Shown: in pieces, positions 1 through 64,000 of the stretch
Numbering within the stretch: the stretch's first letter is position 1
Layout of the letters: the number at the start of each line of letters is the position of its first letter
Virus record (IMG/VR): IMGVR_UViG_3300030106_006480
Span: 1 to 64,000 of that record
Length of the DNA stretch: 64,000 bases
DNA from: a virus
Strand: one strand, 5' to 3'
Notes under the pieces: model-generated
The model's database searches: none
Seen by the model: only the letters and a program-made list of their open reading frames with translations
What the model was told of the DNA's origin: nothing
Translations under genes and position numbers: made by a program

Positions 1-1
1 A

Positions 2-1921
2 TCTAATTTAGATCGTTTTCCTGTCTTCAGTACAGTTACAGCTGGTGTTTCTCTTCCATATGTTGATGGAGACTTTAAATATAATCCTAGTCAAAATAGA
101 CTAACAATCGCTAATCTTGTAGCAACTCAAAGTGGTAACTTTGGCGGCAATGGTATTGTTTCTAGCGGCAATATTATTTGCGGACCGCAAACAGGTAGCG
201 TAGCTTTAACTCTTAATGATGGTTATGGAAATGCCAATATAGCATTTAACCATACAGCAGGAAAGCCTGATCAAGTTGGTAACGCACTAAGAATTAAAAC
301 CAATGTGGATGGAACTTCAAATCCCACAATGGAATTTCAAGGAGCAGTAGCAAGTTCAGCAGGATCAGCTACTAGTTTAAGTAATTTATTTAGATTAAGA
401 GAAACCGAAGGAGCAGACTTCCCTGGGCACGTAACAGCTAATGCAGGTAACTTTATTATTGGAAGTGATGGTTTTGGAATAACTTGGGATGATAGTGGCG
501 ATGATGCAGCAAGAGTTTATGCTGATCGCTCTTCTACTACATTTAATATTGATTTAAATTCAGTAGGGAGTATGGATATAAATACATTTAAAATCAGAGA
601 GAATAACGGTATGGGTGTCTTTAATGACCTATTAAGTCTCGACGACAATGCTTTAACAGTTACCAAAGTAATTGCACAAGAACTTGAACGTAGTGGAGGT
701 ATTACTATTGATGCTAATGGTGCTGGTGCAGATATAACTCTTAGTGCAGCCGATCATGTCATATTAAACAGTGGTTCAGAAGAAGATGGTGCTATTTACT
801 TTCGAGGAAAAAGCGGAGTAGACAGCTATCGATTTGCTAAATCAGGTCAAACTGCAATTGAAGGATTTTTAAGCTTTGAAAGTTTAAGTGCGGATAGAAC
901 ATTTACTTTTCCGAATACCACTGGAACTGTTGCTCTTACTTCAGATTTATCTAGTTACGCAGAAAAATCGGGGGCAACATTTACAGGCGAATTGCAGATA
1001 AATGCACGTTTAGATGTTGGTGATGGTAGTGATGGAAATCACGAAATTAGAATTTATAAAGGCGATAATAATGTCTCAGATCATATTCAGTTTTATAACG
1101 GAACAACCCGCATGGGTGAAATTGGTTGCGAAGATACTAATTGGCTAAGAATTAATCAGGAAACTGATATAAATATTTTTACCCCGCGTTATATCCGTGC
1201 AGATGGTGGACTCTTTGTAAACGGATTAACTAGAGGTATCAATGGTGATGGTGAATTTCTTGTTGGCCCTGGCTCTAGAACTGATCTAGGTCTTAAATTT
1301 GGAAATGATGAAGACACTGGAATGTATAGAGTCGGTAGTAATAGCCTTGCACTTGTGACAGGCGGAAATGTAAGAACAGTAATAGCAAGTAATGGTAATC
1401 AAAAACATTCTGCAATTGGTAACCCTACAAGAGCACATGAGTTTAAAACTAGTCGAGGTGGTAGTAATAGTTACTTTATTATTTCTGGTTACAATAGTGC
1501 TACCGTCAATGATGCTAGTGGTGGCACTGAAGTATTCCGAGTCCGTTCAAATGGAGGCGTACAAAATACTGCAAATGTTTATACTAGTTTGTCTGATGAA
1601 AGACTTAAAGAAAACATTGTTGATGCTCAGTCTCAATGGGATGATGTAAAAGCATTAAGGCTTGTTAATTTTAATTTTAGAGATGAAGTTGGTTATGGAT
1701 CAGAAAAATTACTTGGTTTTATTGCTCAAGAAGTTGAAGAAATTTGCCCTCAACTTGTCGATAGTGATGACTTAGATGATGAAGAATCGTTTGTCCCTGG
1801 TCAAAAATCAGTTAGGAATAGCATTATCATGACTAAAGCCTTTGGTGCTTTACAAGAAGCAATGACACGCATTGAACAACTAGAAGCACGTATTGCACAG
1901 TTAGAAGGATCCGAACCTTGA
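2..1921 (+). CDS. Tail fibre/spike with C-terminal S74 chaperone domain (5' partial)
   Basis: The frame is open from the first bases of the window, so the N-terminus lies outside; about 639 residues are visible. Most of the protein is Gly/Asn/Thr-rich and beta-like, as in fibre shafts. The last ~110 residues carry the peptidase S74 / intramolecular chaperone signature: SDERLKENI (near base 1591), then LLGFIAQEVEEICPQLV, ending in a coiled coil (IEQLEARIAQLEG). In this family the chaperone trimerises the fibre and cleaves itself off at the Ser of the SDxRLK motif. The role is host adsorption. The endolysin follows directly. Family call is secure; receptor specificity cannot be read. Confidence 0.9.
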   Translation, partial: SNLDRFPVFSTVTAGVSLPYVDGDFKYNPSQNRLTIANLVATQSGNFGGNGIVSSGNIICGPQTGSVALTLNDGYGNANIAFNHTAGKPDQVGNALRIKTNVDGTSNPTMEFQGAVASSAGSATSLSNLFRLRETEGADFPGHVTANAGNFIIGSDGFGITWDDSGDDAARVYADRSSTTFNIDLNSVGSMDINTFKIRENNGMGVFNDLLSLDDNALTVTKVIAQELERSGGITIDANGAGADITLSAADHVILNSGSEEDGAIYFRGKSGVDSYRFAKSGQTAIEGFLSFESLSADRTFTFPNTTGTVALTSDLSSYAEKSGATFTGELQINARLDVGDGSDGNHEIRIYKGDNNVSDHIQFYNGTTRMGEIGCEDTNWLRINQETDINIFTPRYIRADGGLFVNGLTRGINGDGEFLVGPGSRTDLGLKFGNDEDTGMYRVGSNSLALVTGGNVRTVIASNGNQKHSAIGNPTRAHEFKTSRGGSNSYFIISGYNSATVNDASGGTEVFRVRSNGGVQNTANVYTSLSDERLKENIVDAQSQWDDVKALRLVNFNFRDEVGYGSEKLLGFIAQEVEEICPQLVDSDDLDDEESFVPGQKSVRNSIIMTKAFGALQEAMTRIEQLEARIAQLEGSEP

Positions 1922-1976
1922 TTTATTGCACTGATTAAAGTTTTATCCTATATTTAATAAGAATTATTTTTTAGAA

Positions 1977-2153
1977 ATGGCTGTTAAAAAATCTGAATTA
2001 CTTGCTGCAATTCAAACGGGAATTGATGCAAGTAAATCAAATAATAAATATTTAATTGAGTACGCAAGTCAAATTCTTGGAAACACGTTGAATAAAATTG
2101 ATTACGAACCAGAAGCAGAGGTTAAAGAAGAAATCAAAGAAGAGGCTAAGTGA
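1977..2153 (+). CDS. Small helical protein of unknown function (58 aa)
   Basis: ATG at 1977; the protein is MAVKKSELLAAIQTGIDASK onward with a very charged Glu/Lys tail (EAEVKEEIKEEAK). It ends one base before the endolysin start, so the two are probably co-translated. I do not recognise a family. Its place between fibre and endolysin suggests a late transcript. It is a coding call from tight packing and clean start and stop. Confidence 0.65.
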   Translation: MAVKKSELLAAIQTGIDASKSNNKYLIEYASQILGNTLNKIDYEPEAEVKEEIKEEAK

Positions 2154-2154
2154 A

Positions 2155-2853
2155 ATGAAAAGCCAACCAATTAATCTTACAGATGCAGCTTTTTGGTACA
2201 AACAAGAATCGCATCAGGTAGCTGCTTTTAATTACTTACAATCTATATTAAGTGAGGAAGAGCTAGAAAATTTTGCAGAAATTTATAGAGCAGGACCTGT
2301 TATGCCACCAACAAATGGTCCTTTAACTCCTGATGTTTTTGCTGAATTAACAGGATATTCTGCTGATAAATTTACAGAACAAGAATGTCTTGATGCAAAT
2401 CGTCTTTTTCAAGAAACTGATTTTATTAGACATAAAGATGCAATGTGTATGTTACTTGGCAATATTTTGCACGAGACGGGTAACATGCGCTGGCTAAAAG
2501 AATTAGCTTCAGGAGAAGCTTATGAAAATCGCGCCGACCTGGGAAATACACAACCTGGAGATGGACCTAAATACAAAGGAGCCGGAGTTTTACAACTTAC
2601 AGGTAGGTATAACTACTCAATTCTAGCCAAAGATGTTAATGATACCAAGGTAATTGAATACGGTTGTGATTATGTAGCAACAACATATCCTTTCATGTCA
2701 GCCTATTCTTGGATTGAAAACAATAAACTATTACACGTTTGCCTGAAAGAAGGTTTTGATAAATGCTGTTATAGAATTAATGGAGGTTGGAACGGTTACG
2801 AAGACCGCAAAAAGAAATACGAAATCTGTAAAAGAGTATTCAATGTCAAATAA
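2155..2853 (+). CDS. GH19-type endolysin (chitinase-like peptidoglycan hydrolase)
   Basis: 232 aa from ATG at 2155; an upstream TTG would overlap the previous gene and is less likely. The glycoside hydrolase 19 core is visible: NILHETGNM with the catalytic Glu (about residue 104), then GEAYENRADLGNTQPGDG, YKGAGVLQLTGRYNY, and a C-terminal INGGWNGYEDR segment. Phage GH19 enzymes cut the peptidoglycan glycan backbone at lysis. No signal peptide is visible, so a holin or other export route is expected; a small hydrophobic protein lies on the opposite strand at 3010-3156. The ~75-residue N-terminal region (FWYKQESHQVAAFNYLQ) is not a domain I recognise. Confidence 0.85.
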   Translation: MKSQPINLTDAAFWYKQESHQVAAFNYLQSILSEEELENFAEIYRAGPVMPPTNGPLTPDVFAELTGYSADKFTEQECLDANRLFQETDFIRHKDAMCMLLGNILHETGNMRWLKELASGEAYENRADLGNTQPGDGPKYKGAGVLQLTGRYNYSILAKDVNDTKVIEYGCDYVATTYPFMSAYSWIENNKLLHVCLKEGFDKCCYRINGGWNGYEDRKKKYEICKRVFNVK

Positions 2854-3004
2854 AAATAATAATGCAAAACGAGTTAATGTTTGCTGGGAATTAAATGGAG
2901 AAAGATGCTGCAAGACTTTATCAAAAGATGAAGCCTATGCAATTAAAAATAAAATGAAAGAAGAGGATGGAACCATTTTTTGGTTCCAAGCTCTAGATGA
3001 TTAA
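2843..3004 (+). CDS. Small unknown protein (53 aa)
   Basis: ATG at 2843 lies inside the last codons of the endolysin (11-base overlap). The protein has a basic Asn/Lys start (MSNKNNNAKRVNVCWELNG), a Cys pair and a Trp/Phe C-terminus (GTIFWFQALDD). The longer frame from 2756 is mostly shadow of the endolysin, so the internal start is preferred. Function unknown. Confidence 0.6.
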   Translation: MSNKNNNAKRVNVCWELNGERCCKTLSKDEAYAIKNKMKEEDGTIFWFQALDD

Positions 3005-3009
3005 TCCAT

Positions 3010-3156
3010 TTACTTTTTAGTTAATGGCTTGAGTTTTACAAGTGCTTTCAAAACAATCTGAATAATGCTGTTATCTTTTAATGGAGATAAAGCAATAATT
3101 TCAGAAGCAGCAGCAACGACAACCCAAGTAATAGGATTAGCTAAAAGATCATGCAT
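3010..3156 (-). CDS. Small hydrophobic protein, possible holin-like (48 aa)
   Basis: Start ATG is the complement of 3154-3156 and the stop lies at 3010. The sequence begins MHDLLANPITWVVVAAASEI and continues IALSPLKDNSIIQIVLKAL: one clear hydrophobic segment plus an amphipathic tail. From memory, similar LL.NP.TW.VVAAASEIIALSPLKDNS proteins occur in cyanophages. The position back-to-back with the GH19 endolysin suggests lysis, but the opposite strand argues against simple co-transcription, and a single membrane span is short for a classical holin. Confidence 0.65.
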   Translation of the reverse strand: MHDLLANPITWVVVAAASEIIALSPLKDNSIIQIVLKALVKLKPLTKK

Positions 3157-3184
3157 AATTTTTTTACCAAGCTACTTCTTTATT

Positions 3185-3970
3185 CTACCGATCAAAATCT
3201 TGTTGCTCTTCGCTTGGAGTAATTACATCATAAAAACCAGCACCTAAACTTTTTCTTTCATGTAAAGGAACTTCTTCTTTACAAGATGGAGCATAACTTT
3301 TTTGTTCTGTTTTAGTTTCCCAAAAATATTCTTCCGATTCTCCAAGGCGACCCCATTTAGCATTAGGATACTCAACATTAAAGTAACGAGAAGACACTAA
3401 GAAATCAGGAATTTTTAGTTGTTCTGGCGACAAACTAGGGTCAATAACGCGGCACCTGTTATTGGGGTACGCTGCAATTTGACCATTTGACAATGTAACA
3501 ATATTGAACGATTTGTGCTCGTCTGGGGTTTCGGAGAAAGAAAGATCAGCCCTAGAGCGGTCCCCATTAAAGCTGTCAATAGTAAACAAATATTCGCCAG
3601 AGAGAGTCCCGTGTAGTTTTGTTCTGACTTCCCATCCTGCTGTATATGTAAGATTTTTTTCAAGCGTTGTAATGTCATGACTAAAGCAATTCCAGAATTG
3701 TAGTTCTTCTAATGGCAAGTCTGGATCAGGAACATTTGGTGTTTGCGGTGAATCTGAGTCCCACGCAAGAAACGCCGAGATGGGAAGTTTGTCATAGAGT
3801 GCTCCGTAATCTGGTAAAAACGTTTCAAAGTAAAAACACCTACCAGGAAGAGACTTAGCACTGACCCAATAACCAAGTACATATTCCCCGTGCCCATCAC
3901 GTAAATCCCTTAGATACTCTTTGCGGACCCATACCTTTAATGGAGGAACATTGGTAATGAGTGTACTCAC
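3185..3970 (-). CDS. Unknown protein, probably virion-associated (261 aa)
   Basis: Start MSTLITNVPPLKVWVRKEYL. Aromatic and Pro rich, mostly beta predicted by eye (GEYVLGYWVSAKSLPGRCFYF), no membrane segment, acidic C-terminus EEQQDFDR. It heads leftward from the same cluster as the 286-aa protein at 4090. I do not recognise a domain. A structural role is suggested only by composition and neighbours. Confidence 0.75.
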   Translation of the reverse strand: MSTLITNVPPLKVWVRKEYLRDLRDGHGEYVLGYWVSAKSLPGRCFYFETFLPDYGALYDKLPISAFLAWDSDSPQTPNVPDPDLPLEELQFWNCFSHDITTLEKNLTYTAGWEVRTKLHGTLSGEYLFTIDSFNGDRSRADLSFSETPDEHKSFNIVTLSNGQIAAYPNNRCRVIDPSLSPEQLKIPDFLVSSRYFNVEYPNAKWGRLGESEEYFWETKTEQKSYAPSCKEEVPLHERKSLGAGFYDVITPSEEQQDFDR

Positions 3971-3976
3971 AAGAAA

Positions 3977-4093
3977 TTAATCTTCGTATATTCGGCATTC
4001 TAACGCCCATGGAAACTCTTCGCAGTATTTTTTAAACTCTTCTGTTGGATTAGGCTTCTTAGTACCAAACAAGATCTGAAGTAATTTTTTCAT
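3977..4093 (-). CDS. Tiny conserved-looking protein (38 aa)
   Basis: ATG (complement of 4091-4093) overlaps the stop of the 286-aa gene as ATGA, a typical translational coupling. Sequence: MKKLLQILFGTKKPNPTEEF then KKYCEEFPWALECRIYED. The WALECRIYED ending recalls small cyanophage proteins from memory. Basic N-terminal amphipathic helix, acidic end. Function unknown. Confidence 0.7.
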   Translation of the reverse strand: MKKLLQILFGTKKPNPTEEFKKYCEEFPWALECRIYED

Positions 4094-4950
4094 GGTCGAT
4101 TAGCGAGAGGAACAAATAATTCAGGAAATGGTACAGAATTTGTAAATTCTGCTACCCAAGCTTGTTTCCAAGCAGATAGAGACCTGTCTCGAACACTTTC
4201 AAAGTACAGATCAGGAGCATCTAATAAAATGAAAGATTGATCTGCTGGATCAGGAGTCTCATCAATTAGCCAGGTAATTCCTTTATTTAAAGAATCACTT
4301 ACTGTTACTGTAACACCAGAAACAATTTCAGCTAACTCAGATGAAAAAGCATTTTGAGTAGGTCCTATTGTTTGATCAGAAGAAATAGGACTAACAACAA
4401 TTAAAGAGTTTGTACTACCATCATCAATTGAGTTTTCTATAACAAATAATTCTCCTTCATTTTCTTCTGTTTGAATAAAACCAAATGTTTCCTTGGTCTC
4501 TACAATGACACCTATTTCATAATCTAAAGGCTCATTTCTAGTGTTAGAAACAATTAAATAATAAACTCCTGGTTTTAGTGCTAAATAAAGTTCATTATTT
4601 TTATCAATACGAAGAGGGTCAAATGTATTGTATGTATCAGATAAAGCATAAGAAATCTGATCATCAAAAGCCTTTGGATCAAGAGTATCAGATTGGAGAA
4701 TATAACGAGCTTCTATAGGAACAGTGTTTCCATCCAAAGGAGTAACAGAATAATATGTTAGATTTTTTCCTCCTTTTACTACTAATATCCAAGCAGATTC
4801 TTCAAGAACTAGTTTATAACAGTGGTTAGTATTACCTCCTCCATAACCGTTAGACTGAACCTCATGCAGCGCCTGTAAAGTACCTTGCAAAAGACGTAGA
4901 GATGTTTTATTAAATTTTCCTAAATCAAATGTCTTATTTAAAATTGACAT
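4090..4950 (-). CDS. Unknown protein, probably virion structural (286 aa)
   Basis: Start MSILNKTFDLGKFNKTSLRL. The middle has the look of a beta-sandwich (YYLIVSNTRNEPLDYEIGVIV), and the C-terminal ~70 residues recall a conserved tail segment (PDPADQSFILLDAPDLYFESVRDRSLSAWK). Gly/Asn-rich stretch near residue 37 (GYGGGNTNH). No enzymatic motif. Translationally coupled to the 38-aa gene downstream. Likely virion part by style; not assigned. Confidence 0.75.
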   Translation of the reverse strand: MSILNKTFDLGKFNKTSLRLLQGTLQALHEVQSNGYGGGNTNHCYKLVLEESAWILVVKGGKNLTYYSVTPLDGNTVPIEARYILQSDTLDPKAFDDQISYALSDTYNTFDPLRIDKNNELYLALKPGVYYLIVSNTRNEPLDYEIGVIVETKETFGFIQTEENEGELFVIENSIDDGSTNSLIVVSPISSDQTIGPTQNAFSSELAEIVSGVTVTVSDSLNKGITWLIDETPDPADQSFILLDAPDLYFESVRDRSLSAWKQAWVAEFTNSVPFPELFVPLANRP

Positions 4951-4962
4951 CTACAAATATCT

Positions 4963-5661
4963 TTATTCTTCATTGTACTTCTGGGCAATTTTAATTGCTG
5001 CGGTCATACTTGATGCGACAATACTGGGACTAGAAATAGTTTTTTTAAAGTTAGGCTCAACAAGAGTATGCAAAGGAATTCCTTGATGTCTTGTTTTTTC
5101 CATCAACATTAGCTTTTGCACGTCATATTTTAAATCAAAATAATGAAAATCCTTGGGAGGAGTATCGCGATTCCAGCTTGAGACTAAGTGTAGAGGGTTC
5201 ATACAATCTTTGTTCCCACAACTATGAGTAACAGAATGGGAACCGATATCTCCCCAAGCCATCATATAAATTGCTTTTTGATAAGTAACATTATCTACTC
5301 GCTTTTTAAAATGCATTCTATGAGAAGGCATTGAGATTCTTTTTTTTCTTAGACCAGGAACAAGCCAACAATCTTCTGGGTTTCCTACGGTTATGGATTG
5401 CCATAAGCGATAACAATAATCTTTATACTCTGAATCAATATAATTAATGTCTATGCCACATATATTTGTCTGTATTTTCTTTACACAGTGGTAACACCAA
5501 TGTTTTTCTTTGTCTCTAATACGATGACCATGAGGACATGGATGTCCAATATAATAACCATACTCATCAATGTCATTACAATCTTTAGGTATTTGCCTAA
5601 AGTTTAATGAAGTGTCTATCAACTTAAGACGAGAAGGTCTTGTTTTGGGACGGTAAGCCAT
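4963..5661 (-). CDS. HNH homing-type endonuclease with zinc-finger N-terminus
   Basis: ATG at 5661 gives 232 aa; an in-frame TTG eight codons upstream lies in a tandem repeat and is rejected. A Cys/His module (CPHGHRIRDKEKHWCYHC, about residues 42-59) resembles a zinc finger. The catalytic region is HSVTHSCGNKDCMNPLHL (about residues 142-159), the H-x-C-x-N-x-x-C-x-NPxHL form of HNH nucleases common in freestanding phage homing enzymes. It would cut double-stranded DNA in intron-less alleles. Two other HNH genes lie at 14942 and 60477. Confidence 0.8.
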   Translation of the reverse strand: MAYRPKTRPSRLKLIDTSLNFRQIPKDCNDIDEYGYYIGHPCPHGHRIRDKEKHWCYHCVKKIQTNICGIDINYIDSEYKDYCYRLWQSITVGNPEDCWLVPGLRKKRISMPSHRMHFKKRVDNVTYQKAIYMMAWGDIGSHSVTHSCGNKDCMNPLHLVSSWNRDTPPKDFHYFDLKYDVQKLMLMEKTRHQGIPLHTLVEPNFKKTISSPSIVASSMTAAIKIAQKYNEE

Positions 5662-5754
5662 GCAGAAATGTGCAGAAATGTACAAATGGGGGTCTATTTA
5701 TTTTTTTCTCTAAGCGTGCGACATGATGAACCGACATATTTTACCGACATATTT
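5661..5754. repeat. Two short tandem repeats in the intergenic gap
   Basis: TGCAGAAATG is repeated back to back at 5661-5680, overlapping the start codon of the HNH gene. ACCGACATATTT occurs at 5730-5741 and 5743-5754 (period 13). The rest of the 5686-5857 gap has a T-run near 5698-5707 and a DnaA-box-like site at 5777. Possible regulatory or protein-binding repeats. Confidence 0.6.
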
Positions 5755-5776
5755 AGCATAGCACAAGGTTAGATAG

Positions 5777-5785
5777 TTTTCCACA
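5777..5785 (+). other. DnaA-box-like site
   Basis: TTTTCCACA matches the DnaA box form reported for cyanobacteria (consensus TTATCCACA, one difference). It is a single site within a 172-base intergenic gap, so by itself it is weak evidence for an origin; the stronger cluster is at 35.1 kb. Confidence 0.35.
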
Positions 5786-5857
5786 GGTTTGCTCAACTTG
5801 TCGCACTGCTAATGCATAGGGTGGATAAGGGGGTATTTGTGCAGTTCTGCATGGTTG

Positions 5858-6118
5858 TCAGTCTTCTTCATTTTCTTGATCGAAAGTAATTCCTGCATCA
5901 AACATCAGATCTTCAATCTTTGTTCGATCGCGCAACCAAGGAGATCCACCTTCAACCCCCTTCTTTGGATTGATACATTTGATTAATTTTTCTTCATCTT
6001 TTACTCCATTACAAATAAAGAAAGCAAGATCAAGCTCGCTTCCTTTACTTCCCGTCCGCATATAAAACTGGCCGTCAAGCCAGATTGCTCCACAAATTGG
6101 ACAGTCTTTTCGTATCAT
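5858..6118 (-). CDS. Small zinc-ribbon-like protein (86 aa)
   Basis: Starts MIRKDCPICGAIWLDG; a CxxC pair at residues 6-9 plus Cys near residues 35 and 48 could hold zinc. The C-terminus is acidic (FDQENEED). Its ATG overlaps the end of the glycosyltransferase gene by four bases (6115-6118), so the pair is translationally coupled. No family recognised. Confidence 0.7.
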   Translation of the reverse strand: MIRKDCPICGAIWLDGQFYMRTGSKGSELDLAFFICNGVKDEEKLIKCINPKKGVEGGSPWLRDRTKIEDLMFDAGITFDQENEED

Positions 6119-7374
6119 GCAGCTACCTTATTTTTGTTTTTTTTGCGACGGCTTTTTCTAGGTAACACCTGGATTTCAGGGGGCTCAGGGGGCTTGTTAA
6201 GCACCTCCTGGAACTGTTCATTAAATTGCTCAGCAACAGTGGCCCACTGGTATTTGGTGTCTGTGGCGCGGTCGTAGCAGCGATCAGCAACGTCCTGGAG
6301 CAGCTTACGATCGTGGTAATAGGAATCAAGAATTTCAACCAAGTGCTCTGCGCTAGGACAAGGCATTTCTCGGTTGTAGTTCATGTCTACATCAATGAAA
6401 TCAGAACGAATCATTTCGCCTGTATCTTGGAAAATCTCTTTTAGAGAAGTGTGATCGGGAACAATTTGCGCTACTCGACATGAACCATGCTCATGATTAA
6501 CAAGACCATGACCTTCTCCTTTACAAGTATTAATACCTACATCAGCGCAGTTGTAGATAGTGTTAAGCAACTCAACAGGAACACTGGGAGGTGCAAGAGT
6601 ATCAGCAGTCATAATGATGCGGTTATTAGCATCGATACCCCGCTTAGCCATTTCACGACCAAACAGTTGCATTACATCCCAGCCTTGATCTTTTTTGCCC
6701 ATATGTAGATACAATTTTGTGTCAGGTTTATCTACAGCAAACCGAGCAAAGGCTTCGATAGTAATATCAATTCGCTTACGAGCCTGGTTTCGATTGCCAT
6801 TAAAGACAATAAAGTCATCAGGATTTAGATTTAGTTCTTTACGGCAAGCCACTTTATCCTTTGGATAGAATTGACCGTTCGTAATGCCGTGAGGGATAAC
6901 TGCAACAGGTTTTTGTAATCCTGCTTTAAGGAATTCCTTAGCACCAAATTCAGTATAAGAAATGACAAGATCCCAAAGGTTAGAAAAATCACCAACACAG
7001 CCAGTCCAGCCATAGCTGTCCATTGGCATGTAAGCAATGAATTTAAATTGTTCTTGTTGATGAAGATCTTTAATTTGATCGTAGATTTGATTTACAATCC
7101 AACAATCATTATTAACAAAGACCAAATCAGGTTTTACTAATTCTGTAATTTCACGAATACGTTGTACACCAAAAGGTTCTGTTTGAAAACGATTAGAGCT
7201 GGGGTGCATCTCAAATTCTTTTTGATAGTCATTAGGATCTCCCCACCAGTTATTACCTAAAATTACAATTTCATATCGATCTTTCAAACGTGTAATTAAA
7301 TTTTCAGTAACTCGTGCAAAACCAGTTCGGGCAACAATATCGCCAGACCACAAAATCTTAGGTTTTTTAGACAT
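6115..7374 (-). CDS. Glycosyltransferase, GT4-like (GT-B fold)
   Basis: 419 aa. N-terminal ILWSGDIVARTGFARVTENL is the Gly-rich acceptor-side loop of GT-B enzymes; the C-terminal half has FIVFNGNRNQARKRIDITIEAFA (the NRxxRKR segment that grips the donor phosphate) and GINTCKGEGHGLVNHEHGSC, an E-x7-E-like donor-binding region. The C-terminus is very basic (RKSRRKKNKNKVAA). It probably transfers a nucleotide-sugar residue to a host or virion glycan. It sits apart from the sugar island at 11-16 kb but could use its products. No signal peptide; cytoplasmic. Confidence 0.85.
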   Translation of the reverse strand: MSKKPKILWSGDIVARTGFARVTENLITRLKDRYEIVILGNNWWGDPNDYQKEFEMHPSSNRFQTEPFGVQRIREITELVKPDLVFVNNDCWIVNQIYDQIKDLHQQEQFKFIAYMPMDSYGWTGCVGDFSNLWDLVISYTEFGAKEFLKAGLQKPVAVIPHGITNGQFYPKDKVACRKELNLNPDDFIVFNGNRNQARKRIDITIEAFARFAVDKPDTKLYLHMGKKDQGWDVMQLFGREMAKRGIDANNRIIMTADTLAPPSVPVELLNTIYNCADVGINTCKGEGHGLVNHEHGSCRVAQIVPDHTSLKEIFQDTGEMIRSDFIDVDMNYNREMPCPSAEHLVEILDSYYHDRKLLQDVADRCYDRATDTKYQWATVAEQFNEQFQEVLNKPPEPPEIQVLPRKSRRKKNKNKVAA

Positions 7375-7398
7375 AACTACAGTGATACTGCAAATATA

Positions 7399-10005
7399 TT
7401 AACGCTTTATTTGAATATTTCCATAAAAATCATAATATTTTTCTGGTGTCTTACTAACAGCTACCAATGAAGGATAGGCAGTGTAGTCTTTACCGTCAGG
7501 ATTAGTACGGGTACAAACATTAAAGAAACGCTCTGTACGTGTATCTTTTTGTGTGTAGATGTTGAGCTTTAACTCATGATAAAAAAGTTGCTTTAACAAA
7601 TAGGTAAAGCGCGATCTAGAAATCTCTTTATAGTTTGATTGCAAACAAAACTCACAGTAGTTTGGATACAGATACTTTCGTGACTCGGCATAAATTTCTG
7701 AAGTCCCTGGTGGAGTTTTAACTCGTTTACCAATAAGAGACACAGTCCCTGGAGCATAAATTAAATTATTTTCCATCCAATCCAACATAGGATTTGAATT
7801 TAAAATTTGTTCTGAATTGAACTGTGCAAAGAAAGGAGCTTTCTTTTCAGTAGACATTAAGTATTCCCTCATCTCTTGTTCTGACATATCAAGCAACCAG
7901 TTCACAAGACCAGGCAACATGTCAGCAAAGATGCCTCCAGGTTCACCTTGACGATTGAATTTGATTAATTCTTTTTGTTCCGAAGGACCACCTTCAAAAG
8001 GACGATCAAAAGGAATAGTTAAACGACGACGAGATAAACCAGTGGTGTAATCAGTAGATTGAATCGCCTCGTTGGCAGTAATCATCACAAGTCCATGATA
8101 CTGAAAAGGAGGCATAGATTCTTTTTGATACTTGCGTTCAGAACGAATCCAGTCACCACCAGTAATAGCTTTTAATTTGGAGACAGAACCACCCCAGCGA
8201 TCAGCATCCTGGAAAAGAATTAGTTTCTTATCACGAAAAGCAGAAGCTTCAAAACGACTTTCTTCTAAGTTTTTGAAATCAGTTGAATAGGTATTGTCTT
8301 TACCAACAAGAGCAACAGCAAGATTGGCATAAGTAGATTTACCAGACTTACCTGGGCCAACAATCTCTACAAATTTTTGAATATCATATCGCCCCAAAAG
8401 TGTGGCTCTTAACCAAGCACGTAGAACTTGAACACGATCATCATCATTACGTTGAATATGTTTGAACCAATTTATAATTTCATAACACTTAGCATTAGCC
8501 TCATAGTTGTAGGGTAATTGCTGAGTCATGTAATAGTCTCGGCTAAAAGGAAGAAGCTCTTTAGTGTCCACTTTTAAGACACCGTTTTTAAACAACAACA
8601 TATCGTTGCTGTCATACCAATCAGTAGACGAGAGAGAAAGTTTTAGCTGACTAAAAATATCATTGAGCAAATTGATGCCATAACCCCGAGGCAACAAATC
8701 TTTTTTAATTATCTCAATCTTATTTTTAATATCAGCTTTAGCTTCTGTTTCTGTCAAGATACTCCACAAGCCTGGAGCCTTGTGAGCATACATAAAAAAC
8801 TGATCATGAGTAATAGAAAATCGAAGATCTCCTTTATACATTTGAAGCAGCTGATCTGATACGACATCAGCAGAAGCATTTCTACCTTTCTTATCTTCAG
8901 TTTTTTGAGGTACTTGAAATAAAGAATTTACAGTTGCTTGCTGCGCTGCATTAGCCCCAGTAGGAGAAGTAAAAGATTCTACGCGTGCCCCTGCCAATGA
9001 AGTTTCGTTACATTCTTTTGACATTGTTTCTACAAGATCAATCATTTCCATATCAGGAGCATTATGTTTATGATCCTGAGAAGGAGTCCAACCATGTTCT
9101 TTTGCTCCATGAAATATAGTACCTATTCCACGTCCGCCTTCTTTTGAAAAAGAAAGCCAACGACGATGACAATCTCCATCTTTATATTTATCTGATTGTT
9201 GAGACCATTTATCCCATTCTTCTAAAAGAGACTCATCAACAGAATGAAGACATTGACCCATCATTAGCCAAGCTTCATAATTATCTGCAACTTCAGCGGG
9301 ATAAGACCACATTGCATCAATAGCTTCTTTAATTTCGCGATCTTTTGACATTAAAGAGTTGATAGCAAAAGTAGGCCCAACAATCCGGGTTGCATGTTCT
9401 TGTGGAACACCTTGCTTCATATTTTTTTTAGCAATCCCTTTCATTAACCATTCAGGGACATTAGGCAAAGAAGTTGAAAACTCATATCCCTCGTTTTCTT
9501 TTGTGTAATAACCGTTGGTTTCAGGATGAAGACCCATCAAAACGCCTTGATGCCGCTTCCAAAGAATCTCTAATTTGTCTCCTTCTGTTTCCGAATGCCA
9601 AACATATTTATTACGAGCAAAATGTTTCCATAACTCTTTAGGCACTTTGTAAAGTTTACGTTCACGCCCTGGTTTACCACTACAAATAGTTAAAGTTTTT
9701 GGAAGAGCTTTTTTAAAAGGTTTACTAGAAATTTCTTCGACGAGATTATAAACAGATTGTCCATCAATATCTACCCAAACAAAACCATAAGGGTTGTTAT
9801 AAGCAGGCCCTCCAATCAAACCAATGGCTTTACAACGACCATTTTCTAGTTCTTTTTTAATTTGATTTATATCAAAAGGTTTTTGTTGCCACCCCTGTAT
9901 ATATGGATTTTTATTTTCTCCTAATGGTGTGAGAGGCCAATCTTGACATAAATAATCAATCTTGATTTCTCCTGCAAGAAGAGATTGAGAATTCATTTCA
10001 GTCAT
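7399..10005 (-). CDS. Bifunctional primase-polymerase / SF3 (D5-like) helicase
   Basis: 868 aa. The N-terminal PrimPol (AEP) domain has the hDhD motif FVWVDIDG near residue 75-82 and the SG-basic motif ICSGKPGRERKLYKV near 107. A PriCT-2-like middle (NYEAWLMMGQCLH...WDKWSQQSDKY) follows. The C-terminal SF3 helicase has Walker A VGPGKSGKST (about residue 553), acidic KLILFQDADRW and sensor GLVMITANEAIQ. The protein should unwind DNA as a hexamer and make primers for the T7-type polymerase at 21872. The order PrimPol-PriCT-SF3 is typical of phage and plasmid replicases. Confidence 0.92.
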   Translation of the reverse strand: MTEMNSQSLLAGEIKIDYLCQDWPLTPLGENKNPYIQGWQQKPFDINQIKKELENGRCKAIGLIGGPAYNNPYGFVWVDIDGQSVYNLVEEISSKPFKKALPKTLTICSGKPGRERKLYKVPKELWKHFARNKYVWHSETEGDKLEILWKRHQGVLMGLHPETNGYYTKENEGYEFSTSLPNVPEWLMKGIAKKNMKQGVPQEHATRIVGPTFAINSLMSKDREIKEAIDAMWSYPAEVADNYEAWLMMGQCLHSVDESLLEEWDKWSQQSDKYKDGDCHRRWLSFSKEGGRGIGTIFHGAKEHGWTPSQDHKHNAPDMEMIDLVETMSKECNETSLAGARVESFTSPTGANAAQQATVNSLFQVPQKTEDKKGRNASADVVSDQLLQMYKGDLRFSITHDQFFMYAHKAPGLWSILTETEAKADIKNKIEIIKKDLLPRGYGINLLNDIFSQLKLSLSSTDWYDSNDMLLFKNGVLKVDTKELLPFSRDYYMTQQLPYNYEANAKCYEIINWFKHIQRNDDDRVQVLRAWLRATLLGRYDIQKFVEIVGPGKSGKSTYANLAVALVGKDNTYSTDFKNLEESRFEASAFRDKKLILFQDADRWGGSVSKLKAITGGDWIRSERKYQKESMPPFQYHGLVMITANEAIQSTDYTTGLSRRRLTIPFDRPFEGGPSEQKELIKFNRQGEPGGIFADMLPGLVNWLLDMSEQEMREYLMSTEKKAPFFAQFNSEQILNSNPMLDWMENNLIYAPGTVSLIGKRVKTPPGTSEIYAESRKYLYPNYCEFCLQSNYKEISRSRFTYLLKQLFYHELKLNIYTQKDTRTERFFNVCTRTNPDGKDYTAYPSLVAVSKTPEKYYDFYGNIQIKR

Positions 10006-10183
10006 GACAATCGATTTCTAGTTTAACGGTAAAGTTTCTTTCAGGAAAAGAAGTTTGTTTTAAAATTTGGAAAGCATGCATGTGCATCAAACTGGGCAGC
10101 AAGAAGGTAGTTTCGTCTGGGGCTTGTGCCATCAGACCTGACATGCCAAACATCCACTGCCCTAAGGAAACTTTAATTTCCAT
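9998..10183 (-). CDS. Small unknown protein (61 aa)
   Basis: MEIKVSLGQWMFGMSGLMAQ, Met-rich, ending in CHD; overlaps the primase-helicase start by eight bases. It follows a 57-base gap downstream of the exonuclease. No recognised domain; real because it fills the operon with consistent coupling. Confidence 0.65.
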   Translation of the reverse strand: MEIKVSLGQWMFGMSGLMAQAPDETTFLLPSLMHMHAFQILKQTSFPERNFTVKLEIDCHD

Positions 10184-10240
10184 AGGGGGCGTTTAGAGGT
10201 TTCTATATCCTAGGAGGACTTAACCAAATAGTTAGTGAGT

Positions 10241-11092
10241 TTAAACACCTGAAATATTATCTACTATTTCTTCAGGAGTCATTTGGTTATAGTACTCTTT
10301 TACTACTTTCAACCACTTTTCTTGACAGATATTCAAGTGATTTCTAGTGATTTTAAATAGCTGTGTTTTCTCAGGAGTAGACACAAGAATTGCAGCTTGA
10401 GCACATTTAATTCCTAGAGTTTGCTCTATACCCAGTGCATATGCACCAAGTTGTAAGCAGCATTTATTAAACTTCATGTAGCCTGCTAGGTTTTCACGCC
10501 ACTCAGGTGAACCTTTTTCTAAATTTTTAGGCCACCAACGATAGTAAGGTTTCACACTAGTCTTCAAGTCAGCTAAAGTGACTTTGCCTCTAGCAATCCC
10601 AATAATATCTGGAGACCCTACCCATGAACGTTCTTCGTCGTCTTGGCCCCAAACCCGACCGATACCATCTTGAGACAGGGCAAACTGGTGGTCATCACGC
10701 ATCGGGGTTTCAGCCCACAACACCTCCTGAAATTGATTTAAAATCTCAGGCATACCCTCCCAATAAGATGAGTATTCTTGAGGAACATCAAAATCTTCTT
10801 TTTTAAGATAGTGTTCCATGCAGCTATGAATACTGGTACCACGTTCAGCAGCAGCTTCTTTAACACCAGGGTTTGCCTTTGACCACATCTCAAGTTTCTT
10901 TTTATTTGCTTCTGATGCTGTTTCAGAAATGATAGTAGTTACAGAAGGAGCTGGCCCACTCCAGAAAGGAGTTTCATAGTGACGTTTACCATTGATTGTA
11001 ATTCTTGCAGGCTTTTTATTTAGCTCTTCAAATACAGAGGGATTTTCTTTAAAAATATCTTTAACAGTTTTCGATTTCTTTTCTACAACCAT
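10241..11092 (-). CDS. PD-(D/E)XK exonuclease (RecB/Cas4/MGME1-like)
   Basis: 283 aa. Motifs in order: EAAAERGTSIHSCMEHYL (RGT.iH motif I, about residue 77), GSPDIIGIARGKVTLADLKTS (the PD...(D/E)xK catalytic core, D in GSPD and D/K in ADLKT), and QLGAYALGIE (QxxxY). This is the RecB-family arrangement of phage 5'-3' exonucleases used in recombination and host DNA breakdown. It lies upstream of primase-helicase in the leftward operon. Confidence 0.88.
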   Translation of the reverse strand: MVVEKKSKTVKDIFKENPSVFEELNKKPARITINGKRHYETPFWSGPAPSVTTIISETASEANKKKLEMWSKANPGVKEAAAERGTSIHSCMEHYLKKEDFDVPQEYSSYWEGMPEILNQFQEVLWAETPMRDDHQFALSQDGIGRVWGQDDEERSWVGSPDIIGIARGKVTLADLKTSVKPYYRWWPKNLEKGSPEWRENLAGYMKFNKCCLQLGAYALGIEQTLGIKCAQAAILVSTPEKTQLFKITRNHLNICQEKWLKVVKEYYNQMTPEEIVDNISGV

Positions 11093-11134
11093 TACGAGTT
11101 GTGTATATTGTAATTATTGTACAGGAATTTAAAA

Positions 11135-11995
11135 ATGACGCAAAAGCGTTTGGCAATTTTGACTCTTTGGAGAGACAGCGAAGATTATATCGAACGTTCT
11201 TTAAAACAGTTTGAAGCTCTTGAAAAAGCTTTTGAAGAAGAAACAGATCCCATTATCCCTATCTATGGCTTTTTTGAAAATGATTCACAAGACAATACGG
11301 CTCAAATCCTAGAGGAATGGTTAAAAAATCGTGTAGGTTTTGTAGTAGCTGAAACTATTAATGCTCCAAAATGGGGAAGCGTTTCCTCTCTGGATAGAGT
11401 TAGGTATCAAGCACGCTATCGCAATTCTGCTCTGGCATTGTTAAATCGGTATCAATATGACTACCTTTTAGTAGCAGATAGTGATGTGCATTGGGAGCCT
11501 GATTGTGTTTTAGCTCTAATGGATTTTCTAGAAGAAGACGGAGTAGGAGGAGATGCAGGCATGGTATCTCCAAATACAGTTCAAAACGTACGCGATCACG
11601 TACAAGATACAGATGAAGAAACTTACTTTGACAGCTGGTCTCTAGTAGACATTGCAGGAAATCAGTGCCTTACTTTTGCAGCTAATCCATTTTTAGATCC
11701 AGATGATCGACTTGATTGGGAAAGTGGTGTGCCAGTTGCATGCAATAGTGCGTTTGGTTCAATTGCAATGGTTAAACAAGAAGCAATGTCAGGTGTTGAA
11801 TGGGATGTTATTGACGGAGTAGAGCACTGGGAATTCTGTAAAAAAATCAGGGAGAATGGCTACAGAGTTTTTGCTGATCCTTTAATTCATGCTCGCATTG
11901 TTCATAAAGATAAAATTAAACCAGTACCTGCAGTAGTTGAATATCAAAGGCAAAAGCTCAAGAAGTTTGAGCTTCAAGAATTATTTAAATCATAA
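11135..11995 (+). CDS. Glycosyltransferase, CAP59/GT-A-like
   Basis: ATG at 11135 chosen over TTG at 11117. 286 aa. FFENDSQDNTAQILEEWL is the start of a GT-A-like donor domain, and LLVADSDVHWEPDCVLALMDF carries the acidic metal-binding motif (DSD). It resembles cap-type mannosyltransferases (CAP59_mtransfer) by memory. A related protein, with VYENDSIDGTQEYL, is at 14196, so the two may be paralogues. Its 3' end overlaps gmd (opposite strand) by 22 bases. Confidence 0.8.
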   Translation: MTQKRLAILTLWRDSEDYIERSLKQFEALEKAFEEETDPIIPIYGFFENDSQDNTAQILEEWLKNRVGFVVAETINAPKWGSVSSLDRVRYQARYRNSALALLNRYQYDYLLVADSDVHWEPDCVLALMDFLEEDGVGGDAGMVSPNTVQNVRDHVQDTDEETYFDSWSLVDIAGNQCLTFAANPFLDPDDRLDWESGVPVACNSAFGSIAMVKQEAMSGVEWDVIDGVEHWEFCKKIRENGYRVFADPLIHARIVHKDKIKPVPAVVEYQRQKLKKFELQELFKS

Positions 11996-12990
11996 TCAAT
12001 CATCTCATCAACTAAGTCATCAAGGGTATGCTTTGGTAACCAATTGAGAATTTTTTGAGCTTTACTAGAATTTCCCAATAAAGTATCTACTTCTGCTGGC
12101 CGGTAAAACTGCTCATTAATTTTAATGACTGGTTTCTTAAGAGTATTACTCCAACCGATTTCATCCAGACCTTCGCCTTTCCAAACAAGATCTAAATTTA
12201 ATTTGTTTGCTGCTATCTCACAGAAGTGACGAACACTTGTTTGTTTACCTGTGGAAACTACATAATCATCTGGTTCATTTTCTTGAAGCATTAAGTACAT
12301 AGCTTCAACATAGTCGGCAGCATGTCCCCAATCCCGCCAAGAATCTAGATTACCAAGCTGAAGAATATGTTGTCTACCTTCTTTTACATCAACAAGTCCC
12401 TTGGTAATTTTTTTAGTAACAAAATTTTCACCACGAATAGGAGATTCGTGATTAAACAGAATGCCATTACAACCAAATAAACCATAGCTTTCCCTATAAT
12501 TTACAGTTAACCAATAGCCAAAAAGCTTGGCAACCCCATAAGGACTACGGGGATAGAAATTAGTTTCTTCATGTTGGGGAACTTCTTGAACTTTTCCAAA
12601 CATTTCCGAGGTAGATGCCTGATAAAATTTTGCACCTACATTTCTACAAGCTTCAAGAATATTTAATACTCCTAAAGCATTTACATGGGCAGTGCTTGCT
12701 GGAGACTTAAAGCTAACTCCAACATGGCTTTGTGCAGCAAGGTTATAAATTTCATCTGGTTTTGAATCCTGAACTAAGCGATTAACAGAGGCAGCATCAG
12801 TTATGTCTGAATACTCCAGACGTAGACACTCTGGTAATTGACCATTAAAAATCCATTTGAGTCGATCCAGCTGGTGAGGATTTGCATTATTTCTAATTAA
12901 GCCTACGATTTCATATTTTTTCTTTGCTAGTAAATGCGCAAGATATGCTCCATCTTGTCCAGTAATACCAGTAATAAGGGCTTTCTTCAT
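11974..12990 (-). CDS. gmd: GDP-mannose 4,6-dehydratase
   Basis: 338 aa, short-chain dehydrogenase fold. NAD(P)-binding TGITGQDGAYL at residues 7-17; ASTSEMFGKVQ at 125-135 with Thr/Ser-Glu; YGVAKLFGYW at 151-160 supplies the catalytic Tyr-xxx-Lys. FNHESPIRGENFVTKKIT is the family signature. It converts GDP-D-mannose to GDP-4-keto-6-deoxy-D-mannose. The divergent neighbour (13036) is a ColD/RfbH-like 3-dehydratase that would use this product. Only 45 bases separate the two starts, so a shared promoter region is likely. Confidence 0.95.
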   Translation of the reverse strand: MKKALITGITGQDGAYLAHLLAKKKYEIVGLIRNNANPHQLDRLKWIFNGQLPECLRLEYSDITDAASVNRLVQDSKPDEIYNLAAQSHVGVSFKSPASTAHVNALGVLNILEACRNVGAKFYQASTSEMFGKVQEVPQHEETNFYPRSPYGVAKLFGYWLTVNYRESYGLFGCNGILFNHESPIRGENFVTKKITKGLVDVKEGRQHILQLGNLDSWRDWGHAADYVEAMYLMLQENEPDDYVVSTGKQTSVRHFCEIAANKLNLDLVWKGEGLDEIGWSNTLKKPVIKINEQFYRPAEVDTLLGNSSKAQKILNWLPKHTLDDLVDEMIDYDLNNS

Positions 12991-13035
12991 TTCAAAAATT
13001 GTATATACTGATTAATATAAACAAAACACAGAAGA

Positions 13036-14208
13036 ATGGCTAGTTATTCTTGGCCCTTACAAAAAAATTCTATTGGATTACAGGAAAAATTAGCACTGAC
13101 TAAATTCTTATGGACAAGTGATCGTTTTACAAATGGTCCTGAAGTACAAAAATTTGAAAAAGCCTGGAGCAAATGGCAAGGGAAAAAATATTCTCTATAT
13201 GTTTCTAATGGGTCTTGTGCGAATTTTTTACTCCTAGATGCAGTCAAAGAACTTTATTTTCCAAATAGAAGATCATTAAAAATTTTTGCACCAGCGATTA
13301 ACTGGTCAACCAATTTAGCTACATTTATTCAACAGAAACATGATATCTATCTTTACGATATTGATAGAAAAACTTATAGCCCTACCTGGGATTCGGTTTC
13401 ACAATTATCTAATGTGCAGCCTGATATTGTTTATTTGACACATGTCTTAGGTATTTCTAACGACATGGAAAAAGTTAAAGAGATGTGGCCTAATGCCATA
13501 ATTCTTGAAGACTGCTGTGAATCTCATGGAGCTAAAGATTTTAAAACAGGAAAAAAAGTAGGGACAACAGGAGAAGGAGCAACCTTTTCTTTTTATTTTG
13601 GTCATCATATGACAACCATTGAAGGCGGAATGATTTGTACTGATAATAAAAATCTATACAATTTATTAAAAGCAAAACGTTCTCATGGCCTGTCAAGAGA
13701 AATGCTACCTATACCTAAACAAAAAGTTGAATTAGATAATCTAAACATTGATCCTTCTTTTTTATTTCCTACAGCAGGATATAACTTTAGAAATGTAGAA
13801 TTTGGCGCTGTCCTTGGACAAGTCCAGCTTAAAAAATTAGATCATTGGAATAAAATTAGAAATAAAAATTATCAGGAATTTTATTCATGTATAGAAGAAA
13901 TTCCTGAATATTTTTATAGACCAGCTACACCAGAAGGAAACAGCGCAATGGTTCTTCCTTTTCATTGTAAGGATGAAGTGCTTGCATTAGATCTAAAAAG
14001 ATTTTTAAACGAAATAGGAGTTGAAACTCGTCCTTTTTTAGTAGGTAATGTAACCAATCAACCTTTTATGAAACGAGAAAACTGGGTTGCCAGTACGTTG
14101 CCTAACGCTAGTCAAATGGATTGTTGTTCTTTTTATATTGGCAATAATCAATTTGTAAATCCTGCTAAGATTCAAGAACTGATTTGGCAAATTTTATGCG
14201 AGTTTTAA
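13036..14208 (+). CDS. ColD/RfbH-type sugar 3-dehydratase (DegT family, His for PLP-Lys)
   Basis: 390 aa, DegT/DnrJ/EryC1 fold: GPEVQKFEKAW, YLTHVLG, LEDCCESHGA, TFSFYFGHHMTTIEGG. In aminotransferases of this family the seventh residue of FSFxxxK is the PLP-binding Lys; here it is His190. That replacement is the known hallmark of GDP-4-keto-6-deoxy-mannose 3-dehydratase (ColD) and CDP-sugar dehydrase E1 (RfbH/AscC). The C-terminal VETRPFLVGNVTNQPF also recalls the (A/V)GN...QP motif of that branch. With Gmd next door, the likely product is GDP-4-keto-3,6-dideoxy-D-mannose, a colitose precursor. No ColC-like reductase/epimerase is seen in the window. Confidence 0.8.
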   Translation: MASYSWPLQKNSIGLQEKLALTKFLWTSDRFTNGPEVQKFEKAWSKWQGKKYSLYVSNGSCANFLLLDAVKELYFPNRRSLKIFAPAINWSTNLATFIQQKHDIYLYDIDRKTYSPTWDSVSQLSNVQPDIVYLTHVLGISNDMEKVKEMWPNAIILEDCCESHGAKDFKTGKKVGTTGEGATFSFYFGHHMTTIEGGMICTDNKNLYNLLKAKRSHGLSREMLPIPKQKVELDNLNIDPSFLFPTAGYNFRNVEFGAVLGQVQLKKLDHWNKIRNKNYQEFYSCIEEIPEYFYRPATPEGNSAMVLPFHCKDEVLALDLKRFLNEIGVETRPFLVGNVTNQPFMKRENWVASTLPNASQMDCCSFYIGNNQFVNPAKIQELIWQILCEF

Positions 14209-14909
14209 TCTGTTCGATAATCCGGAATCGAAAAGAATTTTTATTTAATTGGAAAGATTTAATACTTTGTTTAGCAGATGAGAATCCTGAGATTACTTTT
14301 GATCTTTCTGTATATGAAAATGATTCTATAGACGGAACACAAGAATATTTAAAACAACTTTTACCAGAGTTAAGAAAAGAATTGAATGAAGTTGTAATAA
14401 CAATGGGCAATGAGGAGACCCCTTATTTCCCATCTGTTAAAGATGAACAACGATGTCATCAACTTGCTACAGCAAGAAATCAATGTTTAGAGCAAGTTTT
14501 AATTGAAGAATATGACAAAGTAATTTTCTTTGAACCTGATGTTGATTTTGAACCAGAAGATTTTAGTGTTCTTTTAAATACAGATGATGATATTTGTTCA
14601 CCTTATAGCTTGTTGCCTAGCCGTGACTGGATCTATGATTGCTGGGCTACAAGAATTAGCTTTAAAGATCAAGAATTTACAGGACCAATTTATGATGACA
14701 TGCCTAATCGTTTAGATGTTGTGTCTACTTTTAATTGTTTTTGTGTTTATAATGCAAAACCTTTTATTGAAGGGGCAAGATTTTCTGGTATTAACCCCAT
14801 AACAAAGTCATGGGATTGTGATACTACTGCTATCTGTGCAGAATTTAATCGAAGGGGCTACACCAAAGTAGGTTTGTATAAAATTCCTTTGACACATTTT
14901 AGAGTTTAA
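14196..14909 (+). CDS. Glycosyltransferase-like protein, related to the 11135 gene
   Basis: ATG at 14196, 13 bases inside the end of the dehydratase gene (TTG at 14184 is less likely). 237 aa. VYENDSIDGTQEYLKQLLPE, then KVIFFEPDVDFEPEDFSVLL with an acidic DVD metal-binding motif, and a C-terminal CDTTAICAEFNRRGYTKVG. Same layout as the 11135 glycosyltransferase. It likely adds the island's product sugar or a partner sugar. Confidence 0.75.
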   Translation: MRVLICSIIRNRKEFLFNWKDLILCLADENPEITFDLSVYENDSIDGTQEYLKQLLPELRKELNEVVITMGNEETPYFPSVKDEQRCHQLATARNQCLEQVLIEEYDKVIFFEPDVDFEPEDFSVLLNTDDDICSPYSLLPSRDWIYDCWATRISFKDQEFTGPIYDDMPNRLDVVSTFNCFCVYNAKPFIEGARFSGINPITKSWDCDTTAICAEFNRRGYTKVGLYKIPLTHFRV

Positions 14910-14941
14910 TTTGTTATTATTTTTAGAGAAGAAATAATCCT

Positions 14942-15199
14942 GTGGGTAAACCTAGGAAGTATATTGAACGCAATCGAAAAAATTTTCTAGAGCTAAAAAA
15001 GAAATTGAAGTGCAACCACTGTGGATATAGTGATTATCGAGCAATTGATTTTCACCATACACAAGGTGAAAAAGAAGCAAACATTTCTACCATGGTTAGA
15101 TATGGTTATGCTTGGTCACGAATTGAAGACGAACTAAATAAATGTATTCCTCTTTGTTGCAACTGTCATAGAATTGAGCATGAGCTATATGTTAAATAG
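14942..15199 (+). CDS. HNH endonuclease, short (85 aa)
   Basis: GTG start at 14942 (MGKPRKYIERNRK). A zinc-bound HNH: CNHCG at 24-28, IDFHHTQG with the His-His pair, and CIPLCCNCHRIEHE at the end. Freestanding small HNH, probably a homing nuclease. It sits at the end of the plus-strand run of the sugar island and may have helped move it. Confidence 0.8.
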   Translation: MGKPRKYIERNRKNFLELKKKLKCNHCGYSDYRAIDFHHTQGEKEANISTMVRYGYAWSRIEDELNKCIPLCCNCHRIEHELYVK

Positions 15200-15253
15200 T
15201 GTCTGAGACTTATGTGATTCTATTGAGTTGCTGGGGATTTTTATCTATGTTGC

Positions 15254-15805
15254 TTATTCTCTCAAAGTTGCTTTAATGTACCAAGAACTTTTAAAGGAGT
15301 CTTCAATCAGTTGTGCCATGTAGTTATCAATATCAGGAGCATCTTCTTTTTCTGCTAACTTACGGACTTTTTTTGCCATCATGGCAAATTCCTCTAGATT
15401 TTTATAGTAAGTAATTAACATTTGTTTTGCATCATAAGATTCACAGTGATTAAACTTTTTATAAGCAGCCAATAAACCTTTCATACACATGGGAAGAAGG
15501 TAATCCATTGAACGAATTAACTCACCAACTTTATCAAACTGATCTTGGTGAAGTTCATATTGTTTTTTTAAAAACTTATGAATACCAATGAAATTACTAG
15601 ACTCATAATTGAAATGAATTAAATGAGACTGCACACGAAGCTGTTCAAGAAAACTAGCCAATTGGGTCATCTCTTGGATAAGTCGCCCTGGACCTTCACT
15701 CTTTGGCTTGGGCTGAGCATTATTTTTTACTGGTTCTTGTTCCCGTTGAGGTGTTTGGCTAATAGTAGAATCGGATTGTTCTACAAAAGGAATGCCGCTA
15801 TACAT
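15254..15805 (-). CDS. Dps-like miniferritin with Pro/Gln-rich N-terminal extension
   Basis: 183 aa. Residues 64-95 align without gaps to the Dps ferroxidase region: H64 (HFNYESSNFIG), H76, D91 and E95 have the same spacing (12, 27, 31) as E. coli Dps H51, H63, D78 and E82. The end (SSWYIKATL) recalls the WmLra.l helix of Dps. The first ~40 residues (QTPQREQEPVKNNAQPKPK) are a low-complexity tail not in the core fold; such tails bind DNA in some Dps proteins. Expected role: iron oxidation and peroxide detoxification, perhaps DNA protection. The gene stands alone, divergent from the cupin. Confidence 0.7.
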   Translation of the reverse strand: MYSGIPFVEQSDSTISQTPQREQEPVKNNAQPKPKSEGPGRLIQEMTQLASFLEQLRVQSHLIHFNYESSNFIGIHKFLKKQYELHQDQFDKVGELIRSMDYLLPMCMKGLLAAYKKFNHCESYDAKQMLITYYKNLEEFAMMAKKVRKLAEKEDAPDIDNYMAQLIEDSFKSSWYIKATLRE

Positions 15806-15859
15806 GAGCTGTTTTTACTGATACTTTATTTTAAAATATAAAAGTTAATTTTATTCCTT

Positions 15860-16198
15860 ATGGCTAAGGTTATTCGCCCCTGGGGTTGGTATGAAAACCT
15901 TTCTAGTGGTGCAGGTTATTTAATAAAAAAATTATATGTAATTGCAGGTGAACGTTTAAGTTTGCAATTACATAAACATCGATCTGAACATTGGATAATT
16001 ATTCGTGGCACAGGAATTATTGAACTAGATGGCGAAAGCAAACCAATAAAAGCTCATGACCATATTATTATTCCTGTTGGCACGTCACATAGAGTGACAG
16101 CAACAGAACAAGATTTAGTTATCCTTGAACTTCAAGAGGGAGAAATGTTAGCAGAAGAAGATATAATTAGATTAGAGGATGATTATGGAAGGAAATGA
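15860..16198 (+). CDS. Cupin, mannose-6-phosphate isomerase type II domain
   Basis: 112 aa. RPWGWYENL at residues 6-14 is the opening of the type II PMI (ManC C-terminal) cupin, then LHKHRSEHWIIIRGTGII with metal-binding His residues, and HIIIPVGTSHRV. The full-length ManC would also carry a GDP-mannose pyrophosphorylase; here only the cupin exists. It could interconvert fructose-6-P and mannose-6-P, feeding GDP-mannose to gmd. Close to the sugar island but separated by two unrelated genes. Confidence 0.82.
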   Translation: MAKVIRPWGWYENLSSGAGYLIKKLYVIAGERLSLQLHKHRSEHWIIIRGTGIIELDGESKPIKAHDHIIIPVGTSHRVTATEQDLVILELQEGEMLAEEDIIRLEDDYGRK

Positions 16199-16347
16199 AT
16201 CCATTAAAACAACAAAGAAAATTACAACAGCTTAATGTAAGAGCTGAGCAATGTTTAACAAGAGAGGAGGCACAGGAGGTTCTAAAAAAAGCAAACAAAG
16301 CTCAATGTAAAATCGATTTTGCTTCTTACTATGGACAAAGACACTAA
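16195..16347 (+). CDS. Small unknown protein (50 aa)
   Basis: ATG overlaps the cupin stop (ATGA, 16195-16198). Basic, Gln-rich (MNPLKQQRKLQQLNVRAEQC), with a helix-breaking KANKAQ middle, ending YYGQRH. The next gene starts inside it. No family recognised; the coupled start supports it. Confidence 0.6.
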   Translation: MNPLKQQRKLQQLNVRAEQCLTREEAQEVLKKANKAQCKIDFASYYGQRH

Positions 16348-16480
16348 AGACAACTGGCAAAAGATTAAAAATTATTTTGAAGATTTGCCGGAAGAAAAAC
16401 GGGACAACATGTTTTACAAAAGAGCTGTAGCTATTTGCGCAGACAAAGACGATCCCCTATTAGACGTTCCCTCTTTTTAA
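16331..16480 (+). CDS. Small acidic protein (49 aa)
   Basis: ATG at 16331 overlaps the previous stop by 17 bases. MDKDTKDNWQKIKNYFEDLP then EEKRDNMFYKRAVAICADKD, ending DDPLLDVPSF. A soluble helical protein of a type I associate with cyanophages, function unknown. A hairpin terminator candidate follows at 16491. Confidence 0.65.
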   Translation: MDKDTKDNWQKIKNYFEDLPEEKRDNMFYKRAVAICADKDDPLLDVPSF

Positions 16481-16490
16481 TTTGTAATTT

Positions 16491-16511
16491 AGAGGAGGTT
16501 AGTCCTCCTCT
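16491..16511 (+). terminator. Hairpin, probable terminator of the plus-strand run
   Basis: AGAGGAGG (16491-16498), loop TTAGT, CCTCCTCT (16504-16511): perfect 8-bp stem 10 bases after the stop of the 49-aa gene. No U-run follows, so it may be a processing or attenuating hairpin. Confidence 0.5.
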
Positions 16512-16541
16512 TATAGAATAGAAGATCGCATATTTTTTATT

Positions 16542-16676
16542 ATGTTTAAATCTTTTATTCAATCACTTAGGTTACAACGCTGGCCCATAATGAGCACAGA
16601 GGAAAAGTTTAAAGAAAAACAGAAAAAACTTTTAGCCAAATTAAAAGGGACAGATCAAAACAAAACTAAAATGTGA
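16542..16676 (+). CDS. Tiny basic protein (44 aa)
   Basis: MFKSFIQSLRLQRWPIMSTE then EKFKEKQKKLLAKLKGTDQN. Amphipathic basic helix, Lys-rich. It may start at the internal ATG (MSTEEKF, 28 aa). Convergent with the minus gene at 16683. Unknown. Confidence 0.5.
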   Translation: MFKSFIQSLRLQRWPIMSTEEKFKEKQKKLLAKLKGTDQNKTKM

Positions 16677-16682
16677 CTACAA

Positions 16683-16976
16683 TTAGTCATGAAATCCAGC
16701 AACAAAGGTTTCTTTTTTTGTAGGTAAGTCTATATCTTGTTGTTGTTTTAATAGTTCTTTATGTTCTTCTTGTTGAATAATATATTGCTTAACAGCTTCA
16801 ATACGCTCAAACCATAAGTCCCTTTGAGCTTTACCAGCTTCATTTAAGCAAAAGTCTTGCCAAAGCCCAGTAAAAAGATTATTATCACGACCAGAGCATT
16901 GATACATGTGTTCCATGAATTCAGCACGTCGCTGTTGCTCCTTGACATCCCAGTCTTTTAGATACGAAGTGTCCAT
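16683..16976 (-). CDS. Unknown helical protein (97 aa)
   Basis: MDTSYLKDWDVKEQQRRAEF, then FMEHMYQCSGRDNNLFTGLW and RDLWFERIEAVKQYI. The LFTGLWQDFCLNEAGKAQRD segment recalls a small cyanophage/cyanobacterial protein from memory. Starts one base before the stop of the next upstream gene, so coupled. Function unknown. Confidence 0.7.
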   Translation of the reverse strand: MDTSYLKDWDVKEQQRRAEFMEHMYQCSGRDNNLFTGLWQDFCLNEAGKAQRDLWFERIEAVKQYIIQQEEHKELLKQQQDIDLPTKKETFVAGFHD

Positions 16977-17171
16977 TTACTCTCCAATGACCTGTATAGA
17001 TTTTACATCTGTCAACAAACTATGCACGGTGCCGTTACGCATTTCCCATAAAGAATCAATTAAATCATCGTGAACAATCTCAGAAAATTGTTCTGGTGTA
17101 CGTCCATCAAATGGGTCGTATTCAATTTCAACATCAACTACAAAACTAATCTGAGCAATGGGTTTGGTCAC
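16977..17171 (-). CDS. Unknown small protein (64 aa)
   Basis: GTG start (complement of 17169-17171). MTKPIAQISFVVDVEIEYDP with alternating beta pattern, then an acidic helix and a beta end (VKSIQVIGE). Looks like a small alpha/beta domain. Abuts the 97-aa gene. Function unknown. Confidence 0.65.
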   Translation of the reverse strand: MTKPIAQISFVVDVEIEYDPFDGRTPEQFSEIVHDDLIDSLWEMRNGTVHSLLTDVKSIQVIGE

Positions 17172-17207
17172 TGATTGAGAATAAAAGAAGTGGTCTTTAA
17201 GATTATA

Positions 17208-17483
17208 TTACTTATCTAATAATTGTTCTAGGCTGTTGACCTTTGCATTTTCATAATGACCAAGACGTTGTTGAATAATATTTACATAGTTAATAGCTGC
17301 ATCAACTAAAGTTTCAGCCTCCATAGCACTAGCAACATTTTCATTGGCAAGCAGGCCAGCTACTAAAGTAGTGACCTGCCATTCCATTTTGTTACCAATA
17401 AGAGCAGGAAGAGGTGTCCCGCTTTTAGTAAAGTTATCTAAAACATAGAACAGAAGTTCTTCATAGTTTTTAGAATTAGCCAT
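17208..17483 (-). CDS. Unknown protein (91 aa)
   Basis: MANSKNYEELLFYVLDNFTK, mostly helical, with AMEAETLVDAAINYVNIIQQ. No motif. A 7-bp hairpin abuts its start codon (17484-17503), with a purine-rich GTGAGA in the loop that could be the ribosome site. Function unknown. Confidence 0.7.
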   Translation of the reverse strand: MANSKNYEELLFYVLDNFTKSGTPLPALIGNKMEWQVTTLVAGLLANENVASAMEAETLVDAAINYVNIIQQRLGHYENAKVNSLEQLLDK

Positions 17484-17503
17484 AAAGATCTCTCACGATC
17501 TTT
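17484..17503 (-). promoter_or_regulatory. Hairpin abutting a start codon, purine-rich loop
   Basis: On the minus strand, AAAGATC pairs with GATCTTT around the loop GTGAGA, and the next bases are the ATG of the 91-aa gene. The purine-rich loop could be the ribosome binding site held in a hairpin. Confidence 0.45.
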
Positions 17504-17508
17504 CTATT

Positions 17509-17808
17509 CTACCCTTGTTCTGCAAAATACCAGTAGGCTTTTGCACCGTTGGAGTGATGACGTTTAGCATTAATGAGTTTAATCTTTTTCTCATTTAGCT
17601 TTTCAAACTGTTCCCTATTGTAAGGAACATTGTCATTCTCATGGATATCAAGCTCAGTTTCAATTAGCTGAAGCTGAAGATCAATATCTTCTACAGCATG
17701 CTCATGACATTTTTGTTTAAGCAAAGCTTCTTTAATGTTTTTGGGAGCATCAAAGTATTGATAGTAATAACTAGGAATTGTTGGATGTTTCTTTGTCCAG
17801 TTTTGCAT
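17509..17808 (-). CDS. Unknown coiled protein (99 aa)
   Basis: Start at ATG 17808 (MQNWTKKHPTIPSYYYQYFD) is chosen because the longer frame (to 17907) would overlap the next gene by 137 bases; with this start the overlap is 38. C-terminal half is a charged helix (LQLQLIETELDIHENDN). Function unknown; the aromatic N-terminus is unusual. Confidence 0.6.
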   Translation of the reverse strand: MQNWTKKHPTIPSYYYQYFDAPKNIKEALLKQKCHEHAVEDIDLQLQLIETELDIHENDNVPYNREQFEKLNEKKIKLINAKRHHSNGAKAYWYFAEQG

Positions 17809-18433
17809 TGAGTAATCGTTTTGTTGTGATCCGATAGTTGGATTGGAAACGTACCCCTTCTGGGAGTACTTCTTTGTTTTCGTTTGCAGATTGTAAGGCA
17901 TCGACATTGGGAATAGTTTCGGTTTTTGTTTTAGTAGAAGAAGTAATAGGAGTACCTTCTAAGTCAAGACATTGTGTAGTAGTAGTTGTCGTTTTTACCA
18001 TAGCGTATTTTATACGCTCGGCGTCAGACCAATCATCTACGATTGTCTCTATTTCTAAAATGTCTTTGATAGGAGATACTGTGAACTCATAATCTTTACC
18101 AATAATTTTATTTTCTGGAGCATGACCACGACGATGCAGCTCTTTAAGAAGAGAACGCATTTGATTAATTTGTGATTGACAGTGTTTTACTGCATCATCA
18201 AGTTTTTTCTTTTCTTGCTTGCCGACTTCAAGCATGGATTCATATTTAGTTATTTGATAGTGAATTGCATCAATCTTTCTAGATTTGAGCCTGGAACAAG
18301 TTTCCAGCTCAGCAAGTGCAATTTCCCTGGTGTCAGGAGTAAGGAAAGACAGACTGCTCGATAAGGCAGCATAGTGCGAATACAAGTCAAGTGTATTCAT
18401 GCTATCGAGGTTGAGATGTGTGGCTTGATTCAT
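17771..18433 (-). CDS. Unknown coiled-coil protein (220 aa)
   Basis: MNQATHLNLDSMNTLDLYSH; residues ~45-95 form a coiled coil (SKRKIDAIHYQITKYESML type heptads), followed by a beta-rich region and a Thr-rich stretch (TTTTTTQCLDLEGTPITSST). Overlaps the 37-aa gene upstream as ATGA. No family. Confidence 0.7.
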   Translation of the reverse strand: MNQATHLNLDSMNTLDLYSHYAALSSSLSFLTPDTREIALAELETCSRLKSRKIDAIHYQITKYESMLEVGKQEKKKLDDAVKHCQSQINQMRSLLKELHRRGHAPENKIIGKDYEFTVSPIKDILEIETIVDDWSDAERIKYAMVKTTTTTTQCLDLEGTPITSSTKTKTETIPNVDALQSANENKEVLPEGVRFQSNYRITTKRLLNAKLDKETSNNS

Positions 18434-18543
18434 GAGAAGAAAGAAGAGCAGTAGTTAATTGCAAAAGCACAGACAGCACCAAGGGCAGCCATAGCTACTT
18501 CACGAACAAGATCTGTAGCAATTGAAGCAAAGAATGAGAACAT
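18430..18543 (-). CDS. Tiny membrane protein (37 aa)
   Basis: ATG is the complement of 18541-18543; the stop overlaps the next start (ATGA, 18430-18433). MFSFFASIATDLVREVAMAA then LGAVCAFAINYCSSFFS: one hydrophobic helix of about 17 residues. Translationally coupled to the 220-aa gene. The upstream leader (CACATCACATCATTTC) has no G. Confidence 0.6.
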   Translation of the reverse strand: MFSFFASIATDLVREVAMAALGAVCAFAINYCSSFFS

Positions 18544-18577
18544 GAGAAAAAGAAATGATGTGATGTGACTTGAACGA

Positions 18578-19507
18578 TCAGCGTCGGAACTGATCGAACA
18601 AGTGATTTAGATGTGGCATAGCTGTTACAGGATAGGGTACATAGCCATTGTCAAGCATACGTTCAAATAGACCCCATACGTCATCTTCCGTAAACTTTTC
18701 AGTTGGTTGATAAAGCCGCCACTTATCAGCGGTAGCCATGTGTCCTTTGTCTGTATAGATGACAAGAAACCTTCCTTTATCTTGTAATGTTTTTGGAGGT
18801 GAATAAATCCAAGCAGTTGCTTTAGTAATTAAACTACCGCGAGAAGAAGAGATTAGCTCTGATCTCCGAGACAAAAGAGTACGATAACGTTTGACCCAAG
18901 CCTGGTGCTTGCAAGTTGGTTGATAATCACCTAGCTCAGCAGAAAACTGATCAAGATGTTTGAGTTGTCCTTGGAAAGAACCACAACTGCAATAAGGTTT
19001 AGCTGGTTCGTTATCAATTATTTGTTCAGTCTCACTAAAGATATTGAACTTAGGCTTTTCAGGAATCAAACCATCTGGAGAAATTAAATAACCAATATCA
19101 TAATCTTTAAGAAATTGTTCTATTTGTTCTTGAGTTTGAATGAAAGAAAGTCTATCAACAAATTTATTCTGCATTTGAGCAGCACTAGTGTTCTTCGAAC
19201 CACGATAAGCATAGTTGTGTCCTTTGAATATCACATAAGCATTGTTTTTCCATAAAGACAATCCACGATTATCAGGACCCATGTAAGCAAAGAAGTTTGG
19301 AAACCTGCCTGTAAAATCTTTGTACTGTTGTTTGACGGGAGCAATAGGATAGTTTTGTTTGGTCCCATCGTTTCTGACAATAATTAGTTCAGATTCTTTA
19401 GCATAAATACCAGCAATGTCTCCATCATCAAAGTCAGAGAAAGTTCTTTTAATGTTTGATCTTGAATAGATTAATTGCTGAGCAAAGTTGAAATCATTGT
19501 TAGACAT
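18578..19507 (-). CDS. SWIM zinc-finger protein (309 aa)
   Basis: A SWIM-type zinc site, CxCx(n)CxH, is visible as YCSCGSFQGQ...TCKHQAWV (about residues 174-203). SWIM domains bind DNA or protein. The N-terminal half is a beta-rich domain (ELIIVRNDGTKQNYPIAPVK). The second half has RSELISSSRGSLITKATAW. Probably a DNA-interacting early protein. Leader TCACTTCACTTCATTTC before ATG lacks G. Confidence 0.75.
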   Translation of the reverse strand: MSNNDFNFAQQLIYSRSNIKRTFSDFDDGDIAGIYAKESELIIVRNDGTKQNYPIAPVKQQYKDFTGRFPNFFAYMGPDNRGLSLWKNNAYVIFKGHNYAYRGSKNTSAAQMQNKFVDRLSFIQTQEQIEQFLKDYDIGYLISPDGLIPEKPKFNIFSETEQIIDNEPAKPYCSCGSFQGQLKHLDQFSAELGDYQPTCKHQAWVKRYRTLLSRRSELISSSRGSLITKATAWIYSPPKTLQDKGRFLVIYTDKGHMATADKWRLYQPTEKFTEDDVWGLFERMLDNGYVPYPVTAMPHLNHLFDQFRR

Positions 19508-19555
19508 GATTGAAATGAAGTGAAGTGATTAGAATGAAACAAATGCATCAAATGT

Positions 19556-19792
19556 ATGGAACCTTTAAAACTTGAACCATCCACAGAAGATTTGTTTTGG
19601 GAAGCAAAGATGAAGACTTACATAGAAAAGTGTGATAAAGATGAATTGAAAGAGGTTGCTACCCTCTTGATAAGGATAGCAACCCAAAGACAGGGAGTAA
19701 TTAGAGGTTTAATAAAAGACAACATGAACCTTCATTCAAAGATTATTGAGTCTTTTCACCTACTCCCTTCTGGTGAATACTCAGAGAGCTGA
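19556..19792 (+). CDS. Small two-helix protein, NblA-like outline (tentative)
   Basis: 78 aa, one of two plus-strand genes inside the leftward block. Residues 8-59 (STEDLFWEAKMKTYIEKC..LKEVATLLIRIATQRQ) can be aligned without gaps to NblA, the small helical protein that triggers phycobilisome loss, with matches at S, E, F, K, R, K and L, but the diagnostic Trp of NblA is absent. NblA homologues occur in some cyanophages. An alternative is a generic helical phage protein. Only structure comparison can decide. Confidence 0.4.
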   Translation: MEPLKLEPSTEDLFWEAKMKTYIEKCDKDELKEVATLLIRIATQRQGVIRGLIKDNMNLHSKIIESFHLLPSGEYSES

Positions 19793-20911
19793 ATCTTCAC
19801 CAGTCTTTTGATCTCGTGTAGAAAGCACAGGTGCAAGCATCTTGTCCGAAATAGAAGCTTCTAATAGTTTGTTAGAAGTTTCTTTCAACATGGGAGGCAT
19901 GACACCTAAAGGTGTGATTTGTACACCATCAGCAATGTTAATAAAACCATTGCCATCTGTGTAACGGCTCATCATTCCAATTGCATATTCATCATGACGT
20001 TCCTCTTGAGTACGCTTCATAAGGTTGTCAGGAATGATATGACTGTTTAGAGAAAGTTGAGCGGCTTCTTGTCCTTGTTCATAAACAGGACGTTCATAAT
20101 CAAAAGCAGTAACAGCTGTTGACTGATTACTACCTTGACCAACATCTTTCAATTCAAGATAAGGCTGGAAAATATATTGTGCAAAAGCATCGTAATTAGC
20201 AGGACGCTTTGGTGTTTTGGTAGCAGTTGCAAGAGCAGATGCCATATTATCTCGAAACTCTTTAAGTTGATCCCGGAAAGAAGCACCAACAGCACCTTTG
20301 ATGCTAAGAATTAAAGGCATATCATGGCAACGTTGCCCATAACCACTCATGAAATAAACGTAATACCAAGTACGAATTGTATGATCTTTCTTGTTTTCAC
20401 TATATAAATCCCAAAGCATATTTATTTTTCCAGGGTCATCTAAATTGTCTGCTGGATTAAATGAACCGATAATAACTGATTTATTTGCCCCTGTCTTTTC
20501 ATCAACAACATTCTTTTCAAGTAAACCAGCAGTTTCAAAAACAATTTGAAAACGTGGTTTGTTAAAAAGGATGCCAGGAGTTGGTTCATTATTGCCACCA
20601 AACTTTTGATTGTAAGGTTGAGCAAATGAATCTGGTTCAAGATCAGAGGCAGAAGCTTTCCAACCACACTTGATCAGATCTTCTTGCTTGATAAACAAAC
20701 CACCCATATCACGGGAATGATTGCGATCATTTGGTTTATTAATCGCAACAATTTGTCCTGGTGCAGGAGCTGCTCCTATAAATTCTGGTTGTGTGAGATG
20801 TAGAAAGGAATCAAGTGAACGTTGTTCTGGAGCTTTTTGAATAGCAAGAGAAGATGTTTCAGGAAACAGACTAAGCGTGTTGGACTTGTCTGTTGCTTTT
20901 GCAAGTTTCAT
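19781..20911 (-). CDS. Unknown protein (376 aa), possibly DUF5895-like
   Basis: Key segments: APGQIVAINKP near residue 51, MGGLFIKQEDLIKCGW near 70, and LILSIKGAVGASFRDQLKEF near 201-220. From memory, the cyanobacterial DUF5895 proteins contain GLFIK and L.L.GAAGASF in this order. The rest is beta-rich. It is followed by SSB and polymerase upstream in the same operon, so a role in replication or DNA binding is possible. Unconfirmed. Confidence 0.75.
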   Translation of the reverse strand: MKLAKATDKSNTLSLFPETSSLAIQKAPEQRSLDSFLHLTQPEFIGAAPAPGQIVAINKPNDRNHSRDMGGLFIKQEDLIKCGWKASASDLEPDSFAQPYNQKFGGNNEPTPGILFNKPRFQIVFETAGLLEKNVVDEKTGANKSVIIGSFNPADNLDDPGKINMLWDLYSENKKDHTIRTWYYVYFMSGYGQRCHDMPLILSIKGAVGASFRDQLKEFRDNMASALATATKTPKRPANYDAFAQYIFQPYLELKDVGQGSNQSTAVTAFDYERPVYEQGQEAAQLSLNSHIIPDNLMKRTQEERHDEYAIGMMSRYTDGNGFINIADGVQITPLGVMPPMLKETSNKLLEASISDKMLAPVLSTRDQKTGEDSAL

Positions 20912-20935
20912 GGTGTCCGTCGGACTAGGGTTGAA

Positions 20936-20963
20936 TAGGCAGTTTTACGTCATACCCAGGACG
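20936..20963 (-). promoter_or_regulatory. H-type pseudoknot element, family B copy 1
   Basis: Stem 1 CGTC/GACG, then loop TGGGTA pairs with TGCCTA after the linker TAAAAC. Lies between the SSB stop (20994) and the start of the 376-aa gene. Conserved in four other intergenic places with compensating base changes in both stems. Confidence 0.55.
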
Positions 20964-20993
20964 ATCCCGTCAGAAGAGATAAATGCAGTCTAC

Positions 20994-21815
20994 TTAGAAG
21001 GGAGCTGGAGCACCATCTTCCATAACAGATCCTGATGGATCAGGTAGATCAGGAAGACCAGTTAAGTTAGAACCATAAGGTTCTGCTTGTGGTTTAGATT
21101 CTTGTTCCATATCAGCCCATAGCGAGCCTGGCTTCATTCCTTCAGACATAACTGTCTTTGTTTCAGGAGCTTTGTTTTGCCCATCTCTATCTGCTGGGGG
21201 CAAAGTCATCTTATCAACTTGAATTTTGACACGACTTTGCCAGTTACCTTGTTTATCTTTCCAACTGTCACATACCAGTTTGCCACTAATAGTAATTCCT
21301 TTCCCCTTCTTTGTTAGCTTGCACATCCAGTCTGCAAGTTTATATCGATCATCTGGATTACTAATTGCATAGACATTAAATAAATCACTTTGTCCTTTAC
21401 CTGTTGTAACTGCAATAGTTTGATTACAAATTATCAAACCAGTCGAGGTAATTTTAAATTGACGTTCATCAGAATCATCAACTGTTTTAATTGTGGTTCC
21501 AGAAAGAATAACTTGATTGTATGGCCTGAAAGCTTGTTTCAGAATAGTAGGAAATCCTCCATGAATAGAATGTAGTTTTGATTGAAGATCATGGCGGAGG
21601 TTAGCTCCTTGAATATGAATTGGATCATTAACTTGAACAGTGTCATGCAACTCTTTACCAGTTGCTCCATAGCACCAGTATTCCAAATCAAGATCTGATT
21701 TAGAAGGACCGGACTTTGGAATCAAAATAGGAAAGACATAAGCCTTGGATGTGTTGCTTGTATAAACCTCACGAGGTTTTTCAAGCACTTGGGCACAAAC
21801 GGTAAGTACGTTCAT
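20994..21815 (-). CDS. Single-stranded DNA-binding protein (double OB-fold)
   Basis: 273 aa. Two OB-like beta barrels: VLTVCAQVLEKPREVYTSNT... with LEYWCYG (residues 45-52), and STGLIICNQTIAVTTGKGQS, GKGITISGKLVCDSWKDKQGNWQ (about residues 170-200). The C-terminal ~60 residues are disordered and acidic, ending EDGAPAPF, like the SSB tail that recruits replication partners. It coats DNA for the adjacent polymerase. Confidence 0.78.
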   Translation of the reverse strand: MNVLTVCAQVLEKPREVYTSNTSKAYVFPILIPKSGPSKSDLDLEYWCYGATGKELHDTVQVNDPIHIQGANLRHDLQSKLHSIHGGFPTILKQAFRPYNQVILSGTTIKTVDDSDERQFKITSTGLIICNQTIAVTTGKGQSDLFNVYAISNPDDRYKLADWMCKLTKKGKGITISGKLVCDSWKDKQGNWQSRVKIQVDKMTLPPADRDGQNKAPETKTVMSEGMKPGSLWADMEQESKPQAEPYGSNLTGLPDLPDPSGSVMEDGAPAPF

Positions 21816-21836
21816 GATAGTTAGGTGTGTTGTGAT

Positions 21837-21866
21837 TGAAGCAGTTTAAGGTCATACTTCAGGACC
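21837..21866 (-). promoter_or_regulatory. H-type pseudoknot element, family B copy 2
   Basis: Minus-strand GGTC/GACC stem, loop TGAAGTA pairs with TGCTTCA after the linker TTAAAC. Located between the polymerase stop (21872) and SSB start (21815). Seven of seven loop bases pair (one wobble). Confidence 0.6.
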
Positions 21867-21871
21867 GTCAA

Positions 21872-23683
21872 TCAATGAACATCAAACCAAGTTTTACCAA
21901 CTTTGGCATCACCTTCAATTGGACAAAGGAAGTTAAAATGTTCACCTGATTGAATAAAAGCTTTAAGAATATTTTCTTTTACAATTTCAATGTTTTGTTT
22001 AGGACAAGAAAGTTCTATTTCATCATGGATCATTGCATGTTGATGATAATCAATACCGTAAACAAGACCAGCTTCTATTAAATTGTTATGAGTATTGATA
22101 ACAACTTGCTTCATTAAAACAGCACCAGCAGCTTGGAGTAATACGTTTAGTGCTTTGAAATCAGAACGACAAAACAATGGACGTTTATCTAAACCAATTA
22201 AAAAGCCACGAGCCTGTAATGTTTTGGCAAGTGTATCTTTCAATGCTTTAATAGCAGGAATACCAGTCATAAAAGAATCAATTGCATTTTTACCAAGTTG
22301 TTTTAACTTGTTTATATCTTTCTCATTTGGATCAACAATAGTACCTGCCTTAGCTGATCCACAACCATAAAGAACTGCATAAAGCAAACGCTTACTAATA
22401 TCTCTAGTTTTTACACCAAACTTTTCTTGGTTATAAATATGAATGTCAGTGTCATCATCAATAACTAACTTGCTGTATTCACCTTCATCCCAATACGCAA
22501 GATACCCAGCCAAACATCTAAGTTCGAGAGCTTTTGCATCGCTGCCAATAAGGAACCAGTCGTCAGGAGCATGGAAAAGAGAACGACATTCTTTCCCATA
22601 AGGACTATAAGCTGCCGGAGTTTGGGCAGTGTTCGGATTACGATGTGAGCAACGGCCAGTAATACAACCATTAGTAATAACGTCCCCATGTATATAACCA
22701 TCAGGAGAGACAAGCTTGAGCCAAGCGTTGGTACCACTTTGAATTTGGCCTAAACGTTTTTTAATTAACATGTATTCTGCCAAAGGCTGAGCTTCTGGAT
22801 ATGGAAGATTTTCTAAAACATCGTCATTCAAGATTGGATTACCTTTCTCAGTTAGTTTCTCAGGAGTCCAATTATATTTATCTTTAAATCTTTGAATAAT
22901 ATGAGCACGAGAGTTTGGATTAAAAACTGTAACAGAATCTTTTAAACGTTTACCTGTACGTTCTGACCAACGTTCTTCAACAATTGGAGGAAAGATTTCT
23001 TTTAATTTATCTTCGATTTGCTTGCTGCGTACTGATAATTTATCCACAAGAGACAAAGCTGCATCAGTATCAAAAGGAAAACCTGATCGAATTTGTCTCT
23101 CAATACATGTAGCAAATTCATGTTCAAGCGCAAGCGATTCCGAGTGGATAGATTGTTGTTGAATAAGTTGTAATAATTTTGTCGTAACGTTGACATCTTG
23201 AATGCAATAGGCAAGCATTTCTTCTGAAAATTCAGAGAAATCTTGGAAGTCAATCTTCTTATCTGAGAGTCTATAGCCCCATGCTTTGAGGCTAGCTGAA
23301 CCTCTAAGTTTATTTGGGAGACGGTAGTATATCTCACTGTCCAGTTCTTCAAGTTTTTCTTTGGGCCAAATGAGTCTGGTGCAGATGAGTGTGTCAATGA
23401 TTTGTAAAGCAGGGGAATTAAATAATTCAAAGCCAGGCCAAAGTTTCTTTAGCACTGGAATGTCATAAAACAAAATGTTATGTCCAATCAAACAATCAGC
23501 GGCAGCCAAATGATCAAGAGCATCAGTAATGCGATCAGGCCCATAGCTAAAAGTTTGTTTTCTATTGAAGTCATATATGACGATACAGAAAATTTCTGTA
23601 ACTTCATCATATAATCCATTTGATTCAATATCAAATACGAACCAGTTTTCATGTTTGGTACCGGGCTTCAGGTTGAACATCAA
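21872..23683 (-). CDS. DNA polymerase, family A (T7-type)
   Basis: 603 aa. 3'-5' exonuclease: FDIES with D18/E20, then CLIGHNILFYDIP (64-76) and YCIQDVNVT (159-167). Polymerase: SDAKALELR (motif A, 381-389), RDISKRLLYAVLYG (motif B, 427-440), HDEIE (motif C, 553-557). N-terminus matches T7-like enzymes rather than PolI (no 5' nuclease). It replicates the phage genome with PrimPol-helicase, SSB and the PD-(D/E)XK exonuclease. N-terminus overlaps the next gene (23649-23683). Confidence 0.93.
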   Translation of the reverse strand: MMFNLKPGTKHENWFVFDIESNGLYDEVTEIFCIVIYDFNRKQTFSYGPDRITDALDHLAAADCLIGHNILFYDIPVLKKLWPGFELFNSPALQIIDTLICTRLIWPKEKLEELDSEIYYRLPNKLRGSASLKAWGYRLSDKKIDFQDFSEFSEEMLAYCIQDVNVTTKLLQLIQQQSIHSESLALEHEFATCIERQIRSGFPFDTDAALSLVDKLSVRSKQIEDKLKEIFPPIVEERWSERTGKRLKDSVTVFNPNSRAHIIQRFKDKYNWTPEKLTEKGNPILNDDVLENLPYPEAQPLAEYMLIKKRLGQIQSGTNAWLKLVSPDGYIHGDVITNGCITGRCSHRNPNTAQTPAAYSPYGKECRSLFHAPDDWFLIGSDAKALELRCLAGYLAYWDEGEYSKLVIDDDTDIHIYNQEKFGVKTRDISKRLLYAVLYGCGSAKAGTIVDPNEKDINKLKQLGKNAIDSFMTGIPAIKALKDTLAKTLQARGFLIGLDKRPLFCRSDFKALNVLLQAAGAVLMKQVVINTHNNLIEAGLVYGIDYHQHAMIHDEIELSCPKQNIEIVKENILKAFIQSGEHFNFLCPIEGDAKVGKTWFDVH

Positions 23684-23879
23684 GATTAGTTCCAGGGAAA
23701 ATGTTATTTTTATTGATCCAGTTTAGAACTTCCATTGCCTCTGTTTTTGTAGGAAAACAAAGAGCATGTTTAAGATCTGCGCGAGACTTGATATCAAAAA
23801 GAAGAAAACAATTTTCTTTTTTGTTAGCGCCAATACACTTAATCTTGTCCGGGTCTTGGAAAGAAATTACATAAGACAT
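23649..23879 (-). CDS. Unknown small protein (76 aa)
   Basis: MSYVISFQDPDKIKCIGANK then KENCFLLFDIKSRADLKHAL and an amphipathic helix. Overlaps the polymerase start by 35 bases, an indication of coupling. Could be a polymerase accessory; no family recognised. Confidence 0.65.
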   Translation of the reverse strand: MSYVISFQDPDKIKCIGANKKENCFLLFDIKSRADLKHALCFPTKTEAMEVLNWINKNNIFPGTNLDVQPEARYQT

Positions 23880-23892
23880 TTGAAATAATTAA

Positions 23893-23918
23893 GGGACGAA
23901 ATAAGATTATCTCGTCCC
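23893..23918 (-). promoter_or_regulatory. Hairpin between Gp88 gene and small gene
   Basis: Perfect 7-bp stem GGGACGA/TCGTCCC with a 12-base AT-rich loop, directly before the 76-aa gene leader. The loop ATAAT can pair with ATTAT downstream, as in the family B fold, but this is AT-rich and may be chance. Confidence 0.4.
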
Positions 23919-23927
23919 AGAAAAAAG

Positions 23928-24689
23928 TCAAGCTTTTTGTCTATGCATTTTGTTGTATCCATTGATTCCATTTTTCTTGAGGACAGAAACAGCTTTGCTT
24001 GCTGAACTGCCTGCACGCTGAACACCATGAATCAATAAAGCAAAGGGTTTATCACCAAAACAATGGGAATCATCATGATCTATTTCTAGACCAAGTTGAT
24101 CTGCTTCTTCTTGTGAATAAACTACTTGAGCAGTGCGCTTGAAAACATCTGGATTTTCTGTAACCAAATGATCTAACTCACCACCAAGAGAAGCAGTAAG
24201 ATAAAGATTAGAAGGCAAGTGATCCTTATAATGAAGCCAATAATTAAGCGACTTTGTATAGGCATAGAATTTAATTTCGGGAAAGACACCAGCAGTTAGA
24301 ATCCATGAACGAAAGTAAGCATCGCTAAACATATCACCTGCTTCATGGATCCGAAACAATTCGTAATTACGATGAGACTGTCTGATTGAATCCATGACAA
24401 GCATAGAAATTAGCAGAGCATCTTCACCGCATTGTTTTGTAATAGCTTCGTAGTTATGCCAACGCAATTGACGGCATTGTGGAGACCGAGCTTCAGACAT
24501 TGCAGCAAAACAACGGTAATCAATTTGATCACCTTTTGGTTTGTCTAAAATCTTACCTGTCTCACGATTAGCAAAAGTGCGACAGACACCAGCTCTTGGA
24601 CAAGAATAGCCAGCTGGAATGGAAAAGATGAAACGATCATCTAGCTTTCCGTTGGAATAGGAAAACTTGAGAAGCTTTGTGAATTGCAT
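23928..24689 (-). CDS. Gp88-like protein (GP88 domain)
   Basis: 253 aa. FSIPAGYSCPRAGVCRTF with Cys at 29 and 35, then RCFAAMSEARSP with another Cys near 59, HEAGDMFSDAYFRSW near 115, and IKFYAYTKSLNYW near 138. This arrangement matches the phage GP88 domain (Cys-rich, occasionally compared with radical SAM-like folds). Biochemical role unclear. It sits in the leftward replication block. Confidence 0.75.
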   Translation of the reverse strand: MQFTKLLKFSYSNGKLDDRFIFSIPAGYSCPRAGVCRTFANRETGKILDKPKGDQIDYRCFAAMSEARSPQCRQLRWHNYEAITKQCGEDALLISMLVMDSIRQSHRNYELFRIHEAGDMFSDAYFRSWILTAGVFPEIKFYAYTKSLNYWLHYKDHLPSNLYLTASLGGELDHLVTENPDVFKRTAQVVYSQEEADQLGLEIDHDDSHCFGDKPFALLIHGVQRAGSSASKAVSVLKKNGINGYNKMHRQKA

Positions 24690-24713
24690 AGTGAAATGTA
24701 ATAAAGTGAAATA

Positions 24714-24740
24714 CTGGGGCTTACACCAAAGGATGCCCAG
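24714..24740 (-). promoter_or_regulatory. Internal-loop hairpin element, family A copy 1
   Basis: Outer stem CTGGG/CCCAG, internal loop CA(T) opposite GTAAGC, inner stem CC/GG. Between the stop of the 132-aa gene and the Gp88 leader. Shares the GTAAG internal loop with copies at 27368, 29242 and 32086. Confidence 0.5.
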
Positions 24741-24745
24741 GAATT

Positions 24746-25144
24746 TTAAAGCTGGTGCTTTTCAAATTCAATATGGTTCAAGACTTGTTTTGCTTTCCAG
24801 ACAGCAGCCTCACCAATAAAGAATTCAACGTTACAACCAAGAGCTTTAGATGCTGTTTTAATATCTTTCATTTGTTCGCCAGAAAACTTAAGTGTTTTTT
24901 GATGATTAAAAGTTGCTGATCTATCTGTAATAAAAGATCTATTTTCTTCAATCCATTTATCTACTTCTTGTTTGTTATAGAAATGTTCTCTACGTGAACT
25001 AATTTCTAAATCAGGAGTTGGAAACGTATTATTTTTTACTTTCTTATATAGAGTGTAACGAGACATAAGAGTCTTACTTAAGACTTCTTTTGCTGAATAG
25101 CATTTGCTACGGCGTTCACGAAAAAGCTGAGCTTTAGATGGCAT
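24746..25144 (-). CDS. AlpA/MerR-like DNA-binding protein
   Basis: ATG at 25144 gives 132 aa; the upstream GTG at 25189 is not preferred. CYSAKEVLSKTLMSRYTLYKKVKNNTFP and HFYNKQEVDKWIEENRSF form the excisionase/AlpA helix-turn-helix with wing. Could act as a repressor or an excisionase-like regulator. No integrase lies next to it. Confidence 0.6.
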   Translation of the reverse strand: MPSKAQLFRERRSKCYSAKEVLSKTLMSRYTLYKKVKNNTFPTPDLEISSRREHFYNKQEVDKWIEENRSFITDRSATFNHQKTLKFSGEQMKDIKTASKALGCNVEFFIGEAAVWKAKQVLNHIEFEKHQL

Positions 25145-25252
25145 AGTTGATGAAAAGGAGAATGACTTGTAGAATAAAGGAACGTTCACCTCAATGCGAG
25201 GCGCAATTCATCCGGCCAGGGAACGGGGACCGGAGTATTAGCGGAGGACACC

Positions 25253-25402
25253 ATGTCTAACGAGACACTCACTTATCGTGGCGTTAAGTATAAGCGCGGC
25301 GATATCATGACAACTTGGATGATGAACGAAAAACTGAAGCGTCAGCGTGAAGAGTTTGAAGCAAAGCTCGATCGTTTACGCCAAAAAGGAGAGATTGTTT
25401 AA
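25253..25402 (+). CDS. DUF4278-like small protein (49 aa)
   Basis: ATG at 25253 with a good Shine-Dalgarno (GCGGAGGAC). TLTYRGVKYKRGDIMTTWMM: the TYRGVxY motif is that of cyanobacterial DUF4278. The rest is a charged helix (KLKRQREEFEAKLDRLRQKG). A plus-strand island between two minus genes; its stop overlaps the next minus stop by four bases. Supports a cyanobacterial host. Confidence 0.65.
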   Translation: MSNETLTYRGVKYKRGDIMTTWMMNEKLKRQREEFEAKLDRLRQKGEIV

Positions 25403-25626
25403 GCCCAAGGCCAACCTAGTTCAACGTCTGCTTGCCAGATATCTGGATCAATAGGACGCTGCTTTACATACAAATTAAATAGGCGTTGCATTTCTTCTAA
25501 TGTGACGCCTACTTTTTTTGCTATAACAGCTATGTTGGTCTGGCCTTTGTAGACAAGATCAAGAGCATCTTCAAGCGATATGTTTCCATGTTTTCCGTTT
25601 GACAATGTCATGAATACAGCCTTCAC
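25399..25626 (-). CDS. Small helix-turn-helix-like protein (75 aa)
   Basis: ISLEDALDLVYKGQTNIAVI then AKKVGVTLEEMQRLFNLYVK: a helix-turn-helix of the sigma/RpiR style. C-terminal ...WQADVELGWPWA recalls a motif seen in cyanophage proteins from memory. Overlaps the 120-aa gene by 56 bases; start may be the internal ATG at 25611. Confidence 0.6.
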   Translation of the reverse strand: MKAVFMTLSNGKHGNISLEDALDLVYKGQTNIAVIAKKVGVTLEEMQRLFNLYVKQRPIDPDIWQADVELGWPWA

Positions 25627-25933
25627 TTACACCATATATTTTACTCAATTCTCTTTGAGCTTTTCCCTCTGCCCATTCACGTCTTATTTGAATTACATTT
25701 GAATCAAACAAGATTGCATTAGGATGCTTTTCACCTGTATTAAAACCTCCATGTTTTCGTTTAGGCGGAGGATTCCAGTGAACACCAGCATCATCTAATA
25801 CTTCAGTGCTTCGCCAATGATGATTACATTTTAGACAACGATAGTAACGTCTAGTCACATAGTCTCCTTGATGAGTGGACATAACTTTTGTCCCTGTTTT
25901 TGATTGTGCATAACATTTAGGACAATTCATCAA
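25571..25933 (-). CDS. NrdR-like zinc ribbon with helix-turn-helix tail (120 aa)
   Basis: MNCPKCYAQSKTGTKVMSTH and RRYYRCLKCNHHWRSTEVL: two CxxC pairs with the spacing of the NrdR N-terminal zinc ribbon. The C-terminus has RELSKIYGVSEGCIHDIVKR, a helix-turn-helix. A possible transcription factor for dNTP genes, next to ThyX. ATG overlaps the ThyX stop as ATGA (25930-25933). Confidence 0.65.
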   Translation of the reverse strand: MMNCPKCYAQSKTGTKVMSTHQGDYVTRRYYRCLKCNHHWRSTEVLDDAGVHWNPPPKRKHGGFNTGEKHPNAILFDSNVIQIRREWAEGKAQRELSKIYGVSEGCIHDIVKRKTWKHIA

Positions 25934-26595
25934 TCTTTACTCCACATAGTTTCAGAAATAATTGGAAACTGTTCTTTAAAAATTGTTTTACATTGTTCTG
26001 CAATTTCTTTATGCTCTAGTTGCGTACCATTTCCTGTACGCAAGTCAATGTAATGCATCCAAGATTTTAAAGGGCCTGTCATATACATACGAGTAGGACA
26101 AGCAAGAGGCAGGATAGACCTGGCACATTCTTTGGCAACACCATCGCTAACCATCTCTTGATAGAGATGTTCAGCATCTTCAAACAAAATACTAATGCGT
26201 CTGTAGTAATCAGTAAGTTTGCCTTTACCCAATCGACTTGGCAAATCATCAATTGAATTCTGACGATTTTTAAGATCTTGTCCTCTCAAGTGAGGAATAA
26301 TTGGCTTACCCATCTCACCAGTATTTGCATAGCGTTGAGAGAATTCTTGGAACGAGAATGTCCAGTGCCTTAGTATCTGAGGGCTGATGGCCCTGGTGGT
26401 ATTGATCTCAAGGCACATAGATGCCATTTCAAAAGGAGACCAATGCTTTTGTTTAATTAAATAACGGAGAAGCTTTGGAGCAGTCTCCATGTTGTCTTGA
26501 TTCTTGGGAGCAGAAACGCGTGCCATATGGACAATCATTTCTTCAGCATTTGGAGTAGTCCAAATGAGTTTGACAGAAGGATTTTGAAAAGGCAT
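25930..26595 (-). CDS. thyX: FAD-dependent thymidylate synthase
   Basis: ATG at 26595 (MPFQNPSVKLIWTTPNAEEM); the longer frame overlaps the upstream gene. 221 aa. ThyX motif RHWTFSFQEFSQRYA (RHRx7S equivalent with RHW), and RSILPLACPTRMYMTGPLKSW (the substrate-binding region). It makes dTMP from dUMP with reduced flavin and folate, without ThyA. This provides nucleotides for the AT-rich genome. Translationally coupled to the zinc-ribbon protein. Confidence 0.92.
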   Translation of the reverse strand: MPFQNPSVKLIWTTPNAEEMIVHMARVSAPKNQDNMETAPKLLRYLIKQKHWSPFEMASMCLEINTTRAISPQILRHWTFSFQEFSQRYANTGEMGKPIIPHLRGQDLKNRQNSIDDLPSRLGKGKLTDYYRRISILFEDAEHLYQEMVSDGVAKECARSILPLACPTRMYMTGPLKSWMHYIDLRTGNGTQLEHKEIAEQCKTIFKEQFPIISETMWSKD

Positions 26596-26602
26596 TGATT
26601 GT

Positions 26603-26830
26603 TTATTTAGTTTGGATTGGGGCAAGCCGATGACCAAGATAATCTTCTGTGCGTGAGGTGTAGTCCCATTGAACTACATAATGACAAAAGACTGCACCAG
26701 CACGGTTCTTTTTTTCTATAATGTTTTTAACCGTACCAACACGGTCAAGTATTTTGTCTTTACCGTGATACACATTTCGATGTGTGACACGATCACCAAT
26801 GGAAAATGCTTGAGATTTGCGTAGAGACAT
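26603..26830 (-). CDS. Small KOW/SH3-like protein (75 aa)
   Basis: Start at ATG 26830 (MSLRKSQAFSIGDRVTHRNV). Beta-rich, with DRVGTVKNIIEKKNRAGAVF then HYVVQWDYTSRTEDYLGHRL; the pattern IGDRVxxxxGxGxV...V.WD.......LxxLxP recalls a KOW/SH3 barrel. A perfect hairpin with a T-run lies just upstream. Function unknown. Confidence 0.65.
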   Translation of the reverse strand: MSLRKSQAFSIGDRVTHRNVYHGKDKILDRVGTVKNIIEKKNRAGAVFCHYVVQWDYTSRTEDYLGHRLAPIQTK

Positions 26831-26843
26831 GATGAATAAAAAA

Positions 26844-26873
26844 ATCCTCAGCCAGCGCAAACCAACTGAGGAT
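26844..26873 (-). terminator. Rho-independent terminator (minus strand)
   Basis: Minus strand: ATCCTCAG ... CTGAGGAT (8-bp stem, bases 26866-26873 and 26844-26851), then a T-run (AAAAAAA on plus at 26838-26844). Ends the 117-aa gene and separates it from the next transcript part. Strong hairpin plus U-tract. Confidence 0.7.
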
Positions 26874-26896
26874 GAATCGTCCAAGTAGATATTAGA

Positions 26897-27250
26897 TCAA
26901 GAAGCTGCGATGTCAATTGCAGAGAGATCAACTCCTGCTTTTTCCATCTTGCTTAACATTTCAACCATGATGTTTGCATTCTCCTGGGTCTTAGCCATGA
27001 AAGCTTTAGAACGTTCAGCACTCATTGTGTGAACAGTCCCATTGGCTTCCTTGTATGCCCAGGAGCCATCAGGTTGCATCTCCCCTTGGGTAATAGCCAT
27101 ACGCTCGCTGTTGCGGGTATAGCGAACCTGTAGGTTACGAACATCTGTTAAACCATCTTGATCAACCCAGGTAAGACCAAGGTTGTAAAGATTGTTGTCA
27201 TCCATATAGCCATGAGGCTGAGGGATGAGGTGCTTGATTGCTCCAAACAT
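26897..27250 (-). CDS. Unknown protein (117 aa)
   Basis: Start ATG at 27250 (MFGAIKHLIPQPHGYMDDNN); the longer frame runs through the tRNA and is rejected. Beta-rich core (LQVRYTRNSERMAITQGEMQ) followed by an amphipathic helix (MSKMEKAGVDLSAIDIAAS). The leader TCACATTTCATTTCATC is G-free. Just downstream of the tRNA-Leu. Confidence 0.7.
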   Translation of the reverse strand: MFGAIKHLIPQPHGYMDDNNLYNLGLTWVDQDGLTDVRNLQVRYTRNSERMAITQGEMQPDGSWAYKEANGTVHTMSAERSKAFMAKTQENANIMVEMLSKMEKAGVDLSAIDIAAS

Positions 27251-27274
27251 GATGAAATGAAATGTGATTAGGTT

Positions 27275-27363
27275 TGGTGAGAGTGGTGGGACTTGAACCC
27301 ACATAGCCATTACTGACCGACAGATTTTAAGTCTGTTGCGTCTACCAATTCCGCCACACTCTC
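27275..27363 (-). tRNA. tRNA-Leu (UAA anticodon)
   Basis: The minus strand starts GAGAGTG at 27363 and ends CACTCTC at 27279, then A and CCA, so CCA is encoded. A-G box GCGGAATTGGTAGACGC; anticodon stem ACAGA, loop CTTAAAA (anticodon TAA), stem TCTGT; a long variable arm of the type II class; T-arm GTGGGTTCAAGTCCCAC. TTA is a common codon in this AT-rich genome. A family A element lies 5 bases upstream of its 5' end. Confidence 0.95.
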
Positions 27364-27367
27364 GTTG

Positions 27368-27404
27368 CTAGGACTTACACCGTGTCAAGGGACCGGATGC
27401 CTAG
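27368..27404 (-). promoter_or_regulatory. Internal-loop hairpin element, family A copy 2
   Basis: Minus strand: CTAGG/CCTAG outer stem with CA(T) against (T)GTAAGT, inner CCG/CGG. It fills most of the gap between the 599-aa gene stop and the tRNA 5' end; placed like a processing signal. Confidence 0.55.
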
Positions 27405-27410
27405 TCGTAT

Positions 27411-29210
27411 TTAGGTTAGTTGTTCTTCTCTTTTTATCAACGCAACTTTGAATGCGTCTTCAACATTGGAACGTTCGAGATCACTGAGTCTTTTGTTGCC
27501 AATATCACCGATTTGATTAACAGTCATGACACCATTATTAACAAAGAGTTGAATGGTGTAACGAGGCTGCCCATCAATCATGGTCAGAATGATGAGTTGT
27601 CTCATCTTCTTGATATCATCTGCATAACCATGACCAGCACCAACACAGTTGCGGACGGCTCGACCCCAAGCTGCTAGCTGGTGTGTGTCATAAGGCTGTA
27701 AGAAGCTATACTTAACATCTTCACCGTCATTGCATTGCTCAACTTTGATGGGTTGAGGAAATAGCTTCTGAGGCAAGTTAACGTTAGCGTTGCTGATCTT
27801 CCATGTCTCTGCCATGAGATGATCGTGCCATTCCATTAAACGCCAGCGCTTGGGCTTGATGTTGTCAGTACGATCAGTAGTAATGCATTGGCAAAGCATG
27901 TCATAAGTATCACGCCAATCTGTCATGTAGACATGGCGCTGTCCTGTAGCAGCGTCAGCACTTAGAAGGTAACCTCCGCATTCACTTCTTTGTTGGTCAA
28001 GTTCTGACTGTTGCTTGTACTTTTGATAGAGCATGTTGAGAAATGATTCAACAGGCAAGTTTTCTTGCATCCACTGAAAACCAGTTCTGTTGTGAGAGTT
28101 AATTAGTACTATTTTAGAGAGCCAATCAAACCTGGAATGAAGTAGATTGTGATCAATGTCACGATAAACTTCTTTGATTTCATTGACAGATGATAAGAAC
28201 TGATAAAGAATTCCATAGGGTGGTTTAAGTGCTTCACGATCATACATATTTTGTGCAATATTATTTTCATGAATGACTTTGGTGTCATTCATTGCATTTA
28301 AAACTAAAGATCTAAACCACTTGGCAGATAGTACATCTTGCATGTATTCACAACAGAAATGTTTACGCAATATATGGATAATATTGTCTACATCATGGAC
28401 GTACATGGTCTCACTACCCATCCATCTAGGCCTGGACCAGTACTTTGACATAATATTTTCAAACTTGTTGTTCTCAGGATCAAGCCGAGTAAAGATATCA
28501 TCGCTTGATCCTCCTTTGAATTGAGGAATATCTTTGGCAAGTTGGTTTTCCCATTTTTGAACAGTGCGATAAACAGTCCAGGTCTTACCATAAGACTTGA
28601 GGTGATGCTCACTACGGTTGGGATCTTTCCAGTAGTTACCGGTATAGCCATCCATGATGTCATCTTTAGTCATCAGGATTGTTTTGCGATACCAATAACT
28701 GCGGCCATCTTTGATACGTGGAAGCATCATTGATTCATCATTTTGATTAAACATGCACTTACCAAGTGTGCGACGACTTGGGATGTATACATCAGTACAT
28801 TGTTTACGAGCTGCTGCTGTATCTCGATACGCAATTGTCAAGCCATAGATGTATGAATCATCTTTTGACTGTAAAAGCTTGCTGCCATTCGGAGGCAGCC
28901 ATGCAGCTACCCACAATTGGCGATGATAGTAGACAACAGCAAATGGTTCAGGTTCCTGTCCAAAGACAGGCTTCGTAAATAAGTGAACTTTGTCTGGTGC
29001 TTTCTCTTTGTTGAGCTGTTCTACTGTTTGTTCCCACAAGTTGTCTTTAACGACGTGCTTGGGGAACATGTTTGAAGGACGACCACTGGGAAATGTTTTC
29101 CGCTTGTTCTTGTTACGATTTTCTGTAGCTATAGGGGCTGCAAGTTTCTTACGCGTTTGGTCATAGCCTGCAACTTCAAGTGCAAGCTGGTTAGGAAGAT
29201 TGAAATGCAT
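27411..29210 (-). CDS. PcfJ-like protein (599 aa)
   Basis: The C-terminal ~100 residues match the PcfJ family: AWGRAVRNCVGAGHGYADDI, LIILTMIDGQPRYTIQLFVN and VNQIGDIGNKRLS. Other PcfJ proteins occur in conjugative elements and phages; the biochemical role is unknown. The N-terminal 450 residues are basic/aromatic (KDNLWEQTVEQLNK, QWKFRTVQKWENQL-like) without a known domain. Leader ACACATCACACTACACTAAATC before the ATG has no G. Confidence 0.75.
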   Translation of the reverse strand: MHFNLPNQLALEVAGYDQTRKKLAAPIATENRNKNKRKTFPSGRPSNMFPKHVVKDNLWEQTVEQLNKEKAPDKVHLFTKPVFGQEPEPFAVVYYHRQLWVAAWLPPNGSKLLQSKDDSYIYGLTIAYRDTAAARKQCTDVYIPSRRTLGKCMFNQNDESMMLPRIKDGRSYWYRKTILMTKDDIMDGYTGNYWKDPNRSEHHLKSYGKTWTVYRTVQKWENQLAKDIPQFKGGSSDDIFTRLDPENNKFENIMSKYWSRPRWMGSETMYVHDVDNIIHILRKHFCCEYMQDVLSAKWFRSLVLNAMNDTKVIHENNIAQNMYDREALKPPYGILYQFLSSVNEIKEVYRDIDHNLLHSRFDWLSKIVLINSHNRTGFQWMQENLPVESFLNMLYQKYKQQSELDQQRSECGGYLLSADAATGQRHVYMTDWRDTYDMLCQCITTDRTDNIKPKRWRLMEWHDHLMAETWKISNANVNLPQKLFPQPIKVEQCNDGEDVKYSFLQPYDTHQLAAWGRAVRNCVGAGHGYADDIKKMRQLIILTMIDGQPRYTIQLFVNNGVMTVNQIGDIGNKRLSDLERSNVEDAFKVALIKREEQLT

Positions 29211-29241
29211 GATTTAGTGTAGTGTGATGTGTTGTAAAAGA

Positions 29242-29279
29242 TTGGGACTTACATGCAGTCGGGGAAATGCAATGCCCAA
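29242..29279 (-). promoter_or_regulatory. Internal-loop hairpin element, family A copy 3
   Basis: Minus strand: TTGGG/CCCAA outer stem, CAT opposite GTAAGT, inner TGCA/TGCA. Sits after the 99-aa gene stop and before the G-free leader of the PcfJ-like gene. Confidence 0.55.
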
Positions 29280-29283
29280 TAGA

Positions 29284-29583
29284 TTAGAACTCGATGCAGT
29301 CTGGATCGTCTGCAACCCAATCAAGATCTAGTTGATCTAAGAATTGAATTTGTTCTGGTTGAGAACCGTCGATAGGAGGTGGTAACTCTCCTTCTTCTAG
29401 TTCAAAACACGCACTACAGACTGCTGGACCATATTCAGCAGGATGGGCAAAATCTGCTGGATGGTAAGTTGCAGGAATTGTTTGAACCATGTCAGCAATC
29501 TCGGCAACAGAGATCCAAGAAGATGTTCCATGTTCATCGACAAGATCAAGTTCAATAGAGCGGACATAAAGAATTTCAGTCAT
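29284..29583 (-). CDS. Unknown acidic protein (99 aa)
   Basis: Start ATG at 29583 (MTEILYVRSIELDLVDEHGT); the longer frame to 29658 would overlap the 58-aa gene fully. Very acidic C-terminus (FLDQLDLDWVADDPDCIEF); CSACFELEEGELPPP may bind metal. Could be an anti-host mimic of DNA, but this is only composition. Overlaps the neighbour by eight bases. Confidence 0.6.
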   Translation of the reverse strand: MTEILYVRSIELDLVDEHGTSSWISVAEIADMVQTIPATYHPADFAHPAEYGPAVCSACFELEEGELPPPIDGSQPEQIQFLDQLDLDWVADDPDCIEF

Positions 29584-29752
29584 TAGAGTTGATGTTAAGG
29601 ATTTGGACCGCCGCATTTGATAATGCTTCGGCTTGGTCAAAATACTTGTTCCACTCATTAGAACCGATTGGGTACTGTTGTGCCTCAGTTCTTTTGGTAT
29701 CTGCTATACCTGATACAGTTTGATAAGCAACCATCAAAGTTTGGTGATCCAT
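29576..29752 (-). CDS. Small unknown protein (58 aa)
   Basis: ATG is the complement of 29750-29752. MDHQTLMVAYQTVSGIADTK then RTEAQQYPIGSNEWNKYFDQ, a helical, Gln/Asn-rich sequence. Coupled to the 99-aa gene. Leader TCACACTACACTTCACT has no G. Function unknown. Confidence 0.6.
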   Translation of the reverse strand: MDHQTLMVAYQTVSGIADTKRTEAQQYPIGSNEWNKYFDQAEALSNAAVQILNINSND

Positions 29753-29777
29753 AGTGAAGTGTAGTGTGATGTGGACA

Positions 29778-29805
29778 TAGACAGTTTAAGGTCTTATCTA
29801 GGACC
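29778..29805 (-). promoter_or_regulatory. H-type pseudoknot element, family B copy 3
   Basis: Minus strand: GGTC/GACC, loop TAGATA pairs with TGTCTA after TTAAAC (one wobble). Between the G/C-run region and the start of the 58-aa gene. Confidence 0.6.
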
Positions 29806-29905
29806 ATGTAAGGGTATTAATTATAAGTATTATTGATTAGTAGATGTCCCCCCTTGGTAGCCCCCTGGGGGGTGCAGGGGGGGTACCCATTGAGATATTC
29901 CATAT
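29806..29905. other. Non-coding gap with runs of C and G
   Basis: Bases 29848-29883 hold C6, C5, G6 and G7 runs (for example CCCCCC at 29848-29853 and GGGGGGG at 29877-29883), which can fold as a strong hairpin or, on either strand, as a G-quadruplex-like structure. The rest is AT-rich. Probably a terminator or transcription block. Confidence 0.5.
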
Positions 29906-30262
29906 TTAGATGTGTTCTGGTTTTAGATTAAACTTTTGAATTGCATCATCCGTTGCTTCTTGATCGCCATCGAGGACGACCAGTCCGCGTATACGATTGG
30001 ATGCTGCATGCCAAATATAACTAGTGCAGTCATATCGCTCAGTATCTTTCCCATCAACTACAACAGTGATGGGATACTGTCCAGTCTCGATCTTAGGAGG
30101 GATTGTCTTGTCATTAGTAATGATACTGATTAGATCAAACCCTGCCTTGTCATGGATCTCTCCATGTAGATAGATACCGTCCAGGCCGTAGAAAAGCTCT
30201 CCGTCTTTTAAGTGTTTACGATTGAGGGTACCAAAACCTTCTGCATACCAAGTGGGTTTCAT
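29906..30262 (-). CDS. Unknown protein (118 aa)
   Basis: Start at ATG 30262 (MKPTWYAEGFGTLNRKHLKD) shares one base with the DUF4236-like stop. Alpha/beta: ELFYGLDGIYLHGEIHDKAG, YPITVVVDGKDTERYDCTSY, LVVLDGDQEATDDAIQKFNL. The last segment recalls a small hydrolase-like or nucleotide-binding fold but no motif is safe. Confidence 0.7.
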   Translation of the reverse strand: MKPTWYAEGFGTLNRKHLKDGELFYGLDGIYLHGEIHDKAGFDLISIITNDKTIPPKIETGQYPITVVVDGKDTERYDCTSYIWHAASNRIRGLVVLDGDQEATDDAIQKFNLKPEHI

Positions 30263-30552
30263 TAGTCTGACCACATGTCAGGTTTCTTATTGTATTCAGG
30301 AAGATCTGGTGTTTCTTCTGGTTTCAAGTCAGGAGGACTGAGCTTTGGAAGATCACAGATTTTAATGTTGCGTTTGCTGAGGCCGGTTCCGGGGATCCCC
30401 ACAGATCCACGGATGCCGGACTCTCTTGCATTTAGAGTGAGCTGGAACGGACCAAGTTTGAATGACTTGGAGAATGATTGTGGGCCACGTTCTGTGAAGT
30501 TGATGCCTGCAATCGTCTTGTCAAAGTTGATTGCGCTGCGTTTGCGTGTCAT
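30262..30552 (-). CDS. DUF4236-like protein (96 aa)
   Basis: SKSFKLGPFQLTLNARESGI then RGSVGIPGTGLSKRN match the DUF4236 pattern (FRKSFKLGP.rlnlSksG...SvG.pG.g.s). Pro-rich end (KLSPPDLKPEETPDLP). Function of DUF4236 is unknown. Begins MTRKRS like the 63-aa gene, next to a shared upstream 17-mer, CGTTTGCGTGTCATGAT. Confidence 0.6.
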   Translation of the reverse strand: MTRKRSAINFDKTIAGINFTERGPQSFSKSFKLGPFQLTLNARESGIRGSVGIPGTGLSKRNIKICDLPKLSPPDLKPEETPDLPEYNKKPDMWSD

Positions 30553-30570
30553 GATTTTGAATTGAAATGA

Positions 30571-30774
30571 TTAGTAAGTGATCCTGTAGTGTGTATATCC
30601 TGCAGGACGTTTCCGAAGTTTCTCGAATAAAGCTTCAGCTTCTTTACGAGTATCAAATGAACCATGGTATTTGTAGTGACTATCTATCCAACACTTTTGA
30701 ATACCGTTAGCTCTTGCTACATAGGATTCTTTAATCAAATACTCTTCAACTTTGAAATGTTTGAGGTCTGTCAT
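30571..30774 (-). CDS. Small unknown protein (67 aa)
   Basis: MTDLKHFKVEEYLIKESYVA, RANGIQKCWIDSHYKYHGSF, DTRKEAEALFEKLRKRPAGY. The GSFDTRKEAEALFEKLRK section is an AP2-like/arm-like short domain by feel (beta then helix). Coupled to the next gene (30771-30774). Unknown. Confidence 0.6.
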   Translation of the reverse strand: MTDLKHFKVEEYLIKESYVARANGIQKCWIDSHYKYHGSFDTRKEAEALFEKLRKRPAGYTHYRITY

Positions 30775-30962
30775 GATTCAAGATCCTCTTTGAAGATAAA
30801 TCCTTTAGCTCTAGCTTTATCTTTAATCTTCTTATCTTGTATATCTTTACCGTGCATATAGCTTTCGACTGATTGTCCAGGTTTTGGGCCTCTTGTTGGA
30901 AGTTTAGTAACTTTGTATTCAGTTGCAGGAACCCAGCTTTGTTTAGATCGTTTGCGTGTCAT
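30771..30962 (-). CDS. Small basic protein (63 aa)
   Basis: MTRKRSKQSWVPATEYKVTK then LPTRGPKPGQSVESYMHGKD and IQDKKIKDKARAKGFIFKED. Lys/Arg-rich, probably nucleic-acid binding. N-terminus MTRKRS identical to the DUF4236-like protein start. Overlaps the next gene. Confidence 0.55.
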   Translation of the reverse strand: MTRKRSKQSWVPATEYKVTKLPTRGPKPGQSVESYMHGKDIQDKKIKDKARAKGFIFKEDLES

Positions 30963-31171
30963 GATGAAGCGTTTGGATAGAGTTGATTGTAGATTGAAAC
31001 TGTATTGCGATGGAGTGAGTTAACTCGCATAAAGTTAGCTTCAAGCCATTCGTGTAATGCAATTTCAATAACTCGGGATTCTTCAACCCCGAGTATGTCT
31101 GACAACAGTTCAATCATTTGCTGATCGATCTGTGTGATTGGGGTTACCTTGTAGTTTGATGGGTCAGTCAT
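30959..31171 (-). CDS. Small RHH-like protein (70 aa)
   Basis: ATG 31171 (MTDPSNYKVTPITQIDQQMI). TQIDQQMIELLSDILGVEES then RVIEIALHEWLEANFMRV: a helical pair with the pattern of ribbon-helix-helix proteins. Possible small transcription regulator. Overlaps the next start. Confidence 0.55.
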   Translation of the reverse strand: MTDPSNYKVTPITQIDQQMIELLSDILGVEESRVIEIALHEWLEANFMRVNSLHRNTVSIYNQLYPNASS

Positions 31172-31361
31172 CAAGAATTTGCTCTGCTAGTTGTTGCATT
31201 TTTGTCTCTGCATCTTTCCACTTGTTCAAGTAATACTGCTCTTCCTCTGGTGTATCAGAGTTGAGCATCATTGCATGGTAAGTGGTGCATTGACGAAATT
31301 GTTTTGTGAAGGGATCTTCACCCCACGGCTCTGGTTGCTCCAGAAGAATTGAAGATGACAC
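31164..31361 (-). CDS. Small unknown protein (65 aa)
   Basis: MSSSILLEQPEPWGEDPFTK then QFRQCTTYHAMMLNSDTPEE. Amphipathic helices with many Gln/Glu. Overlaps the neighbours by eight and 44 bases, the latter long but seen elsewhere in this cluster. Function unknown. Confidence 0.55.
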   Translation of the reverse strand: MSSSILLEQPEPWGEDPFTKQFRQCTTYHAMMLNSDTPEEEQYYLNKWKDAETKMQQLAEQILDD

Positions 31362-31530
31362 GATTCTTTTGAGTGTAGATACGAATGTGTTTTAGGACAG
31401 TAGAGTCACTGATGCCATACTTCATTGCTATTTCTTTAGCTGATAAGCCTACGAAATAGTATTGATAAGCAGCTTCAGCGATCTCTTCAGGCAGCATGGA
31501 GTAACCTCCTTTGATGTACTTTCTGGGCAT
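31318..31530 (-). CDS. Small helix-turn-helix protein (70 aa)
   Basis: EEIAEAAYQYYFVGLSAKEI then AMKYGISDSTVLKHIRIYTQ forms a LuxR/HTH-like unit. A probable small regulator. The 44-base overlap with the previous gene is unusual but both frames look protein-like. Confidence 0.6.
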   Translation of the reverse strand: MPRKYIKGGYSMLPEEIAEAAYQYYFVGLSAKEIAMKYGISDSTVLKHIRIYTQKNRVIFNSSGATRAVG

Positions 31531-31536
31531 TGAGTC

Positions 31537-31743
31537 TTAGCTGTCGTGTGAAGGAAGTTCAGGGAAGTTAGGATCATCAGGATCCATATTGGTTTTGTAA
31601 TGGACTGAACCATCTGGTGAGACAAAGCCAGCCATGTACTTACCACCTGCATTCTCAGCTATTTCAGCAAATTTTGCGGTGAGCCTCATGAACTGAAGTT
31701 TTTGAGAATCAGGAACATTCTCTGGAGTGATGTCTTTAGACAT
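31537..31743 (-). CDS. Small unknown protein (68 aa)
   Basis: MSKDITPENVPDSQKLQFMR, LTAKFAEIAENAGGKYMAGF, VSPDGSVHYKTNMDPDDPNF. Acidic end. The GSVHYKTNM part is beta-like. No motif. The upstream gap (31744-31788) is AT-rich and its leader is poor in G. Confidence 0.6.
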   Translation of the reverse strand: MSKDITPENVPDSQKLQFMRLTAKFAEIAENAGGKYMAGFVSPDGSVHYKTNMDPDDPNFPELPSHDS

Positions 31744-31788
31744 GATGAATTAATAAGCAATGATAAGTTTTACTAATGTGTTAATGAG

Positions 31789-32058
31789 TTAAGACCAGTA
31801 GTCTTTTCTGCATCTGAATTGAAGCATCTCGTAAGTCCAGCTGCTTCCTTCAAAGTCAACAATGGTTTTCATTGCTGCTTGAACTGCAGACCAGTCTTCT
31901 GGACGTGAGGGGCATACAGACATGTACTGCACACAAGCAGCGTCAAGTTTGTTCCATGCTTCTTTCCAAGCATCATCATCAAACTCGGGTTCTGTTGGCA
32001 TCTCACGGCCCTTCTCTTCAAAGTAAGGACCAAAGATGTCTTTGATTGTTTCAAGCAT
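31789..32058 (-). CDS. Unknown acidic protein (89 aa)
   Basis: MLETIKDIFGPYFEEKGREM then TEPEFDDDAWKEAWNKLDAA, helical and acidic, ending RCRKDYWS. Leader CCTTTACTACACCAAAATC has no G. Function unknown. Confidence 0.6.
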   Translation of the reverse strand: MLETIKDIFGPYFEEKGREMPTEPEFDDDAWKEAWNKLDAACVQYMSVCPSRPEDWSAVQAAMKTIVDFEGSSWTYEMLQFRCRKDYWS

Positions 32059-32085
32059 AGATTTTGGTGTAGTAAAGGAAAAGTA

Positions 32086-32112
32086 CTAGGACTTACGCTG
32101 TAAGCTGCCTAG
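32086..32112 (-). promoter_or_regulatory. Internal-loop hairpin element, family A copy 4
   Basis: Minus strand: CTAGG/CCTAG outer stem, CA opposite GTAAGT, short GCT/AGC inner hairpin. Between the 123-aa gene stop (32129) and the 89-aa start. Confidence 0.55.
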
Positions 32113-32128
32113 TAGTTGTGTTACTTAA

Positions 32129-32500
32129 TCAACAGTAATAAACAGGTTCAGTGGGATAATGCCTGGCATAGTCATCACCAAACGTGATATCAATAGCAGT
32201 TAATCCTCTGCTGTCGCTAATCAAAGGTTGGTCTTGGTAGTCGTATCCAATTGAGAGACGGATTGCTTCTTTGATTGCTTGCTTCTTACTGAAGACAAAG
32301 ATCGTGTTAAGCGGTTCGCCTTCTTCGTACCACCATCCACCTTCTTCTGGCCCACCATATTTTTGCCAAGTGTTGTGGACTTGGATGGTGATTGGATCTT
32401 GGTTGTCGAACTCTTTGTACCAGTTGTAGATGTTGATCCAGTACCTTGCGTATCCTGTTTTGGGATACTGTTTGGTGTAGGTTTTGAGTGAATTAGACAT
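32129..32500 (-). CDS. Unknown protein (123 aa)
   Basis: MSNSLKTYTKQYPKTGYARY, IQVHNTWQKYGGPEEGGWWY, EEGEPLNTIFVFSKKQAIKE. A beta-rich C-terminus (PLISDSRGLTAIDITFGDDY). No domain recognised. The shadow frame at 32221-32586 is rejected except that its first 28 residues are hydrophobic. Confidence 0.6.
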   Translation of the reverse strand: MSNSLKTYTKQYPKTGYARYWINIYNWYKEFDNQDPITIQVHNTWQKYGGPEEGGWWYEEGEPLNTIFVFSKKQAIKEAIRLSIGYDYQDQPLISDSRGLTAIDITFGDDYARHYPTEPVYYC

Positions 32501-32585
32501 CTGAAGTTGTTGTAAAGAACTGTACAGATAACAGTAATGATTACAATGATGTGCAAGATGACATCATCGTTATTGTTGTCATGCA

Positions 32586-32780
32586 TTAGTTAGTTCCTCC
32601 ATATTCTTTGTGATAGTCATCTTCGCCTGATACCGCTTCAGACATAAGTTCTTGCATAAGTTGTTCTTGCTCATTAGCTATGTCGTTAAGGACAAATAAC
32701 TGATCAGCAGTGTATTCAGACTTCTCCTGGTCATCGAAGTTGTCTTGTTGCTCATGGAGCCAAGTTTTGATAAGTGACAT
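32586..32780 (-). CDS. Small acidic protein (64 aa)
   Basis: MSLIKTWLHEQQDNFDDQEK, SEYTADQLFVLNDIANEQEQ, LMQELMSEAVSGEDDYHKEY. Helical, Glu/Asp rich. Preceded by a family B pseudoknot and a leader with a single G. Function unknown. Confidence 0.6.
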   Translation of the reverse strand: MSLIKTWLHEQQDNFDDQEKSEYTADQLFVLNDIANEQEQLMQELMSEAVSGEDDYHKEYGGTN

Positions 32781-32805
32781 GATGCGTAGTGAAATAAGGT
32801 TTGCA

Positions 32806-32833
32806 TGAGCAGTTTAAGGACATGCTCAGGTCC
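32806..32833 (-). promoter_or_regulatory. H-type pseudoknot element, family B copy 4
   Basis: Minus strand: GGAC/GTCC stem (both strands changed relative to GGTC/GACC), loop TGAGCA pairs fully with TGCTCA after TTAAAC. Six of six base pairs, a clean covariation case. Lies between the 58-aa stop and the 64-aa start. Confidence 0.65.
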
Positions 32834-32838
32834 AAGTA

Positions 32839-33015
32839 CTAAATTTCGTCCATGCAGTCAGGCATGAAAGCAACGCATTCCTTGATTAGGTCTGAGTTGT
32901 TAAGGCATTTGAGAGACTCTTCAGTGTGAAAGTCATCGCTCATATCTTCCTGACATTCAAGATAGCTATCGATCAGGATTTTGCGTTGAGCTTTGGTGAT
33001 GTAGGTACTAGGCAT
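32839..33015 (-). CDS. Small unknown protein (58 aa)
   Basis: ATG complement of 33013-33015. MPSTYITKAQRKILIDSYLE, CQEDMSDDFHTEESLKCLNN, SDLIKECVAFMPDCMDEI. Four Cys. Helical; cytoplasmic. Leader ACACTTCACACAACAACTAA lacks G. Confidence 0.6.
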   Translation of the reverse strand: MPSTYITKAQRKILIDSYLECQEDMSDDFHTEESLKCLNNSDLIKECVAFMPDCMDEI

Positions 33016-33018
33016 AAT

Positions 33019-33216
33019 TTAGTTGTTGTGTGAAGTGTAGGGTTGAACTTCAATAGATTGAGCTTGAGTCTTCATTGTGTAGCTAACAGCGTAAACACCG
33101 GCCACAACAAGAAGGACACAAGAGATACAACCAACAATCCAGGTAGGAACATCTGATTTGTAGTAAGAGTCAAGACAGACGTATCTGTTTGAACCAAGCT
33201 TGATGATTTGTTTCAT
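33019..33216 (-). CDS. Small membrane protein (65 aa)
   Basis: MKQIIKLGSNRYVCLDSYYK then a single hydrophobic segment WIVGCISCVLLVVAGVYAV (residues 26-44), then a polar tail. One transmembrane helix with an N-terminal cytoplasmic domain. Overlaps the next gene by four bases. Role unknown. Confidence 0.6.
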   Translation of the reverse strand: MKQIIKLGSNRYVCLDSYYKSDVPTWIVGCISCVLLVVAGVYAVSYTMKTQAQSIEVQPYTSHNN

Positions 33217-33545
33217 GATTTGGTGAGCCAGTGATCCTGGACTTGTTGTGTGAGTTTAAAGTTGTTGAGTTTGACTTTAATCTGCACGTCATCCCATACG
33301 TTGGTTGGTACACAAACTGTCTTGGTTTCAGATTGACCATCAACGATGATCATTTCTCTGTACCAGTTTGTTTCCCTATTTCTGGGATAAGCAATGACGA
33401 TGGCTCTATAGTCATCGCCTGCAGATAATACCATCCATTCCTTGTCACGAGCAGCAAGGATAGCTTGTTCCTGGAGCTGTTTAGTAGATGGATGGGTCGG
33501 GAGAGATGAATCGTGCAAGACTTCGTCGTGCATTGTTGAATCCAT
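33213..33545 (-). CDS. Unknown protein (110 aa)
   Basis: Start at ATG 33545 (MDSTMHDEVLHDSSLPTHPS) preferred over 33602, to limit overlap with neighbours; 33533 is another option. Alpha/beta body: SAGDDYRAIVIAYPRNRETN, YREMIIVDGQSETKTVCVP, NNFKLTQQVQDHWLTKS. No domain. Confidence 0.6.
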   Translation of the reverse strand: MDSTMHDEVLHDSSLPTHPSTKQLQEQAILAARDKEWMVLSAGDDYRAIVIAYPRNRETNWYREMIIVDGQSETKTVCVPTNVWDDVQIKVKLNNFKLTQQVQDHWLTKS

Positions 33546-33648
33546 GTTTGATGTTGTCTTTGGTTGGGACTTTGGCATCACCGATGAGGTCACCGATGTC
33601 ATGAAGAAGACTCTTTGTCTTCTTCCTTAGTTTGAATTGAGTCATTGT
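33481..33648 (-). CDS. Small protein overlapping both neighbours (55 aa)
   Basis: MTQFKLRKKTKSLLHDIGDL, IGDAKVPTKDNIKHGFNNAR, RSLARFISPDPSIY. The sequence looks protein-like (helix with KHGFNNARRSLARF), not random, and it overlaps the 58-aa gene by 50 and the 110-aa gene by 65 bases. Possible real overprinted gene, uncertain. Confidence 0.4.
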   Translation of the reverse strand, partial: TMTQFKLRKKTKSLLHDIGDLIGDAKVPTKDNIKHGFNNARRSLARFISPDPSIY

Positions 33649-33775
33649 CAGAGAATGCATAGAGTGTAACCATGAATGCTCCTGTGGCAATACCAATAGG
33701 AGACATTCCAAGAAGTGCGGCACCACCTAGCAAAGCTGCTGTGATGCCTACTGATTGTCGCTTAGTCTTGTCCAT
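33599..33775 (-). CDS. Small membrane protein (58 aa)
   Basis: Start ATG 33775 (MDKTKRQSVGITAALLGGAA). Hydrophobic helices ITAALLGGAALLGMSP and GIATGAFMVTLYAF, then an acidic tail (TKEEDKESSS). Two short membrane helices. Possible holin-type or envelope protein. Hairpins precede it (33798-33837). Confidence 0.6.
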   Translation of the reverse strand: MDKTKRQSVGITAALLGGAALLGMSPIGIATGAFMVTLYAFSDNDSIQTKEEDKESSS

Positions 33776-33797
33776 TGTCAAGATAAGAAACGTTTGA

Positions 33798-33837
33798 GCA
33801 GGATATAGAGTCCTGCAGAGAAGGCCCGTAGGCCCTC
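33798..33837 (-). promoter_or_regulatory. Two adjacent hairpins upstream of the membrane protein
   Basis: GCAGGA/TCCTGC (33798-33816, 6 bp) and GAGGGCC/GGCCTTC around the tetraloop TACG (33820-33837, UNCG-type). Likely a structured leader similar in location to the A, B and C families but with other sequence. Confidence 0.5.
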
Positions 33838-33847
33838 AGTGCAAGAG

Positions 33848-34051
33848 TCAGTTAGCTAAGTAACGGATATGCATGCAGTGTTTAGCATCACCTACCCATG
33901 AACGCATAGTAACCAAACGATGATAGTCAGGTTGCTTCAGGCATTCCTGGGTAGCAATCTTATTCAGATGTTTCTGCCCTGCTACGCAAAGCAAAGCACC
34001 GATACCAACACCTGCAATGATGGCAGTGATAGGAGTGAGAGGAGAACGCAT
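33848..34051 (-). CDS. Small membrane protein (67 aa)
   Basis: ATG at 34051 (MRSPLTPITAIIAGVGIGAL) after a family C element; the longer frame from 34111 covers the hairpins and is rejected. One N-terminal hydrophobic helix (ITAIIAGVGIGALLCVAG), then a basic/His-rich soluble part (QKHLNKIATQECLKQPDYHR). Confidence 0.6.
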   Translation of the reverse strand: MRSPLTPITAIIAGVGIGALLCVAGQKHLNKIATQECLKQPDYHRLVTMRSWVGDAKHCMHIRYLAN

Positions 34052-34071
34052 GATGTGTGATGTAATAGAGA

Positions 34072-34138
34072 TGCCACGGGATTGTGGCAATAACTGCCGG
34101 AGGGTTTGCACCTCCGGACCCGCTTTAACGGATCAGTC
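34072..34138 (-). promoter_or_regulatory. Three-way-junction element, family C copy 1
   Basis: Closing stem GACTG (34134-34138) with CAGTT (34092-34096); hairpin ATCCG/CGGGT; hairpin CCGGAGG/CCTCCGG with 7-base loop TGCAAAC; then a separate hairpin GCCAC/GTGGC (34073-34088). It begins at the stop codon of the 70-aa gene. Confidence 0.55.
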
Positions 34139-34345
34139 TTTATCAGAGAAATAACCGACTGCTATGCCAATGGCACCGCAAATCACAAATGTAATGGGAT
34201 GAGTGGTCATAAACTCCCACTGCCAGTGATAGAACATACGCACAGGAGGTAGCGTAAGATACATTGCAAAAGCTAGTAAACAACCAAGGACTGCACCAAC
34301 TAAAGTTGCACCCAAGGTAGACAGCTTTTCAAATGAAGTGAACAT
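34133..34345 (-). CDS. Two-TM membrane protein (70 aa)
   Basis: MFTSFEKLSTLGATLVGAVL. Two hydrophobic helices: LGATLVGAVLGCLLAFAMYL (11-30) and TFVICGAIGIAVGYF (52-66), with a basic/aromatic loop (RMFYHWQWEF). Typical small phage membrane protein. Stop codon is part of the family C closing stem. Confidence 0.65.
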   Translation of the reverse strand: MFTSFEKLSTLGATLVGAVLGCLLAFAMYLTLPPVRMFYHWQWEFMTTHPITFVICGAIGIAVGYFSDKD

Positions 34346-34369
34346 AGTTTAGTGTTTGAAACAATAGAT

Positions 34370-34446
34370 GCCACTTGATTGTGGCAATAGTTGAGTAGGG
34401 GATTCGATCCCCCGGCATCACGCCTGGTCAGATGACCATCTCAACT
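34370..34446 (-). promoter_or_regulatory. Three-way-junction element, family C copy 2
   Basis: Closing stem AGTTGAG/CTCAACT (7 bp, 34440-34446 and 34389-34395), hairpin GGTC/GACC, hairpin GGGGAT/ATCCCC with a T-arm-like loop ATCGAAT, then GCCAC/GTGGC (34370-34385). Overlaps the end of the 34428 gene. Confidence 0.55.
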
Positions 34447-34616
34447 GGAGATTCCATCATCTCCACAAAGGAGAGAACAGATATCTCTGAGTAGCCACAC
34501 TCTTCTGGGTGACCTTCGTAGTTATGTTCGACCGAAAGATCGAACGCAACCGAGTCGGCCTCCTCCTTAGAGAAGTGTGCGCTGTGTTGTTGACCGTTGA
34601 GGATGACGAAGAACAC
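34428..34616 (-). CDS. Unknown protein (~62 aa, start uncertain)
   Basis: The frame reaches 34724, but copy 3 of the family C element occupies 34640-34710, so I put the start at GTG 34616, preceded by CGGAG. VFFVILNGQQHSAHFSKEEA, DSVAFDLSVEHNYEGHPEEC, ending FVEMMESPVEMVI. Small alpha/beta. Longer version possible (98 aa). Confidence 0.45.
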   Translation of the reverse strand: MFFVILNGQQHSAHFSKEEADSVAFDLSVEHNYEGHPEECGYSEISVLSFVEMMESPVEMVI

Positions 34617-34639
34617 GTCAGTCGCTCCGAGTGTGCGGT

Positions 34640-34710
34640 ACCTATCTCCGCTGTAGGTAATAACTGGTGGGGGCATTGCACCCCCACTGGCCGCTTGAAC
34701 GGACTCAGTT
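34640..34710 (-). promoter_or_regulatory. Three-way-junction element, family C copy 3
   Basis: Closing stem AACTG/CAGTT; hairpin CCG/CGG with loop TTCAAG; hairpin GTGGGGG/CCCCCAC with loop TGCAATG; then ACCTA/TAGGT. Shares much primary sequence with copy 1 (CCGTTxAAGCGG, GGTGCAA, CAGTTATT). Confidence 0.55.
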
Positions 34711-34986
34711 GACTTGAGCAACAATAGTTACTGCTCTACCACCAAACTCTGGGCTATTGAACATCTTCATGCCTAACTTTGCGTCAGCCATGAATTCAAT
34801 CAATGCCTTGTAAAGAGCACGGCAGTATTTCATCTGCTCTCGTTGTTGATCAGAATCATTAGCCAATAGCCAAGTCATCTGTCCTTCAGCAACAAGATAA
34901 TCAACTGTTTGCAAGATATCTTCTTGGTCAACCGCTGCGTTAGCGTTGGCTTTCCAATCAAATTTCCAGCTGGTTTGAGTTTGCAT
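34705..34986 (-). CDS. Unknown protein (93 aa)
   Basis: MQTQTSWKFDWKANANAAVD, QEDILQTVDYLVAEGQMTWL, LANDSDQQREQMKYCRALYK. Helical; last 20 residues beta (FGGRAVTIVAQVN). First gene of the leftward block after the origin zone; leader TCACTTCACTTCATC has no G. Confidence 0.65.
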   Translation of the reverse strand: MQTQTSWKFDWKANANAAVDQEDILQTVDYLVAEGQMTWLLANDSDQQREQMKYCRALYKALIEFMADAKLGMKMFNSPEFGGRAVTIVAQVN

Positions 34987-35008
34987 GATGAAGTGAAGTG
35001 AGTGGACT

Positions 35009-35037
35009 GCTACGGTTTAACGTCCATCAGCTAGACG
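35009..35037 (-). promoter_or_regulatory. H-type pseudoknot element, family B copy 5
   Basis: Minus strand: CGTC/GACG stem, loop GCTGATGG pairs with CCGTAGC (one bulge, one wobble) after GTTAAA. First element of the leftward transcript, right beside the origin zone. Confidence 0.5.
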
Positions 35038-35040
35038 AAC

Positions 35041-35587
35041 TACACAATCTTTCCTGGCCTTCGGGGCGGCGGAGCGCTAGATAACACAGGAAACTTGTGG
35101 AAATCTCAGGGATTTATGGCAGATTCCACAGGGATTTGTGGATAACGCAGGTTTCGTACTGCACAGCGGCAGCCTTGGTACCCTTCGCTCAGGTATCGTT
35201 GGCTTAACTAACCTTCGCTTAGGGATTCAGGCTTCGTTCGCTGTTCACCCCAGTTTTGACCCACCCCACCCTTTATTTTTTTTCTATACGGCACCTGCGA
35301 CCCACAAGGTGTGTGAGACGTCTCAGGTAATTATTAACCTAAATGAGGTAAAAAATGGGTTGTTTGTCGCAAAGATAGTGTAATATCACCAGGAATTTGG
35401 TAAATATCCTGGGGCAATAAAGCCAATAATATTTAATATTTAGTAAAGAGTCCTAGATATTTTTATATATCCACAAATGCTGACAAAAAATATTTAATAA
35501 AATAAATATTAAGATTTAAATAATATTTTGCAGCACAAAACGTCGCTAAAACTGACGATTACCCCAAATATTTACCCCAAACCGCCT
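35041..35587. other. Probable replication origin: DnaA-box-like sites, iterons and AT-rich tract
   Basis: A 547-base non-coding stretch at the divergence of the two gene blocks. Exact TTATCCACA box on the minus strand (35137-35145), variants TTTCCACA (35096-35103) and ATATCCACA (35467-35475). A 13-mer CAGGGATTTxTGG repeated at 35107 and 35129; CCTTCGCTxAGGxAT repeated at 35182 and 35212 (30 apart). Bases 35401-35540 are very AT-rich with many AATATTT copies (a possible duplex-unwinding element). Placed where replication and divergent transcription would start; inferred, not shown. Confidence 0.55.
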
Positions 35588-35815
35588 TTATTTAAGACCG
35601 TGTTTCCTGAATTTGTGCGCAGCTTCTGCTGATTTGCCATATTTAACTTTATCTGGAGCCATTTCTGCAATCTCAAACCTACGTTCGCGTAATCGCTCCC
35701 TGATTTCACCATCAGTTGCACCAGCCCTGGCTAAATCTTTAGCTTCTTCGATGGTATTACCAAAAGCTGTTACTCTAAGAGCTTTATTTTTTACTAATTC
35801 CCTGTTATCTTCCAT
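35588..35815 (-). CDS. Unknown helical protein (75 aa)
   Basis: MEDNRELVKNKALRVTAFGN, TIEEAKDLARAGATDGEIRE, RLRERRFEIAEMAPDKVKYG. All-helical, with a ATDGEIRERLRE segment like a small HTH. Divergent from the 872-aa gene across a gap with an inverted repeat. May be a regulator of the origin region; unproven. Confidence 0.6.
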   Translation of the reverse strand: MEDNRELVKNKALRVTAFGNTIEEAKDLARAGATDGEIRERLRERRFEIAEMAPDKVKYGKSAEAAHKFRKHGLK

Positions 35816-35851
35816 TTATCGGGGGATAATCTTTTATTCAGTGGTTATATT

Positions 35852-35865
35852 CTAACGTATGTTAG
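35852..35865. promoter_or_regulatory. Palindrome in the divergent promoter region
   Basis: CTAAC GTAT GTTAG, a perfect 5-bp inverted repeat in the 94-base gap between the leftward 75-aa and rightward 872-aa genes. A candidate operator. No clear -10/-35 pair is seen. Confidence 0.35.
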
Positions 35866-35909
35866 ATTTTGCACGATAAAATATTGTTATCAGAAATAAT
35901 AGTAGTTAA

Positions 35910-38528
35910 ATGGCTTTGCAGGTAGGAGATCTAAACAGAGATCCGAAAGAAGGTGGGATAGATCCTCTATCGGTTGGAGTAGGAGTAGGATTAGCCTTAG
36001 GCGGTGGGGCATTAGGACTTAAATATAGAAAACAATTGGGTTTAGATCGCAATATACCAAAAGCAAAGAAAGAATCTAAAGGAATTCAATTAGATAACTT
36101 AAATACAGTTAGAAATGTAGGTAGAAAGCAAGAAGTTCCTGAATCAAAGGTAGTTGTTCCTGCACCTGAAACTCCTCAAAGAGTAAGTTCTTTTCCAGGT
36201 AAGGCTACTCCTGGTAGCGGGTTTAAAAACTTTAGTCAACAAGCAGATCGTTTACGTTTGGATGTCGGACGAATTGATAGCCTTCTCAAATCATTAGAAC
36301 CTGATGTAGCCAGAGAATATTCTCAAATGATGGCGACTGAAGCTAGTCGTCAGGCAGCATCTGTTAGACGCCAAAAAGGACAGATAGTAGATGACCTTAT
36401 TAAAGAGATTCGCGCAGAACCTCAATCATTTTTAAAAGATAAAGTACAAGAAGTTGGGATTACTTCTCAAGAGGCATCTCCTGCTCCTGAACGTATTTCA
36501 CTAAATACATTAACAAATCAATATGAAGCTCAAGGTGAACCTCGCGCTGCAATGCAAGCTGCTGATGCAGTACAAAGTGCATCTGATCAATTAGATTCTC
36601 GCGCTGAAGCTGTTGTTCAGCGTGACACAGATTCTGTTCGCTTAGGTAAACAACCGGTATTTACTGAAAAGCAACAACGTATATTCCGAGAAACAGCACC
36701 ACGCACTAAGTTAGATTCTCCTGAAGCAAAATTAAAAAGAGCTGCTTATCAGTTTGAACAGATGGATATGTCAGGTGGTTTGCCTGACGATCAAATTACA
36801 GCAGTTGGTCAAGCCATGGCCGAGGCGCGTTATGATCCAACACCTAGTGCCTATGACTTAACAGGAAAAATAGAAGATCTCCCAGGTGTACGTGAGATGT
36901 CGGCTAAACGCCGCAAAGAAGTGTTTGGTTCGAAACGTTTACCCCCAAGGGGAGCTTTTTCTGACAGTGATTTAAGTGGTATTAATCAAGAAGAGGCAGC
37001 AGAACGTATCATGGCGGCAGCTTCCCAAAAAGCAGGATCTTTAGATGAACAATTACTTTTAGATCCATCTACTCCCTATCAACAACTCAGACAAAGAGGT
37101 TTGTTAGGAAGTGTACCTAAGTTTGATCCTTCTACAGGTTATGTAGAAACTAATCCCACCATGGAGATTAGGCCAGGTGCTTCTGCTTCGATGAGTGATC
37201 GTCCAGGTAAAGCCCGTATTGGAATTGATACAGAATTTGAAACTAATTTGGGCACCGAAGGCTCAGCTTATCTAAAAGAAACTCTTGCAAATAAAGAAAG
37301 GACTAATAAAGCTTCAACATTACTTGCTGGACGTGTTGCAGAACTACAAGGACGTGCCTCTGGATCAGGACGTCAAGAACGTGTCGTAGATGGGTTAGTA
37401 CCTATCAGGACTTTTGAAGGCGAAGAAACTGCAGGAGTTTTTACAGATCCTTCAGGAAAAGTACGTTTGGTTGGAGAAGGACAGCGTCAGAGAGGAAAAA
37501 TAGAATCAACAGATATGAGTGCTACAGGTACACGCCAGCCAGGTGGCTTTGAAGAACCTAGTAGAAAAGAAATCTCTCCTTTAATTACTACTGCACCAAT
37601 GGCAAGAAAAGCCACTAACGAAGACCGTCTAATTACAGATAAGTTTGGTAGACAATTTGTTATTCAGAGTAAGTCAGTTGTTGAAGGAGCCCAGCCTTTG
37701 ATGGGGGTTAAAGGCGTAATTAAAACCCCAAGAGTCGGTGGTAAACCTGGTACAGGTGTTATGTCCTTTAAGTCTGATGCCAAGTCAGAACCTTTAAGTA
37801 TTAATCGTCAAATGGCTGAAGGTCTTGCTCAAGACGCAGCAGATACTTATGTAAATAATCCTTCTGCAAAACTAAAATTCTTGCAAGAAAGAAATCCAAA
37901 TGCTTTAAAAGGTGTTGAATTTCTTGAAGATGCAGGTAATGCTTTAGATTATAAAGATTTTATTATTGAATCTGTTGATAAAGGATTAAAACAGAAAGGG
38001 ATCCAATTAGATGTTCTTCAACCTGAAAAAACTAGTTCAGGTTCTTTTAATACTGCAGCAGCACATGCTTTTGTAGATGATCTTCTTAAAGTCTCTAAAG
38101 ATGTTCCAGTATATGCAAGTCCTTTAAAAGTTGATCCAGATACAGGTAATCCTGTATTGGACTTTAAAGGGCGCGTTCAAGGAGAGGGAGAGGCTAAACT
38201 TATGCCAGGACTTTCTAAAGGCGTTAGAGGTACTGGTGGCGTCGATCCAATGCAGATTGGAGATGACTATGAAGGCAATGTTGCTTATAACACTATTCGT
38301 GTTGAAGGTGGACGTACCCTTACTCCTGAAGAGGCCAGGCCACAGCCTTCTCCTGGAACTCCAGAAACAGCAGCTCTTTCAAGTATTCGTGAGCAAATGG
38401 CGAATGTTCAACCACGTACTGAACGTTTCTCGGTTCAACCTCGCGATACAGTAGAAGTTAATGATGATGCTATTCAAAACTTCTTAGCTAAACAAGCACG
38501 TCGTTACGGTTCATCCAGGAGGTCTTAA
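35910..38528 (+). CDS. Large virion-type protein, unknown (872 aa)
   Basis: First gene of the rightward block. Starts MALQVGDLNRDPKEGGIDPL with a Gly-rich hydrophobic stretch (VGVGVGLALGGGALGLKY, residues 22-39), then a long polar, charged region with repeated Pro/Gln/Arg (ETPQRVSSFPGK, ASASMSDRPGKARIGIDTEF). No enzyme motif. Possibly an internal core (ejection) protein in a short-tailed virion. Ends SSRRS; the next start is 3 bases further. Confidence 0.75.
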   Translation: MALQVGDLNRDPKEGGIDPLSVGVGVGLALGGGALGLKYRKQLGLDRNIPKAKKESKGIQLDNLNTVRNVGRKQEVPESKVVVPAPETPQRVSSFPGKATPGSGFKNFSQQADRLRLDVGRIDSLLKSLEPDVAREYSQMMATEASRQAASVRRQKGQIVDDLIKEIRAEPQSFLKDKVQEVGITSQEASPAPERISLNTLTNQYEAQGEPRAAMQAADAVQSASDQLDSRAEAVVQRDTDSVRLGKQPVFTEKQQRIFRETAPRTKLDSPEAKLKRAAYQFEQMDMSGGLPDDQITAVGQAMAEARYDPTPSAYDLTGKIEDLPGVREMSAKRRKEVFGSKRLPPRGAFSDSDLSGINQEEAAERIMAAASQKAGSLDEQLLLDPSTPYQQLRQRGLLGSVPKFDPSTGYVETNPTMEIRPGASASMSDRPGKARIGIDTEFETNLGTEGSAYLKETLANKERTNKASTLLAGRVAELQGRASGSGRQERVVDGLVPIRTFEGEETAGVFTDPSGKVRLVGEGQRQRGKIESTDMSATGTRQPGGFEEPSRKEISPLITTAPMARKATNEDRLITDKFGRQFVIQSKSVVEGAQPLMGVKGVIKTPRVGGKPGTGVMSFKSDAKSEPLSINRQMAEGLAQDAADTYVNNPSAKLKFLQERNPNALKGVEFLEDAGNALDYKDFIIESVDKGLKQKGIQLDVLQPEKTSSGSFNTAAAHAFVDDLLKVSKDVPVYASPLKVDPDTGNPVLDFKGRVQGEGEAKLMPGLSKGVRGTGGVDPMQIGDDYEGNVAYNTIRVEGGRTLTPEEARPQPSPGTPETAALSSIREQMANVQPRTERFSVQPRDTVEVNDDAIQNFLAKQARRYGSSRRS

Positions 38529-38530
38529 TC

Positions 38531-38770
38531 GTGGCTAAAAAGAAAGAGCAACCCAAAAAAGAAAAGAAGAAAAAGTTTATCAAAGAGGCTATCAAACGTC
38601 CTGGTACCTTTACAGCTAAAGCTCACAAGAAGGGTATTACTTCTGCTCAGCTGCAACGTAATGTCTTAGATAATCCTGATGATTATGATGAAAAGACTGT
38701 TAAGCAGGCTAATTTAAGAAAAACCTTAGTAGGATTAAATAATAAAAGAAAAACTAAAAAGGATAGCTAA
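38531..38770 (+). CDS. Lys-rich basic protein (79 aa)
   Basis: GTG start, MAKKKEQPKKEKKKKFIKEA then IKRPGTFTAKAHKKGITSAQ. FTAKAHKKGITSAQLQRNVL is a typical small phage core motif. About a third Lys. Likely DNA- or RNA-binding virion component. Overlaps the next start by one base. Confidence 0.65.
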   Translation: MAKKKEQPKKEKKKKFIKEAIKRPGTFTAKAHKKGITSAQLQRNVLDNPDDYDEKTVKQANLRKTLVGLNNKRKTKKDS

Positions 38771-39300
38771 TGGGATTTGATATACGTTTGAGTCGTCCAG
38801 AAGATTACATGGACGATGTGTCTAAATTCTTCCGTAGCCCACGGAGGCATAAAGTTGATTACAAATCTGCTTTTGCTAATAAGGCTTCGGAAGGCGAAGC
38901 ACCTTTTAATACCGGACGTTTGGGTTTTGAAGAATTAACTAAAAAAATGACAAGCCGTAAGTTAACTGAAAACCCTCGGCTTGAGTTTATAGATGAGATG
39001 GGAAATAATAAAGTGTTTGCGGGAATTGGGCGCTTTGATAAAGAAACGGATTATAACTTTGAAATAGGAAAACCTAATACTATTTTAAACTTTACTCAGT
39101 CACCTATATATAATCCTATGTGGGCAGAGACATATAAGATCAGTCCTACTGTTGAGACTAAAGTTGACAATCCAATGCCAAGTGTTCTTAATCCAGATCC
39201 CAATGGTGTTCTTCAAGCTTCTGCGGATACTCGATTGGAAAACGAATTAGAAGGTAACCTTTCAGTTGCTCAAATTCTGAGAGAGGGTAAGGAAGGTTAA
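38770..39300 (+). CDS. Unknown virion protein (176 aa)
   Basis: MGFDIRLSRPEDYMDDVSKF with SPRRHKVDYKSAFANK. N-terminus basic, rest with Asn/Thr-rich loops (NPMPSVLNPDPNGVLQASAD). No recognised fold. Between the 872-aa gene and the 164-aa gene in one transcript. Confidence 0.6.
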   Translation: MGFDIRLSRPEDYMDDVSKFFRSPRRHKVDYKSAFANKASEGEAPFNTGRLGFEELTKKMTSRKLTENPRLEFIDEMGNNKVFAGIGRFDKETDYNFEIGKPNTILNFTQSPIYNPMWAETYKISPTVETKVDNPMPSVLNPDPNGVLQASADTRLENELEGNLSVAQILREGKEG

Positions 39301-39325
39301 AATTAAATATAAATAGATAGATAAG

Positions 39326-39820
39326 ATGCTGGGAACATTAAGACCATTAGCTGGACGCCTTCTCAAATTTGCAGGGGGTGAACAGGCTCGCGGAGTTCTT
39401 CCAGCGGCTGCAATGAGTGGCGGGTTAAACGCTCTTATCACAACCGCTGCAACAGGAGATCCAGTTCGGGGTCTTACCTATGGTGTTGCTGACTTTTTAG
39501 GATCTTATCCAGCAACTCTTGCAGTCCGTGGGTTACGGCCTAAAGGAATGAGACGTGTAGAGGTTATGGATAAAGGTCAAGGTACTGGTAAGTTTACGAA
39601 TGAACCAGTGATTTCTCGTTTAGAACTTCCTGCGAACGTAGCAGCTTCTATTTTTGCTACTGAACTTGTTGCTGCTAATGATCCTACTCTTCATCAGGAT
39701 GCAACGGTTGCACAACAAAATGCACAACGAGCAGCTATTAATTCTGACTTAGCTTTATCCAATGTCTATGCCCCTGGTACGATGTATCAACAGCTAGCAG
39801 GTCAGGGAGTTCTTTACTGA
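39326..39820 (+). CDS. Unknown virion protein with hydrophobic segments (164 aa)
   Basis: MLGTLRPLAGRLLKFAGGEQ then GVLPAAAMSGGLNALITTAA and VADFLGSYPATLAVRGL. Two small hydrophobic helices, Ala/Gly-rich. Looks like a core protein that could cross a membrane at injection. Overlaps the 389-aa start by one base. Confidence 0.6.
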   Translation: MLGTLRPLAGRLLKFAGGEQARGVLPAAAMSGGLNALITTAATGDPVRGLTYGVADFLGSYPATLAVRGLRPKGMRRVEVMDKGQGTGKFTNEPVISRLELPANVAASIFATELVAANDPTLHQDATVAQQNAQRAAINSDLALSNVYAPGTMYQQLAGQGVLY

Positions 39821-40989
39821 TGAACATCTTAAAAGGATTAGGAAAGGCTTATAAGGAAGGTTTTTCTAAATCAGTAGAAAACATGGGTCTTGCAGAAGGA
39901 ATTTCTTCTTCTGGTTATACCCCCCATAGTGCAGTACCAATTGTAGCTAAAGGTGCTTATGGGCAACTTGCACAACAAGGAATTGGTTTTAATACTCCTG
40001 TAAAACTTGTTGGTGCAACCACTGCAAGAGTTATGGCTGACCTTGGGCAAGATGCTACTCGTCATTTATATTGGCGTTATAACCATCCCATGGCAATTTC
40101 AGACAAGGTAGCTGAAAGTGCTTTTGGGGATCAGATGAAAAGATTTAATGCAGCACAGCGTGGGGCGATTAGTTTGGCTACGGTTGGCTTGCCGGTCGGT
40201 GCTTCTTTAGGAACATTTGATATTACCAATGTTGGTGAATTAGGCCGACCCAAAGGTTACGCTCAATCCTATGCAGAAAAGGGTTCGGAAGACCGCAGAG
40301 AAACTTCTCAAGTTGCTCCAGAACTTTTAGAACGATTTGTCCTTGGTCGCCAAGGGCGACCTCTGAAGTTTGAAACAGCTAAAGAAGATATTCCTGATTT
40401 GACAAAAGAAAGGTATTCAAATTATATGAATTACCTTTATAACGATAAAGGATTAGTAGGTGCAGGTCTAATTAAAGGGACAACTGAAAACCTTTATGGA
40501 GAGCCTGAACTGCGTATTGTTGGATTCCCAGTTGGTCTTCAGGCAGCTGGTGCATTGGCTGGTGGGACCCTAGCAGGTCGAGCTGCGCTCAAGACTTTAC
40601 CTAAAAATGTAGTAGAGACTAAAGGTAAGAGTCAGCAAGTAACAAGGCGTGTACCGTTGCCTGCAGGTAGTACGAGAAAGGTAGCAGCGATAGGAGGAGC
40701 TGGAGCACTGGCAGGGGCTGCAGTAGGTAAGTTAATTAACCGCGCTATTGCTACACAGGGTCAATCAGATTTACCTTCAACGCAAGAATATGGAATTACA
40801 TCGAATGAAATCACATCGATGCGTAGTGGAATCACACCAGAACGTACTTTAAATGGTAGTCCAGAAGGTGAACTTGTTATGGCTTCATTGCGTGGGTATG
40901 GGCCTTATCCTCAATTAGAAAAACTTGGTTTAAACACACCTGAAAAATTAGAGCGACGTAGGCAAGAATTAATTGCTTTGTATGATTGA
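39820..40989 (+). CDS. Unknown virion protein with glycine-zipper region (389 aa)
   Basis: MNILKGLGKAYKEGFSKSVE. Residues ~120-135 (AISLATVGLPVGASLG) and VGLQAAGALAGGTLAGRAAL, then VAAIGGAGALAGAAVGKLIN (residues ~288-307) are Gly/Ala zipper segments like those of membrane-penetrating core proteins. C-terminal helix RRQELIALYD. Probable ejection protein. Followed by a promoter-like box. Confidence 0.6.
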   Translation: MNILKGLGKAYKEGFSKSVENMGLAEGISSSGYTPHSAVPIVAKGAYGQLAQQGIGFNTPVKLVGATTARVMADLGQDATRHLYWRYNHPMAISDKVAESAFGDQMKRFNAAQRGAISLATVGLPVGASLGTFDITNVGELGRPKGYAQSYAEKGSEDRRETSQVAPELLERFVLGRQGRPLKFETAKEDIPDLTKERYSNYMNYLYNDKGLVGAGLIKGTTENLYGEPELRIVGFPVGLQAAGALAGGTLAGRAALKTLPKNVVETKGKSQQVTRRVPLPAGSTRKVAAIGGAGALAGAAVGKLINRAIATQGQSDLPSTQEYGITSNEITSMRSGITPERTLNGSPEGELVMASLRGYGPYPQLEKLGLNTPEKLERRRQELIALYD

Positions 40990-41005
40990 AAGAGTTAGTT
41001 ATAAT
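40978..41005 (+). promoter_or_regulatory. Sigma70-like promoter before the 311-aa gene
   Basis: TTGTAT (40978-40983), 16-base spacer, TATAAT (41000-41005); the gene starts at 41041. Good match to the bacterial consensus, with a spacer near 17. Other gaps in the late block hold TATAAA-like boxes without clear -35. Confidence 0.45.
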
Positions 41006-41040
41006 AGAATTTAAGTACTAAAGAATTTATTTTGTAGGAT

Positions 41041-41976
41041 ATGTACCCTTATCAAGTACCGACAAGTTTGGGGGGTGCCAATGTAGGTCTCGCTTCACCG
41101 CTTACTCAGCCTTTAGATCCTTTACTTGGTAGAGGGCAAATGAATTTTCAAAGTGGAGTTAATTTAGCAGGACCGACAGCTGAAGCTGGTGAAGATTTTC
41201 TTCAAAGGATTCTTAAAGCAAATCCAGGTGCAGACCCTAAAAAAATCCAAGAAGCATTAAAAGGTGCAGGTTCTAAGGCAAAAGGAGCACTTAAGGGCGC
41301 AGTAAAACCTATGCCTTTTGCCCAAGCACGTAGCTTTGGTGCTGGTCGTCTTGGTGTTGCAGGCGGTCTTCTTGCAGGTGGTTTAACGGCAGTTGATGCT
41401 CTTCAACAGGGTCGTCCTTTAGAAGCAGCAGTTGGTGGTACTGGTGCAGCCTTAGGAACGATTGGTGGTACCGTTTTAGGAGGAATGGCTGGCGGTCCTG
41501 TCGGAGCTTTTGTTGGCGGCTCTTTAGGAAGTATGCTTGGTGGCCAAGCAGGTACTGCAGCTGAATATATTAAGCGTGATATTACAGGAGATCCTATTCG
41601 TGGAAAGGATGATCTGAAGAATGAAATCGCTAGACAGCAAAAAATTGATGAATTGGAATCTAGCCGTTATCGGAACAATTTAGGGGTTTACACAAGTGCT
41701 GTACAAGACTTACAGCAGTTTAGTAATAACCAAGAATATTTACAGGCTCAACGGATGTTACCGTTGGTTAATAAAATGAAGAACCAAGAATTGGTTCGTC
41801 AACAGGCTCTTCTTGCAAGTCAAACACAATCTGCAGCAATGTTAGGAACACTAGCTACTGCAGGGGCCTTGGCTCAGGGACAGCAAAGGGAAACAGGTGC
41901 GATGATTCGTACCGCAATGACTTCCAACCCTTACGCTGGAGCTGTGCTTCAGGCACCTCAAATTAAGTTTGGTTGA
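41041..41976 (+). CDS. Unknown virion protein with glycine zipper (311 aa)
   Basis: MYPYQVPTSLGGANVGLASP. Gly zipper GGTVLGGMAGGPVGAFVGGS (residues ~141-160), like channel-forming injection proteins, then charged helices (NEIARQQKIDELESSRYRNN) and Gln-rich end. Along with the other zipper proteins it is a candidate for the DNA-ejection channel. Confidence 0.6.
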   Translation: MYPYQVPTSLGGANVGLASPLTQPLDPLLGRGQMNFQSGVNLAGPTAEAGEDFLQRILKANPGADPKKIQEALKGAGSKAKGALKGAVKPMPFAQARSFGAGRLGVAGGLLAGGLTAVDALQQGRPLEAAVGGTGAALGTIGGTVLGGMAGGPVGAFVGGSLGSMLGGQAGTAAEYIKRDITGDPIRGKDDLKNEIARQQKIDELESSRYRNNLGVYTSAVQDLQQFSNNQEYLQAQRMLPLVNKMKNQELVRQQALLASQTQSAAMLGTLATAGALAQGQQRETGAMIRTAMTSNPYAGAVLQAPQIKFG

Positions 41977-41980
41977 TCTT

Positions 41981-42517
41981 ATGGAAATTAATCTTGCTGG
42001 TAATTATGGGGAACTCCTGAAAGATTTTAATCCATTAGGAGAAACTTTTAAGTCTCTTTCAACAGGTGTAGAAGCAGCGGATAATCAAAATTTGACTGAT
42101 CTATATTTTGCTTCAGAAGAAACAAAAACAAAACCTAATCCATTAGATCCTGCAGATAAGCCTAGACCAAACCTAGCAGGCACTGGATCTCTGGCAGATA
42201 TGGTTAGAGTTCTTGGCGAACTAGAAGAAAGAAAAACTAACAGGATGTTTGACCGGCTTCCTGAGTTGCTTGACTACAAAATGAAATTAGCCAGGTATAT
42301 GCAACAAATTGGCAAGGAATCTGTAGAGGTTGCTTATCAAAACCGTTTTGCATATGACAGAGCACCTCAAATGGTTGTTGATGCTTTGGCAAAACGTAAT
42401 ACATTTTTGCCTGAGATTGTTGCGTCACCTTTCCAATACACTGGTGGGGCTAGAGCATTAACAGCAGGCATGAGTGCCCGCGCTGGTCGTTCCGCTTATC
42501 CAACGAGGTTAACATAA
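41981..42517 (+). CDS. Unknown virion protein (178 aa)
   Basis: ATG 41981 (MEINLAGNYGELLKDFNPLG), upstream TTG at 41969 less likely. Helical centre (LAGTGSLADMVRVLGELEER) and Tyr/Arg-rich end (AGRSAYPTRLT). No motif. Overlaps the next start by one base. Confidence 0.6.
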   Translation: MEINLAGNYGELLKDFNPLGETFKSLSTGVEAADNQNLTDLYFASEETKTKPNPLDPADKPRPNLAGTGSLADMVRVLGELEERKTNRMFDRLPELLDYKMKLARYMQQIGKESVEVAYQNRFAYDRAPQMVVDALAKRNTFLPEIVASPFQYTGGARALTAGMSARAGRSAYPTRLT

Positions 42518-42987
42518 TGGAATTTACATCCCCGCTCACAGGAATAGATTATTCTTATTCACAGTTTCCTGCTGATTTTGATCCTGGGTTTGATATTGAT
42601 ATTAAAACAGGCCCTCTTGGTGGAGATGGAATAGATTTTGGTGCTTTGTTTAAACCAGCACAAACACAACCAAGACAACAAAATACATATAATTTAATCA
42701 GTCCCCAAGCGGCCTTAGGATTAGCAACTAATCTTGGAGCCCTGGGTGCTCGTAATCAACAAATGAGTGCAATGGATGCTAGGCGAGTAGCTCTTGCTGA
42801 TACGGCTTCTCAACAAGGCGCTTCTCTTGCCGGTGCTGCATTTATGAATGCATTAGATCGACAAGCACTTAATGATGTAACTGCCATGGATCTTGGTCCC
42901 CGTGGGCGTCAGTTATTCGCAAGAAAAGTACGCTCCAATACCCCTGGATCCGCGTACCAAAAGTTAGTGGCAGGTAGATTTGCATGA
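42517..42987 (+). CDS. Unknown virion protein (156 aa)
   Basis: MEFTSPLTGIDYSYSQFPAD then DFDPGFDIDIKTGPLGGDGI. Acidic-aromatic N-terminus, then helical (LGLATNLGALGARNQQMSAM) and basic C-terminus (ARKVRSNTPGSAYQKLVAG). A structural component by style. Confidence 0.55.
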   Translation: MEFTSPLTGIDYSYSQFPADFDPGFDIDIKTGPLGGDGIDFGALFKPAQTQPRQQNTYNLISPQAALGLATNLGALGARNQQMSAMDARRVALADTASQQGASLAGAAFMNALDRQALNDVTAMDLGPRGRQLFARKVRSNTPGSAYQKLVAGRFA

Positions 42988-43027
42988 TACATACCACTGT
43001 TAAAATAAAAAATAACGAGGGGTAAAA

Positions 43028-43756
43028 ATGGGTTTTTTTGATGGTATAGGAGACTTTCTTGGTGATATAGGGAAAAAAGCACTTCCCGCAGTAGCTGGTG
43101 CAGCAGCTAGTGCTATTCCTGGTGTTGGTCCATTCGTTGCTCCGCTTGCTGCAGGTGCAACAAATGCATTGCTTGGCGGTGGAAGCAGCGGAGGCGGAGG
43201 CGGCGGTCAGGTAGCAGGTCGTTACATGCAGACAATGCAACCTAGTTTTCAAGATTATCCAAGAACTAGTTATAAAGATTTCATGACAGGAGATCTTGAT
43301 AAAGACGATTATAAAGACTTTAAAGACGATTTATCAGCAGGCGTTAGATCGGGTCAATTCAGTCCTTTTGAAGCTTACAGTATGGCTGTTGAAGCTAGAG
43401 GTAGGCCCTCTTCATTCTCTTCAAGCTTCTTAGATTACACGCCTTCTGATCAAGTGGGTTACGGTGCAGTAAAAGAAGCAGCAAAAATGTATGGTCAAAA
43501 CTTAAGCGATAAACAACAAGATAAACTATTTGAACGTGCTCTTGCTTCTGGAGCACGAGACTTTGGATCGATTATGGACTTCGCTCAAAGTTCTATTGGA
43601 TTAGATCCTAAATATCGTAATTATGGTCCTTTGATGAGAGAGCAAGAATTAGCCCAGGTGTATTATGGAAATATGATTCAGAATCCTACTGATCCGGGAC
43701 TTAAAACTAATAAATACAGTTATAGAACTCCCACTGGTTTTCTTGCTTCTTCTTAA
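43028..43756 (+). CDS. Unknown virion protein, hydrophobic N-terminus (242 aa)
   Basis: MGFFDGIGDFLGDIGKKALP then AVAGAAASAIPGVGPFVAPL and AAGATNALLGGGSSGGGGGG. N-terminal ~55 residues are a small hydrophobic helix pair with a Gly-rich linker, the rest an acidic soluble domain (KDDYKDFKDDLSAG). Similar to short membrane-active core proteins. Well-placed Shine-Dalgarno (ACGAGGGG) before the start. Confidence 0.65.
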   Translation: MGFFDGIGDFLGDIGKKALPAVAGAAASAIPGVGPFVAPLAAGATNALLGGGSSGGGGGGQVAGRYMQTMQPSFQDYPRTSYKDFMTGDLDKDDYKDFKDDLSAGVRSGQFSPFEAYSMAVEARGRPSSFSSSFLDYTPSDQVGYGAVKEAAKMYGQNLSDKQQDKLFERALASGARDFGSIMDFAQSSIGLDPKYRNYGPLMREQELAQVYYGNMIQNPTDPGLKTNKYSYRTPTGFLASS

Positions 43757-43758
43757 AA

Positions 43759-44247
43759 ATGTCTATTCCTAATTATGATGATTTTATAGAATCAAGAGTG
43801 CGGATGGCCAAGCCATCTGCACGTAACGCTTATACATATCAAAAAGCTACTCAAGAATTTTTAAGTAAATACTTTGATGGTAAAGACTCTTCTGATAGCA
43901 AGAAGAGAGATGATGACAGGGATATAGATAGAGATAGAGATAGGGATAGGGATAGGAATAGGGATAGGGATAGGGACCGAAATCGGAATAACAATGATAA
44001 TGATAGAGATCAGGAAAAAATAGACAGACGGAGAGAGAAACGTGAACGAGAGCAAAAAGAGCAATTTGAAAATGAAATGTCAGAAGGGAAAACTCTCACT
44101 GAAATACAACATGAACATGAGTTCAATTTATTAACTCATAGGGCAGGGATTGCCAAAGAGATTTTGGCACTTGAAAATCATTACCAAAGAGAAAAAAATG
44201 AATTGAACACAATAGTTGGACTATTGGGAGGGATTTGGAACTCATAA
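43759..44247 (+). CDS. Protein with Arg-Asp repeat tract (162 aa)
   Basis: MSIPNYDDFIESRVRMAKPS. Residues ~45-81 are an Arg/Asp repeat (DIDRDRDRDRDRNRDRDRDR) encoded by a GATAGG-type hexamer repeat (about 43918-43986). After it, a helical charged region (EKREREQKEQFENEMSEG). The repeat may be unstable. Function unknown. Confidence 0.6.
   Translation: MSIPNYDDFIESRVRMAKPSARNAYTYQKATQEFLSKYFDGKDSSDSKKRDDDRDIDRDRDRDRDRNRDRDRDRNRNNNDNDRDQEKIDRRREKREREQKEQFENEMSEGKTLTEIQHEHEFNLLTHRAGIAKEILALENHYQREKNELNTIVGLLGGIWNS
43918..43986 (+). repeat. Hexanucleotide microsatellite (GATAGG-like) inside a gene
   Basis: Ten or so copies of GATAGA/GATAGG/GAATAGG with small variation, encoding alternate Asp-Arg pairs. 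A site for slipped-strand length change. Confidence 0.75.
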
Positions 44248-44296
44248 GTATTGTATAGTTTAAAATATGTAAAGAAGATTCCATTAATCATTCATC

Positions 44297-44548
44297 ATGA
44301 CTCCAAAAGAGTATAGAGAGCGACTTAAGGCGATTAATAAAGATAAGTCCCTTAGTAAAGAACAGAAGCAGAGGCTGAAGGAAGAGTTAGCACAAGCTTT
44401 CTACGGTCCCAAAGCTGACTTGGGCCAATTCAATGAACTTCTTGGCAAGCTTGAAGGTTCTAAAATGAAGCAACAGCGTCAAAGATCTGTTGAAGGTCGC
44501 CGTGACATCTTTGCAGGTGGCTTAGCTTCCATGATGACTAACTTCTGA
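44297..44548 (+). CDS. Small helical protein (83 aa)
   Basis: MTPKEYRERLKAINKDKSLS, KEQKQRLKEELAQAFYGPKA, then a Gly-rich end (GRRDIFAGGLASMMTNF). Coiled-coil style, charged. Late virion-like. Function unknown. Confidence 0.6.
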   Translation: MTPKEYRERLKAINKDKSLSKEQKQRLKEELAQAFYGPKADLGQFNELLGKLEGSKMKQQRQRSVEGRRDIFAGGLASMMTNF

Positions 44549-44597
44549 TCAACTGAAGTAAATCAAAAATACTGCTGGATTTTAAATTTTTCTTGTC

Positions 44598-44894
44598 ATG
44601 CTTGATCCTACTGATAAAGATAAAAAGAAAGATCAAGATGGAGATACGTTTAGTATCACCTCTGTAGATAAAGACAAGGATAAATTTACCACTCAATCTA
44701 ATCCAGCAGAAGATGATGATTACTTTGATATTGATAAGTACAGGGCTGCTGCTCAAGTAGCTTATGATTTCGGTAAACTACGTGAACAAGATCGTGGGGA
44801 TGAAGTCAGAAAAACAGCAGCCCAACAAGATGCTTTCAGAAAGCAAGACGAAGCCAGGGACGCCAAGCAAGCAGCTAAAGCGTACAAGTTCTGA
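44598..44894 (+). CDS. Acidic/basic protein with AAK tail (98 aa)
   Basis: MLDPTDKDKKKDQDGDTFSI; acidic middle (EDDDYFDIDKYRAAAQVAYD); C-terminus ARDAKQAAKAYKF, part of a group of proteins sharing a KxAxKAxxYK tail (see findings). Overlaps the 45393 gene in another frame by 131 bases. Confidence 0.6.
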   Translation: MLDPTDKDKKKDQDGDTFSITSVDKDKDKFTTQSNPAEDDDYFDIDKYRAAAQVAYDFGKLREQDRGDEVRKTAAQQDAFRKQDEARDAKQAAKAYKF

Positions 44895-45393
44895 TATTGA
44901 TATCCAGGTCTTTGAGCATTGGCTTGAAAGCCTGGATGAACCAACTAGAGAATCTTTTCTTTCTTTTGCTAAAGAAACTTTTTCTGCTATTCAGGCATAT
45001 CTTTATTGCCGCTTCTTGGGATATGCAGGAAGTATTATTTGCGTAGAAAAATGGATAAAAGAAAACTATACGAAGCCTGATCATCTTAAAATTTTATTAG
45101 ATGAAATTGAGGAAATGAAAGAAGACATTAGGAAGCTTAGAGAAGATATTGAAAACTTTGCGGTAAAACGTGATGTGGGGGTATCTAGAATTGCAGCAAT
45201 GCAAAAGGAATTAAGAAGTACAATTGGTCAAGTGGATAGTTTCATGTCTTCTAAAGATAGAAAAGGATTACTAATGGCAGGAGCAGATCGTGCAATTAGA
45301 GAAATTACAAATATCTTTAAAGATGATCCAATTGAAGGACCTTTACAAGAAGCAGGAATGTCTGTATGGGCTAGAATGCAGTTTGAAGATTAA
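44764..45393 (+). CDS. Unknown coiled-coil protein (up to 209 aa, start uncertain)
   Basis: ATG at 44764 overlaps the previous gene by 131 bases. Internal ATGs at 44800 and 44830 would still overlap. The conserved-looking body starts after the previous stop (DIDIQVFEHWLESLDEPTRE) where no ATG is present in frame. Helical, with FIMKEDIRKLREDIENFAV-like heptads (about residues 118-150). Possibly translated from a start within the previous gene or by frameshift. Confidence 0.6.
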   Translation: MISVNYVNKIVGMKSEKQQPNKMLSESKTKPGTPSKQLKRTSSDIDIQVFEHWLESLDEPTRESFLSFAKETFSAIQAYLYCRFLGYAGSIICVEKWIKENYTKPDHLKILLDEIEEMKEDIRKLREDIENFAVKRDVGVSRIAAMQKELRSTIGQVDSFMSSKDRKGLLMAGADRAIREITNIFKDDPIEGPLQEAGMSVWARMQFED

Positions 45394-45398
45394 TTATC

Positions 45399-45590
45399 AT
45401 GAATTTAGATCCTTACCAGATGACATCGATGCTTGGACAATTAGGAGATAATAGGGAGTTTGATTTGCAATCTCTAAGCCAAGTGGCTAATCCAGATGCA
45501 GATCCAGCCATGTTTCAAGAACTGTTGAATCGTACATCACCTGATGTTGCCCCCATGGTTGAAGAAGAAATTGATGAGGATATGGAGTAA
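45399..45590 (+). CDS. Small acidic protein (63 aa)
   Basis: MNLDPYQMTSMLGQLGDNRE then FDLQSLSQVANPDADPAMFQ, ending APMVEEEIDEDME. Overlaps the 80-aa start by one base. Function unknown. Confidence 0.6.
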   Translation: MNLDPYQMTSMLGQLGDNREFDLQSLSQVANPDADPAMFQELLNRTSPDVAPMVEEEIDEDME

Positions 45591-45832
45591 TGGCTAAGAA
45601 GAAAAAGATGCCGCCCGAAATGGTAGAGTATTTTAAAAATAAAAATAAAAAGAAAGAAGATGGTTCAGAAATGAACGATAAAGAAAAGCGTAAAGATGCA
45701 ATTAAGAATACAGATAAAAAAGTAGCTCCTGAAAAAGATATTAAAAAGCAAAGTAAAGAAGATAAGCTAGCTCTTCTTGAAAAAGCACGTAAAGCCAAGA
45801 AAGCTGCAAAAACTTATAAAAATAAAAAATGA
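45590..45832 (+). CDS. Lys-rich protein with AAK tail (80 aa)
   Basis: MAKKKKMPPEMVEYFKNKNK, then EDKLALLEKARKAKKAAKTY ending KNKK. Very basic; the tail KARKAKKAAKTYKNKK is close to the tail of the 69-aa protein at 49149 and others. Likely binds DNA in the virion. Confidence 0.65.
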   Translation: MAKKKKMPPEMVEYFKNKNKKKEDGSEMNDKEKRKDAIKNTDKKVAPEKDIKKQSKEDKLALLEKARKAKKAAKTYKNKK

Positions 45833-45871
45833 GGATATCGAGTACTATCTATTTAGTATTAGAAGTATAAA

Positions 45872-47398
45872 GTGCCTTCACATCTTCATTTAGCTTATAG
45901 ACGCAACGCTCAAGCCGCTGCAAAAAAACATCGGCTTAGAAAAAGCGGTAAAGAAGAGTTATTTGAAAGGGCAAGAGAAGATTTTGGGTTTTTCTGTGAA
46001 TATGTTGCAGGCAAACCTCCTGCAGAACATCATAAGGAATGGCATCGTCAATTAGTAACAAATGAAGCTAGTTCGTGCTTATTGAAAATTGCTGGACCTA
46101 ATGTTGATTTACTTGGTCCTAGGGGATCAGCCAAATCAACTGTGCTAGGTCTTTTTACTGCTTGGGCCATTGGTATTCATACTGCAGCCAAGAAGCCCTT
46201 ACAGATTCTTTACTTGTCTTATACGGTTGATATTGCACGTTCAAAATCAGCAACAATTAAACGTATTATTGAATCAAAAAAATATCAACAAGTTTTTCCT
46301 ACAGTAAAGCTACTTAAAAATGTAACGAGTAACGAGTACTGGTCTATTGACCATAAGTTTGCTGGTATTGATACAACAGGTGAAGAACAATTCACATTGT
46401 GTGCTGCTGGCTTAAAAGGTTCGGTTACTTCAAAGCGTTCTCAACTCGTTATTATTGATGACCCTATTAAGTCAGCTACAGATATCGCGAATCCAGATAT
46501 TCGCAAAATGATGGAAGAAAATTGGAATGCAGTGATCGCTCCAACTATGTTTGAAGGGGGTAGAGCAATTTGTTTAGGCACTCGCTTTAGGCATGATGAT
46601 ATACATACGACAACGTTTTGTCCAAATAATAATTGGAATCAGATTGTTTTATCTGCAATAAAGAATAATGAAGAAACGGGAGAAGAAGAATCATACTGGC
46701 CTTCCATGTGGTCACTTGATTACTTAAAAGAAAAGAAACGACAGGCCCCTGTGGCGTTTAGTTTTCAATATATGAATCAAGTTTTAAGACAGAGTGAATT
46801 GTCTTTAGCTCCAGAGTTATTAGTCAAAGCTGAAATTGCAACTGAATTTGACACCCTTGGTATAGGTGTTGACTTATCTGCAGGAACAAAAGAAAAAAAT
46901 GACTATACCGTAATGGTTTTAGGTGGCCGTATAGGAGACAAAATTCATATCATTGATTACAGGCGACTACGTGTAATGGGTAATTTAGAGAAGTTAGATG
47001 CAATGAAAGAATTAATGAATGATTGGTCAATCATAGGAAGACAACAGGATGGTACTTATTTCCCAACGTATTCAACATGTGATGTTTGGTCTGAAGCTGT
47101 ACAATATCAAGCTTCTTTAGAAGCAGACTTTAAACGAATATGTTTAAATCAAGAAGGGCTTTATAATTTAATTTGGCATCCTGTAAAAGGATTCCGTGCT
47201 GATAAGCTTGCACGCTTCAGAGGTATTATGGGAATGTTTGAAGACCGTAAAATAGTATTTAACAGGTACAGAAATTTCACTGCAATGTTTGAAGAGCTAA
47301 CTAATTTTGGAGTTAGTAGCCATGATGACTGCGTAGATGCTTTAGTTTGGCTTGTTAATGGTCTTAGTCGCAAAGGCAAACTTCAAGTTGATTACTAA
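45872..47398 (+). CDS. terL: Terminase large subunit
   Basis: GTG start; 508 aa. ATPase: Walker A LLGPRGSAKST (80-90), Walker B LVIIDDP (192-198). Nuclease: GVDLSAG (about residue 332) and DCVDALVWLVNGLSR near the C-terminus. It packages DNA into procapsids through the portal. No obvious small terminase gene nearby. The next gene (74 aa) shares one base with it. Confidence 0.92.
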   Translation: MPSHLHLAYRRNAQAAAKKHRLRKSGKEELFERAREDFGFFCEYVAGKPPAEHHKEWHRQLVTNEASSCLLKIAGPNVDLLGPRGSAKSTVLGLFTAWAIGIHTAAKKPLQILYLSYTVDIARSKSATIKRIIESKKYQQVFPTVKLLKNVTSNEYWSIDHKFAGIDTTGEEQFTLCAAGLKGSVTSKRSQLVIIDDPIKSATDIANPDIRKMMEENWNAVIAPTMFEGGRAICLGTRFRHDDIHTTTFCPNNNWNQIVLSAIKNNEETGEEESYWPSMWSLDYLKEKKRQAPVAFSFQYMNQVLRQSELSLAPELLVKAEIATEFDTLGIGVDLSAGTKEKNDYTVMVLGGRIGDKIHIIDYRRLRVMGNLEKLDAMKELMNDWSIIGRQQDGTYFPTYSTCDVWSEAVQYQASLEADFKRICLNQEGLYNLIWHPVKGFRADKLARFRGIMGMFEDRKIVFNRYRNFTAMFEELTNFGVSSHDDCVDALVWLVNGLSRKGKLQVDY

Positions 47399-47622
47399 TG
47401 GAACATCTTTTAGGTGCAACAATTGCAGCAATTTCTGGCGGTGGCTGGTTTATCAGTAAAGTATTTGGGAGGATGCGAGTTTTGGAAGATCGTATTGATC
47501 GTATGCCTCTTGAGTATGTTTTAAAACAAGATTACATACGTGAAATGGAAAAGATGAATAGTGAATTTAGCGAAATCAATAATAAGCTTGATAAACTTGT
47601 GGAAAGATTACTTTCCAAATGA
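47398..47622 (+). CDS. One-TM coiled-coil protein, holin/spanin-like candidate
   Basis: MEHLLGATIAAISGGGWFIS: hydrophobic helix (residues 4-22), basic FGRMRVLEDRIDRMP, then a coiled coil (EMEKMNSEFSEINNKLDKLV). Topology like XhlA-style/holin-associated proteins. Translationally coupled to terL and the 59-aa gene. Lysis role only inferred from topology. Confidence 0.6.
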   Translation: MEHLLGATIAAISGGGWFISKVFGRMRVLEDRIDRMPLEYVLKQDYIREMEKMNSEFSEINNKLDKLVERLLSK

Positions 47623-47798
47623 GCTACTACATAGAAGTACAAGAAACTGAAAACGGAGATCTTTTTATTGAGCTTCCAGAAGAAATCATTGAAACCTTGG
47701 GATGGGAAGATGAAGACTTATTAACTTGGGACCTAAAGGGAAGTGGTTTTATTGTGAAGAAATTAAATGATGATTCAGGTTATGAGCAAGTAGAATAA
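47619..47798 (+). CDS. AbrB-like small protein (59 aa)
   Basis: MSYYIEVQETENGDLFIELP then EEIIETLGWEDEDLLTWDLK, GSGFIVKKL. The swapped-hairpin AbrB/SpoVT pattern (LPEEIIxxLGWxEGDxLxW...). Probably a DNA-binding regulator. Overlaps the previous gene by four bases. Confidence 0.7.
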   Translation: MSYYIEVQETENGDLFIELPEEIIETLGWEDEDLLTWDLKGSGFIVKKLNDDSGYEQVE

Positions 47799-47833
47799 TT
47801 AAAAAGTTTTAAATAAGTTAAATACAAGGTCTA

Positions 47834-48121
47834 ATGGCACAAGACGACTCAAAATATACAAAGCCAGGTCTACGCGAATCAATTAAAAAGCGTATTACAG
47901 CTGGTAGTAAAGGTGGCAAACCTGGTCAGTGGTCTGCGCGTAAAGCACAGATGGTCGCTGCTGAATACAAAAAGAAAGGCGGTGGCTATAAAGGTGGCGA
48001 AGGCAAGAAACAAAAAGATCTTAAGAAGTGGGGTAAAGAAGATTGGCAAACTAAAGATCAATATGAAAAAGGCAAGAAAGCAGCTAGTGCTGCTAAAAAA
48101 CACAAGGAGAAAAAATCATGA
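47834..48121 (+). CDS. DUF5872-like basic protein (95 aa)
   Basis: KYTKPGLRESIKKRITAGSK, GGKPGQWSARKAQMVAAEYK and GGGYKGGEGKKQKDLKKWGK recall the cyanophage DUF5872 sequence (KGGKPGQWSARKAQ..AxEYkxxGGGY) from memory. Basic C-terminus KGKKAASAAKKHKEKK belongs to the same tail group. Likely virion DNA-binding. ATG of the next gene overlaps its stop (48118-48121). Confidence 0.7.
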   Translation: MAQDDSKYTKPGLRESIKKRITAGSKGGKPGQWSARKAQMVAAEYKKKGGGYKGGEGKKQKDLKKWGKEDWQTKDQYEKGKKAASAAKKHKEKKS

Positions 48122-48240
48122 AACACGCAAAAAAAGATTTAAAAAAGATTTCAAAACAACTAAAAGGCAGCGCAAAAACACACGCTGGGCAAGCTAAAAA
48201 ACTTGACAAGCTTGCTGGTAAGTATATGGAGAAAAAGTAA
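48118..48240 (+). CDS. Tiny Lys-rich protein (40 aa)
   Basis: MKHAKKDLKKISKQLKGSAK then THAGQAKKLDKLAGKYMEKK. Amphipathic basic helix; ATGA overlap with the previous stop and TAATG with the next. Virion nucleoid-type protein by composition. Function unknown. Confidence 0.6.
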   Translation: MKHAKKDLKKISKQLKGSAKTHAGQAKKLDKLAGKYMEKK

Positions 48241-48419
48241 TGGGATATACAGCTATTATTCTTGCTTGGATGATGTCTTGTTCTCAGTATCATGCAGCAG
48301 TAAATCGTTTATATTCTGATCCTTATTTTCAGAAACCTCAATACCATCAAGAACGCAAACAAATTCATGAGTTTTTCAAGACAAAAACTTGGCCTGAGTG
48401 CTTAGAGATGGAGACTTAA
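48240..48419 (+). CDS. Small hydrophobic-start protein (59 aa)
   Basis: MGYTAIILAWMMSCSQYHAA with N-terminal hydrophobic stretch and Cys (MSCSQ resembles a lipobox-like context, but weak), then VNRLYSDPYFQKPQYHQERK. The A of its ATG is the last base of the previous TAA. Possibly exported. Function unknown. Confidence 0.55.
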   Translation: MGYTAIILAWMMSCSQYHAAVNRLYSDPYFQKPQYHQERKQIHEFFKTKTWPECLEMET

Positions 48420-48420
48420 T

Positions 48421-49146
48421 ATGCCTTTATTTAATATTGCTGGTAAATATGCAGATGCTCTTGGAAGCGGTATTCAATCCGCAGTAGCAGAAGGCTTTAA
48501 TATGTTGCCAGACAGAATAAATTTATTTGGGCGTTATCTTACAGGAGTCGGTAATAAAAACTTAAAGTTAGATCCATCAACTGAAAGAGCTTTACTTCAG
48601 GCAACCGAAAAACCTCCGACGGCCATGAGAATGGTGCCTACATTTCCTGATGAAAAAACTGCTTTTATGGGAGACTTTTCAAAAATGACAATGGCACCTA
48701 AACCTTTTCCTGCAGCTGGACCCGGTATTCCAACCTCAGGTCCAGTATATCCATATGCAGGAGGGGATCAGGTAGCTTCTCAAACCCTTGGCAGTTTTAA
48801 TGCTGAAGTTACACCTACTGCTGTACGAGTAAGAGACACTTATGACATGGAGAATAGATCAGAAGATCCTGATTTAGTTAGCGGTCGATTCCAACCAGGT
48901 AAAGCATATAAAACTTTAAGAGGAGCTTTTGACCCAACAAAAATTTATAATCCAAAAATTGATAAACTTTCAGACATTAGTCACAGGTTAACGCCAGAAC
49001 AAAAACAGTTTGATAACTATATAAATGTAGTAGGCAAAAGCACAACTTTTAGCCCTATGACAGATGTAGGTAGAGCTGTTATGTATGCATTGCCTATTAA
49101 GTTCAAACCTTATGAAATTGACTACACAATTCAACGGCCGCAATAA
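48421..49146 (+). CDS. Unknown virion protein (241 aa)
   Basis: MPLFNIAGKYADALGSGIQS, then a Pro-rich middle (GPGIPTSGPVYPYAGGDQVA) and a beta end (ALPIKFKPYEIDYTIQRPQ). No domain. One base after the previous stop. A late structural protein. Confidence 0.6.
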   Translation: MPLFNIAGKYADALGSGIQSAVAEGFNMLPDRINLFGRYLTGVGNKNLKLDPSTERALLQATEKPPTAMRMVPTFPDEKTAFMGDFSKMTMAPKPFPAAGPGIPTSGPVYPYAGGDQVASQTLGSFNAEVTPTAVRVRDTYDMENRSEDPDLVSGRFQPGKAYKTLRGAFDPTKIYNPKIDKLSDISHRLTPEQKQFDNYINVVGKSTTFSPMTDVGRAVMYALPIKFKPYEIDYTIQRPQ

Positions 49147-49148
49147 TC

Positions 49149-49358
49149 ATGACAGATAAAGCAATTCAATCTGACGGTACGACCAAGCGTTACCTTCCCA
49201 AAAAAGCCTGGGCCAAACTTTCTAAAAAAGAAAGGGAAGATACTGATCGCAAAAAACGAGAAGGTTCTCGTCAAGGAAAACAGTTTGTAGCTAACACAGA
49301 GAAAGCTAAGAAAGCAGGAAAGGCTGCTAGGATGTATAAACAAAAGGGTCGTAAATAG
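49149..49358 (+). CDS. Basic protein with AAK tail (69 aa)
   Basis: MTDKAIQSDGTTKRYLPKKA, WAKLSKKEREDTDRKKREGS, ending EKAKKAGKAARMYKQKGRK. Rich in Lys/Arg, the closest tail to 45590. Just before the portal. Confidence 0.65.
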   Translation: MTDKAIQSDGTTKRYLPKKAWAKLSKKEREDTDRKKREGSRQGKQFVANTEKAKKAGKAARMYKQKGRK

Positions 49359-49361
49359 TAA

Positions 49362-51686
49362 ATGTCCACCTCAAAGGCTAGGCTTAAAGAAATTATTGAC
49401 GCCTACATCGATCGCGATGGTGATGCCGGTATAGATACCGGTATTGTTGCTGGTCATTTATCACAAATGAAACTTTTTGGTATCCGCCAAGGGGTTGAAT
49501 TCTTTCCTGCACAAGATAACTTTGGTGCTCAACGCAAAGACTTTATCGATAAAGTTGTCAAATATAATCGTTTAGATACACGCCTTGATTCCATTTGGGA
49601 TTATTTTATTTGTGATGGAAAAGGCCTATATTATATTCGGCCCACAAAAACAAACTACCGTTTATATTTCTTTCGCGCTCATGAGTACCGGAGCTATTAC
49701 AACGTAGATGGTGAGCTTGAACAGGTTGTCATTATCTATAGTTACAAAGTTAAAGCACCTAGTCAGGGAATGTATCAAGGTGTCAATTTTAACGAAGTAG
49801 GTTTGAACCCCAATGAAAGTCAAGGGAAGAAAAAGTATATCCGACTTTCAATTAAAAAAGATGAGATTGAAGAGACACATTCAGATGCAGAAATGTCGTT
49901 CGATCTCCCCAAAGGACAATCTCCAGGGAAAACAACTAAGTTTGAAAATAGTATGGGATTTATTCCATGCGTAGAAATTATCAATAACGCAAAAGGTTTC
50001 TCCATGGACGGTAATGGAGATTTTGATGCATTAGCTGATCATATTGTCACCCATGACGATATGGTAAAAAATATTAGAAAAAACTTACAGTTCTTTGGTA
50101 ACCCTACTTTATTATCTTCTAGGCCAAAAACTGATTTATTAGATGTTGGCGGAGATGGCGGAGCACAACGCCCTTCTATTGCAGCTAACTCAGGCTTTGG
50201 CAGTCCAATGCCAATGAGTCGATCAACTTTCAAACAAGATCCGATTCAACGTGGAGTCGATGGTCAGCTCCGTGTACCAAGGGTTATTGCGAATTTAGAG
50301 CCAAACGATCGTGTTGGTTATATCGTTCCTGATGCTGTTAGTGGTGATCAAAACTCTATTGTCCGTCAATACCAAGAAGAAATCCGCCTTGCACTTGGTG
50401 GTGTAGATGATTCTTCTATTAGTGCTAGTGCAACTGCTACAGAGTACAAATCAATTTTTGGTCGAGTAGCAGCAACTTCGCAAAAAAAAGCTAATTCTAT
50501 TTACACTCATGGACTCTGCCGTTGTTTTGAACTAATTATATTTCAAGAAGAACAGATGTTTAAAGACTCTTTGGCAGCTGCTGCCAAGATAGAAAAACCT
50601 TTACCTTTAAAAACAGGTGCATCTGATGAAGAAATAATTTCTTATAAACAAGCAGAACAGGTCTATGAACAGCAGCTAAAACAGATTATGATGGCGTGTG
50701 TTAAAGCACAAATGATTCCCCCTGGTGTCAAAGGACTGATACCAGATGGAGACATTTCAATGCTTTGGCGCTGGATGGGGCCTGTCTATCAAGACACTAC
50801 TCAAGATATTTTGAACAACTCTATTGTTGTACGAAATCTTCAAGAGTTAGGAGTTGATAGCATAGAAGCACTGAAATATCTTTTTCCATCTAAAACTGAT
50901 GAGGAAAGAGCGGAAATGCTTTCGGGCTTCCCATTCAGGATGGTGAATGAGTTACAGGGAGCTTACTCTCAGTTTTCTCGTTTAATTGGGGGGATGATGC
51001 AGACTCCCCACCCTCAGTCACCGGATTTACCGATGGCTGCTGATCCCAGACTGGATTTAACTCCATATCTGTATCGAACTTTAGAAGCATTACAAAAGGA
51101 GATGAGTTATGCAGGACGCTACCGTCCAATCGACCCCACAGATGAGCCAAGCACCAGCGGTAGCTCCCAGCAGCTACGTGGCAGCTCCAGCTCAACAAGC
51201 ACCGGCTCAACAGAGTCCAGTGGGGACGTATTACCCTCAAGCAGTGCCGAACGTGGCACCACAGGGGACTACCAGTTACCAATCAAGCCCTACTCAGTCC
51301 GTCCCCCAATCCCAACCGGCGGGGGATCAGAACAGCCCATGGGAGTCGGCATTCAATCGAGTAGTGGGTCTTCTGGGCAGCCCGGTTCAATCCCCGTTCC
51401 AGGGTCAACCATCACAGGCCCCGGCGCAGACACCGGTTCAGTATTCCCCGGCCAATTACGGTCAGGCATCAAGCCAGACTATGCCCGCATCGGCTCCGCA
51501 GACCTCATATCCCAGCCAGGGTTACTCGGACAACTCTTCCCAAACTTACTCGGTCAGCTCGTTAGCGGACGTGGCGGACCTGGTGGGGTGGAGCCCGGAA
51601 AGCCGGATGGTGATCGAAAACTACGGGACAGAAGCTCCGGCGATTCTAAACCAGTACGCTCTAAACCTGGAAAGCGTCGTAGATAG
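49362..51686 (+). CDS. Portal protein with long C-terminal extension
   Basis: 774 aa. The core (residues 1-~575) reads as a portal: ADHIVTHDDMVKNIRKNLQF, then LEPNDRVGYIVPDAVSGDQN and ALGGVDDSSISASATATEYK with a long clip-wing helix region (MQTPHPQSPDLPMAADPRLD). From residue ~583 (base 51109) it becomes a Ser/Gly/Pro-rich, low-complexity tail ending GKRRR, encoded by the same bases as the start of the next gene in another frame. Forms the dodecameric DNA channel of the capsid and docks the terminase. The tail may be non-structured. Confidence 0.85.
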   Translation: MSTSKARLKEIIDAYIDRDGDAGIDTGIVAGHLSQMKLFGIRQGVEFFPAQDNFGAQRKDFIDKVVKYNRLDTRLDSIWDYFICDGKGLYYIRPTKTNYRLYFFRAHEYRSYYNVDGELEQVVIIYSYKVKAPSQGMYQGVNFNEVGLNPNESQGKKKYIRLSIKKDEIEETHSDAEMSFDLPKGQSPGKTTKFENSMGFIPCVEIINNAKGFSMDGNGDFDALADHIVTHDDMVKNIRKNLQFFGNPTLLSSRPKTDLLDVGGDGGAQRPSIAANSGFGSPMPMSRSTFKQDPIQRGVDGQLRVPRVIANLEPNDRVGYIVPDAVSGDQNSIVRQYQEEIRLALGGVDDSSISASATATEYKSIFGRVAATSQKKANSIYTHGLCRCFELIIFQEEQMFKDSLAAAAKIEKPLPLKTGASDEEIISYKQAEQVYEQQLKQIMMACVKAQMIPPGVKGLIPDGDISMLWRWMGPVYQDTTQDILNNSIVVRNLQELGVDSIEALKYLFPSKTDEERAEMLSGFPFRMVNELQGAYSQFSRLIGGMMQTPHPQSPDLPMAADPRLDLTPYLYRTLEALQKEMSYAGRYRPIDPTDEPSTSGSSQQLRGSSSSTSTGSTESSGDVLPSSSAERGTTGDYQLPIKPYSVRPPIPTGGGSEQPMGVGIQSSSGSSGQPGSIPVPGSTITGPGADTGSVFPGQLRSGIKPDYARIGSADLISQPGLLGQLFPNLLGQLVSGRGGPGGVEPGKPDGDRKLRDRSSGDSKPVRSKPGKRRR

Positions 51687-52089
51687 TGCTGTTGCTTGGG
51701 CTGACAGTGCATTAGAGACTCTGCAAGGTTATGCAGAATTTGCTGTTAATGAGCACCAAGAGAATCTCACTTATAACGAGATGCTCACCAACCCCGACAT
51801 TCTGTCTGATTACACACTGGAATTCTTTGGTCCTAATGGTCCTTATCCTGTGTATGAAAATGAGCAGCAATTAGAAACAGTTGGACATCCGACTGCACCT
51901 GCTCAACAGACTGGCTATCAGAATATTCCTGGTATGCCTGCTCCTCCTGCAGCGGCTGCTCCTGAGCAACCTGCAGATTTCTGGGGTTCCTTTAAGGCAC
52001 AAATGGATCGTGATCCCAGCCAAGCTTGGCGTCTTGTGAACCAAGCCTCACCTCAAGCGATGGCTAATAAGCTCTTCGTTATGGAGTGA
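51109..52089 (+). CDS. Scaffold-like protein overlapping the portal ORF (326 aa)
   Basis: ATG at 51109 follows a good ribosome site (AAAGGAGATGAGTT). The first ~193 residues are Pro/Gln/Ser rich, the last ~130 contain helical, charged segments (VIENYGTEAPAILNQYALNL, SFKAQMDRDPSQAWRLVNQA). The position between portal and capsid fits a scaffolding protein, which is usually helical and disordered. 578 bases are shared with the portal frame. Overlap is discussed in findings. Confidence 0.75.
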   Translation: MQDATVQSTPQMSQAPAVAPSSYVAAPAQQAPAQQSPVGTYYPQAVPNVAPQGTTSYQSSPTQSVPQSQPAGDQNSPWESAFNRVVGLLGSPVQSPFQGQPSQAPAQTPVQYSPANYGQASSQTMPASAPQTSYPSQGYSDNSSQTYSVSSLADVADLVGWSPESRMVIENYGTEAPAILNQYALNLESVVDSAVAWADSALETLQGYAEFAVNEHQENLTYNEMLTNPDILSDYTLEFFGPNGPYPVYENEQQLETVGHPTAPAQQTGYQNIPGMPAPPAAAAPEQPADFWGSFKAQMDRDPSQAWRLVNQASPQAMANKLFVME

Positions 52090-52092
52090 TAA

Positions 52093-52635
52093 ATGAATGC
52101 ACAATTTCTTAGGTATGCAATACCGGCTGCTCTTGGCGCAGGAGCTGGTTTAACCAAAGGATACCAAGAAGGCGGTGTGGGTGGTGCCCTAGGTGGTGCC
52201 GCCCTTGGCGCTGGATTGGGTGCTGCAGGTATGGGTTTAGCTCGTGCAAGTTTTAGTCAATCAGGTCCTTTAGCTGGAAAGTTTGTGGGATTGATTGATG
52301 ATGCAGGTAGCATGGTAGGTAAAGGTGCAAGAAAAGCATCTGAAGCTTTGAATAAAGCTGGTGCAGGAAATGCAGCATCCTTAGCAGATGATTTAGCAAA
52401 TCTTGTAACACCACAATACGGATCTCGCACTGCAGGTGAAGCTTTGCAACGACAAAGGCAAATCACTAATGTTGGTTCAACAGCTCTTGGTTCCCTTGGA
52501 GCTTTAGGAGGTGCTGGACTAACTAAAGGAATTATTGGAGCAATGAATCCTGCGATTGATCCAGAAATACCTGGTTCAAGTAACACCCAAGGTGCTCGTA
52601 TGAGTATGCAAGCTTATCCCGGTATGTATGCCTAA
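52093..52635 (+). CDS. Unknown virion protein with glycine zipper (180 aa)
   Basis: MNAQFLRYAIPAALGAGAGL; YQEGGVGGALGGAALGAGLG AAGMGLA (Gly/Ala zipper, residues ~20-45), then helical soluble part. As in the other zipper proteins, it may cross or form a channel. Placed directly before the capsid gene. Confidence 0.6.
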   Translation: MNAQFLRYAIPAALGAGAGLTKGYQEGGVGGALGGAALGAGLGAAGMGLARASFSQSGPLAGKFVGLIDDAGSMVGKGARKASEALNKAGAGNAASLADDLANLVTPQYGSRTAGEALQRQRQITNVGSTALGSLGALGGAGLTKGIIGAMNPAIDPEIPGSSNTQGARMSMQAYPGMYA

Positions 52636-52729
52636 ATTACAGACTGCTAAAATTTTTGATAGTAGGACAGTTTTTGTCTGAATCGTCACCTTTAAAAAAA
52701 CATCCCGAGACACTGGAGGATAACAACAA

Positions 52730-53893
52730 GTGTTTTTAGATACCGACTTTCCAAAAATTCTGGGTGCGGAACTGTATCGTCCCCACCCTGCTTATGTGTG
52801 CGAAATGGCCGTTGAGCCTGTAGTTGTTCACGACTTCACCTCTCAACCTGGCCAAACCGTACAGCTTGATCGTTATAAGTTCTGGGGAACCCCAGGTACT
52901 AAGGACAGCCGTGAGCGCGTGGCTGACCAAACGATTGGTACTGCTAATAGCCGTAACATCACCAAAGAGAAGGTGTTGGTTGTGCTTAAAGAGTACACCG
53001 GTCCTGCGGATCCGGGTGACCCTACTCAGCCTTCAACCTTTAAGATTGCCCGTGAAACTCTGATCACTGCTCAGCGTCTGCTTCTTGATACAGGCAACCT
53101 GAACATGTTCCACCAGAGCATTGGTTCTCTGACCCTGTTGGATGACTACCGCCGTTGGCGTGATCGCGTCTTCATTGACGAACTTTCTAAAGCTGAAGCA
53201 AATGGTGCTGCTTCAACTTCTCAAGGTGGTTATTTCTTTGCTGGCAGCAAAACCAAAGATGCTTCCGGTCGTATTTCTTATACCGCTGCTGAGTATGGTG
53301 ATCAAATTCAACAGTTCTCTGTTCGCACTGACCTGCTGAATGTTGTGAAGGACATGCGTAAGCGCAACGTCCCCACTTTTGCTGATGGTTTGTATCGCTG
53401 TATCTGCGATCCCACCTTCATGCTGCACCTGCGTCGTGACTCCGACTTCCGTGAGATTGCACGTTACAGCGGCAATCCTGGTCAGGGCATGTACATGGGT
53501 AACCCCATGATGCCTAACAACTCCAGCTTCTTCATGGGTCCCCAAGCTGGTCAGGGTTATTTCCTGGCTGGTGAGCCTGTGATGCCTACTGGTGTGCAAT
53601 TTGAAGGCGTTAAGTTCTTCGAGTCAACCAACTTCCCGAGCAAGAATATCACTACCTCTTTCGATGCTGGTTCAACCTATGCTTCTAAGGAAGTCGCTCA
53701 AGGCTTCTTCTTCGGTCCTCAGTCAATCGGTGTTGGCATCGGTGGCCCGAATGCTCAAGTCCTGATTAACAATAATGATGACTTCTCACGCTTCATTATT
53801 CTTATCTGGCAACTGTATGCTGGTTTTGAGATTCTGAATAAGGACTTCGTGACCACTGCCTTTAGCTACGTCCAAGACGACGGTAGTGTTTGA
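52730..53893 (+). CDS. Major capsid protein
   Basis: GTG start with Shine-Dalgarno GGAGG (TGGAGGATAACAACAA). 387 aa, starts MFLDTDFPKILGAELYRPHP; FTSQPGQTVQLDRYKFWG and IARETLITAQRLLLDTGNLN (long helix) and FVRIILIWQLYAGFEILNKD-like end. Soluble, no membrane helix, flanked by scaffold-like and decoration genes. Codon choice shifts to C/G-ending codons here, a sign of high expression. I match it to phage capsids with the N4 gp56/HK97-like style, by position and composition. Confidence 0.82.
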   Translation: MFLDTDFPKILGAELYRPHPAYVCEMAVEPVVVHDFTSQPGQTVQLDRYKFWGTPGTKDSRERVADQTIGTANSRNITKEKVLVVLKEYTGPADPGDPTQPSTFKIARETLITAQRLLLDTGNLNMFHQSIGSLTLLDDYRRWRDRVFIDELSKAEANGAASTSQGGYFFAGSKTKDASGRISYTAAEYGDQIQQFSVRTDLLNVVKDMRKRNVPTFADGLYRCICDPTFMLHLRRDSDFREIARYSGNPGQGMYMGNPMMPNNSSFFMGPQAGQGYFLAGEPVMPTGVQFEGVKFFESTNFPSKNITTSFDAGSTYASKEVAQGFFFGPQSIGVGIGGPNAQVLINNNDDFSRFIILIWQLYAGFEILNKDFVTTAFSYVQDDGSV

Positions 53894-53932
53894 TAAGTAT
53901 CAATAGTAAACATTAACAAATTGGAGCTATAA

Positions 53933-54736
53933 ATGTCCTATCTTTCGACTAAGAAAATCTTTCCAGGTAACTGGAATGAGCCTCTGAATGGTTGGTACAA
54001 AAATATTGATACCAACGACAGCGGCACTAACGATGCTTCCAAGGCTGGCCCGACTTCTGTTCTGGCCGTCCCTGGTTATCGTTATTTCCAGCAGCGTGGT
54101 TATGCCAAAGTTACCGTCACTTCTGGTGATGGTGGTGCTGCTTCTCTTGATGTGATCGTTCCTTCTCCTTATCGGAATGATGACACTCGGACCGATATCA
54201 CCGGCATGGTGATTTCTGGTTCTGCAACTTTACCTGCTTACGGTTACCGTGCCACGGTTTCTGTTGCTTCCGGTTGGGGTGATGGTCGTGTTGCTTCTGG
54301 TGTGTATAACGCCACTGGTAATGTGATTTCATTCGGTCGTGACAATAGCGGCAGCCCTGTTTCCGCTGGCGGCGTAGGAGAAGGTGTGGTTCAAGCCAAC
54401 CTTGCTTCTACCGTTTCTGGTTCACAAGCTGGTGAAATCTACTATGCAGGTGGTTCTGCTGCTTACAGTACTGTGCCCTTCTTAACAGCCACTGGAGCTG
54501 CTGGTGTTACTGCTGCCAAGGTTTACAAAGAACTGACTGCTGCAACCACCTTTAAGGTGTACTCCAAGGCTTCTGGCAACGCTACTTCCACTGCTGGTGG
54601 TGTCTACATCTCTAGCGATGACAAGTCTGCCAACCGCTTTGGTTATATCGTTGTTGAAATCAGCTATGTCCAACCTGATGACGCTGCTGGTTATGAAGAC
54701 ATCGAGCAATACCTTGACAATCGTATTGTCAGCTGA
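53933..54736 (+). CDS. Capsid decoration / head protein (267 aa)
   Basis: MSYLSTKKIFPGNWNEPLNG. Gly/Ser/Ala-rich beta repeats (VTSGDGGAASLDVIVPSPYR, VSGSQAGEIYYAGGSAAYST), ending SYVQPDDAAGYEDIEQYLDN. Good Shine-Dalgarno (TTGGAGC). Follows the capsid and shares its codon usage, so it is probably made in large amounts as a head decoration protein. Confidence 0.65.
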   Translation: MSYLSTKKIFPGNWNEPLNGWYKNIDTNDSGTNDASKAGPTSVLAVPGYRYFQQRGYAKVTVTSGDGGAASLDVIVPSPYRNDDTRTDITGMVISGSATLPAYGYRATVSVASGWGDGRVASGVYNATGNVISFGRDNSGSPVSAGGVGEGVVQANLASTVSGSQAGEIYYAGGSAAYSTVPFLTATGAAGVTAAKVYKELTAATTFKVYSKASGNATSTAGGVYISSDDKSANRFGYIVVEISYVQPDDAAGYEDIEQYLDNRIVS

Positions 54737-54754
54737 TAGGTATTAAGTTAAACT

Positions 54755-54777
54755 AGGACCAGATTAATTCTGGTCCT
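54755..54777 (+). terminator. Hairpin just before a start codon
   Basis: AGGACCAG, loop ATTAATT, CTGGTCCT: a perfect 8-bp stem, one base before ATG 54779. No U-run, so an attenuator or processing hairpin fits better than a simple terminator. No Shine-Dalgarno is visible for 54779. Confidence 0.5.
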
Positions 54778-54778
54778 A

Positions 54779-55189
54779 ATGCTTTACCGTCATAAAAAAA
54801 CAGGCGCTCGTCTTAAAATTGTCAGCGAGTGGGATGAAGGTGAATGGTTCATGGTTGAAGACCAGGATGGGCGTCTGTTTACCACTCATAAATATGAAGT
54901 AGAGCCTGACGAAGCTGCTACTAAAAAAGTGAAAACTCTTCAGGTAAAAGATGTAGCGGCTAAAGAAGAACCGCGTACTTTTCCACCAGAGACTCGCTTA
55001 AATATCAATACAGCTACAGCACAAATGATTGCTGATCATATCAAAGGAATTGGTATGAAAACTGCACGCGATATTAAAGACTTACAAATGTCAATGTCAG
55101 GCGAAAGATTTGTTAATTTAGAACAGTTAAAACAAATTAAACGTGTGGACTGGGAGTCAGTTTTTGCAGCTGATTTAATCCGGGTTTAG
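54779..55189 (+). CDS. Helix-hairpin-helix protein (136 aa)
   Basis: N-terminal KOW-like beta segment (HKKTGARLKIVSEWDEGEWF) and a C-terminal ComEA/HhH unit (RLNINTATAQMIADHIKGIG). Such domains bind DNA backbone non-specifically. In the head gene cluster it might be a head-completion or DNA-end protein. Preceded by a hairpin. Confidence 0.65.
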   Translation: MLYRHKKTGARLKIVSEWDEGEWFMVEDQDGRLFTTHKYEVEPDEAATKKVKTLQVKDVAAKEEPRTFPPETRLNINTATAQMIADHIKGIGMKTARDIKDLQMSMSGERFVNLEQLKQIKRVDWESVFAADLIRV

Positions 55190-55223
55190 GAAGATTATAA
55201 TTAACAAATAATAGCTATGAAGT

Positions 55224-55685
55224 GTGAAACTATCAAACTTTGACAAAAGCCGTGTTAGGTATCACCTTGGCTATTATTTAGTTTCTGTTCCAGCAGGTGA
55301 CTATGCCCGCCTGGAAGAAGCTATGAATACTGTTCCTGATGATTATTTTTATCGCAAGATAGTTAATCAGATAGGACGTTGCGATACAGCAGAAGCTAAA
55401 ACAGAGGTTGCATCAGCTCCCTCAACACGGATTGAAAGCATTGCTGGTGATGTAGATCGAACCATTCGTTCTAGCAATACAAAAGATGCTTTAAAAACCT
55501 GGGATGATATTTATCTGTATGAGACTAATCGTCTTGCACAGATTCTTTATGTACCTAACTATAAAGATCCCTTCCAGGCCCGTTACCGTTATGAACGATC
55601 AGGTGCCGAATTCATTGAAGCGTTACCTGGCCCAGCTGATACAGCAGTTGGCTCTAATATTTATCTCCATTCAACTCTTCGATAG
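55224..55685 (+). CDS. Unknown virion protein, possibly head-completion (153 aa)
   Basis: GTG at 55224. MKLSNFDKSRVRYHLGYYLV, SVPAGDYARLEEAMNTVPDD, SIAGDVDRTIRSSNTKDALK. RYHLGYY recalls small head-tail connector proteins in cyanophages (from memory). Two bases before the next start. Confidence in family is low. Confidence 0.6.
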   Translation: MKLSNFDKSRVRYHLGYYLVSVPAGDYARLEEAMNTVPDDYFYRKIVNQIGRCDTAEAKTEVASAPSTRIESIAGDVDRTIRSSNTKDALKTWDDIYLYETNRLAQILYVPNYKDPFQARYRYERSGAEFIEALPGPADTAVGSNIYLHSTLR

Positions 55686-55687
55686 TC

Positions 55688-56599
55688 ATGCCTAAGCGTT
55701 CACGTTATTCTCAAAGAGTTCAAAGCCCTACTCCCTACCAAAAGAGTAGACAATTTGAAGTTGTCGAAGATCCTAGCGATCCCTATGGCTATCGACTGGT
55801 TCGTACAAAAGGAGAATATTATGGACCAGCTTATGCACCTGATGAAGCATTAGGTCTTTTAGGGGAAGGCAACATTTATGGTGGCTTACCTTATGATCTT
55901 GCAAAAACAGAAGCTCCTTACTATCGGAAAGAAACTCCTGTAACACCTACTGCACCCGTACCCGTAAAAGAAGATGTAGGTTTTGCACCTCAACTTGCAG
56001 ATTATGAGAAAGTTCGCAAAATTGCAGCAGAGACAGGAGATCCAGAAGCCATTAAACAAGCAGAAGAGCTTGGCATGGCAATCTTTAATGCTAAGTATTC
56101 AGAAGAAAATCCAGGGTTAATTGCAGGCGATAGAGGCGTCAGTTTTAATAATCGTCCAGTTCAAAACCCCTTGATGGCAAAATATTTTCCAGAGAGGCTA
56201 AAACAACCATCTCCTTATGGCGCAGATACCCTTGCACAACAAAATGAGTTTTACCAAGCAGATATCGGAGAAACTTTTGTTGATCCTCCAACAGTACTGA
56301 GGAGTAATATTTTTAAAGGTCAACCTGAGCCTTTTACAATCGAGAATCAACCCGATGGTACTCCTACCATGGATCCTCGTTATAGTAATCCAGTTTTTAC
56401 TGAAACGATGAAAAGTATGCTTGGAGTAGATCCTAGTGAGTTAATGAAAGCAACTTATAGTATGGGTTCTGGTCAATCTATAGAGACATTGCCTGCTAAC
56501 ACTTCGCCAGAAGCATATATGACACAACTAGATAATAAAAGTTTAGAAGTCCAAGAATTTATGGAAAAGTTTTTAGCAGATAAATTAGGAGCTAAATAA
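55688..56599 (+). CDS. Unknown virion protein (303 aa)
   Basis: MPKRSRYSQRVQSPTPYQKS. Pro/Gly-rich beginning (PYYRKETPVTPTAPVPVKED), a helical middle (KVRKIAAETGDPEAIKQAEE) and acidic end. No enzyme motif. Overlap-free, in the late structural run. Confidence 0.6.
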   Translation: MPKRSRYSQRVQSPTPYQKSRQFEVVEDPSDPYGYRLVRTKGEYYGPAYAPDEALGLLGEGNIYGGLPYDLAKTEAPYYRKETPVTPTAPVPVKEDVGFAPQLADYEKVRKIAAETGDPEAIKQAEELGMAIFNAKYSEENPGLIAGDRGVSFNNRPVQNPLMAKYFPERLKQPSPYGADTLAQQNEFYQADIGETFVDPPTVLRSNIFKGQPEPFTIENQPDGTPTMDPRYSNPVFTETMKSMLGVDPSELMKATYSMGSGQSIETLPANTSPEAYMTQLDNKSLEVQEFMEKFLADKLGAK

Positions 56600-56601
56600 A
56601 G

Positions 56602-57210
56602 ATGAAAGCAGATATGCGATATCTATCAAACCCTGATATTGCTTACTATGCAAGAAAAGCAGGTTTTTCAGGAGATTTAGTTCCTGTCATGGTTGCTATC
56701 GCAAACGCAGAATCAGGGAGAGATCGACTTGCTCTTAATCCTAATGCAGCAACAGGAGATGAATCTTATGGCCTAACCCAAATCAATATGCTTGGTAAAA
56801 TGGGTCCAGAACGTCGCAAATTATTTGGTATTAAATCCAATGAGGAGTTATATGATCCAGAAACTAATCTTAAAGCTGCTAAAAAGATTTATGATAGACA
56901 AGGCTTAAATGCTTGGAGTGTTTACAGATCAGGTGCATATAAACCTTTTTTAGACGGTTCAATACAAGCATCAAATCTAGACGGAGGAATTGATAAAACA
57001 CAACTAGAACTAGGTAAATATGAAATAGATACTGGAAAAGAGGTAGCGCTAGAGTCGCAAAATAAAAGAGAAGAGGCAATGAAAAGTGCTTTAATGTTTA
57101 AAATGATTCAAAACCAACTTCAACAACCAAGCATGATAGAGCAATTAATAGAAGAACCTTTATCAATGCCTAATATGGGAGGACTAATGCCTCCTGATAT
57201 GCCTGTGTAG
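56602..57210 (+). CDS. Lytic transglycosylase (SLT/lysozyme-like), virion muramidase candidate
   Basis: 202 aa. VMVAIANAESGRDRLALNPN with the catalytic Glu (residue ~32), then DESYGLTQINMLGKMGPERR, NLKAAKKIYDRQGLNAWSVY: the SLT order E...YGLxQI...N.aW. C-terminal region is a charged helix. A virion enzyme that opens the cell wall during DNA entry is more likely than lysis, since the GH19 endolysin lies elsewhere. Confidence 0.8.
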   Translation: MKADMRYLSNPDIAYYARKAGFSGDLVPVMVAIANAESGRDRLALNPNAATGDESYGLTQINMLGKMGPERRKLFGIKSNEELYDPETNLKAAKKIYDRQGLNAWSVYRSGAYKPFLDGSIQASNLDGGIDKTQLELGKYEIDTGKEVALESQNKREEAMKSALMFKMIQNQLQQPSMIEQLIEEPLSMPNMGGLMPPDMPV

Positions 57211-57238
57211 TATTATGGTTAAATAAAATATTGTAATT

Positions 57239-58033
57239 ATGTCTTCGTCCAATACAAATAAGCAGCCTGTATTTATTGATCGTCCACTGTTTAATTCAGT
57301 GCGAGTCACTACAAATACAGTTGGCTCTGCAGAAGATTTAAATGTGCAAGGTGGTCAAGCACCTGCACTGTTAGTAGATATGGATGCTGCTGAAACAGAT
57401 ACAAATAATAGTGGAGGTTTGATTGATTCCATTTTAATTACAAGAAATAATTTTTATCCTGATCCAGAATATACAATTGAATCAGGAACTTCAGGTAATG
57501 TTATCTCACTAACTAGTGGTCAAACAGTTTATGTTAAAGAAACAGGAGTTTTTGCAGCAAGTAATGTCCCTGAAAGCGGCGTTGGATATTATACTTACAC
57601 CGGAGGAACGCCAGCAGTTTTGGCCGGTCCTAATACATCAATTAGTTTTTCTGGCCTTGCCAGTGCTACTACTAGTGGTTTTAGTTATGCAGGATTAAAT
57701 AGCCGTAATACTGTACAAGCTACTTTCGTTGTTTATCAAACCCGTGGAACAACTTTACCTGTGCCAGCCTCTGGTGACTACAAAATTGTTTTTACAAAAA
57801 CATTGGGAGTAGATGTAGACCAGGCAGATTGCTCTGATCAAATGCCCGTATTGGCTACTCCTGTTCCTCAAGCAGGAAACACTACAGGACTTGGTGAAAG
57901 TGCTCCTCTTCGTAACAAGGGAATCTTTCTACAAAAAGGTGATCGTCTTTATGTAGGTATTTATGCCAATGGCGCAAACGTATCTGGTTATACAGGTGGT
58001 GCTCATGTAACAGCACAAGGCGGATATTTCTAA
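57239..58033 (+). CDS. Decoration- or fibre-type protein (264 aa)
   Basis: MSSSNTNKQPVFIDRPLFNS. Beta-rich, with SVRVTTNTVGSAEDLNVQGG and QKGDRLYVGIYANGANVSGY, TGGAHVTAQGGYF ending. The last part resembles phage head decoration or fibre tips. Ends five bases before the next gene. Confidence 0.6.
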   Translation: MSSSNTNKQPVFIDRPLFNSVRVTTNTVGSAEDLNVQGGQAPALLVDMDAAETDTNNSGGLIDSILITRNNFYPDPEYTIESGTSGNVISLTSGQTVYVKETGVFAASNVPESGVGYYTYTGGTPAVLAGPNTSISFSGLASATTSGFSYAGLNSRNTVQATFVVYQTRGTTLPVPASGDYKIVFTKTLGVDVDQADCSDQMPVLATPVPQAGNTTGLGESAPLRNKGIFLQKGDRLYVGIYANGANVSGYTGGAHVTAQGGYF

Positions 58034-58037
58034 TTTC

Positions 58038-59633
58038 ATGGCTAAGAAAAATTCTTTTGGTTTTTCTTTTACCGGTTCTTCTGCTTCATTTGCAAATGTA
58101 AATGATTACAATGCAAATAAAATAAAACCAATAACAACGGAATTTTCCAAAGGCTCTATTCCAGATTCAATTTATACATCAAATAGAGAAGCTTCTTGGA
58201 GTCGTTGGAGAAGGGGATATGAGCTTGCTGTAGGCTTAACTGAAAGTAATGATTATATATACCCTTTTAAATATGAAGTGCCTGAATCTACTACTAGTGG
58301 TAATCCCACTCCTACTATTTCAGGGGCTTTTGTAGGCTTTCCTACTGTTAATAGAGACCTGGGAATGCAATGGGCAGTCTGGAGATATGCAGGAAGTTTT
58401 AGGACAGATTCAGCAATAGATCCAGATTCAGGTAGCTTTTTATCTGTTAAAACAGTTACAGAAGATGATAACTATTGGTTTGTAACTCTTGAAGGAAACT
58501 GGAGTTTGATTAATCCTTTACCATCGCCTTTCTTCATTCCAGTTTCTGGTCAACCCGATGGATTAGAGCCGGCAACAACTGAGATTTTTGAAGACAGAAT
58601 AGTTGAGTTAAGTGGAGAGTTAATTAACAAAGAGACAATAAATCCGGAAACACAAACACGTTATGGTTATATTCAAGCTGTTCTAATTGATTCCAATCCT
58701 TATACAGGTGTTCTTAAATTTAGAAAAGCAGGTTCTGTAGAAATAACTCCTGATGCAACTTATGTAACTCCTGCAACCCAAGGATTTAGAGTAGGAAGGT
58801 TTTTAAATACAGGTTCAAGATATTGTTGTACATGTCAAGACTTTACTCATAGAGATTATGCATTTATAAGCAATTTAAGTGAGAGTGATAAAAAGCGTTT
58901 TCCACGCTCTAATATTGCCAGTATTAAACCTGGCAGACATGAAAGCGTTACTTTAACTGGAGCAATAAATAATAGTGCAATGACATCTATAGATCTTGAT
59001 CGCTTTCTTGATGTCGTTTCACCTGAAAATTTTCAAGTAGGATACACAGTTCAATCTAGTGGTGAAACGGTTACAAATAATCCGCATAGAGATAATCCAG
59101 GAATTTTTAGAGAATTTGGATCTACTTATACAAGAAGTACAACAAATATTTCAGTTTCAGGTTCTAATGCAGAAGGTATTCCTAAGTACAATGATTACGA
59201 CTCACTGCAGCTTACTGTTGACTTTTCTGTTTTAAAGCAAGATATTCTTTTGACTTTGACAGATAACTGGACACCTTTATTAGATGAACTTAGATATTGC
59301 AAACATATTTATGCTCTTAAGTTTAAAGATCGTTTATTTCCACCAGAACCTTCAGACTTCCCTGTGGGCATGGGCAGCATGGTGGAATGGGAAGAAAAAT
59401 TAGTAGCTAAAACGCAAAGTGATAGAGAACGTGCGCAACAAAATTATGAAACTATAAGGGCTTTGGGAACAATGGATGTCCCTCCCTATAATGCTCAATC
59501 TCCTGTTCTATACCCAATGCTTCAAAAGCTTTTCAATATCACAATAGACAGAATTAGCTTGCGGAATTTTACAATGTTTGATAAAAACAATCAGCCCTAT
59601 ATACCGGCTAGCGGAGAAAAACCAGGTATTTAA
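58038..59633 (+). CDS. Unknown structural protein, tail-like (531 aa)
   Basis: MAKKNSFGFSFTGSSASFAN, FPTVNRDLGMQWAVWRYAG. Mixed beta, aromatic, with CTCQDFTHRDYAFISNLSES (Cys pair), helix MVEWEEKLVAKTQSDRERAQ near residue 450. Length and beta content fit a tail/nozzle component. No family recognised. Confidence 0.6.
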   Translation: MAKKNSFGFSFTGSSASFANVNDYNANKIKPITTEFSKGSIPDSIYTSNREASWSRWRRGYELAVGLTESNDYIYPFKYEVPESTTSGNPTPTISGAFVGFPTVNRDLGMQWAVWRYAGSFRTDSAIDPDSGSFLSVKTVTEDDNYWFVTLEGNWSLINPLPSPFFIPVSGQPDGLEPATTEIFEDRIVELSGELINKETINPETQTRYGYIQAVLIDSNPYTGVLKFRKAGSVEITPDATYVTPATQGFRVGRFLNTGSRYCCTCQDFTHRDYAFISNLSESDKKRFPRSNIASIKPGRHESVTLTGAINNSAMTSIDLDRFLDVVSPENFQVGYTVQSSGETVTNNPHRDNPGIFREFGSTYTRSTTNISVSGSNAEGIPKYNDYDSLQLTVDFSVLKQDILLTLTDNWTPLLDELRYCKHIYALKFKDRLFPPEPSDFPVGMGSMVEWEEKLVAKTQSDRERAQQNYETIRALGTMDVPPYNAQSPVLYPMLQKLFNITIDRISLRNFTMFDKNNQPYIPASGEKPGI

Positions 59634-59655
59634 CTATTTTATAATAAATTTAAGT

Positions 59656-59734
59656 CCTATTAAATAGGCTTATAGCGCTTTTATACTCTTCTTGATGATT
59701 CCAACGACTTTCTATAATTGGGCCACAACCCAAT
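59656..59734 (+). promoter_or_regulatory. Two hairpins before the integrase-like gene
   Basis: CCTAT-TAA-ATAGG (59656-59668) and ATTGGG-CCACAA-CCCAAT (59717-59734). The first is the likely end signal of the late run; the second lies six bases before ATG 59741. Confidence 0.4.
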
Positions 59735-59740
59735 AGAGCC

Positions 59741-60166
59741 ATGCTTACTACACAACCCGTTTCAGATCAATGCATTGTTGACGAATACTTTCATCTTTCT
59801 TCACAAAAAAGTAATCGAAAACTAGGGTGGCTTTTAGGAATGATAGCTGTTTACGGAAAGTCTCCAAAAGAACTAGAAGGCTTTACCTGGAACGCTGATA
59901 ACACCATCAATATTAAGGGAAAGAAAAAACCATTATTTCCCCTGCATCCTCAATGGGTGTTTTTGTTTCAGTTAAAAGAAAAGCAGCCACGGAAAAGTGA
60001 CTGCTGGGTTAGCCTTTGCAACGAATTTGAACAAGGAGTAAAAGCAAATGAAATTAAGTTAACAACTTCAAAGCTTTTACTTTCTCACGGAATTCGGAAG
60101 CTAGTCTACCAATACGAAAACGTTAAGCAACCTCCTGTTCTTGAAGAGTCTTTTGTACATTCTTGA
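59741..60166 (+). CDS. Truncated tyrosine-recombinase-like protein, probably inactive
   Basis: 141 aa. RKLGWLLGMIAVYGKSPKEL EGFTW recalls box I of tyrosine recombinases (lL.mi.yGlRp.EL..l.w), with the invariant Arg replaced (GKSPKEL instead of GLRPxEL). KGKKKPLFPLHPQWVFLFQL follows (the strand with Pro-Leu), then LLLSHGIRKLVYQY, like HxLRH but with Lys for the second His. No terminal Tyr. Likely a remnant or repurposed integrase. The stop overlaps the next minus gene by 44 bases. Confidence 0.45.
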   Translation: MLTTQPVSDQCIVDEYFHLSSQKSNRKLGWLLGMIAVYGKSPKELEGFTWNADNTINIKGKKKPLFPLHPQWVFLFQLKEKQPRKSDCWVSLCNEFEQGVKANEIKLTTSKLLLSHGIRKLVYQYENVKQPPVLEESFVHS

Positions 60167-60326
60167 TGTTCCACCTATAGGTGTCACGAGAACGTGTTTC
60201 AGGGAAGGCCGCATAATGCGGTCCTAGCTTAAAAGTGCCATCATCACGCATTTTAAAAAGTTCTTTTCGGTTGATACCGAGGACTTCTTCTGCGATATGA
60301 GGGCGGACCCAGTTTTTGTCGGCCAT
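60123..60326 (-). CDS. Excisionase-like HTH protein (67 aa)
   Basis: MADKNWVRPHIAEEVLGINR then KELFKMRDDGTFKLGPHYAA and RWNIKNVQKTLQEQEVA. AEEVLGINRKELFKMRDDGTF is a helix-turn-helix with wing like Xis. Convergent with the integrase-like gene, so the pair may be a former lysogeny module. Upstream gap 60327-60476 has no gene. Confidence 0.55.
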   Translation of the reverse strand: MADKNWVRPHIAEEVLGINRKELFKMRDDGTFKLGPHYAAFPETRSRDTYRWNIKNVQKTLQEQEVA

Positions 60327-60476
60327 AGAAAAGAGGCGTACTTCTTTAAGTTACGCATTAAAAATATAAAGTCAAGTTCTTCTTGCACGATTTCAGCTTT
60401 ACGTTAGTTTTTTGTTTAGTAATGTAAAGTGTCTTTGGTTAGGGCATTTTAGAATATATCAACAGCAGAATAGCGT
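60327..60476. other. AT-rich intergenic gap between divergent genes
   Basis: No coding capacity. AT-rich with T-runs. It should hold the promoters of the excisionase-like (-) and HNH (+) genes but no clear -35/-10 pair is recognised. Confidence 0.35.
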
Positions 60477-60833
60477 ATGTTTGCAAGCGCGGACGAACCA
60501 CTCGCCCTACTTGTTGAACTAAGACCAAAACACGCTAAAAGGAGGTTTAGAGATGAAATTTATAATGCCTGGGACTATAATTGCGCTTACTGCGGAAAAC
60601 CTGCGACAAGTTTAGATCACATCATTCCCAAATTTAAATCAGGATCTAGCAATAGGAACAATTTGATTCCTGCATGTAGAAGATGTAACGCGAATAAAGG
60701 ATCTATGGATTTAGAAGAATGGTATTGCATTCAAGATTTTTACACTGAAGAAAGATTAGATAGAATAAAAGAATGGATGGAATGTGAAATTATTATCTTT
60801 CCTGATCCAATGTTTTCGTATAACCCTGCATAA
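60477..60833 (+). CDS. HNH endonuclease (118 aa)
   Basis: CAYCGKPATSLDHIIPKFKS, GSSNRNNLIPACRRCNANKG: Cys2-His...DH-N-Cys2, the classical McrA/HNH with zinc. ATG 60477. Probably a homing nuclease next to a remnant integrase. Overlaps the next start by one base. Confidence 0.85.
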   Translation: MFASADEPLALLVELRPKHAKRRFRDEIYNAWDYNCAYCGKPATSLDHIIPKFKSGSSNRNNLIPACRRCNANKGSMDLEEWYCIQDFYTEERLDRIKEWMECEIIIFPDPMFSYNPA

Positions 60834-62875
60834 TGGCTGCTCTAACTAGTCTTAATTTTGGAAAACTTTCTGAAGAAGAAGCTCAGCAATTATTAAATCA
60901 ATTTATTCATGGAGGAGCGTTAACCAGCCTGGTCCAGGAACAAACTGACCCTGAGAAAGAAGAAGCTTTCAGAGTACTTGCTGCTAATGTCCTTAAGAGA
61001 ACAACAGAGAAACTAACACAAGAACAGAGGAAGCATCAAGGACTTCAGATGATGTTAGATATGCCTGGTTATTCTGACGTTGTTAATCAAAGTGCTGATA
61101 TTACCCAACAACTTTTAGGAGACACAGGGGTTGGAGGATACTTAAAAATGGCGGGAATGGGAGACCTGGAGAAAAAATTTAAATCAAGTATAGATAAAAG
61201 CTTAGGATTAGGAAACAATGTAATTGTAAATTGGCAAAACTGGTTTGAAGAAGAATTAGAAGATGAATATTTAAAAGACTTTGATAAATTTGAATCATTA
61301 GAAGAAAGAAAAGATTTAATTGGGATTATTAAACGTGCAAACGATAGAGGAGCATCTTTATGGAATCTTGATTTAGATAAACTAGGTGATCCAGACTATA
61401 AGCCTGAATTAACAGAAGCCTTTTTAAATGCAGCTGGTTTTGATAATCAAGAAGAGTTTATAGAATCTTTAGATAAAAATTTATTAAAAGGTGAACTTAC
61501 TGAAGAAGAAATAGAAAAATTAGATAAAACAGATATTAGAGATTTTAAAAGATTGATGGCAGATCAATTGTATTCAAAATATACAGCTGCTATTGAGAAA
61601 AGAAATCAAAACTTAGGTCCCGATGAAACTCCTGTGCAAGCTATGGCATTGCAAGAATTTCTCCAACAAAATTTTCCAACAGCTATAGGACAAAATGAAG
61701 ACGGAACGGATTATGTCATTGGCAGTCCTAATATAGATATAGAAGGATTACAAAATCAAATTAATGAAAAGATCACAAAGTTAGAAGAAGAGTTAGGCAG
61801 TGAAAGTTATCAGATTGAATACAATGGAAAAGAATACACATTTGATCCAGAGTTTACAAGAAATTTTATAGCTGATTATTTAAGGCCACGTTTTGATCAT
61901 TCAAAGTCAATGGCAGAATTTGTAGAATATTTAGGTAATGAAGATACAGGAGAAAATCTTTTAACTACTCAAACAGTATCTACAGCTTTAAAAGAGTACG
62001 GAGAAAAGATGGCGCAAACATATATTGATTATCTACAAACGGAGGGTTCAGAAGAAGGTGCTGCTTTTACACTAGAAGAATTGAAAAACCAAATTCAACA
62101 AGATTTACTCGACAGAGTTAAAGAAGATAAACAAGGTTTTTCGGGTAACGTCTTTATGAATTTTGTGGGACCAGATAAATATGTAGACCTTGTTTTAGAT
62201 AAACTAGGAGTTAAAGATCCAACAAGTGAAGAAGGACAAGAAGCTTTAAAAGAGATGGGGCTATCTGGTGAAGGAAGTTTAGATGACTTAAAAAATACTT
62301 TAAAAGAACAATTGACAGGTTTAGATGCATATGAAATAAGAGAAAAAATTAAAAAGCTTGTAAAAGAAGGTAAAGTGCCTGCTCAAATGGCTTTAGGTGT
62401 TGAATATATTCAAAGAGAAGGAGACAAAGATTTTGGCAAAGAAAAACAAGATGAAACTCAAAATGCTATTTATGAAATGTTTAAAGAATCAGGATATCAA
62501 GGAGACGCAGAAGACTTATTTAATGAAGAGTTTATGGAAGGATTTGATTCAAATTTTTTAAGTCAAGGTCTTTCAGGTGAGTTTAAATTAGACACATCAA
62601 GCCCAGGAGGAATGTTGGCTTCCACTCAAAATTTAATGGGAAGTTTGGGAAATGATGATGACCTTTATAATGTAAGTAAAGCAAATAAAACTCAAGACAT
62701 TGCCAATTATTACAAAACATTTGGCAAAGATAGAAACAAATCCAAAGCTAATGATTTCCTGGGAGGCGATGATTTAATGAATGAAATATCAGGATTAGCA
62801 GGATTTGCTGGAATAGATCTGAGTTCTGGAACAGGAACAGGGTTTGGTAACTTTGGTCAGGCAGGTTACTTCTAA
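60833..62875 (+). CDS. Large acidic helical protein, probable internal virion protein (680 aa)
   Basis: MAALTSLNFGKLSEEEAQQL. Nearly all helical, many Glu/Lys (EEELEDEYLKDFDKFESLEE, EITEEEIEKLDKTDIRDF-like) and Asn/Gly near the C-terminus (GIDLSSGTGTGFGNFGQAGYF). No motif. Could be a short tape-measure or core protein; no long tape-measure exists elsewhere. Confidence in function low. Confidence 0.6.
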   Translation: MAALTSLNFGKLSEEEAQQLLNQFIHGGALTSLVQEQTDPEKEEAFRVLAANVLKRTTEKLTQEQRKHQGLQMMLDMPGYSDVVNQSADITQQLLGDTGVGGYLKMAGMGDLEKKFKSSIDKSLGLGNNVIVNWQNWFEEELEDEYLKDFDKFESLEERKDLIGIIKRANDRGASLWNLDLDKLGDPDYKPELTEAFLNAAGFDNQEEFIESLDKNLLKGELTEEEIEKLDKTDIRDFKRLMADQLYSKYTAAIEKRNQNLGPDETPVQAMALQEFLQQNFPTAIGQNEDGTDYVIGSPNIDIEGLQNQINEKITKLEEELGSESYQIEYNGKEYTFDPEFTRNFIADYLRPRFDHSKSMAEFVEYLGNEDTGENLLTTQTVSTALKEYGEKMAQTYIDYLQTEGSEEGAAFTLEELKNQIQQDLLDRVKEDKQGFSGNVFMNFVGPDKYVDLVLDKLGVKDPTSEEGQEALKEMGLSGEGSLDDLKNTLKEQLTGLDAYEIREKIKKLVKEGKVPAQMALGVEYIQREGDKDFGKEKQDETQNAIYEMFKESGYQGDAEDLFNEEFMEGFDSNFLSQGLSGEFKLDTSSPGGMLASTQNLMGSLGNDDDLYNVSKANKTQDIANYYKTFGKDRNKSKANDFLGGDDLMNEISGLAGFAGIDLSSGTGTGFGNFGQAGYF

Positions 62876-63174
62876 TGGCAGACAAACGAAAGAAAGCAGC
62901 TAAAGCAGCTCGACTACATAAAGATAAAATGGCTTGTAATAAGCCTAAAAAGACTGCAAATCATCCAACTAAGTCACATGTTGTTAAAGCCTGTGCAAAC
63001 GGTAAAGAAAAAATTATTAGGTTTGGTCAACAAGGAGTTAAAGGAGCAGGAAAAAATCCTAAATCAGCTAAAGATAAAGCACGTAGGAAGTCATACTATG
63101 CGCGTCATAATGCACAAGATAGTAAGCCAAGTATAATGTCTGCTCGTTATTGGTCTCATAAGGTGAAGTGGTAA
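62875..63174 (+). CDS. Basic protein, cyanophage-type (99 aa)
   Basis: MADKRKKAAKAARLHKDKMA, then KSHVVKACANGKEKIIRFGQ QGVKGAGKNP and SKPSIMSARYWSHKVKW. The sequence KEKIIRFGQQGVxGAGKNP..ARRKSYxARH is one I recall as conserved in cyanophages. N-terminal KKAAKAARxHK recalls the tails in the AAK group. Possible virion or DNA-binding. Confidence 0.7.
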   Translation: MADKRKKAAKAARLHKDKMACNKPKKTANHPTKSHVVKACANGKEKIIRFGQQGVKGAGKNPKSAKDKARRKSYYARHNAQDSKPSIMSARYWSHKVKW

Positions 63175-63545
63175 TGTTACTTGCAGGACGTTTTGGAGAT
63201 TTAATTAAAGATGCCCCTGAAGTATATCAAGGGTATCAACTAGCAGGAGGTGATACTGCCTCAGAGTTACTTGCAAGAATAAAACCATTAGCACAGTCAA
63301 GAGGCTTCCTTGGTTCAAGTATCACACCAGGATTACAAATGATGGGTTTTAATATTGATGATGTAATGTATGATCGGTTCTCTCCATCAGTAATGTCTGC
63401 ACTCGTACCCAGCACATCCGATAGCGATAGAAGAGCTTTCCAAACATTCAGAGGAGCAGAACCACCAAAAAATCAAGCTAGAAAATATTTAGATCAAAAT
63501 GTTGCTAGATTTTTATCAAGATCTCCTTCAGCAGGAATGATTTAA
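63174..63545 (+). CDS. Unknown protein (123 aa)
   Basis: ATG 63174 overlaps the previous TAA (an upstream in-frame GTG is less likely). MLLAGRFGDLIKDAPEVYQG then GASELLARIKPLAQSRGFLG-like, ending ARFLSRSPSAGMI. Gly/Ala-rich helix; in the late block. Function unknown. Confidence 0.6.
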   Translation: MLLAGRFGDLIKDAPEVYQGYQLAGGDTASELLARIKPLAQSRGFLGSSITPGLQMMGFNIDDVMYDRFSPSVMSALVPSTSDSDRRAFQTFRGAEPPKNQARKYLDQNVARFLSRSPSAGMI

Positions 63546-63546
63546 C

Positions 63547-63729
63547 ATGGAATCAATTGAGATTGAGTTGCAACCACAAGCAATACGCCTTCTTTATACT
63601 GCAGTTTGTGATGCAATTCAACACTGGCCTGGCTCTCCAGCAAGACCCGCACAAGAGCAAATAGATTTACACGCAATGAAATCTGTATTATTTGCTATGA
63701 TGCTAGAACTTCAATTTGAAGAGCAATGA
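63547..63729 (+). CDS. Small helical protein (60 aa)
   Basis: MESIEIELQPQAIRLLYTAV, CDAIQHWPGSPARPAQEQID, LHAMKSVLFAMMLELQFEEQ. A single long helix with Gln/Met. Coupled to the next gene (63726-63729). Unknown. Confidence 0.6.
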   Translation: MESIEIELQPQAIRLLYTAVCDAIQHWPGSPARPAQEQIDLHAMKSVLFAMMLELQFEEQ

Positions 63730-63839
63730 AAAACATTGATGGCTATGTTCAAGGTCGTCCTAAAAAAACAAAACAAGGACAAGGTAAGCATTCAAAGCCC
63801 AACCATGGCAGGAAAAAATCTAGAGGCCAAGGAAAATAA
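63726..63839 (+). CDS. Tiny basic protein, cyanophage-type (37 aa)
   Basis: MKNIDGYVQGRPKKTKQGQG KHSKPNHGRKKSRGQGK. I recall KxTKQGxGxxxKPxxGRKKxRGQGK sequences in several cyanophages. Lys/Arg/Gly-rich; probably DNA-binding. Overlaps the previous stop. Confidence 0.65.
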   Translation: MKNIDGYVQGRPKKTKQGQGKHSKPNHGRKKSRGQGK

Positions 63840-63875
63840 GCAATAAGTATAATAAATATAAAAGTATTTTTAGAA

Positions 63876-64000
63876 ATGTTTAGTTCAACTGCATATTTTA
63901 GAGCTAATCCTGATGTTGAGTTATTTTATAAAGACTCTAGTAAAAAAGGAATTTTAGGAGCTGATAGTGCTTATGCCAGGAAGTATGGCAGAAGTACCAA
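63876..64000 (+). CDS. Unknown protein, 3' partial
   Basis: MFSSTAYFRANPDVELFYKD SSKKGILGADSAYARKYGRS, open to the window's end. No motif in the visible 41 codons. Begins 36 bases after the previous stop in an AT-rich gap. Confidence 0.5.
   Translation, partial: MFSSTAYFRANPDVELFYKDSSKKGILGADSAYARKYGRST

Follow-up and report, generated by a model that had tools for sequence, protein, structure and literature searches.

A family of short RNA elements, seated on the stop codons of cyanophage genes, very likely folds as tRNA elbows without an anticodon arm. Our preferred reading of the comparative sequence evidence, to which we give a probability of roughly 0.55, is that these elements are cis-acting tRNA mimics which punctuate polycistronic phage mRNA and would be cut, most likely, by the RNase Z of the host.

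The window (the whole 64,000-nucleotide stretch of DNA that was analysed) belongs to an IMG/VR virus record of 74,142 bases and is an S-EIV1-like cyanophage genome, whose terminase shares 80% identity with that of Synechococcus phage S-EIV1. Its three elements are intercistronic, lie on the minus strand within a series of small genes without known family, and each begins on the stop codon of the gene upstream. A search of viral contigs found no close protein relatives of the neighbouring genes, and blastn of the region against phages returned nothing useful.

Fold and comparative support

The features of the region are as follows, in the order of the minus strand:

34705..34986, minus: gene upstream of copy 3, 93 aa, without PHROGs or Pfam match and of no known family; stop UGA (34705-34707) inside copy 3
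34658..34711, minus: class I tRNA-like element, copy 3 (covariance model R1); P1 34710-34706/34666-34662, D-hairpin 34702-34691, T-stem 34687-34681/34673-34667, T-loop UGCAAUG 34680-34674, discriminator A 34661, UU 34660-34659
34635..34658, minus: trailing H-type pseudoknot ACCTACAGCGGAGATAGGTACCGC, after copy 3, stems S1 ACCU/AGGU and S2 GCGG/CCGC (S2 covariation)
34428..34616, minus: gene separating copies 3 and 2, with GTG at 34614-34616 as its likely start; stop UGA (34428-34430) inside copy 2
34389..34446, minus: class II tRNA-like element, copy 2 (fold; class recurs in other phages); 7-bp acceptor-like stem, extra hairpin bearing the UGA stop, short GGC/GCC hairpin, 5-bp T-stem with T-loop AUCGAAU
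34370..34385, minus: trailing hairpin GCCACAATCAAGTGGC behind the class II element (fold)
34133..34345, minus: gene separating copies 2 and 1, a hydrophobic product of 70 aa, without match in a PHROGs search; stop UGA (34133-34135) inside copy 1
34087..34138, minus: class I tRNA-like element, copy 1 (covariance model R1, covariation, fold); P1 34138-34134/34096-34092, D-hairpin 34131-34120, T-stem 34117-34111/34103-34097, T-loop UGCAAAC 34110-34104, discriminator A 34091, UU 34090-34089
34073..34088, minus: trailing hairpin GCCACAATCCCGTGGC, after the UU of copy 1 (fold; same module in many relatives)
33848..34051, minus: gene downstream of copy 1, 67 aa from ATG 34051

The sequence-only reading had placed three structures here, over or near the upstream stop codons, and in this it was right: RNA folding recovers all three on the minus strand, the covariance model recovers copies 1 and 3, and a UGA is overlapped in each case. 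The kinship it saw between copies 1 and 3 also stands, both being matched by the model of one family. Copy 2, described as having the same shape, does possess the 7-bp stem and the T-loop, but it represents a separate sister class whose junction is four-way and whose helix splits 7+5 like that of tRNA, the window copy having one extra pair and one A-A mismatch; it is not matched by the class I model. Closing stems are present throughout, but in copies 1 and 3 the stem has 5 bp and abuts a 7-bp T-stem. The trailing hairpins claimed for all copies follow copies 1 and 2, whereas the module behind copy 3 is an H-type pseudoknot.

Copy 1 folds with a z-score of -3.1, copy 2 with -4.4 (-3.84 for 34389-34446) and copy 3 with -1.4; given the weak value of the last, folding energy alone is no proof, and it is the comparative evidence that proves copy 3. 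The covariance model was built from 54 non-redundant relatives, and because copies 1 and 3 are among them, their matches (34088-34139, 74.6 bits, E 4e-25, and 34658-34711, 51.8 bits, E 1.5e-16) measure fit and not independent discovery; no further significant match exists in the 64 kb. Across the 54-sequence alignment, standard pairs occupy 97.0% of the alignment cells; shuffling lowers this to 74.3%, and sliding the partners to 49% or less. The covariation score reaches 0.608 (0.162 shuffled), and 11 of the 16 pairs show changes on both sides. Covariation thus strongly supports the predicted class I fold. A reading on the plus strand was rejected, as folds are slightly poorer there for two of the three copies and no gene association is found on the opposite strand.

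From 5' to 3', a class I element opens with P1, a 5-bp stem that holds the stop codon or lies next to it. Then come a D-like hairpin (CCG UNAANN CGG in most elements), two to three spacer bases, a 7-bp T-stem with a 7-base T-loop, the 3' strand of P1, A-UU and a second module. P1 and the abutting T-stem together make 12 bp in most elements, as in tRNA, with T-loops of the form UGCAAAY or UUCRANY, while the junction slides across elements between 5+7, 6+6 and 7+5 splits. Weak model matches and a second scan add variants whose T-loops are canonical for tRNA (UUCGAUU, UUCAAUG) and whose D-regions hold GG. An anticodon arm is missing from class I, and class II has at most a 3-bp hairpin.

In the elbow of tRNA, bases 18 and 19 of the D-loop contact bases 55 and 56 of the T-loop. 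Among distinct combinations of D-loop and T-loop in our elements, the 19-56 Watson-Crick pair, formed by the final base of the D-loop with base 56 of the T-loop, is present in 55 of 56 (as G-C, A-U or U-A) against a shuffled mean of 39.9, a level reached by none of 20,000 shuffles, a count which depends on how the elbow is defined (D-loop of 6-8 nt beginning with U, plus two hand-parsed variants). Another, automatic parse of the D-hairpin, in which the stem is mis-set in some rows, gives 63 of 66 against 51.4, likewise never reached. Mutual information reaches 0.64 bits at 19-56 and 0.72 bits at 18-55, with no other loop pair above 0.31; the table being small and the relatives not independent, these elbow values are descriptive, and the argument lies in the repeated compensations. 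On the strength of this covariation the elements very likely fold as tRNA elbows. The tRNA-like outline that had been suspected is therefore strongly supported by the 12-bp acceptor/T helix, the T-loop and the covarying contact between D-loop and T-loop. Departures from tRNA are seen as well: position 55 of the T-loop is mostly G, not U, the class I junction is 5+7 and not 7+5, and G1-C72 is not retained.

Distribution and genomic setting

Copy 1 and the two S-EIV1 copies, without their flanks, supplied a search pattern that matched at least 119 stretches of viral contigs, almost all of which share one architecture. The covariance model gave 158 matches in 80 loci. Fourteen phage records, searched whole, hold one to five copies each, and class II recurs in other phages. 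Absence from relatives that keep the same genes had been named beforehand as evidence against the elements; this is not what is seen, since S-EIV1 retains two copies at the corresponding place. Not all carriers are obviously cyanophages, as viral contig L117 illustrates. A PcfJ-like protein (PF14284) is encoded there at 1652-2797 (-), with a tRNA-like element directly behind its gene, and in the window at 27411-29210 (-), just under the cut-off.

Among 84,980 prokaryotic genomes the strict pattern was found in two contigs only, and at this strictness diverged copies could be missed; a plasmid search gave no match. A contig from a horse-feces MAG (L154) has four copies within 1.7 kb (2020-3749, minus); these have U runs after P1 and so are terminator-like too, and one has a U19-A56 elbow pair. 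A Ktedonobacteraceae MAG has one copy by the strict pattern and a second by the covariance model (L155 1421-1471, minus; L214 about 612-660, plus), the L155 element lying just upstream of an OrfB_IS605/TnpB gene (Pfam).

The element is also present in T7-like cyanophages such as P-SSP7 and S-TIP37, recognised by capsid, psbA and connector genes (PHROGs). It overlaps an annotated stop in S-CBP2; in other T7-like cyanophages it has psbA or a small ORF on one side and the major capsid gene on the other. This slot in front of the capsid gene is occupied by the mimic in P-SSP7, S-TIP37, S-SBP1 and S-RIP1, and by a genuine tRNA-Gly(UCC) in NATL1A-7, where it is directly trailed by the UUGGC module common to the relatives. 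This alternation of tRNA and mimic in one slot, in front of one downstream module, is the strongest hint at a shared processing, with a single phage as the tRNA-bearing case. A third group of phages has, in this slot, a long hairpin with the internal or loop sequence CACCUCAGAGUCGGA. Some T7-like phages thus use a non-tRNA hairpin, and a tRNA shape is not obligatory at this place. The CACCUCAGAGUCGGA hairpin (L194 about 1470-1505; also L198-L203 and L205) is mostly trailed by A-UUGGC, like the tRNA-like elements.

Between the element and the capsid gene, T7-like phages have a promoter-like sequence, which counts against the punctuation reading. In L115 (8722-8700, minus) and relatives it reads GACGGTGGGATAGACCACAA, which we take to resemble the start of the T7 phi10 promoter, GGGAGACCACAA, and which is possibly a promoter of the phage RNA polymerase. 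Several T7-like cyanophages, P-SSP7 included, possess a glutamine-II riboswitch (Rfam, above gathering score) before the small ORF whose stop is overlapped by the element (riboswitches at L208 221-274, L195 194-250, L204 174-227 and L196 1282-1334); in NATL1A-7 one lies further upstream of the tRNA-Gly, and another is found elsewhere in the window (25180-25235, plus).

Two further RNA families were observed nearby. One is an intergenic H-type pseudoknot, GGUC CUGAGUAU GACC UUAAA ... CUCA, at 32838-32800 and 29806-29775 of the window and at about 9538-9500 and 8812-8780 of L004 (all minus), whose two stems seem, by eye, to covary between the window and S-EIV1. The other ends in GUGUAAGUCC(C/U)AG and is closed by CUGGG/CCCAG (window about 32110, 29285 and 27400; L004 about 11480 and 10790; all minus); in many related phages its place is immediately before tRNA-Leu(UAA).

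Stop codons, end signals and possible cuts

Of 182 elements, namely those having upstream sequence, 166 have an ORF of at least 50 codons that ends within -15 to +20 of P1, compared with 15% at random same-strand positions and 27 of 182 when the opposite strand is taken. Most commonly the stop is a UGA within the 5' strand of P1, and for some genes a UAA in the D-loop. As the conserved CUGA always contains UGA, the evidence resides in the open frame and not in the triplet.

At the other end, 160 tail-blind elements have A73 in 137, U74 in 158 and U75 in 159 cases. Information content amounts to 1.89 bits at U74 and 2.0 bits at U75, against at most 0.25 bits per position in the 5' flank, and the first base pair of the helix is not fixed. 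In Bacillus, a uracil at most 2 nt downstream of the discriminator stimulates RNase Z about 200-fold (PMC10100781), and cyanobacteria possess both RNase Z, with a single gene, and RNase P (PMC10989914). A conserved A-UU on the 3' side together with a variable 5' flank favours RNase Z over RNase P.

The modules after A-UU are interchangeable. A module like the trailing hairpin of copy 1 stands behind many class I elements; in others it is an H-type pseudoknot, whose S2 covaries over seven sequence types and is fully paired in 100 of 106 cases (67.7 when shuffled), and one element (in L114) is trailed by an RNA from a different pseudoknot family that these phages possess. Plausible downstream ORFs have their start codons 40-140 nt beyond the elements.

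The sequence-only reading had suggested recruitment of RNase P, RNase Z or an aminoacyl-tRNA enzyme. We infer recruitment of one of the two nucleases; an aminoacyl-tRNA synthetase is unlikely because the elements lack an anticodon arm, an encoded CCA and any conserved acceptor identity. In the mechanism that we favour, the element would refold once the terminating ribosome departs, and a host nuclease of tRNA maturation, most likely RNase Z, would take it for a pre-tRNA. A cut immediately 3' of the discriminator (A73) would leave a compact 3' end on the upstream mRNA, which thereby retains its stop codon, while the downstream mRNA would begin with UU and a hairpin or pseudoknot that may shield its 5' end. 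The benefit would presumably consist in monocistronic mRNAs with protected ends. A cut by RNase P at the 5' end of the helix is conceivable, but the stop codon would then be lost.

Alternatively, RNase P could do the cutting, alone or alongside RNase Z. Its cut would fall at the 5' end of the 12-bp helix, before the stop, and would yield nonstop upstream mRNAs and a freed tRNA-like RNA. The elements possess the determinants by which RNase P measures its substrates, a 12-bp distance from T-loop to helix end and the elbow (PMC11143913); phage RNAs and operon mRNAs are known substrates, and the genuine tRNA-Gly in the pre-capsid slot must be one. This route nevertheless seems unlikely to us, because neither the 5' flank nor the first pair is conserved, the discriminator is not followed by RCC(A), and the cut would remove the stop codon from almost every upstream gene.

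A role as an uncut cap or barrier of 3' ends against exonucleases, apart from any tRNA processing, would agree with stable folds at gene ends and with the plain long hairpin that is the alternative in the T7 slot. We consider it rather improbable, as a barrier could do without the elbow contact, the invariant 12-bp sum and the invariant UU behind the helix. The tight overlap with stop codons, down to the UAA in the D-loop of some genes, and the plausible ORF starts downstream could also point to translation coupling, in which the fold captures the terminating ribosome (e.g. through the elbow-binding L1 stalk) and the next gene is reinitiated; distances and downstream modules vary widely, however, and NATL1A-7 has a true tRNA gene in the place of the element, which makes this quite improbable. 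That the elements are functionless, decayed phage tRNA genes would account for their tRNA-like T-arm and acceptor and for the real tRNA in the slot of one phage, but strong covariation, the existence of dozens of diverged sequences, the multiple copies in a genome and a fixed placement on stop codons indicate selection and leave this reading highly improbable.

If RNase Z does cut these mimics, tRNA punctuation, known from mitochondria, would exist in bacterial viruses too, and enzymes of tRNA maturation would process mRNA during cyanophage infection. Structured spacers around photosynthesis and capsid genes would find an explanation, cyanophages would have an equivalent of T7's RNase III sites, and a portable processing element of 52 nt would be at hand. 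As a tentative proposal, with chances a little short of even, we suggest that DNA phages of cyanobacteria evolved a tRNA punctuation of their own. Anticodon-less mimics, present in several copies and seated on stop codons, would call in the RNase Z of the host to split operon transcripts, and the resulting mRNAs may have CCA-tailed tRNA-like 3' ends and pseudoknot-capped 5' ends.

Relation to known RNAs and processing systems

The comparison with tRNA and Rfam models that had been recommended gave no ARAGORN or Rfam match at the elements. Rfam 15 has no covariance model that matches over them, the C4 family included, and neither ARAGORN nor RF00005 scores them as tRNA; a separate tRNA-Leu (27275-27363) is all that was found. 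A tRNA or tmRNA gene was rejected because ARAGORN finds neither at element sites, and the Rfam tmRNA models gave only sub-threshold matches of 17 nt to the T-arm. A self-cleaving ribozyme was likewise rejected (no hammerhead-type core in the family, no Rfam ribozyme match), as was an intrinsic terminator for cyanophages, in which just UU and then a structured module follow, with no U run. An integron attC-like or other recombination site was considered only, and is disfavoured by the strand-specific placement on stop codons and by covariation of RNA type. What the elements do share with tRNA is the 12-bp acceptor/T helix with a 7-nt T-loop and, by covariation, the 18-55 and 19-56 pairs; with tRNA punctuation and t-elements they share a tRNA-like fold between genes in sense orientation. 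Processing signals of tRNA-like shape are already known; this anticodon-less family on stop codons is absent from Rfam, and no description of it was found in the open-access journal literature searched.

In mitochondrial tRNA punctuation, and in the t-elements of plant mitochondria, tRNAs or tRNA-like folds at mRNA ends are cut by RNase P and RNase Z, and they sometimes overlap stop codons. The phage elements resemble them as tRNA-like folds over stop codons at gene ends of polycistronic transcripts. They differ in that they belong to DNA phages of bacteria, have a minimal fold without anticodon arm, are repeated within one operon and are combined with hairpin or pseudoknot modules; cutting, moreover, is inferred here.

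RNase P cuts bacterial operon mRNAs and phage RNAs, namely the his operon, M3 RNA and C4 antisense RNA (PMC11143913), which like our elements are pre-tRNA-like structures in bacterial or phage transcripts. Unlike these, the cyanophage elements are multi-copy, sit on stop codons and have their signals on the 3' side. With the tRNA-like domain of tmRNA they share acceptor and T-arm and the missing anticodon arm, but they have neither CCA nor tag ORF and lie in cis between genes.

Structured intergenic RNAs of cyanophages are known from the cis-regulatory manA, wcaG and PhotoRC-II (PMC2864571). Together with glutamine-II these resemble our family in location; they are, however, 5'-UTR or riboswitch-like, whereas the tRNA-like family lies on stop codons and has an elbow. 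Finally, the transcript of T7 phage operons is divided at intercistronic RNase III sites, structures that follow stop codons. Those sites are extended double-stranded hairpins, in contrast to the tRNA-shaped elements of cyanophages.

Follow-up and report, generated by a model that had tools for sequence, protein, structure and literature searches.

Out-of-frame overlap of the portal gene and a scaffold-like gene maintained across a lineage of cyanobacterial viruses

Here, a 578-nt stretch of a phage head-gene module is described in which the end of the portal gene and the beginning of the next, scaffold-like, gene occupy the same DNA in different frames. The overprinting that had been predicted is borne out by lineage-wide conservation and by purifying selection in each of the two frames, measured against matched controls. 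Sequence comparison makes it very likely that this is a genuine out-of-frame overlap, encoding two independently initiated head proteins whose overprinted tails are mostly disordered.

The window analysed is a 64,000-nt stretch, positions 1 to 64,000 of the 74,142-base virus record IMGVR_UViG_3300030106_006480, and it carries the gene order large terminase (TerL), portal, scaffold-like gene, major capsid protein (MCP). Both overlapping open reading frames (ORFs) exist as originally described, and the G/C counts given with them, 34 for positions 51181-51240 and 26 for 50881-50940, are exact; GC is ~0.59-0.60 in the overlap vs 0.40 in the portal core. The genes and their subdivisions are:

45872-47398, plus strand: large terminase, TerL (context; phrog_38, E 9e-77; PF17289)
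49362-51686, plus strand: portal protein ORF, 774 aa, C-terminal end GKRRR (phrog_20475, phrog_64 and Foldseek matches)
49362-51108, plus strand: single-coding portal core, residues 1-582 (core dN/dS ~0.06)
51109-51686, plus strand: dual-coding overlap, 578 nt, portal tail in frame 0 and N-terminal part of the scaffold-like protein in frame +1
51109-52089, plus strand: scaffold-like ORF, 326 aa, pI 4.05, invariant ATG
52730-53893, plus strand: major capsid protein, MCP (context; phrog_1357 major head protein, E 2e-14)

Of the two gene identities originally proposed, that of the first ORF as a phage portal protein is well supported, as support rather than proof, by profile and structural similarity. 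The ORF matches phrog_20475 (virion structural protein) with an E-value of 1e-263, and a match to phrog_64 (portal protein) is found in 51 of 56 relatives, the best with an E-value of 2.5e-5. All 22 of the best Foldseek PDB matches are phage portals or tail complexes that contain a portal (best E 7e-5), with low TM-scores and from a predicted model of low confidence (pLDDT 43); the alignments for the structure models comprised the window and IMG/VR rows, with the GenBank row left out. The gene also stands where a portal gene is expected, beside the terminase and upstream of the scaffold-like and MCP genes. Chain length among the matched portals is 392-564 aa, and here ~190 residues are added beyond the 582-aa core.

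The scaffold identity, by contrast with that of the portal, is drawn from position and physical properties. The gene lies between portal and MCP genes and its product is acidic throughout the family (pI 4.05-4.88), close in size to T7 gp9 (326 vs 307 aa), with an N-terminal part inside the overlap that is predicted to be disordered and a C-terminal part outside it predicted to form long helices. These features suggest a scaffold and argue against the reading that accepts the overlap but takes the second protein for another head component, for example an internal or minor capsid protein. That reading is unlikely though far from negligible, given that no match was found for the protein in PHROG, Pfam, PDB structures or T7 gp9, and hence no resemblance to a known scaffold in sequence or fold. 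A further ORF (52093-52635), between the scaffold-like and MCP genes, encodes a Gly/Ala-rich 180-aa protein with glycine-zipper-like stretches and no family match.

Among isolates, Synechococcus phage S-EIV1 (KJ410740) alone is close, its scaffold-like protein being 59%, its portal 66% and its MCP 84% identical to those of the window; tblastn with these three proteins against 50,697 phages returned S-EIV1 alone at meaningful E-values. The module was, meanwhile, found on hundreds of IMG/VR contigs. Portal core and scaffold C-domain were present in 369 loci, and 368 of these, from IMG/VR, S-EIV1 and one MAG, were usable in that they also held start and stop; some of the 368 are overlapping extracts of one contig and a distinct count, 232 overlap sequences, is therefore also used, among which portal identity falls to 70%. 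S-EIV1 has the same gene order as the window and an overlap of 554 nt, and its portal is annotated at full length (767 aa). It differs in that its GenBank record cuts the scaffold-like gene to a 133-aa C-terminal remainder starting after the portal stop, whereas the frame is 325 aa long and starts inside the portal gene. Two further features of that genome were observed. The S-EIV1 MCP (60859-62007, plus strand; 7498-8724 of the S-EIV1 locus, L152) is represented in the record by one minus-strand gene and a shorter gene on the plus strand, and so looks misannotated. In the S-EIV1 large terminase (L152 794-3334), residue ~199 is followed by ~330 inserted residues, in frame, that begin CLVGDTMVLT and end HNFIANGFNVLNC; this insertion looks like an intein and is absent from the window's terminase.

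The scaffold-like frame has its own initiation signals, and these, together with a further conserved element that may have another role, are located in the portal codons that precede the overlap:

51066-51074, plus strand: TATCTGTAT (portal Tyr-Leu-Tyr), nearly synonymously frozen in 173-194 relatives, ~40 nt upstream of the scaffold-like ATG
51095-51101, plus strand: Shine-Dalgarno (SD) sequence AAAGGAG, inside portal codons Gln-Lys-Glu, with zero entropy at the synonymous positions of CAA AAG GAG
51103-51105, plus strand: TGA in the scaffold-like frame, 6 nt upstream of its ATG, present in 235 of 236 distinct sequences

The ribosome-binding site is spaced from the ATG at 51109 by the 7 nt ATGAGTT, exactly as originally described. 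AAGGAG and the scaffold-like ATG are each invariant in 232 of 232 distinct sequences; a pattern scan used in the search was keyed on the DNA around the internal start, and members lacking that site escape such a scan. Across 173-194 distinct sequences, portal third codon positions are free upstream but wholly fixed in CAA AAG GAG ATG.

These signals bear directly on the possibility that programmed +1 frameshifting yields a portal-scaffold fusion as the main or an extra product. Programmed frameshifts do occur in phage head and tail genes, as in T7 10A/10B and lambda G/GT (the T7 record annotates 10A/10B), and the +1 geometry would permit a slip anywhere in the overlap. In a programmed frameshift, however, the second frame lacks a start of its own and is joined via a slippery site, whereas here it possesses an SD and an ATG, and any ribosome that slipped ahead of the overlap would be stopped by the TGA just upstream. 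Together the invariant SD, the ATG and the upstream TGA favour independent initiation over fusion. That the portal frame is constrained over five-sixths of the overlap, as described below, further implies that most ribosomes must stay in frame 0, and no unusual RNA structure was found at the internal start (z -0.2), making a frameshift fusion very unlikely.

The frozen TATCTGTAT could possibly be a promoter or another signal, judging from its conservation. As a promoter it was not accepted: with one mismatch allowed it occurs often in the window (42 matches vs 19 expected) and shows no obvious gene-start placement. Low synonymous diversity was also seen at portal codons 496-504 (LGVDSIEAL, 50847-50873), where a second frame is not known.

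Selection was measured, as originally proposed, by analysing rates in each frame across relatives, with substitutions assigned to four classes (non-synonymous or synonymous in each frame) over 101 disjoint pairs. Constraint was found in both frames of the overlap, the scaffold-frame ratio being 0.228 (0.205-0.247) and that of the portal frame 0.519 (0.460-0.568), and a smaller set of 42 pairs agrees with both. Because the geometry of overlapping frames biases such ratios, fake frames of equal offset were tested in single-coding DNA; they gave 1.61 in the single-coding scaffold region and 1.83 in the portal core, and the unused third frame of the overlap itself gave 1.15. The portal ratio lies far below the fake frames and the portal frame is thus strongly constrained within the overlap. 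By successive sixths of the overlap, the portal ratio is 0.33, 0.45, 0.52, 0.47, 0.33 and 1.49, and the scaffold ratio 0.13, 0.16, 0.18, 0.30, 0.31 and 0.24. A change in codon-position rates points the same way. In pairs 85-93% identical, differences at codon positions 1, 2 and 3 of the single-coding scaffold region are 0.075, 0.044 and 0.332, and at the same scaffold positions in the overlap they are 0.045, 0.084 and 0.149, so that the rate at position 3 is halved and position 1 of the scaffold frame, corresponding to position 2 of the portal frame, now changes least. This flip is as dual coding predicts.

The same measurements weigh against the reading that one frame alone is translated and the other is open by chance, or because stops are few in GC-rich coding for Ser, Pro, Gln and Ala. 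The high GC of the overlap (~0.60) lends this some plausibility, and when the overlap's own codons were permuted the portal frame remained open fairly often (median p 0.015 per genome). A harsher null, with the scaffold protein fixed and phage codon usage applied, gives an expected open portal frame of ~39 codons on average vs 190 observed, and with the scaffold protein fixed the observed length was reached in none of 1000 draws in each of 64 representatives. Such single-genome chance tests are far weaker than the tests of conservation and selection. A portal ratio of 0.52 against fake frames of 1.6-1.8, a scaffold ratio of 0.23 alongside the unvarying SD and ATG, and the presence of conserved motifs in each frame leave translation of one frame only extremely unlikely. 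Three features within the overlap are relevant here:

51337-51378, plus strand: conserved helix SPWESAFN.VV.LL, scaffold-like residues 77-90, inside the overlap
51489-51566, plus strand: portal-tail motif IGSADL..QP.LL.QLFPNLL, residues ~710-735, with short predicted helices and a portal ratio of 0.33 in that sixth
51591-51686, plus strand: final sixth of the portal tail, whose portal ratio of 1.49 (1.12-1.98) matches that of the fake-frame control and whose stop position varies among relatives

The last sixth (~95 nt) looks like unconstrained run-off. It includes the GKRRR ending that had been remarked upon, and this is present in the sequence, but the terminal basic stretch is not conserved residue by residue. 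These last ~95 nt are nevertheless more basic than the scaffold protein forces them to be (mean net charge +6.6 vs +3.6, sd 2.3), and selection on charge is possible there.

All 368 usable loci, identified by their similarity, in most cases to the window or S-EIV1, retain the overlap in the same +1 frame at a length of 497-662 nt (median 593), and the overlap length modulo 3 is 2 in 236 of 236 distinct sequences. A portal ending near 51.1 kb at the scaffold-like start, the observation that the original prediction named as telling against itself, was seen in none of the relatives examined. One locus (IMGVR_UViG_3300049043_000250) was set aside as an exception since it is indel-ridden, with frameshifts in its portal, scaffold-like and MCP genes that are probably sequencing errors. 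Although this shows that such errors exist in the collection, the idea that a sequencing or assembly frameshift conceals either a portal ending near 51.1 kb or one fused gene is already refuted, and has next to no probability, because the overlap recurs in independent metagenomes, S-EIV1 and a MAG with its length modulo 3 constant and both frames under selection. Frameshifting, by error or by programme, had been put forward as the main alternative; recurrence in 368 loci, the invariant SD and ATG and the upstream TGA speak against it.

That one frame evolved inside the other was also proposed; overprinting itself is supported, and its direction receives contradictory signals. Codon usage is less deviant in the portal frame than in the scaffold frame in 57 of 57 comparisons, which suggests that the portal tail is not the newcomer. 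The lengths of the matched portals (392-564 aa), the varying stop and the weaker constraint suggest that it is. No claim on polarity is made here because these lines contradict each other. No outgroup with homologous portal and scaffold-like genes was found among the 50,697 phages or among the matches listed in a TerL search, which reached other phages at only ~25% identity. In Microcystis phage Mae-Yong1326-1, which had the best TerL score among the matches listed, the portal and the next gene are 67 nt apart without overlap, and neither aligns to the window's genes.

In the model proposed for the genuine overlap, one late mRNA would encode the 774-aa portal in frame 0, and a second ribosome-binding site, within the portal codons Gln-Lys-Glu, would start the acidic 326-aa scaffold-like protein in the +1 frame, its translation beginning 575 nt before the portal stop. 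The two proteins would be made separately, and the internal SD may permit an amount of scaffold-like protein different from that of the portal on the same message. The portal core (~582 aa) would form the ring, and the ~160 constrained residues of the tail a flexible arm, probably reaching into the procapsid and ending in the short conserved helix IGSADL..QLFPNLL. The scaffold-like protein would have a disordered N-terminal arm, in which SPWESAFN.VV.LL is the one conserved helix, and a helical C-terminal domain that may serve self-assembly and coat binding. Overprinting could be tolerable for both arms, since each is of low complexity and the key motif of one lies on a different stretch of the shared DNA from that of the other.

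Partial parallels exist in well-studied phages. T7 genes 8 (portal), 9 (scaffold) and 10 (capsid) have the same functional order, although 99 nt lie between genes 8 and 9, the T7 portal is 536 aa vs 774 aa here, and no sequence similarity between T7 and window proteins is detectable. The lambda scaffold Nu3 is encoded in frame inside gene C (protease) from its own internal start; as here, a scaffold gene shares DNA with an upstream head gene through internal initiation, but the lambda overlap is in frame with shared protein sequence, whereas here the frames differ. The lambda spanin genes Rz/Rz1, one lying in the +1 frame of the other, are known in embedded, overlapped and separated forms (PMC6139136). 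They too are a +1-frame pair of a dsDNA phage, with products that act together, but they are shorter lysis genes, while the present pair belongs to head assembly and overlaps partially, and a separated form was not found. In a survey of viruses, +1 same-strand overlaps had a median of 14 nt and an interquartile range of 8-26 (PMC8903798); the 578 nt found here are far longer than such usual overlaps of a few bases. That a long dual-coding overlap is unusual in a capsid gene set had been surmised. Two other same-strand overlapping ORF pairs were noted in the window, both on the minus strand (21872-23683/23002-23430, 429 nt; 32129-32500/32221-32586, 280 nt). In the literature searched, a long out-of-frame portal-scaffold overlap fixed in a lineage is not described, and an earlier mention in the S-EIV1 genome paper is possible.

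Dual coding of ~580 nt in essential head genes is thus found in dsDNA phages with genomes of ~75-90 kb, where it has been kept by an entire, widespread lineage of cyanobacterial viruses. Standard gene callers restrict such overlaps, so the scaffold-like protein is truncated in the S-EIV1 record and probably in many metagenomic annotations, an error that can be corrected now. The module also provides a clean natural case of two assembly partners sharing DNA, with hundreds of sequences available for constraint tests. More tentatively, the portal may have gained its C-terminal arm by extending into frame space that belonged to its scaffold gene, and both arms may now cooperate, for example by docking of the portal-tail helix on the scaffold, a doubtful but conceivable scenario. 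If true, the portal tail and the scaffold N-terminus would evolve only jointly across the whole phage lineage, and the arrangement would parallel lambda C/Nu3, though out of frame, and be fixed in a major cyanophage group.
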